DNA of 30,721 nucleotides, taken from a virus. The position numbers and the translations under genes are program-made. Shown one piece after another: positions 1-30,721 of the stretch. The notes under the pieces are model-generated. The model did no database searches, was not told the DNA's origin, and was given only the letters and a program-made list of their open reading frames with translations. The first letter of the stretch is position 1; each line of letters begins with the position of its first letter. The stretch lies in the IMG/VR virus record IMGVR_UViG_3300030430_000942, positions 1 to 30,721 of that record; one strand, given 5' to 3'.

Positions 1-147
1 GCCATATACAAATGGGTGAAGGAAGAACGTTTTCCAAAGCCAATTAAGTTTGGTGATGACAATACAAAAAGAATGTCAGCTAGATGGATTCGAGAGGACA
101 TTGAGAAATGGTTAGAAGAAAAGAGAACTAGAAGTTTATTTGAATGA
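1..147 (+). CDS. AlpA/MerR-like helix-turn-helix DNA-binding protein, C-terminal part (5' end outside window)
   Basis: The reading frame is open from base 1 to a TGA at 145-147 and gives 48 residues. It reads AIYKWVKEERFPKPIKFG, then a variable loop, then ARWIREDIEKWLEE. This is the second half of the AlpA/excisionase type of winged HTH, in which the recognition helix (xIYxWxxxGxFPxPxKxG) is followed by a wing and a W-x-DIxxW helix. Members act as small transcription regulators or as excisionases. Its stop overlaps the ATG of the helicase gene (ATGA at 144-147), so it heads or belongs to the replication operon. The N-terminus is missing, and whether it acts as a regulator or an excisionase cannot be decided here. 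Confidence 0.7.
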   Translation, partial: AIYKWVKEERFPKPIKFGDDNTKRMSARWIREDIEKWLEEKRTRSLFE

Positions 148-1673
148 TAAAGAATAGTAAATTAATACTAGGACCACCTGGTTGTGGAAAGACTTACTCT
201 TTAATTCAAGAGGTAAAGAATGCTCTTGCTCATGGAATAAGTCCTTCTCGTATTGGTGTTGTTTCATTTACAACTAAAGCAATCAGAGAGTTTATCGACA
301 GAGCGTGTTCAGAATTTAATCTTACTAAGGATGACTTCCCACATTTCAGAACATTACATGCTACCGGGTTTCATGGTCTTGGTTTAGATTCATCTGATGT
401 TATGGGAAAGCAAGACTATAGAGCATTGAGTGATATGCTTGGTGTAGACTTTGAAGGAACAGATGCAACGTCAATGGATGATGGTATTAGTATTCCTACT
501 ATTGGTGGGTCGGGTGCTAAGTATCTACAAACAATAATGAGATCGAAGTATAGAGAGGTTTCACTTTCTCAAGAATATAACATGCAAGGAGATTACAGTT
601 TACACTTTGAAAAACTAGATCAGATTGATAGAACTCTTGTCCTCTACAAAAGTAAATTCAATAAGCTAGATTTTTCTGACATGATTTCTAAATATATAGA
701 GAGTGTAGAAGCTCCTTATCTTGATCTGTTGATTGTGGATGAGGCACAAGATCTTACTCCACTGCAATGGACAATGGTAGAAAAAATGTCCGAGAATGCA
801 GAGGAGATTATTATTGCTGGAGATGATGATCAAGCAATTCACCGGTGGACAGGCGTAAACGTCCAGAGGTTCGTGGATTCTTCTGATCGTGTGAAAGTAC
901 TTAATAAATCATATCGCCTACCACGTAGCGTTTGGGCGTTGGCTGAACGCATATCCAGACGTATACCTAATAGAATACCAAAAGAGTTTTATCCAAGGGA
1001 AGAGGAAGGAAGAGTTGATTGGGTGTGGCGAGTTTCAGATCTACCTTTGGATCAAGGTTCGTGGACCATCATGGCTAGAACAAATAGTTTTGTAAACGAT
1101 ATTGCAGAGGAACTTAGATCCTGGGGATATTTTTATTCTTTGAAAGGACGAACATCTATTAAACAAGAACACATAGAAGTCATGGCTATATGGAAAGATC
1201 TACAAAAAGGATATGCTTTACCTTTAGATACCATTAAGATTTTTTACAAAGGTGTTCCAAAAACAAAACATAATGCAGTTGTGCAAAGAGGTTCTACTGC
1301 TTTGCTTGATATGTTACCACCAGATGCAGAAGTTAATTATCAAGAGTTAGTTAAAGACTTTGGTATGTTGGCTCCTCTGGATCGAGATGCAAAAGACATA
1401 GCAAGACTAAGCATGGATGAGAAGTTATACATAGCTGCTATTGAAAGAAGAGGGGAATCTATTGAAAGTAATCCTCGTATTAAACTATCCACTATCCACG
1501 CCATGAAAGGAGGAGAGGATGATAACGTTGCTGTATACTTAGGATCTACACAAGCTTGCATGGAAGGTAAGAATCCAGAAGACGAGCATAGAGTATTCTA
1601 CGTAGCAGTTACTCGAGCAAAACAAAACTTATACTTAATAGAATCAGATAAAAAATACAGGTACATAATATGA
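144..1673 (+). CDS. UvrD/Rep-like superfamily 1 DNA helicase
   Basis: This 509-residue protein has the ordered SF1A helicase motifs: Walker A GPPGCGKT (10-17), motif Ia SFTTKAI (41-47), motif Ib TLHATGF (70-76), Walker B LLIVDEAQD (195-203), motif III GDDDQAIHRW (226-235), motif IV SYRLP (256-260), motif V LSTIHAMKGGE (448-458) and motif VI FYVAVTRAK (485-493). It should be an ATP-driven 3'-5' DNA translocase or helicase that unwinds the template for the polymerase two genes downstream. It is shorter than bacterial UvrD (about 720 residues), with reduced accessory subdomains, as is usual for phage versions. The start overlaps the preceding stop and its own stop overlaps the next ATG, which suggests translational coupling. 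Confidence 0.93.
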   Translation: MIKNSKLILGPPGCGKTYSLIQEVKNALAHGISPSRIGVVSFTTKAIREFIDRACSEFNLTKDDFPHFRTLHATGFHGLGLDSSDVMGKQDYRALSDMLGVDFEGTDATSMDDGISIPTIGGSGAKYLQTIMRSKYREVSLSQEYNMQGDYSLHFEKLDQIDRTLVLYKSKFNKLDFSDMISKYIESVEAPYLDLLIVDEAQDLTPLQWTMVEKMSENAEEIIIAGDDDQAIHRWTGVNVQRFVDSSDRVKVLNKSYRLPRSVWALAERISRRIPNRIPKEFYPREEEGRVDWVWRVSDLPLDQGSWTIMARTNSFVNDIAEELRSWGYFYSLKGRTSIKQEHIEVMAIWKDLQKGYALPLDTIKIFYKGVPKTKHNAVVQRGSTALLDMLPPDAEVNYQELVKDFGMLAPLDRDAKDIARLSMDEKLYIAAIERRGESIESNPRIKLSTIHAMKGGEDDNVAVYLGSTQACMEGKNPEDEHRVFYVAVTRAKQNLYLIESDKKYRYII

Positions 1674-1963
1674 AAAGAGAAGATATATTAAAACAAGCAG
1701 AGAAACTTATTAATGGTGACAGAGCAAAAGATTATGGTCCAGCTTATACAAATCATAAAAGAATAGCTGACATTTGGTCTGTTGTTTTTGGTCACGAAGT
1801 TACTGTCAAACAAGTTTATCTTTGCATGATCGCTATGAAGTTAGCTCGTCTTGTGCATGAAGATAAAGAAGATTCATGGATAGACATTTGTGGATATGCA
1901 GGACTTGGTGGTGAACTACAAGACAAACCTAAAAAGTTTGAGGGTGACTATGGTGAGGGATAG
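1670..1963 (+). CDS. DUF6378-like small phage protein
   Basis: This 97-residue protein carries the pattern INGDRAKDYGPAYTNHKRIA near residues 14-33, then a central MIAMKLARLVH helix and a C-terminal DSWIDICGYAGLGGE. This is the arrangement I associate with DUF6378, a small all-helical family common in phages beside nucleotide and replication genes. The conserved DR..YG, K..R and D..D.aGYa residues look like a polar active-site or binding constellation, but no activity is established. It overlaps the helicase stop by 4 bases and the polymerase start by 14 bases, so it is made with the replication proteins. The family assignment is from memory of the motif. Confidence 0.75.
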   Translation: MKREDILKQAEKLINGDRAKDYGPAYTNHKRIADIWSVVFGHEVTVKQVYLCMIAMKLARLVHEDKEDSWIDICGYAGLGGELQDKPKKFEGDYGEG

Positions 1964-3857
1964 AAAAGATAAAAGCACTATTGATTTTTACCACAGATAT
2001 GATGCTGATGTAATAGATAAACCTTGGAATATACCAACTGAATTTCCAGACCTTACAAAGTATAAACAAATAGCTGTGGACTTAGAAACATGTGATCCTA
2101 ACATTAAAACCTTTGGTCCCGGATGGCCAAGAAAAGATGGTTTTATCGTAGGCATAGCAGTTGCAGCTGGTGATTACTATGGATATTTTCCTATCCGACA
2201 TGAGAATGGACACAACCTAGATCCAAAGATTACATTGCGTTGGTTTAAGAAACAAATGGAAACACCTCATATAGATAAGATTATGCACAATGCTACCTAT
2301 GATTTGGGTTGGTTACGTGCCGAAGGTATCGAGGTACAAGGTAGAATAATCGACACCATGATAACGGGTGCTGTTGTTGATGAGAATAGATTTTCTTATA
2401 GCTTGGATAATTTAGGTAGAGATTGGATTGACATGCGTAAGAATGAAAAGTTATTACGTGCTACTGCAAAAGATTGGGGAGTAGATCCAAAAGCACAGAT
2501 GTACGTCCTTCCACCAACTGAGGTTGGTGCATACGCAGAACAAGATGCTTTGATGACTTTAAAACTTTGGGAGAGGTTAAAGTTAGAACTAGAGAAACAA
2601 GACTTATGGAATATCTGGAAGTTAGAAACTAGTCTTATACCTACTATGCTAGACATGAGAACAAATGGTGTTCGAGTGGATCTCGATAAAGCAGATCAGA
2701 TAGACAAGTCATTAAAGAAAAAGGTAGATGAATTAACAAAATGGATCAAATCTAAAACATCTATTAATATCAAACCTTGGGCAAGTGAATGCGTTAAGAG
2801 AGTGTTTGAAAAGTTGGACTTAAAATATCCAAAGACAGAGGCCGGTGCTCCTTCTTTTACCAAACAATTCCTTGCCAATCATCCGCATGAAGTATGTCAA
2901 GCGATTGTAAAGCTTAGAGAATTTGATAAGGCAGGATCCACATTTATCAATACAATTAAAACTCATGCACATAAAGGACGTATTCATGCAGAGTTTCACC
3001 AATTACGAAGTGATGATGGTGGCACTGTAACTGGTAGGTTCTCTTCATCTAATCCTAATCTGCAGCAGATTCCAGCAAGAGATCCAGAGATAAAGAAGAT
3101 GGTTCGAGGATTATTTTTACCAGAAGAAAGAACCAAGTGGGGATCCTTTGACTACTCAAGCCAAGAACCAAGGCTCTTGGTACATTTCGCAGCTAGTATT
3201 GGATCATCTAAACATGAAATGGTAGATGGGATTGTAGAAGAATATCATAATGGTGATGTAGATTTGCACCAGATGGTGGCAGACTTTGCTGGTATTAGTA
3301 GGAAAGAAGCGAAGACTGTGAACCTTGGTATTATGTATGGCATGGGTAAGGGTAAACTAGCAAATCAACTTGGTGTATCTTTAGATGAAGCATCTGAAAT
3401 TTTAGAAACACATAAATCTAAAGTTCCTTTTGTAAAAGATCTAGCAGATCTAGCATCCAGGCAAGCATTGAAGCATGGTGTGATTCGTACCTTACTAGGT
3501 AGACGTTGCCACTTTCACTTGTGGGAACCAAAGACTTTTGCATATAACAAACCTTTACCTTTGGATAAAGCAATGGAGGATTACGGACCACCATTAAGGA
3601 GAGCCTTTACTTACAAAGCTTTGAATAAACTGATACAAGGTTCAGCTGCAGATCAAACAAAGAAAGCCATGTCTGATTGTTACAAAGCAGGTCTTGTTCC
3701 TATGCTAACAGTGCATGATGAACTTTGTTTTTCTGTGCAAAATAAAGAACAATCTGATACAATCAAAGATATTATGGAGAATGGATTGAATGACATATTA
3801 AAAGTTCCATCTAAAGTGGATGACGTTTTAGCAAATAACTGGGGAGAGGTAGACTAA
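1950..3857 (+). CDS. polA: Family-A DNA polymerase (PolA-like) with 3'-5' exonuclease domain
   Basis: The replicative polymerase of the phage. I place the start at the ATG at 1950 (635 residues), preceded by GAGGG at 1940-1944; an ATG at 1890 would add 20 residues that lie entirely inside the upstream gene. Exonuclease motifs are Exo I VDLET (43-47), Exo II HNATYD (113-118) and Exo III YAEQD (195-199). Polymerase motifs are RFSSSNPNLQQIPARD, motif A DYSSQEPRLL (401-410), motif B RKEAKTVNLGIMYG (451-464) and motif C HDE (589-591). There is no 5'-3' nuclease domain, as is usual in phages. In motif B the residue eight after the Arg, equivalent to E. coli Phe762, is Leu459. Surveys of marine viruses link this substitution to a distinct, often temperate, group. 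Confidence 0.95.
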   Translation: MVRDRKDKSTIDFYHRYDADVIDKPWNIPTEFPDLTKYKQIAVDLETCDPNIKTFGPGWPRKDGFIVGIAVAAGDYYGYFPIRHENGHNLDPKITLRWFKKQMETPHIDKIMHNATYDLGWLRAEGIEVQGRIIDTMITGAVVDENRFSYSLDNLGRDWIDMRKNEKLLRATAKDWGVDPKAQMYVLPPTEVGAYAEQDALMTLKLWERLKLELEKQDLWNIWKLETSLIPTMLDMRTNGVRVDLDKADQIDKSLKKKVDELTKWIKSKTSINIKPWASECVKRVFEKLDLKYPKTEAGAPSFTKQFLANHPHEVCQAIVKLREFDKAGSTFINTIKTHAHKGRIHAEFHQLRSDDGGTVTGRFSSSNPNLQQIPARDPEIKKMVRGLFLPEERTKWGSFDYSSQEPRLLVHFAASIGSSKHEMVDGIVEEYHNGDVDLHQMVADFAGISRKEAKTVNLGIMYGMGKGKLANQLGVSLDEASEILETHKSKVPFVKDLADLASRQALKHGVIRTLLGRRCHFHLWEPKTFAYNKPLPLDKAMEDYGPPLRRAFTYKALNKLIQGSAADQTKKAMSDCYKAGLVPMLTVHDELCFSVQNKEQSDTIKDIMENGLNDILKVPSKVDDVLANNWGEVD

Positions 3858-4093
3858 TGAAATATAGAGGAAACATTAATAAGAAACTTTATTATAGCAA
3901 TAGCAAAAAAATATCTAAGTTAAGTGATATGCACCCTATGCAGATAGATGCTCTTATGAATTTTATAGGTGTAAGTTTAGCGGTTGCATCTGCATTAGAA
4001 GATGAATCAGCAATGGAAGCTGTAAAAGAATCGGCTGATGATTTAATTCAAATGCTAGGTGGTCATGGCATCCGCATGGAAACAAAGCACTAG
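3857..4093 (+). CDS. Small unknown protein at the end of the replication operon
   Basis: This 78-residue protein is not one I recognise. The N-terminal 25 residues are basic (YRGNINKKLYYSNSKKISK). The rest is mostly helical and acidic, with MQIDALMNFIGVSLAVASALEDESAMEAVKESADDL. It starts on the last base of the polymerase stop (TAATG), so it is probably translationally coupled to the polymerase. Its stop is half of a palindromic CTAG shared with the convergent - strand gene. A role in replication is suggested only by position. Confidence 0.65.
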   Translation: MKYRGNINKKLYYSNSKKISKLSDMHPMQIDALMNFIGVSLAVASALEDESAMEAVKESADDLIQMLGGHGIRMETKH

Positions 4094-7000
4094 GTTCTAC
4101 CTAACCTTTGTGCAAGAGCTATGTTTGCTGGATTATTACCTAACAAGTTAGGATCAACTGGTCCTGGTGGCACGTTCATAGATGCAAGGTTCATGTTAAC
4201 AGGAGCAGGAGCAGGAGCCGGGATACTTGATTGATTTATCATTGGAAGATCTTTAAAAGGGTTGTCTTGTATCATTGGAAGATCTTCAAAAGGATTCGTA
4301 TCAAAAGTTGTAGTTTTTTGTTGCCCATATTTTCTATCTCTTTGACCTTGTATATAAGACATAATCTCTTGTCTTGGTAATAAATCTAATGTTCCATTCT
4401 CTCTCATATCTCTAAGTTTATCACCTTTAGGAAAAGGTAGTGGAGGATATCTTCCTTGCATTAACTCTTTGTATCCAGAAACATTTGCGTCTTTTAATAT
4501 TTTTCTAATCTTTGCATCAGAAAAACCTAATGTTCTGTAATCATTAATAACAGCATAAAATTTATTATATACTCTAAACCTATCTTCATTTGCCTCTATG
4601 AATGTATTCAGTAAATCTTGTCTTGTTGTGTTGGGTTTTCTAAGTTCTCTATTAAATTTACTAGATGTAGCACTTCTTCCAGAAGCAAACTCATAGCCTT
4701 TAAATGTTAGGTTTTTATCTAGTGTTCCTTCTGATTCTGTTATACCACTAAATGCTCTAAACAGTTCCTCACTTAAATCTCTTTCTAATCCTCTGTAATC
4801 TTTTTCTGATATGTTAAGTTCTTCATTTAAATCTAAAGAACTTATAACAGATCTGGCGAATCTACTTGGTTGAAACTCACCGCTCCTAACATCAATGGGA
4901 ACAAGACTAGGTATAAGAGCATCCATTACATGAGCAAAACTATTACCAAATATTCTACCTGCACTATCGTTATCTAGATCATAAACCTTTGCACCAGTTG
5001 AAGTTCTACCACCTCTTCCAAAAGCTCCTGGTAGAACATCTCTAATTTTTGCAGCTGCTATAGACTCTTCTAGAAAAGGACTAAAGACTTCTGACAAGGA
5101 TTCTAAACCAGCTTCAGCTGTAATTCTTGCTCCAGATTTACCTAGCTTTTGTCCTTCGTCAAACTTATTTAGTGCAGCAATAACTGTTTTTTCTATTATA
5201 TCATAAGGATTTGAGTAACTAAAATTTACATACTTTGGTGTTCCATCTTCGTTACGTCCAGTGGGAATTAACCTTGCATTTTTTTCCCAAGGAGGAACAC
5301 CAGATCTTTGTAACGCTTTCATTTCATCTTCTGTAACTCCAGAAAACTCATGGCCAAGTTTACTTAATGTTGCCGGTAAGACAACAGAAGTAGACAAAAC
5401 ACCTGTTAATCTTCTTAATCCAATCTTTTGTATTTCAACATTGGGATCTGCAAGTTCATCAATACCTCTAGCGATTGTGTTTCCACTTGTTCTTAATATC
5501 TCATATGGAAAAGCTATGAAGTTACCAATGGGTAGTTTTCTTAATGCCTTTATAACTTCTGGTGCTAGATTATAGTTTGGAACTGTGTTCCTTACAATTC
5601 TTGCAGCCTCATCATCCAAGAAATCATTTACATTTAAATTTCTTCCAGACTTCCTACGTATGAAAGAAACTTTTTCTTCTGGATTCATTTTATTTAAAGC
5701 ATTGGCTAACTTACTTTTTTCAAATTCAAAGTTATATATCTTCCATATATCATCACCACCTTGATACAAGTCTTCAGCTTTTGTACCTACTCCTTTAATA
5801 AACCTTCCTATAGGGTTATCGGTACTCCAATGTCCAAACTTTCTAGTGGTTGCCATTCCATCAATGATAGCTTCCTCCGAGTATCCAAGTCCTTTTCTAA
5901 TTAAAGATTGAAGTTCTTTTAATTCTGCTTGACTATTAATAACACCTAGTCTTTGTAGCTTTTGAAGTTCTTCTAATGAGTTTGGTTTACTAAGAATGTT
6001 ATCATAAACAAGTCTCATTGATTCAAAAAGATTGGCTCCTCTTCCTACATTACCTTGCATCATGGCAAAGGCAGCTGCAGTAGATACGTTCCTTATTTGT
6101 GTAATAGGAGATAAAACAGTTTTTCCATATTGAACAAAACCTTTTCCTCTTAAAAACGTATCATATAAAGAACGTGCAGGATTAAATATACCTAAATCAC
6201 CAATGACAAGTCTTGTTAGATCTTTGTAAACTCTATCAGGCACAGCATATCCATACAAAGATCCCCAACCAGAAGTTGTTATATCATCTGGTTCTCCTTT
6301 TGCTGCACTAGATCCCCTTGACCCACCCAAAATTGTATAACCATCTTTTTCTAAATCAGCCTTGGTAGCATCGTCCATTCCTTCAGTTGATTTAAATAGT
6401 TTAGATAAACCGGGATTGGTATCGGCAAGCTTTCTTATCTTACCAAAATAATTATCAACAGCTGAAAACTCTGCTAGATCTGCTACTGTAGCTACATAGT
6501 TTTCTAAGGGATCATCAATCTTTCCTAACAAAGCTTCTTGATATTTTCTTAAATTTTTACGTTCAACAAATAATCCAGGATTTAGTTTTAATTCTGGTGT
6601 CCTACCTACAAGTTCATTTCTACTTTTTCTATGACGTTTATATTTCCTTAAAAATCTATCCGTTGCTTCTTGTGCTAATTCATCTGTTACAGGACCATCA
6701 ATAGGTCTTTTTAATATTTCCTGAACAGCTTCTCTATCTCCTTTGAATCCTTGTCTTGCTATTCTAATTACTTGTTCGCTTGGAGTGTAATCAGCATCTT
6801 CAAAAACTTGATAACGCTTACGCATGTAAGAACCAAGGTTCGAGCGAATAGTTTCTTTTAAACTTTTTTTAGTTTCTTTTACTGGAACAAAATCATTTTT
6901 CTTTATGAAATCACTGTCCATAATTTTTTCACTTAGAGAATCAATTTGTCCTCTCATTAAATTTATATCATCATGTAAAATTTTAGGAATGGATTTAAGA

Positions 7001-8001
7001 GCTTGCTCTTTTCCTAAAGCATCTGTTGTTAAATACTTATCTATATTATTAAGCATATCTTTTCTAGTCAGAGGAGTTCCTCCATCTGTGGCTCGAAGAC
7101 CTTGATCTACAATCTTAGTTAAGTTCTTATCTAATCTATCTATAATTTGTTTAGCACCTTTAGCTTCTGCTTCAACAAATCCTTCGACTAAAGATTTAGC
7201 TTCCCCTATTTCTTGAGGAAGAACACCTCTATATCTTAAATAACTTAATGTATTTCCAAGAGCATTTTCAAAAACATTAGATTCATCAAACCTAACTTTA
7301 TCTTCTACTGTTTTAAGATAGTCACCAATTTTTGCTCCTCCCTCCTTAACAGCACGAGCAGCTTGAGTTATACCGGGTATTTCTCCTACTGTATCAATGA
7401 CAGCTGAACCTGCTTCTCCTATTCCTTTTGCTATAAAAGGTGCAGCGATAAGTCCTAGTCCACCTTCAGCACCAACTCTTAGTTTATTTAAAAGTCTTCT
7501 AGATGCTTCTTCATCTCCTTGTAATCCAATGTCTTCTTGCGTAGCTGTTGGACCACCTTCAAAAAAATCTCCTAGTGTAGTCGTATCGTTGGTAGCAACC
7601 ACCGCATCTGTAGTTGCCGCTGCTCCTAATTGTTTTGCAAAAGTTCCTACTCTTCCTGCTTTACTAGCTGCACCAACAAGTCTAGCTGCTGCTAAACCGG
7701 GTATAACAAACTGTGAACCAACTTCACCTATTGCACCTGCTAATCCTTCTGGATCTATACCAAGGTTTGCTCTGCCTTCTTCAAATGCTTCGGTAATATC
7801 TGAGGCGTAATCTGTACCACCAAAATAATCTGGAACTAAAGCAGCTGTTTCTAGAATGCCTTGTGGTATTTTTGATAAACCAGAAGCTACTCCTTCTGCA
7901 AACTCTTGAACTACTCCCTCTGACGTATTATCAGAGACCATAGGGAGATCTTTAAAAGGATTGTCCGAAACCATAGGGAGATCTTTAAAAGGATTGTCCA
8001 C
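4090..8001 (-). CDS. Giant putative internal virion / DNA-ejection protein with NPFKDLPM motifs at both ends
   Basis: This 1303-residue protein is the largest in the window and the last gene of the - strand block. The start is a GTG at 8001 with AGGAG ten bases upstream. Two copies of DNPFKDLPM (residues 2-10 and 13-21) open the protein, and two more (1236-1254) lie near the C-terminus before a Pro/Ala-rich tail. Between them it is mostly helical, with a Gly/Ala-rich hydrophobic region near residues 85-205 and a conserved-looking section around NTVPNYN...LRKLPIGNFIAFPYEILRTSGN. Size, position after the tail genes and composition resemble the large internal or ejected proteins of marine podoviruses. 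No lytic transglycosylase, protease or polymerase motif was found. The role is inferred. Confidence 0.75.
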   Translation of the reverse strand: MDNPFKDLPMVSDNPFKDLPMVSDNTSEGVVQEFAEGVASGLSKIPQGILETAALVPDYFGGTDYASDITEAFEEGRANLGIDPEGLAGAIGEVGSQFVIPGLAAARLVGAASKAGRVGTFAKQLGAAATTDAVVATNDTTTLGDFFEGGPTATQEDIGLQGDEEASRRLLNKLRVGAEGGLGLIAAPFIAKGIGEAGSAVIDTVGEIPGITQAARAVKEGGAKIGDYLKTVEDKVRFDESNVFENALGNTLSYLRYRGVLPQEIGEAKSLVEGFVEAEAKGAKQIIDRLDKNLTKIVDQGLRATDGGTPLTRKDMLNNIDKYLTTDALGKEQALKSIPKILHDDINLMRGQIDSLSEKIMDSDFIKKNDFVPVKETKKSLKETIRSNLGSYMRKRYQVFEDADYTPSEQVIRIARQGFKGDREAVQEILKRPIDGPVTDELAQEATDRFLRKYKRHRKSRNELVGRTPELKLNPGLFVERKNLRKYQEALLGKIDDPLENYVATVADLAEFSAVDNYFGKIRKLADTNPGLSKLFKSTEGMDDATKADLEKDGYTILGGSRGSSAAKGEPDDITTSGWGSLYGYAVPDRVYKDLTRLVIGDLGIFNPARSLYDTFLRGKGFVQYGKTVLSPITQIRNVSTAAAFAMMQGNVGRGANLFESMRLVYDNILSKPNSLEELQKLQRLGVINSQAELKELQSLIRKGLGYSEEAIIDGMATTRKFGHWSTDNPIGRFIKGVGTKAEDLYQGGDDIWKIYNFEFEKSKLANALNKMNPEEKVSFIRRKSGRNLNVNDFLDDEAARIVRNTVPNYNLAPEVIKALRKLPIGNFIAFPYEILRTSGNTIARGIDELADPNVEIQKIGLRRLTGVLSTSVVLPATLSKLGHEFSGVTEDEMKALQRSGVPPWEKNARLIPTGRNEDGTPKYVNFSYSNPYDIIEKTVIAALNKFDEGQKLGKSGARITAEAGLESLSEVFSPFLEESIAAAKIRDVLPGAFGRGGRTSTGAKVYDLDNDSAGRIFGNSFAHVMDALIPSLVPIDVRSGEFQPSRFARSVISSLDLNEELNISEKDYRGLERDLSEELFRAFSGITESEGTLDKNLTFKGYEFASGRSATSSKFNRELRKPNTTRQDLLNTFIEANEDRFRVYNKFYAVINDYRTLGFSDAKIRKILKDANVSGYKELMQGRYPPLPFPKGDKLRDMRENGTLDLLPRQEIMSYIQGQRDRKYGQQKTTTFDTNPFEDLPMIQDNPFKDLPMINQSSIPAPAPAPVNMNLASMNVPPGPVDPNLLGNNPANIALAQRLGRT
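4238..4296 (-). repeat. C-terminal pair of NPF(K/E)DLPM-coding repeats
   Basis: Two imperfect direct repeats of about 30 bases encode NPFEDLPMIQ and DNPFKDLPMIN at residues 1236-1256 of the giant protein. On the + strand both share the core CATTGGAAGATCTT. The same motif occurs at the N-terminus of this protein. Confidence 0.7.
7937..7999 (-). repeat. N-terminal tandem repeat, 30 identical bases at 33-base period
   Basis: Bases 7937-7966 and 7970-7999 are identical over 30 bases and are offset by 33, so they encode an 11-residue period (DNPFKDLPMVS). The nucleotide identity shows a recent duplication, whereas the C-terminal pair has diverged. Confidence 0.85.
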
Positions 8002-8003
8002 TG

Positions 8004-9086
8004 TTAAACAACTCCTGCAGGAATACCTCTTTCAATTAACACTTTTTTAACTGCATCAGGATCTCTTCCAGATGCAATTTCTTTTTTAGCCAATTCAACT
8101 AATGCTTGTTGGTCTTTTGTTAGTTTAATATTAGAATCATCAGTGCTAGTATCGCTAGGAGTACCTCCTCCTGTTGGATATAAAGGTCCAATTAATCTTT
8201 TGGCTTCTTGCATAGCTTGATCTGCAGGAAGACCTTGTGTTATTAACTTTTCTGCAAATTCTCTTATAGCATCTGATCTATCTTCTCTAGGAGAAGTACC
8301 AGATCTCTTGCTTCCTGTTCCTCTTGTTGATAAATCTACTGCTATTCCTTGTAAGATTTTTTTACCAAATCTTTCTGCAAAACTACCAGGATCTGCTATA
8401 GCTGTATTCTTTGCTACTCTTATATACTCTCTAGTTAATTCACCAACTGTCATGCCTTTTGGAATAGGTCCAATCGAGTCTTCGTAATTCTTTTCTATAC
8501 TTTTATTAGTAACGTCCTCTATTTTGTCTCTTGTATCTTTTTTATCCTCACTGTCATCATTTTTTTCAGTTTCTTCTATATCTTTTAAAGTATCATCTAA
8601 AGCTTGTTTTGCTGCAGTAAGAGTACCAAACTTTTTTAACATATCAGATTTAAAAGCTTGTGCTGGTTTAGTAATATCAACTGTGCCATCAGCTTTAATG
8701 GTTGGTTTATTCATTGTTCTAAATTTTTCAGTTCCTATAAACTTTTCAAGTTTTGTTGGAAAAATTCCATCTTTAGGAGTAGTCATACCTGGTTTAGCTC
8801 TTGTAATTAAATTCAAAGGATTTAAACCTTTCGCCATTACATTACTTGCTAAATTAGGTGCAAAATTTAAACCGGCTTTTACCGCTCCACCAAGAAAATA
8901 ATTTTGTGCAGGTTCTGGTGAGTCTACAGCTTGCACAATATCTTTGATTACAGGCATGGCTTTCTGTGCTTCTTTTATAAGTTCTTCAGAAGAAGACATG
9001 ATACCACCCATGCTAGATAATTTATTTCTAGCAGAACGGTTATTGTCATTTACAAAAGTTATAGAAAGATTCTGTATTCCTTTCAT
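8004..9086 (-). CDS. Putative internal virion protein (unknown family)
   Basis: This 360-residue protein starts at the ATG at 9086, with GGAG nine bases upstream. A GTG at 9101 would also be in frame but uses that same GGAG as codons. It contains a Gly/Ala-rich patch (NYFLGGAVKAGLNFAPNLASNVMAKGLNPL), a strongly charged segment (DIEETEKNDDSEDKKDTRDK), helical stretches, and a C-terminal ELAKKEIASGRDPDAVKKVL module. That module resembles the short helical repeats (A..I..G.dp..V...L...G) found in other phage internal proteins. It lies between two other putative ejection proteins and is spaced two bases from the giant gene. I do not recognise the family, so the role is inferred from context. Confidence 0.65.
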   Translation of the reverse strand: MKGIQNLSITFVNDNNRSARNKLSSMGGIMSSSEELIKEAQKAMPVIKDIVQAVDSPEPAQNYFLGGAVKAGLNFAPNLASNVMAKGLNPLNLITRAKPGMTTPKDGIFPTKLEKFIGTEKFRTMNKPTIKADGTVDITKPAQAFKSDMLKKFGTLTAAKQALDDTLKDIEETEKNDDSEDKKDTRDKIEDVTNKSIEKNYEDSIGPIPKGMTVGELTREYIRVAKNTAIADPGSFAERFGKKILQGIAVDLSTRGTGSKRSGTSPREDRSDAIREFAEKLITQGLPADQAMQEAKRLIGPLYPTGGGTPSDTSTDDSNIKLTKDQQALVELAKKEIASGRDPDAVKKVLIERGIPAGVV

Positions 9087-9087
9087 A

Positions 9088-10314
9088 TTATGTAGCTCCA
9101 CTAGTATTTTTTACCTCTCCAAGACTAGGACTTTTATAAATGTTACCTGCCGTACTAAATATATTACCTATTGGATTTAAAGTAGGTTGATAAGCAGCAG
9201 CGGCTCCTGTAACACCAGAAGGTAAGCCAGATACAATATCTCTCATAAATCCAAACCTTGCGAATGGTTCATAAGCTTCCTCTAGTTGTGCTGCTCTATC
9301 CACATCATACTGTGCTTGTAGCTGTTGTTGCTCTAATGTGCCTACATTAAATAAAGCATTAACGTCTTTTAAGAAAGATGCTTGTGCTGATTCACCTAAC
9401 GCACCTTGTTGTGTAGCTAATGATCCAATGCCTTGACCTAAAGTACCAAATAAGTTTGCTGCATTCTGACCCATCTTAACAGCATTCTCGAAAGCTCTTG
9501 ATCTTAGTTCACCACCAGTTTTAGCTTTTTGTGCTTCAACATTTCTTTGAACTTCTTGTTCAGTTACAGCTTGACGGGAACCTCCAAAAGCTCCAGAAGC
9601 TACCATCTGTGCTCTTTGTCCAATGCCTTGAATGTCTCCTGCTCTTTGAATATCTGCTTGAGTAGTATCAATAACTTTTTCTACGTATGGGTTGTAAAAT
9701 TGTTTATATCCCTCTGGTCCAGCAAAACCACCAGACATTTGTTGGACAGGATTACCATCTGCATCATAAATAACATTACCTTCTGCATCTTTTTGATAAA
9801 CAGGTTGACCTTCTGCATCAAACATAGGAGTTCCTATAGCTTGTTGAAAAGCTCCAAGACCAAGATTAAACATGTCTTGAGCTTTTCCAAAATAAGGATC
9901 AGCTACACCTGTTCCTTCAGTTCCTTTTATTAAATTACCATCTGCATCATACTGACCCGTTAACATTTCCATCGCTCGAAGCTGTGGATCTGTAAAACTC
10001 ATAATATCTGGTGGTGCAACACCACCCTCTACCTCTTGGATAGGATTACCATAGATGTCTGTCTCGTCTTCTGTAATAACATTACCATCAGCATCTCGCA
10101 TAACATTACCATCAGCATCCAACTTTGGTATTTGTTTATAAATAGGAGTTCCGTCTTCATTAAATTGAGGAATACCAAAAAGAGGAGAAGTGGCAGCGAT
10201 ACCAGTAACTTCACCTGTTTCTTCATCAACTTGATAAATGTTTGCTAGAATGTCTTTTATGAATTTTTCTATGTACTCCGGTTGGAGTTGCATAGTTTTT
10301 TGTACAGTAGACAT
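9088..10314 (-). CDS. Putative internal virion/tail protein with DADGN repeats
   Basis: This 408-residue protein starts at a TAATG overlap with the previous gene, with GAGGAG upstream. The first half carries acidic repeats: DADGN at 66-70, 74-78, 123-127 and 184-188, with variants at 51-57, 86-91, 165-172 and 176-181. These loops resemble Ca2+-binding DxDGN loops or YD-type beta repeats. The second half is helical, with FYNPYVEKVID (206-216), MVASGAFGGSRQAV (237-250) and FARFGFMRDIVSGLPSG. The NPY and FGGSR blocks recur in internal proteins of marine podoviruses, which is why I place it in the ejection or tail-core set. No enzymatic motif is visible. Confidence 0.7.
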   Translation of the reverse strand: MSTVQKTMQLQPEYIEKFIKDILANIYQVDEETGEVTGIAATSPLFGIPQFNEDGTPIYKQIPKLDADGNVMRDADGNVITEDETDIYGNPIQEVEGGVAPPDIMSFTDPQLRAMEMLTGQYDADGNLIKGTEGTGVADPYFGKAQDMFNLGLGAFQQAIGTPMFDAEGQPVYQKDAEGNVIYDADGNPVQQMSGGFAGPEGYKQFYNPYVEKVIDTTQADIQRAGDIQGIGQRAQMVASGAFGGSRQAVTEQEVQRNVEAQKAKTGGELRSRAFENAVKMGQNAANLFGTLGQGIGSLATQQGALGESAQASFLKDVNALFNVGTLEQQQLQAQYDVDRAAQLEEAYEPFARFGFMRDIVSGLPSGVTGAAAAYQPTLNPIGNIFSTAGNIYKSPSLGEVKNTSGAT

Positions 10315-11060
10315 TAAGCTCTCCTCTCAAATTGATTCATCATTCTATACATTTTAGCTGCACCTTTGGCCCTATCTCCACCACCTGCTCCTTTAACAGC
10401 GTCAGCTGTCATTACAAACTCTCCGTCCGAGAGGCGAGCTTCTTGAACCCTACCCCCATTTTGATAGATAGCAGCGGGTATCGAATCACTCTTTCCGGTT
10501 CCCGGACCTCGTATCATTCCACCTTGAGCAGCTCCTACAATTCTACTAGGATATCTAAAATCAGGCACTGGAGTTCCTCTATAGTCAGGCACTCTCTCTC
10601 CTGTTTCATATTGTCTTTGTTCCATAGCACTAAAAGGATTTTTATTTTTAGTCATTTGATTAAGTAAGGCAGCAGAAACTAGAGCGTTTAAAGGATTATC
10701 TGTTTCTTGAGATATCAAAGCATTGAATATACCGGGAATACCAAATGCTTGACTTGGTTGAGCCATTCCTGCTTGTTGAAAAAATTTACTAGCTGGACTA
10801 GTATCTCTAGCTTGAGTTGCCATTTTTAATAATTGATTACCTCTACCACTAGGAGAACTATCCCTACCAAAACTTAACATTTGAGTTGCCATATTCAATT
10901 GTGGATTTGTTGCAAACAAACTTCCAACGCCACTTGTTAGTGCATCTTTAAAACTTCCACCACTTAATAATGTACCAAGTCCTGAACCAAGAGCCGCACC
11001 TTTTGGACCTCCTGTAACAAGACCAACAATCGTACCTATTGTTTGTAATATATTTGACAT
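10314..11060 (-). CDS. Virion protein with Gly/Ala-rich N-terminus and SDGEFVMTADAV C-terminal module
   Basis: This 248-residue protein has a strong start (ATAAGGAG before ATG). The first 50 residues are hydrophobic and glycine-rich (IGTIVGLVTGGPKGAALGSGLGTLLSGG), typical of membrane-active ejection proteins. The C-terminal 70 residues form a recognisable module: GGMIRGPGTGKSDSIPA, a short loop, ARLSDGEFVMTADAVKGAGGGD, then a basic MYRMMNQFERRA end. I know this module from the C-termini of many marine-phage virion proteins, where its function is undefined. It sits upstream of the three other putative internal proteins, is co-oriented with them, and overlaps the next gene by one base. Confidence 0.75.
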   Translation of the reverse strand: MSNILQTIGTIVGLVTGGPKGAALGSGLGTLLSGGSFKDALTSGVGSLFATNPQLNMATQMLSFGRDSSPSGRGNQLLKMATQARDTSPASKFFQQAGMAQPSQAFGIPGIFNALISQETDNPLNALVSAALLNQMTKNKNPFSAMEQRQYETGERVPDYRGTPVPDFRYPSRIVGAAQGGMIRGPGTGKSDSIPAAIYQNGGRVQEARLSDGEFVMTADAVKGAGGGDRAKGAAKMYRMMNQFERRA

Positions 11061-11111
11061 TTTATCTCCTTATAACATAATAGCAAATAATTTTAAAAAT
11101 TACCATATCTT

Positions 11112-11408
11112 TTATGTTGTTGTTACAGTTACACTTCCTACCGCTGTTGTTCCTACATTTGTTCCCACGTGTGGAGTATTGGCTTCTGTTATTTTTACAA
11201 AGCCTCCATGATTAAAAAGTCCACCTATTTCTAGTCCTTGATTATCGTTTTGTAAATCCGTTAAAACAAAAGTTGAAGCTCTACCCTCACCAGGATTTTG
11301 TATTTGATCAAGATATACTGCAAAGTTACGAACTAAAGTAGTAAAATATTGTTGATCATACTGACCCGGTGGTATTGGAAAAAAGGGTAATACTAAATTT
11401 CTAGACAT
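11112..11408 (-). CDS. Small virion protein ending in a VGTTAVGSV repeat
   Basis: This 98-residue protein has an N-terminal helix-rich part (LPFFPIPPGQYDQQYFTTLVRNFAVYLDQIQNPG) and a beta-rich middle. It ends with HVGTNVGTTAVGSVTVTTT, one unit of a repeat that is multiplied in the proteins at 18908-19675 and 21115-21897. It overlaps the stop of the stabilisation-like gene by one base (TAATG), with GGGAG upstream, so the two are likely coupled. I infer a tail or neck accessory role from position. The family is not recognised. Confidence 0.65.
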   Translation of the reverse strand: MSRNLVLPFFPIPPGQYDQQYFTTLVRNFAVYLDQIQNPGEGRASTFVLTDLQNDNQGLEIGGLFNHGGFVKITEANTPHVGTNVGTTAVGSVTVTTT

Positions 11409-13318
11409 TACCTTCTCCCATCCGGCCTAATATCAACTCTTGGTGAACCTAATCTCCATCCAACACCTGTGTTAGAAGAAGAAACTCTTAATGCAAAACT
11501 TCGTCCTCTTAACCTTACTCTAGCATCTTGTGTAAATTGTTCTACTGGTACAGTAGCAGATTTTTCTATCGTTGAATCTTCTGTTTGTAAATAATTACCA
11601 CCAGGAGCATTTCTTGTTTTAACAGTTAATGTAGCTTGAGCACCAATAGCAGAATTTCTAAATGTTATGTCAGGAATAACACGATTGATAAAAGTAAATT
11701 TATCTCCATCTCCTATGTCTATTTGACTAGATTCAATATGAGCAGCAATCGCTGTAACAGGATTTGTGCTTCCATCATCGTCACCTGTTTCATGATTATA
11801 TAAATATCCATCCGTATTCGCAGCAATAGGAAGTTCATTAACTCCTCTATCCATCCATGCCGTTCTGGTTAAAGAACCAACGTACCAAACTTTTTGTTCG
11901 TAATTGAATATAACATACTTATTTATTTCAGTTGAATCAGAAGAAGGATAAAACCACCATATCTCTGAAAAACCTGCATTAGCAGATGCAAATACTTTTT
12001 GAGATTGTTCTTTGTTTAAATCACCAAATACAAAATCTTTTACTGTGCAGGGTAGTTTTTGTACAGAACCTGTGTAAATATAAAACTCATTAAAACCCAT
12101 CCAAAAAACTGTATCTTCAACTGCAATAGCTGCTTGAGGACTACGAATAGAAAGATTTTCTGAAATAAGTTGCACTCCAAATGTAATAGGTGGTCCTAAA
12201 AACTGCAATGTATAAAGAGAAGTGTCTGTAAAAACTAAAACTTGCTGACGAGTTTCTATTGCACAAACAATTTCTGAACCAGAACCAAGTCTTAATTCAC
12301 CTGCTGTATTAGTTGCTGTTGTTCTCCAATCAGTTAAAGACTCTTGACTCGAAAAACGTATAAGCAGTGGATCTTGTGTACCTATATTTGATTCTGGATC
12401 ACACCCAAAAGCAAGAACGTGTCTATCTCTGTCAGAAACTAAAACTTGTGTAGCAATCGTTGGAGCAAGATCTGAATTAGTCAAAGTGTTTAATTCAACT
12501 GCCCTTACGGTTAAACCATTTGTTTTATCCCAATAATAAATACCTGCATTTCTAACATTCATTAACAGGTCTTCACCAAAATTATCATGTGACCACAAAC
12601 GTAAAACACCTGTTGTAGTAATTGTAGCTCCACTTCCCCAAGTTAATCGACCCCAAGTACCTGCTCCCCAACCATTTCCTCCAACACCAGTATCTAATCC
12701 TTGATTAATTTGATACTTTCCTACAACAGAACTACCACCATTACCTGTATCAGAGGAGTTAGCATTTACTTGTGTGGGAGTATAAGATCCATCTACAGTA
12801 ATAGTGCCTAAACTAGATACCTCTCTGGCCAAAATAGTATAAGTGTTATTATCAGTTACGGAATTAACTTTGTATTCTTGATTAAGAACATTGGCTGTAA
12901 TATTACCACCTAAAGTAACAGCTCCGCTAAATGTAACAAAATCACCTACAATCGCACCATGACTCGTATCCGTAACTGTAATTGTTGAAGATCCATTAGA
13001 AGCAGAAAAAGTTACATCACCGGCAGCTGTAGTAGATCTTAAAGGAGTAATGTCATAATACGCTTCTCCCTCTTCTATGTAGTATTTTTTATTTGTTCCT
13101 ATACCTATAAACTTTTCAAGTGCTAAAGTTTGCCAAGCATGTAATGCTCTACAAGTGCCAAGGAACGAGTTACTTCCTTTTTTTGTCCAACCACCTATTT
13201 TTTCTGGATATCCTGCTCTGAATCTAACTTTATCACAATCATTCCAACCTCCTTCATTAGAATAAGAGGTAAGCTCTTTATTAATACCTGGTCTGAATTG
13301 TAACTTTGTTAAAGGCAT
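11408..13318 (-). CDS. Tail/DNA-stabilisation protein, P22 gp10-like
   Basis: This 636-residue protein begins MPLTKLQFRPGINKELTSYSNEGGWNDCDKVRFRAGYPEKIGGW. In the phage proteins I know this is the signature of a packaged-DNA-stabilisation or tail-hub protein related to P22 gp10. After an immunoglobulin-like stretch (about residues 100-185) and a GW-rich motif (GWGAGTWGRLTWGSG, 216-230), residues 250-540 form a beta-propeller-like set of short strands (VLVSDRDRHVLAFGC, VLVFTDTSLYTLQFLG, TVFWMGFNEFYIYTG, EIWWFYPSS). It would plug the neck below the adaptor proteins encoded upstream. The start directly follows the preceding stop and has only a weak ribosome binding site. Confidence 0.75.
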   Translation of the reverse strand: MPLTKLQFRPGINKELTSYSNEGGWNDCDKVRFRAGYPEKIGGWTKKGSNSFLGTCRALHAWQTLALEKFIGIGTNKKYYIEEGEAYYDITPLRSTTAAGDVTFSASNGSSTITVTDTSHGAIVGDFVTFSGAVTLGGNITANVLNQEYKVNSVTDNNTYTILAREVSSLGTITVDGSYTPTQVNANSSDTGNGGSSVVGKYQINQGLDTGVGGNGWGAGTWGRLTWGSGATITTTGVLRLWSHDNFGEDLLMNVRNAGIYYWDKTNGLTVRAVELNTLTNSDLAPTIATQVLVSDRDRHVLAFGCDPESNIGTQDPLLIRFSSQESLTDWRTTATNTAGELRLGSGSEIVCAIETRQQVLVFTDTSLYTLQFLGPPITFGVQLISENLSIRSPQAAIAVEDTVFWMGFNEFYIYTGSVQKLPCTVKDFVFGDLNKEQSQKVFASANAGFSEIWWFYPSSDSTEINKYVIFNYEQKVWYVGSLTRTAWMDRGVNELPIAANTDGYLYNHETGDDDGSTNPVTAIAAHIESSQIDIGDGDKFTFINRVIPDITFRNSAIGAQATLTVKTRNAPGGNYLQTEDSTIEKSATVPVEQFTQDARVRLRGRSFALRVSSSNTGVGWRLGSPRVDIRPDGRR

Positions 13319-14161
13319 TTAATGTTTCTTTTTATTTTCTAACTTTTTAGTGTTCGTTAATGATTGTTTATCTAATAAAGTAAAACCTCTGCGATTAGCA
13401 AATATCTCTGGATCTTTTTCCCATTTATCTGCACATTTTTCTAACCAACGCATAGTCATCTCATGTGTAGGTGCTTTACCATTTTTCATTAATTCATTCT
13501 CTGTATTAAGATATGCAAAAACTTCAGCTTGTGCTTGAGCACCACTAATACCTAAATCAAAGATATAAATCATATTACCTTCATCTATAATCCCACCTCT
13601 TGGTCTAGCACTAGTAAGAGCTTGTTTCATAGCTGTCATAATATGATATCTATTTTCTTCTCTTTCATACATTTCTTCTGTAATTTCATCGACACCTAAA
13701 TGTTTTAACAAAGAGTTATATTGATTAATAAAAAAGTTTAGTTTTCTAATAGCACCTTGTACAGAGTTTTGTGCATTTACAGAATGTGTTTGTATTTCTA
13801 GTATTTCTACTTCTAACATTTCCCTTTGCAAATCATCTTGACACTCTAACAATTCACGTTGTTTCATTTTAAGTTCAACAGCTTTTTTCTGCATACGTAT
13901 TTGTGCTTCTTGTAAAGCATTTTTTGTTTTATCTACTTCTGCCAAAGTATGTTTGATAGAACGTATGGGTGTAATAGCAGTTACATCTAGTGTTACTCCC
14001 ATAAATTGAGAATGTGATTTATAAAAATTACTACATGCCTGTTGCACCATAGGCATATTCTTATCTATGTTTTTTAACATAGTTTTATACTCTGGCTTTA
14101 CTTCAGATAAAGATGTTTGTATGTTTTTTATAACAAGTTCAGTTTTCAACTTATCCACCAT
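13319..14161 (-). CDS. Coiled-coil protein of unknown function
   Basis: This 280-residue protein has a long amphipathic, charged helix at roughly residues 70-150 (VDKTKNALQEAQIRMQKKAV, MKQRELLECQDDLQREMLEV), which predicts a coiled coil. The C-terminal third has ALTSARPRGGIIDEGNMIYIFDLG and ends in a Lys-rich tail. Its ATG overlaps the upstream stop by 11 bases with no clear Shine-Dalgarno, so translation may depend on coupling. It lies between the propeller-fibre genes and the gp10-like gene. It could be a fibre chaperone, a tape-like spacer or a non-virion protein, and I cannot choose between these. Confidence 0.65.
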   Translation of the reverse strand: MVDKLKTELVIKNIQTSLSEVKPEYKTMLKNIDKNMPMVQQACSNFYKSHSQFMGVTLDVTAITPIRSIKHTLAEVDKTKNALQEAQIRMQKKAVELKMKQRELLECQDDLQREMLEVEILEIQTHSVNAQNSVQGAIRKLNFFINQYNSLLKHLGVDEITEEMYEREENRYHIMTAMKQALTSARPRGGIIDEGNMIYIFDLGISGAQAQAEVFAYLNTENELMKNGKAPTHEMTMRWLEKCADKWEKDPEIFANRRGFTLLDKQSLTNTKKLENKKKH

Positions 14162-14495
14162 TCAATGTTGTTAAATCATTCCATATTCTTGTAGCATGAG
14201 TTGCAGGCACAAAATCTTCTTCACTACCATCAGATGCTAATTGTTTCCAACCATTACCATCACTTACACTTGTAAGATATGTAGTCAAAGCATCTTTACT
14301 TGCTATCTCACCTTCAGAGCCAGATATATCGGCTCCATCATCTGCAATACCAAGCATTACATAATCCCTTGGACTTGCTGTACTGCTATCATAAACAGGA
14401 AACATACCTCCTGTTGCTTGAGGTACACCAAACTTTAAAAAGGTTGGTATTGTACCTTCTGCTGTTAATCTGTATTTTACTACTTTATAAGCCAT
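14151..14495 (-). CDS. Small virion-associated protein
   Basis: This 114-residue protein has an AAGGAGATAAT ribosome binding site before the ATG. It starts AYKVVKYRLTAEGTIPTFLKFG, followed by a beta-rich part with MFPVYDSSTASPRDYVMLGIADDGAD and GNGWKQLASDG. I do not recognise the family. It directly follows the kelch-like fibre genes, so it could be a fibre tip, cap or chaperone. The predicted mostly-beta composition fits a virion part, but this is inference. Confidence 0.6.
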   Translation of the reverse strand: MAYKVVKYRLTAEGTIPTFLKFGVPQATGGMFPVYDSSTASPRDYVMLGIADDGADISGSEGEIASKDALTTYLTSVSDGNGWKQLASDGSEEDFVPATHATRIWNDLTTLNGG

Positions 14496-14510
14496 ATTAT
14501 CTCCTTTTAA

Positions 14511-15539
14511 TTAAGCTATTCCACCATGAGATGCAGACGTACCACTAGTAGAATTTGCTAGATCATTAGTAGTTAAATCTGCCCAATCTTGAGAATTACC
14601 AGTACTAGCTATAGTTATGTATTGTATATCTGCCAAACTGCCACTAAAATCAAAACCAAACCATCTTGTAGGACTTGTACAAGCTCCACCTGCACTAGAG
14701 TCAGCAGCTTGTAAATCACCAAAATCAGTTCCATTTCCTGCACTAGCTATGGTTATATATTCTATCACATTTAATTGTGAACTTGAATAACCACCTGCAA
14801 TAATACCTCTGGTGCTATTAGATTGACCACTTAAACATTGTTTTTTAGCTGCTGTCGCACTACCAAAATCTGTTGCATTACCTGCACTAGCTATGGTGAC
14901 ATAGTTTATGTGGTCAATATTTCCAAATAAAGGACTATTCCCCATGCCAGTTGCTGTATAAGACCTAGTTGTTGATTGACCACCTGTAGTTCTATAAAAA
15001 GTATTAACAAGGTCTCCAAAATCTGTTGCATTCCCTGCACTAGCTATTGTTACGTAATCTATAATATTAGTAACTGAACTAGCATATCCACCACTTATTA
15101 AACCTCTAGTAGAACTACTTGTTCCTGCTGCACCATATCTTGCCACTGTTACATCACCAAAATCTGTTGCAGTGCCACCAGTTGCAACAGGCCAATATTC
15201 TATTGTAGGTTGAGTGCTATCACCTAAATGTGCAACCATTCTTGTACTACTTCCAAAAGCAGCTGCAAGAAATATATTTAGAGCACTAGAATCACCAAAG
15301 TCTGTAGAGTCTGCTTGTGATGCCATGTTAAATTGATGTACTGTTTTATAACTACTACCACCTGCTAAAACAAAACCCGGAGAATATGCATTACCTGCTG
15401 TAGGCCATTTGCCTTGTTTATTTAACATAAGTTGTTCATCAGAAGTAAAAACAGCATTACCTGAAGTATCTTCATAATTATTAGAAGGAATAACCTGTGA
15501 TTCATCTGTTGTTGTTAATCCACCTAAGTATCTTGCCAT
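14511..15539 (-). CDS. Kelch-like six-blade beta-propeller tail protein, copy 1
   Basis: This 342-residue protein starts at the ATG at 15539, with GGAGG nine bases upstream and a TAATG overlap with copy 2; the longer in-frame start at 15569 has no such signal. After an N-terminal part of about 45 residues (MARYLGGLTTTDESQVIPSN), six repeats of 45-50 residues follow. Each has a TRGxIxGGY strand and a YITIASAGNATDFGDL strand. The GG doublet and the aromatic near the end match the kelch blade plan. The last blade has DWADL, keeping the Trp typical of kelch repeats. A propeller of this kind in a tail operon probably forms part of a receptor-binding fibre. Fold and function are inferred from the repeat pattern. 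Confidence 0.75.
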   Translation of the reverse strand: MARYLGGLTTTDESQVIPSNNYEDTSGNAVFTSDEQLMLNKQGKWPTAGNAYSPGFVLAGGSSYKTVHQFNMASQADSTDFGDSSALNIFLAAAFGSSTRMVAHLGDSTQPTIEYWPVATGGTATDFGDVTVARYGAAGTSSSTRGLISGGYASSVTNIIDYVTIASAGNATDFGDLVNTFYRTTGGQSTTRSYTATGMGNSPLFGNIDHINYVTIASAGNATDFGSATAAKKQCLSGQSNSTRGIIAGGYSSSQLNVIEYITIASAGNGTDFGDLQAADSSAGGACTSPTRWFGFDFSGSLADIQYITIASTGNSQDWADLTTNDLANSTSGTSASHGGIA

Positions 15540-16495
15540 TACTGCAATCCTCCATGAGCATTTGAACAACCAGAACAGATTTGTCTACCTTCAGTTAAGT
15601 CCCCAAAGTCTGTTGCATTCCCTAAAGAAGCAATTGCAACTTTATCTATAACATTTGATGTTGCTCCATTAGGGTCTCCTCCTGCCCAAAAACCAGTTGT
15701 ATTGTTTGAAAAAGATGCAAAACTCTTTCTTGATTGACTTAAATCACCAAAGTCTTGTGCATTACCTGCTGATGCTATTGTAATATATTGAATGACGTTT
15801 GTTGTAGCTCCTGACCCATCACCCCCTCCAATTAAACCTCTGGTTGAACTTGAACAAGCTCCAAGAGTCATATCTGCAGCAAGTAAATCACCAAAGTCTG
15901 TAGCATTACCTGCTGAAGCTATAGTTATGTAGTCTATAACATTTGATTTAGAACCTGTGTAACCTCCTGATAAAGTTCCTCTAGTAGGACTTGCCGAAGC
16001 ACCACTTTCAGAACCTCTCGCTATAGTTAAATCGCCAAAGTCAGTACTATTACTTGTGCTTGCTATGGTTATGTACTCAATTACATTTGTATAAGCACCA
16101 CCAGAATAACCCAAATTAATAATACCTCTGGTTGAACTACTTGACCCACTACAAGTACTAGCTGTTGCAGATAAATCTCCAAAATCTGATAAAGTTCCTG
16201 TTGATGCAAAAGTTGAATACTGTATTACATTTACTGTACCTCCTGATGTTCCACCCCCTGCAAATACCGCTCTTGTTGAAGAACCTAGTGCAGCAAAACC
16301 ATTAGCTGCAGCTAATAAGTCACCAAAATCAGTAGCATTTGATGATGCAGCTGTATTAATAAAATCAATAGTTGCACTATAAGGATTATCTCCTGCAACT
16401 AAAGCAAAACCAGAACCTAAAAATTCAGCCCACCTATCACCTTTAACAGCCACGCCTTGTTGTCTTAAATCCCATACTCCAGAAAAATTAGGCAT
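15539..16495 (-). CDS. Kelch-like six-blade beta-propeller tail protein, copy 2
   Basis: This 318-residue protein has a GGAG ten bases before its ATG. It begins MPNFSGVWDLRQQGVAVKGD and then shows six repeats ending in ATDFGDLLAA, LSDFGDLSA, STDFGDLTIA, ATDFGDLLAA, AQDFGDLSQ and ATDFGDLTEG. The C-terminal SNAHGGLQ aligns with the HGGIA ends of copies 1 and 3 and could supply the strand that closes the ring. Copies 1-3 are clear paralogues: their repeat cores are near-identical, while N-termini and inter-strand loops differ. They may form alternative or stacked fibre subunits. Confidence 0.75.
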   Translation of the reverse strand: MPNFSGVWDLRQQGVAVKGDRWAEFLGSGFALVAGDNPYSATIDFINTAASSNATDFGDLLAAANGFAALGSSTRAVFAGGGTSGGTVNVIQYSTFASTGTLSDFGDLSATASTCSGSSSSTRGIINLGYSGGAYTNVIEYITIASTSNSTDFGDLTIARGSESGASASPTRGTLSGGYTGSKSNVIDYITIASAGNATDFGDLLAADMTLGACSSSTRGLIGGGDGSGATTNVIQYITIASAGNAQDFGDLSQSRKSFASFSNNTTGFWAGGDPNGATSNVIDKVAIASLGNATDFGDLTEGRQICSGCSNAHGGLQ

Positions 16496-16511
16496 TATTA
16501 AATATCTCCAT

Positions 16512-17726
16512 TTAAGATGCTATCCCACCATGAGCTACTGATGTTCCTCCAACAGAACTATTAAAACCTGATCTTGTAACATCTGCCCAATTTGTTGTGT
16601 TACCTGTGCTTGCAAATTGCACTGTTTGTATTTCTTTTGTTTGACCAAAGAAAATAGCACCAAACCATCTTGTTGTGCTTGAAACTCCTGCAAAAACATC
16701 TCCTTTGGCTACTACTAAATCACCAAAGTCAGTGGCATTTCCTGCACTCGCTATGGTAATGTAATCCATAGTATTTACAGTTGAACCAGGAATATTACCA
16801 CCCCCCACAATCGACCTTGTTCTATTTGAATGTCCTGAAGATGCCTGTGAACGAGCTTGTGTCAGATCTCCAAAGTCAGTGGCATTACCAGTAGATGCAA
16901 TGGTAAAATAATCGATAATTTCTGAAGTTCCAAAACCGGTTGTGTACCCACCTGCATTTATGCTTCTAGTGTCAGAATTTCCAGAAGTAGCTTGATAACT
17001 TGCTCTAGTTAAATTTCCAAAAGTTGTTGCATTACCAGCAGATGCAATGGTAATGTAATCAGATACATCTGCACCTGTAAATCCACTTGGCGTATATCCA
17101 CCACTAAATATCCCTCTTGTTGCGTTATTTGTTCCTCTACCACCAAGCCTTCTTGTTGATAATTCACCAAAACTTGTTGAACTTCCACCACTTGAAGTTG
17201 ACCAATATTCTAAATATTTACCTGCATCAGCATCAGGACTAAGACCTTTTTCAGCAACCATTCTTGTTAAATTTGATATTGCATAAGGCGTACTAATACT
17301 ACCACCTGCACTAAAATCAGCAAAAGATGTAGTGTCAGATTGAGAACTCATATTAAATTTATCAATATACGTATTTTGAGCAAGTAAAAAAGCAAAAGTA
17401 GATTCTGCAGGAGTTGCTGAACTAGATGCACTATAAGGACTTGAACCAAAGGCATTGTTTGCTAAACCTGTTACAGAATAACTTGTGTCATTAGTCAAAC
17501 CTGTAATGGTAACAGGACTTGAGGAACTTGTTGCTCCAGTAGATACTCCACTTGCTATTGCTGTTGCTGTATAGGAACTAATATCACCACCACCAGTATC
17601 TGATGGATTAGTAAAAGCTACACTAATTTCTGTATCACCTGCTGTAACACTTATTGTAGGTGCATCTGGTGCTCTTAGTTGATCAAAGCCCCCTAAGGCT
17701 CCTCCCTTTGGTCTATTCTTACCCAT
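16512..17726 (-). CDS. Kelch-like six-blade beta-propeller tail protein, copy 3, with N-terminal fibronectin type III domain
   Basis: This 404-residue protein has AGGAA six bases before its ATG. Residues 20-107 form a fibronectin type III domain: APDAPTISVTAGDTEISVAF, then GGDISSYTATAI, ITGLTNDTSYSVTGLANN and the closing SATPAES. Six kelch-like repeats follow. The sixth reads TTNWADV with the kelch Trp, and the C-terminus SVAHGGIAS matches the ends of the other copies. FN3 domains in phage tails commonly act as spacers or carbohydrate-adhesion modules. The gene opens the three-copy array and presumably yields the longest fibre subunit. Confidence 0.78.
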   Translation of the reverse strand: MGKNRPKGGALGGFDQLRAPDAPTISVTAGDTEISVAFTNPSDTGGGDISSYTATAIASGVSTGATSSSSPVTITGLTNDTSYSVTGLANNAFGSSPYSASSSATPAESTFAFLLAQNTYIDKFNMSSQSDTTSFADFSAGGSISTPYAISNLTRMVAEKGLSPDADAGKYLEYWSTSSGGSSTSFGELSTRRLGGRGTNNATRGIFSGGYTPSGFTGADVSDYITIASAGNATTFGNLTRASYQATSGNSDTRSINAGGYTTGFGTSEIIDYFTIASTGNATDFGDLTQARSQASSGHSNRTRSIVGGGNIPGSTVNTMDYITIASAGNATDFGDLVVAKGDVFAGVSSTTRWFGAIFFGQTKEIQTVQFASTGNTTNWADVTRSGFNSSVGGTSVAHGGIAS

Positions 17727-17735
17727 AAATTATTC

Positions 17736-18155
17736 CTATGAAGAAGCATCATTTATAAGTTCATAAGATACAATTAAGTCTAAATCACTTGCTGCACTTG
17801 CTCCACCTTTTAAAATATCACCCTCCATCAAATAGATAGGTGCATCAAGAATCACTAAACTTGCATCCGCGGGTACAGAAATTGTTTTAGCTATATAAAA
17901 GCTACCCGCTACTGTTATATTTGTAGTAAATGGCCCCACTATTGCATCATCTTCCGTATCAAATTCGTTTTTAGTAACAAATAGGTCTACTGTTGCTGCA
18001 TTTGTACCATCTACGTTTGCACAGACAATGTTGTTTATTTTTAAAACTCTATCATCTCCTACAGTAAATAATGTCGTTGTGGCTGTAGCTGTAAGATTAA
18101 ATCCTACCGATTGTGCGTAAATACTCGCTACGTTTACTATGTTTGGTTGAGCCAT
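17736..18155 (-). CDS. Small beta-rich virion protein
   Basis: This 139-residue protein has an AAAGGAG ribosome binding site. The sequence is dominated by short beta strands (SVGFNLTATATTTLFTVG, VLKINNIVCANVDG, ATVDLFVTKN, DASLVILDAPIYLMEGDIL) without charged helices. The IYLMEGDILKG loop is typical of jelly-roll or head/tail decoration proteins in marine phages. It lies between a fibre-type protein and the propeller array. It is probably a tail or baseplate-like component; the family is not recognised. Confidence 0.65.
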   Translation of the reverse strand: MAQPNIVNVASIYAQSVGFNLTATATTTLFTVGDDRVLKINNIVCANVDGTNAATVDLFVTKNEFDTEDDAIVGPFTTNITVAGSFYIAKTISVPADASLVILDAPIYLMEGDILKGGASAASDLDLIVSYELINDASS

Positions 18156-18168
18156 ATTTTATTCTCCT

Positions 18169-18897
18169 TTATCCAAATACAATTGCCATTGCTATGGCTT
18201 TTCCAGTTGTGGCTGCATTGTTTATATCTGCTGCCGTTGCAGTTACAAGAGTACCACCTAATTTTAATCCTGTGCTACTACCATTATGACCAGCGATATC
18301 TACATCTGTTGTGCCAGTAGCAATTTTTATAACATCCCCATCTGCATCATTTTTAATGGTAACATCATTGGTAGAACCTTGTCCTGTTAATATTAATCCC
18401 TCTGAAGCTGTATAACCCATAGCGGCACTAGCACCAGCTGCAGTGTCACTTGAAGCATTTATAACTCCAACGTTTATACTAGCTAATGCGTCTGTAACAG
18501 CTGCTCCTGAACCAGCTCCATCTAAATAAACAATTTTAGTTTGACCATTTGGTATAGTTACACTAGCACCAGAACCTTGACTTATAATAATGTTTTGACT
18601 TCCACTTGTTGCATTTTCAATAATATGCACTCTCTTCATGGTGTTAGGACCAATCGTAATTGTACAAGCAGAATCAAGAGTCCCTGTATACTTAATATAG
18701 ATAGCTCTAGCTTGGTCTGTAGATGCATCCGCAACAGTGCTTGCATGAGTATCAGCATTAGTAGTTATGGCTTCTGTACCAAAACCTAAAGCTTCTCCAA
18801 TCAACTCGAGGTTTGTGTTTGTTTTTGTACCCCACGTTCCAGAAGCTTCTCCAGTTCCTATTTCTTCTAGTCTTAAATTATTAACATATGTACTCAT
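18169..18897 (-). CDS. Tail-fibre/spike-like virion protein
   Basis: This 242-residue protein has an AAGGA ribosome binding site. The N-terminal TYVNNLRLEEIGTGEASGTW, followed by GTKTNTNLELIGEALGFGTE, is a block I know from tail-fibre or spike-type virion proteins of cyanophages and pelagiphages, probably for particle attachment. The middle, with IYIKYTGTLDSACTITIGPN and IIISQGSGASVTIPNGQTK, is beta-helical in character. The C-terminal GLILTGQGSTNDVTIKNDAD resembles repeats used in trimeric fibres. It lies upstream of the propeller genes and may anchor them. That functional link is inference. Confidence 0.7.
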   Translation of the reverse strand: MSTYVNNLRLEEIGTGEASGTWGTKTNTNLELIGEALGFGTEAITTNADTHASTVADASTDQARAIYIKYTGTLDSACTITIGPNTMKRVHIIENATSGSQNIIISQGSGASVTIPNGQTKIVYLDGAGSGAAVTDALASINVGVINASSDTAAGASAAMGYTASEGLILTGQGSTNDVTIKNDADGDVIKIATGTTDVDIAGHNGSSTGLKLGGTLVTATAADINNAATTGKAIAMAIVFG

Positions 18898-18907
18898 CTT
18901 ATTATCC

Positions 18908-19675
18908 TTATGCTGCTATATCTGACCAAACATTACCGGGTGCAGGAATAATTCTATCCCAAACTAGCACATTTCCAACAGATGTGCTAGCAGAAAGTCC
19001 TGTTAAGTTAATGATTGTATCTCCTACTCCAGCTGCTGACCCTATGGAACTTGTACCTGCAACACCTGTTAGACTAATTGTAATATTACCTTGACCTGTT
19101 GCAGAACCTACCGCAGGTGTTCCTACAACACCTGTCACACTAATTACCTGATCTGTTTGTGGAGTTACTGAACCTACAGATGTAGTAGAACTAACACCTG
19201 TTAAGGTTACATCTATTCCTTGACCTTGTACAATAGTGGTAGAGCCAACAGCAGAGGTAGTTGCTACACCAGTGAGAGAAACATCTATGTGTTGTGGAAC
19301 GACAACAGATCCTACACCTACATTACCTGCAACGCCTGTTACACCTAAGTTTTGATCTGTTTCAACAGAAACACTTCCTACAGCAGAAGTGCCAACAAGA
19401 CCCGTTGCATTTACTATTTGTGCTGTTTCAGCTAAAACAGTGCCTACTGCACTTGTGCCTGCAACTCCTGTTACAGAAACAGCAATATTAGGTATGGTTA
19501 CACTACCTACTGCACTTGTTCCTGTAACACCTGTTACACTAACAGATTTACTAATAGAGATAGAAACACTACCAACACTAGTAGTGCCAACAACACCTGT
19601 AACCTCGATTGGAATTGCAGCATTCCAAGCACCTTGGTTCCAAGTTCCTCTACCCCAACCTGTTACACTTGCCAA
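18908..19675 (-). CDS. Virion protein built of about ten VTGVxGTSAVGSV repeats; TTG start
   Basis: This 255-residue protein starts at TTG (19675) with AAGGAG seven bases upstream; no ATG fits. The N-terminal ASVTGWGRGTWNQGAWNAA is GW-rich, like residues 216-230 of the gp10-like protein. About ten repeats of 21-24 residues follow, with the core (V/L)TGVxGTSAVGSV, and the protein ends WDRIIPAPGNVWSDIAA. The regular Gly/Val/Ser/Thr pattern predicts short beta strands, as in a fibre or surface adhesin. The same unit occurs in the proteins at 11112-11408 and 21115-21897, so it appears to be a transferable module. Confidence 0.72.
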   Translation of the reverse strand: MASVTGWGRGTWNQGAWNAAIPIEVTGVVGTTSVGSVSISISKSVSVTGVTGTSAVGSVTIPNIAVSVTGVAGTSAVGTVLAETAQIVNATGLVGTSAVGSVSVETDQNLGVTGVAGNVGVGSVVVPQHIDVSLTGVATTSAVGSTTIVQGQGIDVTLTGVSSTTSVGSVTPQTDQVISVTGVVGTPAVGSATGQGNITISLTGVAGTSSIGSAAGVGDTIINLTGLSASTSVGNVLVWDRIIPAPGNVWSDIAA

Positions 19676-19687
19676 GGAAAAACTCCT

Positions 19688-20170
19688 TTATGCAATTCTG
19701 ATTATAGCGTTACTCGCATCAGCAGTTGGAAATACAATCTGAAAATCACCAGAACTTGATGATTTATCCGCACCAAAATCTAAAACTAAAACAGCATCTG
19801 TGGTGCTTGATCCACCGGCTGTTTGTGAGTTATAGATAATAGCTCCTCTTGCTGTTATAGTTGATGAACCATAAGTTTTGTCTGAAAAATCAGTTAAAGC
19901 TGTAGTAGAAGAAGAAGTAGGTGTAACATTTGTTAATGTTCCTCCACCTGCTGTATAATCTCCAGAGTTTCCTACTTCATTATTAGCAGAATAGTCTGTA
20001 ACTGAAGCATTCATAGTAGATCCACTTCCACCAAAACTTCCTTGTGTTGGTTCTGCACTATTTGTAAAAAGTGCAAGCTTGAACTGATCTTGTCCATTTG
20101 TAAAATCGTGTTTGCCTTGAAGGAGTTCTACCTTAAAAGACGTACACATAAAGTTTCCACTAAAAGCCAT
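19688..20170 (-). CDS. Conserved-type virion protein of unknown role
   Basis: This 160-residue protein has an AAGGAG ribosome binding site. It begins MAFSGNFMCTSFKVELLQGKHDF, then FKLALFTNSAEPTQ, a low-complexity Ser/Thr/Gly middle, and the end RGAIIYNSQTAGGSSTTDAV with VLVLDFGADKSSSSGDFQIVFP. I have seen this pattern (short starter, then KLALFT, then the VLDFG strand) repeatedly in marine-phage structural operons, where it lacks an assigned function. The neighbours are tail proteins on both sides. It is probably a tail or virion surface component. Confidence 0.68.
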   Translation of the reverse strand: MAFSGNFMCTSFKVELLQGKHDFTNGQDQFKLALFTNSAEPTQGSFGGSGSTMNASVTDYSANNEVGNSGDYTAGGGTLTNVTPTSSSTTALTDFSDKTYGSSTITARGAIIYNSQTAGGSSTTDAVLVLDFGADKSSSSGDFQIVFPTADASNAIIRIA

Positions 20171-20171
20171 A

Positions 20172-20468
20172 TTATAATCTCCTTATTAGTTCGGCCAGTT
20201 TTGGATGCCCTGCATCCATAATTGCATTGTACACAGTTGTTCTATCACTATTAATAGCTTCTTTCATGTAATATGCAACTACTCTTTCAATATCTTTAGC
20301 ATAGGCTCTTGCTTGATCTCTCAAGACAGGGTCTACATTATCAGATACAGATATTATTTTTCTAACACAATTCTCTGCTACTTCCTCTGGAGTAAAACCT
20401 CTGTTATTAGTTGTTTTAACATCAACAATTGATCTATCTTTTGGTAAATCCATCTTTAAACTAAACAT
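20172..20468 (-). CDS. Small helical conserved phage protein
   Basis: This 98-residue protein overlaps the previous stop by one base (TAATG), with GAGG nine bases upstream. It is almost all helix: TPEEVAENCVRKIISVSDNV, DQARAYAKDIERVVAYYMKE, then DRTTVYNAIMDAGHPKLAEL. The pattern is familiar from marine-phage tail operons but has no assigned function. Its location between two virion genes suggests an assembly factor or a small neck component. Confidence 0.68.
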   Translation of the reverse strand: MFSLKMDLPKDRSIVDVKTTNNRGFTPEEVAENCVRKIISVSDNVDPVLRDQARAYAKDIERVVAYYMKEAINSDRTTVYNAIMDAGHPKLAELIRRL

Positions 20469-21118
20469 TATTGCTTACCTCTAATAACCTTTCCAACTCT
20501 ATATTCTTCTGTTGTTTCTTTTGCCTCACCCAACATCTTAAGTCCTATTAATGATTCTTGAAGTTTTTGATTATACATACCCATAACATCTTGCTCACCT
20601 TTCATAAAAGTATAAGCCTCTATTAAAGATGCGTATAATAAAGATAACTCCGCATTAATACTTAACCAGGTTGTACCAGAATCAGACCCTGCTGTTAAAC
20701 TTTGTGGTCTGTAAAAATAATGTAACTCGCCTGTGTAAGAAGCATCTGGAGTAGGAGCTATTAAAAAATTCTCAATATCAAACACACTATAATATTTTGG
20801 TGTTCCTTGTGTAGAACTATTAGGTGTATATGTTTGTAAAAAACTAGGATCTTTAAAATCAACAAAAACTTTATTTTCATCTGTTGATCTAAAGCTCAAA
20901 GAAAAAGGTGCTAAAAAATCAGAAGGACAAGCAAAGTATTGACTTCCTTGTACAATGGTAGCTATAGCATTTTTTCTAAAAAGATTAAGTTGAACGTTCT
21001 TTAAAATACGTTCCTCTGCTAATCTAATAAATAAAGGAATATTCGTTACAAAGGTAGTTTCATTGTTCTCTGTATAATCTTGTATAGCAGTTTTTAGTTG
21101 TGAATAAGTAAAGCTCAT
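20468..21118 (-). CDS. Head-tail adaptor protein (SU10-adaptor-like)
   Basis: This 216-residue protein begins MSFTYSQLKTAIQDYTENNE and continues with NIPLFIRLAEERILKNVQL, a helix pair typical of the phage adaptor family. A beta part follows (YFACPSDFLAPFSLSF, FLIAPTPDASYTGELHYFYR), then a C-terminal helix bundle (LSLLYASLIEAYTFMKGEQD). This matches the SU10 gp9-like adaptor architecture that joins portal to tail tube in podoviruses. It overlaps the upstream stop as ATGA. Together with the gp4-like gene at 21897-22562 it gives two adaptor-type proteins in one neck module. Confidence 0.78.
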   Translation of the reverse strand: MSFTYSQLKTAIQDYTENNETTFVTNIPLFIRLAEERILKNVQLNLFRKNAIATIVQGSQYFACPSDFLAPFSLSFRSTDENKVFVDFKDPSFLQTYTPNSSTQGTPKYYSVFDIENFLIAPTPDASYTGELHYFYRPQSLTAGSDSGTTWLSINAELSLLYASLIEAYTFMKGEQDVMGMYNQKLQESLIGLKMLGEAKETTEEYRVGKVIRGKQ

Positions 21119-21897
21119 GGTGTGTTTGCTTGACCTCCCATGCCACTATGATTTGAACAATAATAATACAACGTGGGTGCTCCACCTGCAACTGTTATTT
21201 GTGTAGTGTAAGCAGAGTCATCTTTTACAACACCTGTTGTATATTCGCTTCCACTATTATGTGTTCCATCCGATGTGGTAGAGAATCTAAATGGATGTGA
21301 AGTAGCAGCCGACCAATCAAAAAGATATATACTACCTTCTGATAAACTCAACGTAGGTTGTCTTACGCCATCTATGTAGTATTTGTTTGCACCAAGATAA
21401 CTTGCTACTGTTACAGTATATCTCGTAACATTTGAACTTACTGTTACGGAGCCTACCGCAGAGGTCGAAGAAACTCCTGTAACAGATGATGATACATCAT
21501 TATCTGTATTAATAGATATTGATCCTACAGAAGAAGTAGAACCTACACCAGACAAATTAATTGCATCTGTGCTACTAGAGGGATTAATTGTTACAGAACC
21601 TACTTGACCTAAAGCCTCTGTTTTGCTTATTGGAAAATAAGGTTGAGTAGGACTACCTACAGGATTATATCCATAAGTAACATTTCTTTCGGCTTCAAGA
21701 TTAGGCTCTGGTCTTGGGTTTCTTAATGCTTGTGGATCTGGAAAAGCTCTTGGTGGAAAAAGTTGAGGATGTTTTGATTCAAACTCATCAGGTCCAACTA
21801 AAGAACCTGTCCATTCTTTTTTCATATCTCTTAATCGGTATCTTCTTCCCGATCTATCGGATATACCATAAGCTCTTTTTCCAGTAGCATACGCCAT
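21115..21897 (-). CDS. Virion protein: degenerate Zn-ribbon-like N-terminus, VGSV repeats, C-terminal cupredoxin-like domain
   Basis: This 260-residue, three-part protein opens with residues 10-66 (SDRSGRRYRLRDMKKEWTG, GPDEFESKHPQLFPPRAF, DPQALRNPRP). Relatives I recall keep Cys pairs (CDRCGF, CPECYE) there as a zinc ribbon; here the Cys positions are Ser, Gly or Asp. Residues 98-153 carry about two and a half VGSV repeats. Residues 159-256 resemble a cupredoxin: strands, His201 in SHPF, then YYYCSNHSGMGG with Cys247, His250 and Met253. The C-x2-H-x2-M spacing is that of amicyanin-type type-1 copper sites. It lies between the two adaptor genes (TAATG overlap upstream). Copper binding is a prediction. 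Confidence 0.75.
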   Translation of the reverse strand: MAYATGKRAYGISDRSGRRYRLRDMKKEWTGSLVGPDEFESKHPQLFPPRAFPDPQALRNPRPEPNLEAERNVTYGYNPVGSPTQPYFPISKTEALGQVGSVTINPSSSTDAINLSGVGSTSSVGSISINTDNDVSSSVTGVSSTSAVGSVTVSSNVTRYTVTVASYLGANKYYIDGVRQPTLSLSEGSIYLFDWSAATSHPFRFSTTSDGTHNSGSEYTTGVVKDDSAYTTQITVAGGAPTLYYYCSNHSGMGGQANTP

Positions 21898-22562
21898 TAT
21901 ACTCTCAAGTAGTCTAAACTAGGTTGTAGTTTTAAAGGTGTTCTACCCTCATCCTCGTCAGCAGCTCGTTGAAATTCTTCTTCATACACAGACTTTAACA
22001 ACTGAAGTCTTTCTGGTGCTCTTTTCATACCAATGTAATAAGCTAACCCTGCAACCATACAAGGGTAAAAACGAAAAGGCATGTCAGTAGTGTTAACTAA
22101 AGTATCTGCATCTTCTATTCTTTGAACATAATAGTAAATTATTTGATCTGTAGAATTTTCTGGTACACTCCACAAATTAATAACAGGAGCTATTTGTCTA
22201 TCAAAGTAGTATTGACTTGGCCTACCTTGCGTTGTTTTATTTGGTATTGTTGCATATTCTCCTCTACTAATTCTAGTTATTTCAAAATCAGTAGAATCTC
22301 TTCGTAAAGTTACCTCTAGTAAATCTACCACAGTATCAGATAAAGTATAAGAAGAGGTTCCTTGTGTTAAAGCTTGTGTAGCTTGTTTAACTGTCCAAAG
22401 ATTTAAACCTCTGTTGGCCCACTCTGCGAACATAAGATTTAAAGAACGTCTTGCTGTTTTTGCATCGTAACCAGTTCTTACTTGTAACCCACATCTTTCA
22501 TAGGCTTCTTCAATGACTTCAGCAACATCGAGGTTGAAATCTCTTGAACCAGAAGTAGTCAT
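21897..22562 (-). CDS. P22 gp4-like tail accessory / head-tail connector protein
   Basis: This 221-residue protein begins with FNLDVAEVIEEAYERCGLQV, then GYDAKTARRSLNLMFAEWAN and RGLNLWTVKQATQALTQG. In the middle are LEVTLRRDSTDFEITRISRG, a VINLWSVPENSTDQIIYYYV strand pair, and a helical C-terminus (YIGMKRAPERLQLLKSVYEE). This is the family of P22 gp4 tail accessory factors and related adaptors, which bind under the portal and close the neck. AAGGA precedes the ATG by eight bases. It supports podovirus-type head completion. Confidence 0.82.
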   Translation of the reverse strand: MTTSGSRDFNLDVAEVIEEAYERCGLQVRTGYDAKTARRSLNLMFAEWANRGLNLWTVKQATQALTQGTSSYTLSDTVVDLLEVTLRRDSTDFEITRISRGEYATIPNKTTQGRPSQYYFDRQIAPVINLWSVPENSTDQIIYYYVQRIEDADTLVNTTDMPFRFYPCMVAGLAYYIGMKRAPERLQLLKSVYEEEFQRAADEDEGRTPLKLQPSLDYLRV

Positions 22563-22750
22563 TAGAATATTCCTTTAAACATCTTTCCAGATGTTTGCAC
22601 TGAAGGGGTTCCTTGTATAACTCCTCCCTCTTTCATTCCTTTAACCATACCACCTTTTTTCATATAACCCATTTTGTTACGAACACCTGGTGGTAATTTA
22701 GCTAACCCAGGATTTTTACTTGCGTTTACTGGCTTTAGATTTTTTTTCAT
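22562..22750 (-). CDS. Small Lys/Gly-rich protein
   Basis: This 62-residue protein follows AAGGAG. It is basic and glycine-rich (PGVRNKMGYMKKGGMVKGMK, then EGGVIQGTPS), with no hydrophobic core segment. It overlaps the upstream gene by 35 bases. It is the first of a cluster of small basic proteins running to 25.2 kb. Candidates are DNA-associated virion peptides or tail-joining peptides. I do not recognise a defined family. Confidence 0.6.
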   Translation of the reverse strand: MKKNLKPVNASKNPGLAKLPPGVRNKMGYMKKGGMVKGMKEGGVIQGTPSVQTSGKMFKGIF

Positions 22751-22946
22751 TTGTAGCTCCTTTTGGTCTTCCTCGTTTTCCTTTGTTCCTATCTACGTGA
22801 AAGGATTGTGGCACTTCCGTACTTGCACCCCCACCCAGATATTTAGGTTCTTCAGTATCTTTTCTTTTTATTCCCGGTAAAGCTGCAGCAATATCCAAGA
22901 AAAGACCTGATATAGACAATAATATTTTTCTAATAAAACTTATCAT
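22716..22946 (-). CDS. Small membrane-anchored basic protein
   Basis: The frame extends to 23003, but I place the start at the ATG at 22946 (76 residues), which has AAAGGA eight bases upstream; the earlier starts lie within the preceding gene. Residues 1-25 (MISFIRKILLSISGLFLDIA) could form one membrane segment or an amphipathic helix. The C-terminal third is strongly basic (NKGKRGRPKGATNEKKSKASKRK), with a GRPKG sequence resembling an AT-hook. One membrane-type helix plus a basic tail could link DNA or peptidoglycan to the membrane. The function is unknown. Confidence 0.6.
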   Translation of the reverse strand: MISFIRKILLSISGLFLDIAAALPGIKRKDTEEPKYLGGGASTEVPQSFHVDRNKGKRGRPKGATNEKKSKASKRK

Positions 22947-22950
22947 ATTT

Positions 22951-23631
22951 TTAATCCTTTTCATAGTCTGCATATAAATTATCAAAAGTTGTTCTTGGGT
23001 CAAGATAACTATTGTGTATTTCTGCAGCGTGAAGGTGTTGACTAGGTTTAAAGTCAGGTGGTCCTTCTCCTGTTTCCCATAAAGCAGGACTTGTGGCTCT
23101 AACTCTATTGTTAGGTAAAGCTACAATATTTCCTGTCCACTCTCCTGCATCTATTAACTGCAACACATGACTTTGTTTGTGTTGTGCAGGGTCATCTGCA
23201 ATGTGACTATCTGTGTAATCAACAGTAAACAAATATTTACCCTGATAAAACTCACCATCAATCTTACATATCCAAGGCGAAGAACTTACTCTTTCCATAT
23301 TAATAACAGAATGATAACGAGAACTACAATCCCAAGGTTGTACCAAATGTGTTTCCATAAGTGTGGGCCACTCTTGTAGTGGTATATCTGCAACTAAAGC
23401 AGTAATAGGCATTCTGGCCCACATTGCACCACCATGAACTGTATCCTCGGGTTCTCCATCTGGTTCACATCCAGTAAACACAACTTGAAAACTTAAACAT
23501 CTATCTGGTATCGTATTAACAGCAATCGCTAATCCATGTAAAAATTCTCCATGATAATCAAGATGATTACATGTAAACTCTCTCCGCACCCAACATTTAA
23601 AATGTGGAATGTTACTTATTAAATATGACAT
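22951..23631 (-). CDS. Conserved-type phage protein rich in His/Asp/Trp, function unknown
   Basis: This 226-residue protein starts on the last base of the upstream stop (TGATG). It begins MSYLISNIPHFKCWVRREFT and has a regular mixed alpha/beta composition, unlike its low-complexity neighbours. Blocks include FTGCEPDGEPEDTVHGGAMW, ETHLVQPWDCSSRYH, then KIDGEFYQGKYLFTVDYTDS and ADDPAQHKQSHVLQLIDAGE. I recognise this as a recurrent marine-phage protein between head and tail genes, but know no assigned function. Its composition would suit an enzyme or a metal-binding protein, though no catalytic signature is clear. Confidence 0.72.
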   Translation of the reverse strand: MSYLISNIPHFKCWVRREFTCNHLDYHGEFLHGLAIAVNTIPDRCLSFQVVFTGCEPDGEPEDTVHGGAMWARMPITALVADIPLQEWPTLMETHLVQPWDCSSRYHSVINMERVSSSPWICKIDGEFYQGKYLFTVDYTDSHIADDPAQHKQSHVLQLIDAGEWTGNIVALPNNRVRATSPALWETGEGPPDFKPSQHLHAAEIHNSYLDPRTTFDNLYADYEKD

Positions 23632-23813
23632 CAGGCTTTAGATATTTTCATACCCATCTGTTTAGCAGCTGCTCTAAGTTGTGGTAGTGTCATTCCCACC
23701 TTACCACCATTACGCATACCTTTGGTTTTAACTTTACCACCATTACGCATACCTTTGGTTTTAACTTTACCACCATTACGCATACCTTTAGTCTTCATTT
23801 TACGACCCATCAT
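23631..23813 (-). CDS. Small protein of three KTKGMRNGGKV repeats
   Basis: This 60-residue protein's first ATG overlaps the upstream stop (ATGA), with GGAG nine bases before it. Residues 7-39 are three copies of the 11-residue unit KTKGMRNGGKV, followed by GMTLPQLRAAAKQMGMKISK, which looks like a short helix of SAP or LEM type. Lys/Arg/Gly-rich repeats suggest nucleic-acid or acidic-surface binding. The tandem units are nearly identical in DNA, implying a recent expansion. Confidence 0.65.
   Translation of the reverse strand: MMGRKMKTKGMRNGGKVKTKGMRNGGKVKTKGMRNGGKVGMTLPQLRAAAKQMGMKISKA
23701..23799 (-). repeat. 33-bp tandem repeat, three copies
   Basis: Units lie at 23701-23733, 23734-23766 and 23767-23799. 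The first two are identical over all 33 bases; the third is identical for the first 23 bases and then diverges. They are in frame and encode the 11-residue repeat of the small basic protein. They are unlike CRISPR repeats, having no spacers. Confidence 0.9.
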
Positions 23814-24091
23814 TTTTTCTTTCTCCTTCTAACTGGTTTTACTCTTCTGGGTTTTCCTGCAGGTTGTCCGAGTTTGTTTTTTTGTCGGATCCTGGATCTT
23901 TTTTCACTTGCGGTGAGTTCTGATGCTGTTTTGGGAGTTTTAGAACTGACTTTCTTAGAGGGGCGACAATATGGAGTACCCCGTTTTTCACCCTTGCTAC
24001 GGCCACATTTCTTCCCCGTTTTGACATCTTTCCAATCTTCCTTAAACCAACGTTTTAAAGCTAATCCTTCTTTTGTTTTTCTTACAGCCAT
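23810..24091 (-). CDS. Small basic protein with a CG(x)nYCRPSK pair
   Basis: This 93-residue protein reads LALKRWFKEDWKDVKTGKKC near residues 10-29, then YCRPSKK around 41-47 (Cys29 and Cys42), and ends in a very basic tail (PRRVKPVRRRKKK). The block KRWF.E.W.DVKTG..CGR...Y..CRPS is one I recall as a recurrent small protein in marine phages and some large viruses, with no known function. Two Cys are too few for a full zinc site unless it dimerises. It sits in the run of small basic genes and overlaps the next one. Confidence 0.65.
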   Translation of the reverse strand: MAVRKTKEGLALKRWFKEDWKDVKTGKKCGRSKGEKRGTPYCRPSKKVSSKTPKTASELTASEKRSRIRQKNKLGQPAGKPRRVKPVRRRKKK

Positions 24092-24096
24092 TTTTT

Positions 24097-24384
24097 TTAT
24101 CCAGCTTTTTTATTCTTATTCCTAAGAACTTCTTTTGCTTTTTTTGCTATACTTGCTTGTCTATTTTTACCTGCTACTTTAGCTCTTTGTTCAAGAACTG
24201 TCAAAATTTGTATTTTTCTCGCAAATGGTTTGTTAATTTTTTTAACTTTTCTAACTGTGTCTTGAGCATCTTTAACTGTTGCATACTTAATTCTAACAGT
24301 ATCTTTTGGGTTTTCATCCGTGTAAAGTCTCCTTCCACTACCTTTTGGTTTTTTACCTGTTCCTACTTTTGGGTCTTTTGACAT
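24097..24384 (-). CDS. Small basic protein, DUF5872-like
   Basis: This 95-residue protein contains KPKGSGRRLYTDENPKDTVR (12-31), IKYATVKDAQDTVRKVKK (32-49) and KIQILTVLEQRAKVAGKN (57-74). The block GSGRRLYTDENP.DTV.IKF.T is the signature I associate with DUF5872, a small domain found in phages and large viruses. It is highly basic with a helical C-terminal half. It probably binds DNA or another virion part, but nothing in the sequence proves this. The family name is from memory and should be checked. Confidence 0.65.
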   Translation of the reverse strand: MSKDPKVGTGKKPKGSGRRLYTDENPKDTVRIKYATVKDAQDTVRKVKKINKPFARKIQILTVLEQRAKVAGKNRQASIAKKAKEVLRNKNKKAG

Positions 24385-24674
24385 TAAGCCATCTTCGTTA
24401 TTTTTCTTCTACTTGAATCAACAGCACCACAACCTGCGGCAACTATACCACCCGGTTTAAATCCTTTGGGTGGTGGTCTTTTTGGATTATCTATTGCTGC
24501 AATAATACCACCCTCTGCTTTTTTAACTGTTTTCTTCTTTTTTTTCTTTTTTCCACCAGTTCCATAATTCGCGGCTCCTACCTTACGACATTTTGCGATT
24601 GCTCCGCTTGCGTAAGCTGAAGGGAATACTTTGTATCTTGCTTTTACCTTGTGATAACATGCGTCTTTTGGCAT
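24384..24674 (-). CDS. Small basic Cys-containing protein with poly-Lys run
   Basis: This 96-residue protein starts MPKDACYHKVKARYKVFPSA, continues YASGAIAKCRKVGAANYGTG, then has seven Lys in a row (42-48) and a Gly/Pro-rich tail (NPKRPPPKGFKPGGIVAAGC). The DACYxKVKxRYxVxPSAYASGAxxKCRKxG block is common in marine phages as a stand-alone gene. The two Cys (6, 29) and positive charge hint at a nucleic-acid-binding fold. Its function is unknown. It overlaps both neighbours by a base. Confidence 0.68.
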   Translation of the reverse strand: MPKDACYHKVKARYKVFPSAYASGAIAKCRKVGAANYGTGGKKKKKKKTVKKAEGGIIAAIDNPKRPPPKGFKPGGIVAAGCGAVDSSRRKITKMA

Positions 24675-24910
24675 TAGTTTTCCTCCGTGAAGGTGATTTG
24701 ATAATTTGTTTTCTCATTTGACTTCGGGATATAGCCAATTTGAATCTCCTCTAAACGTTCTGCTATGGTGCTTAGTTTAACTTCCATAACTTCAGTTCTT
24801 TTATCTACTTTAATTAAAGTCTCTGTAGTCCATGCACCCCATGTATAAAAGATAGTTCCTACTCCACCAATTGATAAAACAACAACTGATATACCTATTT
24901 GTTTTAACAT
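24674..24910 (-). CDS. Single-pass membrane protein with coiled-coil tail
   Basis: I start this gene at the second ATG (24910, 78 residues), because AGGAG at 24924-24920 lies nine bases upstream of it but only three bases from the ATG at 24916. Residues 2-24 (LKQIGISVVVLSIGGVGTIF) form one membrane segment. It is followed by a charged helix (VDKRTEVMEVKLSTIAERLE) predicted to coil. This layout resembles DUF1515/XhlA-like or spanin-like accessory proteins, but it lies far from the lysis pair. A membrane role is likely; a specific function is not supported. Confidence 0.62.
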   Translation of the reverse strand: MLKQIGISVVVLSIGGVGTIFYTWGAWTTETLIKVDKRTEVMEVKLSTIAERLEEIQIGYIPKSNEKTNYQITFTEEN

Positions 24911-25209
24911 TTCCATCTTCTCCTAGCTTGTCTAATCCTACTATTAGGATCATTTCTAGTTTTAGCAGAACTTCTTTTCAACTGTCCTAAAGATCTAGCA
25001 CAGTATGACTTTCTTCTTTTAGCATCTTTACTGCCTTTCTTTGGATTACCAGTAACAGCAGTTTTAAGTTTTGATCCGGGATTAGCTTTCCGATACGCAC
25101 GAACACCTTTTTCTGTCATGCCAGCACCTTGTTTCGTAGGTCTGTAGTTAGCACCTTTACCTTTAGTAGTCCTACGTATCGGTTTAGCTTTTCTTTTCTT
25201 TTCAGCCAT
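24904..25209 (-). CDS. Small basic protein, DUF6321-like
   Basis: This 101-residue protein contains GAGMTEKGVRAYRKANPGSK (28-47), LKTAVTGNPKKGSKDAKRRK (48-67), SYCARS (68-73) and NDPNSRIRQARRRWKC at the end. The series G.MT.KGV..YR..NPGSKL.TAVT...SK..KRRKS.CAR....DPNSRI...RRW.C is what I associate with DUF6321, frequent in marine phages. It is extremely Lys/Arg-rich, with two Cys (70 and the C-terminal 101). It overlaps the membrane-protein gene by seven bases. It is probably nucleic-acid binding, but this has not been shown. Confidence 0.7.
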   Translation of the reverse strand: MAEKKRKAKPIRRTTKGKGANYRPTKQGAGMTEKGVRAYRKANPGSKLKTAVTGNPKKGSKDAKRRKSYCARSLGQLKRSSAKTRNDPNSRIRQARRRWKC

Positions 25210-25481
25210 TAGCCAAAGAAACCTGTAATAGAATCAATGTTTGTCAAAGTCACATGACATTCATCATCAAAAATTATTCCATGATCAGGAACAGTTATTT
25301 GATTATCATCTGAAGTATGAAATACCATTGACAACAATGTGCTACCACCACTTCCATTTTTAAACACAACTGCAGGAGAACCACTGCTAGCTGTTTTAAC
25401 ATAGAAAGCTTTTAGCCTTGTTCTACCAGCTTGAAGTGTTCCTGTTGCTGTAGCTGTTTTAGTAAATATTGAAGCAGCCAT
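25209..25481 (-). CDS. Small beta-rich virion protein
   Basis: This 90-residue protein has an AAGGAG ribosome binding site. It consists of short beta strands (ATATGTLQAGRTRLKAFYVK, SGSPAVVFKNGSGGSTLLSM, ITVPDHGIIFDDECHVTLTN) and ends GFFG. The pattern is like small head-decoration or tail-surface proteins in marine phages. It follows another beta-rich gene and the capsid terminator, so a role on the virion surface is plausible. The family is not identified. Confidence 0.62.
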   Translation of the reverse strand: MAASIFTKTATATGTLQAGRTRLKAFYVKTASSGSPAVVFKNGSGGSTLLSMVFHTSDDNQITVPDHGIIFDDECHVTLTNIDSITGFFG

Positions 25482-25495
25482 AATCTACTCCTTTA

Positions 25496-25978
25496 CTATG
25501 CAGTTGGTGAATCAGAAGATATACCAAAAAATTTTAATGATAAAACTCCACCAGCACCAGCGGTTCCAGATATAACAACCTCTACTTCATCAGCTGTTTC
25601 AGTAGCAGCAGTTGTTGCACCACCAGACATACCTAACACACCATTACAAGGAAAGAATCCTTTAAAACCAGTAGAATTTATAGCTATAGATATACCATCA
25701 ACAAAACCATCAGTATCAGCATCTGTTCCGATATCAACTAAATTAATATTATTGGCTGTTGCACCTGTTACAGTAATGGCCACACCCATAGGAATAAAAT
25801 TAGAGGGTATACCAATAGAAGATTCTTTATGCTCCGTTCCTGACGCTGCAATTGTAATTGTTGCAGTATAAGTAGATAGAGTCATTTCATTAGTTAAAGC
25901 TCCAGTTGTGGAGTTCTTAATGATATTTTTAAATCCGTTTTCTGAACGGACGGGACCGTTAAAAGTTGTATTAGCCAT
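25496..25978 (-). CDS. Virion structural protein of the 'NTTFNGPVRSENGF' type
   Basis: This 160-residue protein begins MANTTFNGPVRSENGFKNII. This start block recurs in marine-phage genomes next to the major capsid gene. The rest is beta-rich: TYTATITIAASGTEHKESSI, FIPMGVAITVTGATANNINL, VEVVISGTAGAGGVLSLKFF. It is the first gene after the capsid terminator, so it may have its own promoter in the 134-base gap. Decoration or tail protein is the likely class, but no function is established. Confidence 0.7.
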   Translation of the reverse strand: MANTTFNGPVRSENGFKNIIKNSTTGALTNEMTLSTYTATITIAASGTEHKESSIGIPSNFIPMGVAITVTGATANNINLVDIGTDADTDGFVDGISIAINSTGFKGFFPCNGVLGMSGGATTAATETADEVEVVISGTAGAGGVLSLKFFGISSDSPTA

Positions 25979-26009
25979 TTATTTCTCCAATCTTTGTCTT
26001 GGCAAATGT

Positions 26010-26028
26010 CAATCACACCATGTGATTG
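26010..26028. promoter_or_regulatory. 8-bp inverted repeat (CAATCACA-3-TGTGATTG) in the only long intergenic gap; operator/promoter candidate
   Basis: The arms 26010-26017 and 26021-26028 are perfect inverted repeats with a three-base centre. On the - strand a TATAAT (26043-26038) lies just upstream, and two TTGACA hexamers (26032-26027 and 26012-26007) overlap the palindrome. The gap 25979-26112 is the longest non-coding stretch in the - strand block and holds this palindrome and the capsid terminator. A promoter and operator for the 25978-leftward operon is plausible. However, the -35 element for the TATAAT is poor and TATAAT is cheap in AT-rich DNA. Confidence 0.35.
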
Positions 26029-26067
26029 TCAAAGATAATTATAAGATATCATACTTTTGAAAAAAAT

Positions 26068-26090
26068 AAAGGGCGAATAAATCGCCCTTT
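26068..26090 (-). terminator. Intrinsic transcription terminator after the major capsid gene
   Basis: A perfect 9-bp stem (AAAGGGCGA at 26068-26076, TCGCCCTTT at 26082-26090) encloses a five-base loop. In the - direction it is followed by an uninterrupted-looking T-rich run (ATTTTTTT), and it begins 22 bases after the capsid stop. On the + strand a shorter T tract starts four bases after the stem, so weak bidirectional activity is possible. It would limit read-through from the abundant capsid message into the tail genes. Confidence 0.88.
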
Positions 26091-26112
26091 AAAGTTTTTA
26101 AGTTAGTGTTGT

Positions 26113-27024
26113 TTACGCACCTGGTGAACCAAAAACACAACGAGGATCTGAAAAACCAAAAGAATATCTTTCTCTGGCTTTGTACCTCATGTTTCCAGTA
26201 TCAAAGTCTGCTTCCATATTAGTGGATAAACCAAGACGCTCAAAGTGGATAAATCCTCTTGGTGCATCTGTTAAGATAAAGAACGCATCTGGATCTGTTA
26301 AGAAGTCATTAACAGCATAGCCATTTGGTAACATTCCCATAGATCTTATTGCGTTTGTATCGTTATCAGCTGTACCAACTCTAAGATTTGAAACCATTAA
26401 TCTTTCAGCAATAAATTGTAACTGCCTTGGAATAATTAGTTTTAATCCTCTTAAAGCTACTTTCATGCCACGCTCATCAACAAAACCTGCGATGTTAATC
26501 AAAGCATCTTCAAGAGATGTTTCGTTCAAATCTGCGGCTGTGCTTGGTTCGTTAGCAAAAGTACCACCATTTGTTAATGGATGAGAAGCATCACACAATG
26601 CCACGCCATCTCCACCAGCTGAAGCACCTGCTGTAAACGCATTGTTTAATATAGCAGCGGCTTTAACTTGCTTTGTGTGTGCCATTGAACGAGCTAATGC
26701 TCGAGTATACCTTGATCCAAGTCGATCATATAGGTTATCCTCTACTGCTTCTTCAGTAATTGAAAAAGCTAATGCAATAGTCTCGTGATTATAACGAGCC
26801 GTAAATGCCTCGTTTGCATCATCAAAACTTACAGCTGAACCCTCTGATTTAGTGGGTGCAGCACCAAAACCTGATAACATTACTTCTTCTTCAAATGCAC
26901 GATCTGAAGATTCAGTTGTATAGATTTCAGCATGTTGATTTTCGTACCGATCATACTCCATTCCAAATAAAGCGTTAAGACCGGGTTCTAGCTCTTTAGC
27001 TAATTGTGCTCTAGATATAGCCAT
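26113..27024 (-). CDS. Major capsid protein (HK97-fold, Mu gpT-like)
   Basis: This 303-residue protein follows AAGGAG. It shows the pattern of Mu gpT-type major head proteins: an N-terminal helix (AISRAQLAKELEPGLNALFG), a spine-like LAFSITEEAVEDNLYDRLGS with RYTRALARSMAHTKQVKAAA, the loop ALCDASHPLTNGGTF, the A-domain LEDALINIAGFVDERGMKVA with LRGLKLIIPRQLQFIAERLM, and a C-terminal RYSFGFSDPRCVFGSPGA. The scaffold-like and 211-residue accessory genes lie upstream and the terminator immediately downstream, as expected for an abundantly made capsid protein. Confidence 0.85.
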   Translation of the reverse strand: MAISRAQLAKELEPGLNALFGMEYDRYENQHAEIYTTESSDRAFEEEVMLSGFGAAPTKSEGSAVSFDDANEAFTARYNHETIALAFSITEEAVEDNLYDRLGSRYTRALARSMAHTKQVKAAAILNNAFTAGASAGGDGVALCDASHPLTNGGTFANEPSTAADLNETSLEDALINIAGFVDERGMKVALRGLKLIIPRQLQFIAERLMVSNLRVGTADNDTNAIRSMGMLPNGYAVNDFLTDPDAFFILTDAPRGFIHFERLGLSTNMEADFDTGNMRYKARERYSFGFSDPRCVFGSPGA

Positions 27025-27036
27025 TACTCAATCTCC

Positions 27037-27672
27037 TTATACGCCAGTCGTTGAAACAGTACCACCAGCAATCGCACCATTAGGTGAATTGAAGGAGTTG
27101 TTTAAACGAACAATTACAGGAATACCAGCTGCAGTAAAATCAGAGTTTTCAACATCATCTTGAATACCCATAATTCTTAGATTTAAATTAGCAGTGGTGT
27201 TGATAGTCCCTACTGCCAACGTTGCACTAGATATACCAGTTGTTGTAGAACCAGATTGTCCAGAAGCAAAATTAGCATTAGCAAAAATGTGACCTCTAGC
27301 GGTAGCTTCACTTGTAAGCGTACCATCAGAAGCAATCACAAAAGTTTGCATAGGATTATCATAAACGAAAGCCTTGACGGGAAAATTAGAATCCGCACCA
27401 GACCCAGGCCAATAATTAGAAAATATTTTCTCACCAGTAGTGGACGAAACATATTCACATCCCCAGAAAGCTCCTACGAGTCCAACTGTTCCACCTGCTG
27501 CCGCACCAACTCGGTCAATAAAACCAGTTGATAAAGGTATAACAGGAGAACCTTGAAAAATCGCATTGGAGTTATCAGAGGCAATACGATATTCGGTAGC
27601 ACCATTGGTGTTGTAAGCTTGACCAACTATACCAATCGGACGAAGTCCGAATGCACCATTTGCATTTGCCAT
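27037..27672 (-). CDS. Capsid-associated (decoration-like) virion protein
   Basis: This 211-residue protein has AAAGG upstream of its ATG. It begins MANANGAFGLRPIGIVGQAY and is beta-rich with many Gly/Asn/Ser (GTVGLVGAFWGCEYVSSTTG, FVYDNPMQTFVIASDGTLTS). It occurs immediately upstream of the major capsid gene, a place typical for head decoration proteins in marine phages. I know the pattern from such genomes but not a characterised homologue. It is probably a head surface protein. Confidence 0.68.
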   Translation of the reverse strand: MANANGAFGLRPIGIVGQAYNTNGATEYRIASDNSNAIFQGSPVIPLSTGFIDRVGAAAGGTVGLVGAFWGCEYVSSTTGEKIFSNYWPGSGADSNFPVKAFVYDNPMQTFVIASDGTLTSEATARGHIFANANFASGQSGSTTTGISSATLAVGTINTTANLNLRIMGIQDDVENSDFTAAGIPVIVRLNNSFNSPNGAIAGGTVSTTGV

Positions 27673-27689
27673 AATAGCACCTTTCTATT

Positions 27690-28151
27690 TTAATCGGAAT
27701 CGCCTTTGGCTCCTCCGAAGGTTACACGACTTTGCCTACTATTCGTAATAGGCATTGAAGGATGTTGTTCCTTCATTAGGTCCTGATCTACAGCTGACAT
27801 TTGTTCTCGGGTTCGGCCCCCGTAATACTCGTTTCTTTCCTGTGCTGTTTCTTCAGGAATACGACACAACATCAATCCACCTTGTCCTATGACTCCTTGA
27901 TATTGACCATCATCAATAACAGGTGCTTCAAAGTTAGGATATTCATCTGAACGGACAGGTTCCCATCCTTCACGTAGTTTAGCATGAACATTCATTTTGT
28001 CCTCTTCTCCACGCATTGCGACTCTTATCCATCTATGCACAAAACCTTGAGGAGGTTCTGGTGCTTCAAGGTGACTTGGAGGTGTCCAGGGTTTTCTGCG
28101 TAACTGTGTTTCACGTGAAACATCTTTACGTGTGGTTCTTGTTTCTGTCAT
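27690..28151 (-). CDS. Conserved-type head-module protein; carries a parS site
   Basis: This 153-residue protein has an AAGGAG ribosome binding site. Its N-terminus is Arg/Thr-rich and Pro-rich (RKPWTPPSHLEAPEPPQGFV), followed by HRWIRVAMRGEEDKMNVHAK and LREGWEPVRSDEYPNFEAPV. The C-terminal part has GGLMLCRIPEETAQERNEYY and a flexible tail. I have seen this WIR...GEED..NV...LREGWE pattern beside capsid genes in marine phages without known function. It lies between the scaffold and decoration-like genes. Codons 10-15 (DVSRET) contain the perfect parS palindrome, near the start where protein constraint may be low. Confidence 0.7.
   Translation of the reverse strand: MTETRTTRKDVSRETQLRRKPWTPPSHLEAPEPPQGFVHRWIRVAMRGEEDKMNVHAKLREGWEPVRSDEYPNFEAPVIDDGQYQGVIGQGGLMLCRIPEETAQERNEYYGGRTREQMSAVDQDLMKEQHPSMPITNSRQSRVTFGGAKGDSD
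28107..28122. promoter_or_regulatory. Perfect parS (ParB-binding) site
   Basis: TGTTTCACGTGAAACA is a perfect 16-bp palindrome identical to the bacterial parS consensus, at which ParB loads and spreads as a CTP clamp. It lies inside the 153-residue gene (codons 10-15). A chance perfect match in 31 kb is about one in 10^5. No ParB gene is visible in the window. Confidence 0.85.
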
Positions 28152-28153
28152 AT

Positions 28154-29056
28154 CTACTCCTTCACATACTTAGCGTATTCTTCAAGAGGTACGCCAAGCT
28201 TTTTAGCGATAGCTACCTGAGAAGGTGATAGCTTGACCGTCCTACGCTTCTGGTTATTACTGCGAGATGCGGAGTTCCCAGCAGAAGCGACCTGGGTACT
28301 ACCATTCGTTTTCTTTTTCGTTTGGAATTTATGTGGAAATTCCGCACGTATTCTTTTATCTATTTCACTATAGTACTCTTCTGAGTTTGCGTCAAACCCT
28401 TCTTCGTTTGTAAGCATATTATGTATAGTAAAAGTAGCTGTTGTCATTATTTGATCTTTACCAAACCAACTGTTTTCATCAGCCCATTGTTGTGCTCTTG
28501 GATCTACTTTAGCTGGCTGTTGTACTTGTGGTTGTTGAGCTTGTGGTTGAACTTGAGCTTTAGCTTGTTGTTGAGCTTTAGCTTGTTGATCTATTCTCAT
28601 CTTTGCAGTGTTATAATTTTGTTGCTCTACTGCTATAGCAGCCATAGCTTGTTGAGCTTCCGCCATTTTTGCAGCATTACCGGCAGCATAAGCGTCTGTA
28701 TAAAGTTTTTTAGCTTGTTCTGCTTGTGCTTGAAGCCTAGTTCCATACTCTGCTACATACCCTGTATCTAAATTTTTAACTCTAGCTTGGAGTTTTTTAT
28801 TATCTTCCATAAGTTTTTGAGAAAGAGCCACAGCTTCTTGTTTATCTCTTTCTTCTTGACGATACTTTTCAGTAAGTTTTTTTATTCTATTCTGAACATT
28901 CTTACTATATGATTCTAATTCGTCTTCAGTTTTAGTTTCTTTTTCTTCTGAAACTTCAACTTTTGGTGGTTCCTGTTGTTCTTCTGACACCTGTTCAACA
29001 ACTAATTCTTCTTGTTTTTCTTCTACTTTTTCTTCTACTTTTTCTGCTTCAGCCAT
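28154..29056 (-). CDS. Scaffold-like head assembly protein
   Basis: This 300-residue protein lies two genes upstream of the major capsid gene, on the same strand. The N-terminal 45 residues are very acidic and Glu/Val-rich (EKVEEKVEEKQEELVVEQVS). A long charged coiled-coil follows (QNRIKKLTEKYRQEERDKQE), then an Ala/Gln-rich helix and a QQQAKAQVQPQAQQPQVQQ linker. The C-terminal basic part ends LSPSQVAIAKKLGVPLEEYA. That composition and position are typical of capsid scaffolds. The C-terminal 'L.PSQ.AIAKKLGVP.E.Y' helix is common in such proteins of marine phages and probably contacts the capsid. Confidence 0.82.
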   Translation of the reverse strand: MAEAEKVEEKVEEKQEELVVEQVSEEQQEPPKVEVSEEKETKTEDELESYSKNVQNRIKKLTEKYRQEERDKQEAVALSQKLMEDNKKLQARVKNLDTGYVAEYGTRLQAQAEQAKKLYTDAYAAGNAAKMAEAQQAMAAIAVEQQNYNTAKMRIDQQAKAQQQAKAQVQPQAQQPQVQQPAKVDPRAQQWADENSWFGKDQIMTTATFTIHNMLTNEEGFDANSEEYYSEIDKRIRAEFPHKFQTKKKTNGSTQVASAGNSASRSNNQKRRTVKLSPSQVAIAKKLGVPLEEYAKYVKE

Positions 29057-29064
29057 GATTACAC

Positions 29065-29544
29065 CTATACGTTTTTAACATCATCTGGATCAAGGATTGT
29101 AGCAATGACTTCATCATCATTGATAATACGCACTTCTCCTCCATCAATTTTAAATCTAGATCCAGAATATCTTCCTATACAGATCCATTGTTTTTCTTGA
29201 CACCAAGGTTTATCGCCATACTTTTCTTTGTCACCATAAGCTAATGGACCTACTTTAAGAACGTAGGCTACAACTGTAGCTATAGATTCTCTTTCTCTAA
29301 CCTCATCTGGAACGTAAATACCACCAGATGTTTTAGCTTTACCTTGATATGGCATAACTAAAATTCTCCAACCAGTTGGTTGAGGTAGTCTTTCTAGTAA
29401 TGATTTAGTTAGAAGAGATGGATCTAAAACTCGATTTCCTGGTTCAACCCAAGGCGTGTCTTCAGTTAGTGAGTTTTGTACTGCTTTTTTATTTTTTTCT
29501 ATTTCCTTTTTAACGTTTTCAGGAACGTAAAGTGTCTTCGTCAT
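29065..29544 (-). CDS. GroES/Cpn10-like co-chaperonin
   Basis: The ATG at 29544 is the best start (159 residues). It overlaps the preceding gene by 26 bases, and its nearest GGAG is 13 bases away. Residues 53-155 match the Cpn10 fold: PQPTGWRILVMPYQGKA, mobile loop KTSGGIYVPDEV, then ATVVAYVLKVGPLAYGD, ICIGRYSGSRF, and RIINDDEVIATI at the C-terminus. The hydrophobic tripeptide that touches GroEL (Ile-Val-Leu in GroES) reads Ile-Tyr-Val. The 50-residue N-terminal extension (YVPENVKKEIEKNKKAVQNS) is absent from GroES. It lies before the scaffold and capsid genes, so it should help the host GroEL fold capsid protein, as T4 gp31 does. No GroEL is present here. Confidence 0.85.
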   Translation of the reverse strand: MTKTLYVPENVKKEIEKNKKAVQNSLTEDTPWVEPGNRVLDPSLLTKSLLERLPQPTGWRILVMPYQGKAKTSGGIYVPDEVRERESIATVVAYVLKVGPLAYGDKEKYGDKPWCQEKQWICIGRYSGSRFKIDGGEVRIINDDEVIATILDPDDVKNV

Positions 29545-29731
29545 AATCGCTATTATTCTCCAGCATGGTCTTGATTTCCTCACGTGCAAGAGAAAGACCA
29601 CGTATTTCTCCTACCGTCATTTTGTACTCTTCCCAAGTTTTAACTCCACCAGCGGAAAGTGCAGAGGTTAGATTTTCTTCCCTCTCTTTTAACTTATTAT
29701 ATAAATATTTCGAGAAGTCAACAACATCCAT
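29519..29731 (-). CDS. Small helical protein preceding the co-chaperonin
   Basis: This 70-residue protein starts at the ATG at 29731, with GAGG nine bases upstream; an in-frame TTG at 29746 would consume that signal. The sequence DVVDFSKYLYNKLKEREENL with TWEEYKMTVGEIRGLSLARE is helical and acidic and may form a coiled coil. It overlaps the co-chaperonin gene by 26 bases. I recall similar 70-residue proteins near head genes in marine phages, with no known function. Confidence 0.62.
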   Translation of the reverse strand: MDVVDFSKYLYNKLKEREENLTSALSAGGVKTWEEYKMTVGEIRGLSLAREEIKTMLENNSDYDEDTLRS

Positions 29732-29742
29732 ACAATTATACC

Positions 29743-29943
29743 TCAAGTTTTTTTATCAAGGAGTATCTCCTGACATAAAGGTTTCACGTGAAACACTACA
29801 GGGTTTCTTAAAAGTATATTGGCTTTTTTGATGGAAACGTCAAGACATAGCTCTAATGTTTCATGGAACTCCCAGTTTCTAGTAACTACCATACAACTTT
29901 CAGCATACACACTAGAACACACAAGTAAGATAGGCATCCACAT
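29743..29943 (-). CDS. Small Cys-rich secreted protein; carries a second parS site
   Basis: This 66-residue protein has a signal-peptide-like start (MWMPILLVCSSVYA, then ES, with a VYA cleavage-like site) and four Cys (9, 17, 33, 57). Three of them would fall in the mature part. The body (TRNWEFHETLELCLDVSIKK, NPVVFHVKPLCQE) is mixed. It starts two bases after the stop of a 52-residue basic gene without a strong ribosome binding site and ends at the SD of the next gene. Position after the endolysin suggests a periplasmic or spanin-like lysis accessory, but this is not shown. Codons 50-55 contain the second parS core. Confidence 0.6.
   Translation of the reverse strand: MWMPILLVCSSVYAESCMVVTRNWEFHETLELCLDVSIKKANILLRNPVVFHVKPLCQEILLDKKT
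29781..29794. promoter_or_regulatory. Second parS site (14-bp core)
   Basis: GTTTCACGTGAAAC is a perfect 14-bp palindrome. Read on the - strand with its flanks it matches 15 of the 16 parS consensus positions. It lies about 1.7 kb from the first site, inside the Cys-rich gene, in a different reading frame relative to codons (VFHVK rather than VSRET). Confidence 0.8.
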
Positions 29944-29945
29944 AA

Positions 29946-30104
29946 TTATTTTTTTCTTTTAGGTTTTGTTTTGTGCTTCGATTTGTATCTGGTTCTTTGA
30001 TCTTTTTCAATTTTACTCAAAGCTTTTGCTTGTCTTGCATGTGTCTTGGAAGCTTTTCTTAATCCTCCAATTACTTTTTTTAAAGGTTTTGTATAATGTG
30101 GCAT
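29946..30104 (-). CDS. 52-residue Lys/Arg-rich protein
   Basis: This gene runs from ATG at 30104, overlapping the endolysin stop as TAATG, to TAA at 29948-29946. The protein begins MPHYTKPLKKVIGGLRKASK, continues THARQAKALSKIEKDQRTRY, and ends with a run of Lys/Arg (KSKHKTKPKRKK). It is strongly basic and probably helical in the middle. The tight overlap with the endolysin and the two-base gap to the next gene support it as real. It could bind DNA or the acidic cell wall; no family is recognised. Confidence 0.65.
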   Translation of the reverse strand: MPHYTKPLKKVIGGLRKASKTHARQAKALSKIEKDQRTRYKSKHKTKPKRKK

Positions 30105-30559
30105 TATTGTATCAACTCAAAATGAGGTCCATCGATGAAGGGCCGTCTACCTTGGCTACGCCGTAGATCAATATAGCTATTCATAGCACCTTCCATGCTA
30201 CTATTCCATTGAGCTATATTTCCTATACTCCAAGCTGCTCCCCATTTAATTGGAACACCATGAGTCTTAGCTGCTTGAGCCATTGCATCAGCAATATCAT
30301 CATAAAGATTCAACTCCCATGATGCCCTCGATCCGCAATAAGCCATGAGGTCCACAGCTAAACCTTCAAGGTGTTTTGATGCCATTGTTTGACTTGCTCC
30401 CTTGTCAACAAGCTCACGCTGTTCTGCTTCCGTTCTCATCCCGCAAATCACTCCGAAATCCACCTTAGTCCACTCTATGGCACTTTTAACACACTTTACC
30501 ATATCTGGATGTACACCTTCTAATTTATCCAAAGATCTCTGACTTAATTTAAAGCTCAT
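30104..30559 (-). CDS. Endolysin: M15-family D-Ala / L,D-type carboxypeptidase-like peptidase
   Basis: This 151-residue protein carries the M15A zinc peptidase pattern: MRTEAEQRELVDKGAS (41-56), SKHLEGLAVDL with His63 and Asp70, KWGAAW (105-110) and GPHFEL with His146. Zinc ligands are thus His63, Asp70 and His146, with Glu148 nearby. Related enzymes (T5 endolysin, VanY) cut peptidoglycan peptide bonds. Size is typical of single-domain phage lysins. The ATG overlaps the stop of the holin fragment (ATGA). There is no export signal, so release depends on the holin. Confidence 0.9.
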   Translation of the reverse strand: MSFKLSQRSLDKLEGVHPDMVKCVKSAIEWTKVDFGVICGMRTEAEQRELVDKGASQTMASKHLEGLAVDLMAYCGSRASWELNLYDDIADAMAQAAKTHGVPIKWGAAWSIGNIAQWNSSMEGAMNSYIDLRRSQGRRPFIDGPHFELIQ

Positions 30560-30721
30560 TTTGTTAATCCTTTCTGTTTCTCATATGTTCTAAGTGAGCC
30601 AATGCCTAACATCCCGCCCAAAACGGTTAGGAGGGTATTCATGTTAAAATTTGGTAAATCTGGTATTTCTATACCAATTATAGCTATTACAAAAAGAATA
30701 ATAGGATTAAGAACAAAGTGA
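30556..30721 (-). CDS. Holin, 3TM type, C-terminal fragment (5' part beyond window)
   Basis: The 54-residue C-terminal part reads FVLNPIILFVIAIIGIEIPD, a short loop and MNTLLTVLGGMLGIGSLRTYEKQKG. The last helix with GIGSLRTYEKQKG matches the conserved end of the 3TM holin family used in gene-transfer-agent and phage release (G.G..RT.EK.KG). The stop TGA overlaps the endolysin ATG. Two of the expected three membrane segments are seen; the first would lie outside. It forms the inner-membrane pore that lets the endolysin reach the wall. Confidence 0.78.
   Translation of the reverse strand, partial: HFVLNPIILFVIAIIGIEIPDLPNFNMNTLLTVLGGMLGIGSLRTYEKQKGLTK

Follow-up and report, generated by a model that had tools for sequence, protein, structure and literature searches.

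The window, the whole stretch of 30,721 nucleotides analyzed here, is a 30.7-kb piece of a viral genome. It carries a head module in which the GroES-like gene, the scaffold-like gene, the phrog_36003 gene and the major head protein gene (Table 1) are homologous to and collinear with those of the Pelagibacter phages HTVC023P and HTVC027P. The GroES-like gene is a marker of the HTVC023P-type head module, and the phrog_36003 gene is flanked by the scaffold-like gene on one side and by the head genes on the other. The window is a fragment of a marine podovirus of the HTVC023P/HTVC027P type, and this likeness points to SAR11 as the candidate host of the phage. Genomes of the HTVC023P type have a mean length of ~59 kb (PMC9599517). 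No match to TerL is found in the 30.7-kb window. A 75-aa ORF (positions 29519-29746, minus strand) weakly matches the RecBCD-inhibitor family of T7 gp5.9, with an E value of 0.0018, which is under the curated cut-off.

Table 1. Positions in the window of the two parS sites and of the genes around them.
Feature	Position	Strand	Remarks
Major head protein gene	26113..27024	-	phrog_371, E=3.5e-22; next downstream
153-aa gene	27690..28151	-	phrog_36003, function unassigned; holds site 1 in codons 10-15
parS site 1	28107..28122	.	TGTTTCACGTGAAACA, perfect 16-bp palindrome, exact match
Acidic scaffold-like gene	28154..29056	-	phrog_28737; between the two parS sites
GroES-like co-chaperonin gene	29065..29601	-	phrog_3188, E=1e-14; Pfam Cpn10, E=6e-9; neighbors both sites
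66-aa small ORF	29743..29943	-	holds site 2 near its C-terminus
parS site 2	29780..29795	.	GGTTTCACGTGAAACA, perfect 14-bp core, 15/16 of the consensus

The first-pass annotation had described site 1 as an exact parS consensus and a full 16-bp palindrome inside a phage head-module gene. Both parts of this description are borne out, as 16 of 16 positions match and the site lies in the phrog_36003 gene of the head module. Judged by these letters, site 1 is a genuine chromosomal-type parS. It is read as D-V-S-R-E-T within the N-terminal codons of the 153-aa gene. The second site had been overlooked, and it is read as F-H-V-K in the 66-aa ORF. The 14-bp core is thus observed twice in the window, compared to 6.8e-5 occurrences expected from a first-order Markov model and 1.4e-5 from a third-order model. 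The reversed palindrome has zero occurrences in the window.

The 80 nearest relatives of the 153-aa gene were fetched (76-90% identity), and parS is found at the exact position of site 1 in none of them. The homologous stretch in these relatives typically reads A-T-R-E-T. In the loci L123 and L124, the place of site 1 is occupied by GTC TCA CGA GAA GCA, and parS is lost there. Absence from close relatives had been named earlier as a finding that would speak against the site, and the missing exact site first resembled such a refutation, until other positions were looked at. In the three nearest relatives fetched (L123, L124 and L126), a core parS lies upstream of the gene, 0.8-1.6 kb from its start, and parS is also present upstream of terL in a sister clade (see below). 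The absence therefore stands for the exact position of site 1 and not for the presence of parS nearby.

The positions differ among the relatives. The core in L123 and L124 is identical to that of the window and is found at the place of site 2 only. In L126, ATACATCATGTTAAAC replaces parS at the place of site 2, and a perfect parS is located in the N-terminal part of the scaffold-like homolog (EDVSRETPE), where it again encodes V-S-R-E-T. The scaffold-like homolog of L009 has a perfect parS at codon 162. The 66-aa ORF has homologs in L123/L124 (68% at the amino acid level) and in L126 (65%), and it is for this reason regarded as a real gene. Between the window and L123, this gene has 26 identical codons, 20 synonymous changes and 21 non-synonymous changes. 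The eight codons over site 2 (V-F-H-V-K-P-L-C) are all identical to those in L123/L124, and synonymous differences are found in 20 of the 38 other codons with identical amino acids; the chance of eight unchanged codons over the site is ~0.6%, by a hand count. The earlier proposal to check whether the site is kept while the codons around it vary thus has a split outcome, with site 2 frozen relative to L123/L124 and site 1 lost in the relatives. On this pattern, the presence of parS is kept and its position shifts over ~3 kb, as for a binding site under turnover.

For the sister clade, the terL gene of the parS-bearing locus L084 was used as the query, and TerL similarity was the sole criterion for fetching 80 loci, regardless of parS. 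A perfect 16-bp parS is located 31-132 bp upstream of terL in 41 of these 80 L084-type loci, with the qualification that the query contig was picked for its parS and that those of the 80 that are near-copies of it cannot be counted as independent. There is no perfect parS elsewhere in the 570 kb of these loci, with 0.003 cores expected, and the near-complete carriers in the clade have exactly one parS each. A perfect site is missing from the other 39 loci, in a few cases owing to the contig end; two of those without it, L559 and L562, have the variant TGTTCCACGTGAAACA. After removal of near-copies, 16 parS copies with more than 25% flank difference remain. All 16 positions are invariant among them, and the flank positions mostly have 0.1-0.8 bit, with a maximum of 1.3. 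A structure in the RNA was considered for the palindrome and rejected by argument, as the stem of a hairpin would tolerate paired changes and none is found among the 16 diverged perfect copies. The identity of these copies to chromosomal parS disfavors a hairpin as well.

A variant of parS, GTTCCACGTGGAAC, is the second commonest 14-bp palindrome in the terL clade, at a distance of 23-24 bp from parS and with the order of the two swapped in L532/L539. A second palindrome, TGTTCCACGTGGAACA, is found in 12 loci (L532, L539, L540, L545-L547, L550-L554 and L560), located 23-24 bp from the perfect parS and 52-76 bp upstream of terL. The order of parS and this palindrome is swapped in L532 and L539. 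This palindrome is probably another site for ParB, with a variant sequence. In the TerL tree, which is a fast tree and takes in contigs chosen for parS, at least eight changes across strongly supported branches are required to explain the label 'parS near terL', so that the feature would have been gained or lost repeatedly. A set of parS-less loci (L526-L531, L541-L544, L578, L588, L589 and L592) has in common an element of roughly CATGTTTCTCNCAAATATT, ~90-100 bp upstream of terL, which may be a promoter or a binding site of another kind.

Proximity to terL is ruled out as a family-wide rule by the HTVC027P-type clade. None of 80 HTVC027P-type loci has parS within 400 bp of terL, and CGTTTCACGTGAAACA is found 3.5-5.3 kb upstream of terL in five of them. 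The sites of HTVC027P and G069 are located kilobases from terL. In the isolate HTVC027P, the core parS is at position 16413, between annotated genes. An unannotated 123-aa ORF (16216-16587) spans this parS; its homolog in L104 (3445-3810) has parS 40 bp past the ORF. The ORF over the HTVC027P site resembles small nucleases of the VRR-NUC type.

When the family was surveyed by other genes, over 1.49 Mb, parS was found seven times (one site being counted twice), compared to a mean of 0.017 for 420 palindromes of the same letters. Among ten marine isolates checked, parS is present in HTVC027P only. No site is found in the Roseobacter phages CRP-901/902 or in DSL-LC04, 023Pt_psg01, MinM2, HTVC100P, HTVC010P, Skadi-5 and HTVC023P. 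With many relatives lacking it, the site is not essential. Taken with the invariant copies of the sister clade, the pattern of conservation indicates that the 16 bp are under selection as DNA in this phage group, with their position free to move.

The feature is not peculiar to the phage of the window and recurs in many phages. The 16-bp parS has at least 120 matches in IMG/VR, compared to one and seven for two control palindromes matched in composition. In the annotated phage collection it is found in 286 records (824 strand-wise places, ~412 sites), and neither of the control palindromes is found in any. Among the carriers are Listeria P100-type phages, Bacillus phi29-like phages (B103, with one site at 15611, Goe1 and BSP11), Lactobacillus, Gordonia, Microbacterium and Arthrobacter phages, and microviruses. 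Ruegeria phages have three parS sites. The inovirus PQ006149.1, with a genome of 5.9 kb, has six core sites between positions 636 and 5642, four of which start within ~20 bp past annotated gene ends. Filamentous phages persist in dividing cells, and partition could therefore matter for this inovirus. In Vibrio phage phi 3 (KP280063.1), a perfect parS (2934-2949) is located in the left terminal repeat, the physical end of the genome. No phage named after Escherichia, Salmonella or Klebsiella is found among the matches listed, which is a lead only, there being no denominators. Enterobacteriaceae have no ParABS on their chromosomes.

In the 120 IMG/VR contigs listed, 46% of 156 sites are in predicted genes, compared to 84% of positions drawn at random from those contigs (p=9e-28). 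Across viral contigs, parS is displaced out of genes. Of the in-gene sites, 53 are read in the V-S-R-E-T frame and 19 in the F-H-V-K frame; in the remaining frame, a TGA stop would result. A homolog of the L084-type TerL is found in at least 26 of the 120 contigs listed, which makes the podovirus group a large contributor.

No match to ParB (TIGR00180, PF02195) or ParA (PF13614) is found in the window, in the complete HTVC027P or in the near-complete relatives, and HTVC023P is negative for TIGR00180 and PF13614. Three of 50 parS-bearing IMG/VR contigs, many of which are fragments, have a ParB match, in all cases weak and in none over the cut-off. The window, itself incomplete, and the complete HTVC027P thus have a parS in cis and no detected ParA or ParB of their own. 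It is extremely improbable on these results that the sites serve a ParB or ParAB encoded by the phage, as in plasmid-prophages, although chromosomal-type parS otherwise accompanies ParB and some phage-plasmids encode ParABS. The scan for partition genes in the phage and its relatives, which the first-pass annotation had proposed, has detected none. Its suggestion of a plasmid-like prophage is left unsupported, as the complete relatives have neither parA nor parB. Its other suggestions are all directed at the ParB of the host (hijack, SMC loading, decoy), and they form a reasonable family of explanations for a phage lineage with no detectable ParA or ParB.

The candidate hosts have the components in question. 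A single ParB, of canonical type, is matched in all three SAR11 genomes tested, and ParA is also present. Of 15 SAR11 assemblies, not all of which are complete, 10 have a single core parS and none has more than one. In four SAR11 loci (L325-L328, core at 1501), parS falls within the N-terminal portion of rsmG, next to parA, and encodes V-S-R-E-T, the same peptide in the same frame as site 1 of the window. In an alignment with Caulobacter ParB (PDB 6t1f), the SAR11 protein has kept R173 and G201 and has a lysine in place of R204, one of the residues by which the Caulobacter protein contacts parS. R173 and G201 are the specificity pair of ParB for parS (PMC7383237).

The palindromes are probably working parS sites that are bound by the ParB of the bacterial host. 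As far as sequence can tell, such binding is favored by the perfect parS, its excess over chance, the selection at the DNA level and the failure to find a reader of the phage's own. Against it are the lysine at R204 of SAR11 ParB and the many relatives with no site, and the sites immediately ahead of terL would fit operators equally well. In established ParB biology, the protein loads at parS as a CTP clamp and spreads, and ParA-dependent movement and SMC loading follow. During infection, the host ParB clamp would load at the phage parS and spread from there along the phage DNA, by which the phage would gain the machinery that the host uses to handle its own chromosome. The likely benefit would be ParA-driven positioning or separation of the phage genomes, or loading of SMC condensin, which would prevent tangles in the replicating phage DNA, or both. 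This would amount to centromere mimicry, with a cis-acting site, usually one per phage genome, served by the trans-acting system of the host. One site per near-complete genome of the terL clade places the element nearer to a centromere than to a sponge.

Two other roles are serious rivals, and sequence alone cannot tell them from recruitment of the host system. In one, host ParB or some other palindrome-binding protein would occupy the site as an operator and regulate neighboring late genes such as terL. The short distance to terL in the 41 loci of the sister clade and the placement of four of the six inovirus sites just past gene ends are in line with this role, as is the repression by ParB of promoters adjoining parS that is reported for Pseudomonas aeruginosa (PMC5521831). 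In the window and its nearest relatives, however, the sites are intragenic and change position over ~3 kb, those of HTVC027P and G069 are far from terL, and a match to chromosomal parS at all 16 positions would be needless for an unrelated regulator. An operator is on balance unlikely. Somewhat less likely still is a decoy, in which parS on replicating phage DNA would titrate host ParB off the single chromosomal parS and stall segregation and division to the advantage of the phage. The SAR11 chromosome has at most one core parS, so that a few phage genomes would outnumber it, and both the two sites of the window and the six in 5.9 kb of inovirus DNA agree with titration. On the other hand, more sites would titrate better than the single one in each near-complete genome of the terL clade, and a decoy does not require a fixed location upstream of terL.

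The sites might also be a by-product of coding, with the codons for V-S-R-E-T or F-H-V-K happening to spell parS. The homologous stretch of the relatives reads x-T-R-E-T, so that few base changes separated the window gene from parS at this point, and the in-gene position is not conserved. For site 1 alone, chance is possible. For the phage group it is contradicted, by two cores in the window where 6.8e-5 are expected, by the absence of synonymous divergence over site 2, by the invariant intergenic copies in the sister clade and by the permuted palindromes of the 1.49-Mb census, and as a general account it is very unlikely.

Recruitment of host ParB, the reading preferred here, could reach well beyond this podovirus. 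It is conceivable, though we hold it with some doubt, that the universal bacterial centromere sequence has been acquired independently, as a cis-acting signal, by many unrelated phage groups, lytic ones apparently among them, that the ParB-CTP clamp, ParA and SMC of the host position, organize or protect their replicating genomes, and that host ParB serves phages generally as a host factor. Few DNA-marking systems of bacteria are as conserved as ParB-parS, and no discussion of it as a phage host factor was found in the searchable literature. The surprise is at the level of the group, in that a perfect host centromere sequence is kept by phages with no detectable partition genes. If true, the reading would provide a cis-element explanation for the positioning or untangling of lytic phage genomes and would link chromosome segregation to infection. 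Laboratory pairs such as B. subtilis and phi29-like phages are suited to direct testing.

Several known systems can be compared with the phage sites. The parS of chromosomal ParABS, with the consensus TGTTTCACGTGAAACA, has the same 16 bp as site 1. The phage parS differs in being on a virus genome with no parA or parB, away from oriC, and in or beside late genes. Phage-plasmids such as P1 also have a centromere-like site on a phage genome. However, ParA and ParB are encoded by the P1-type elements themselves, which also have a parS sequence of their own; none of these is found in the lineage of the window. Noc is a ParB paralog that binds a similar palindrome, NBS. In comparison, the sequence in the window is parS and not NBS, and SAR11 ParB has the parS-type residues R173 and G201.

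The open-access full-text literature, the coverage of which is incomplete, yielded no account of lytic phages with a chromosomal parS. Hijack of a partition system through parS is already known for a mobile element, and use of the ParB of the host chromosome by a phage was not found in the literature searched. The known case is SGI1, which has parS-like sites that hijack the ParABS of an IncC plasmid, with a gain in stability for SGI1 and harm to the owner of the system (PMC10954446). As proposed for the phage, this element carries the cis site only and uses the ParA and ParB of another replicon. SGI1 is not a virus, and its partner is the ParB of a helper plasmid, whereas the putative partner of the phage is the ParB of the host chromosome. 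The principle of parS hijack has in SGI1 a precedent that was shown by experiment.
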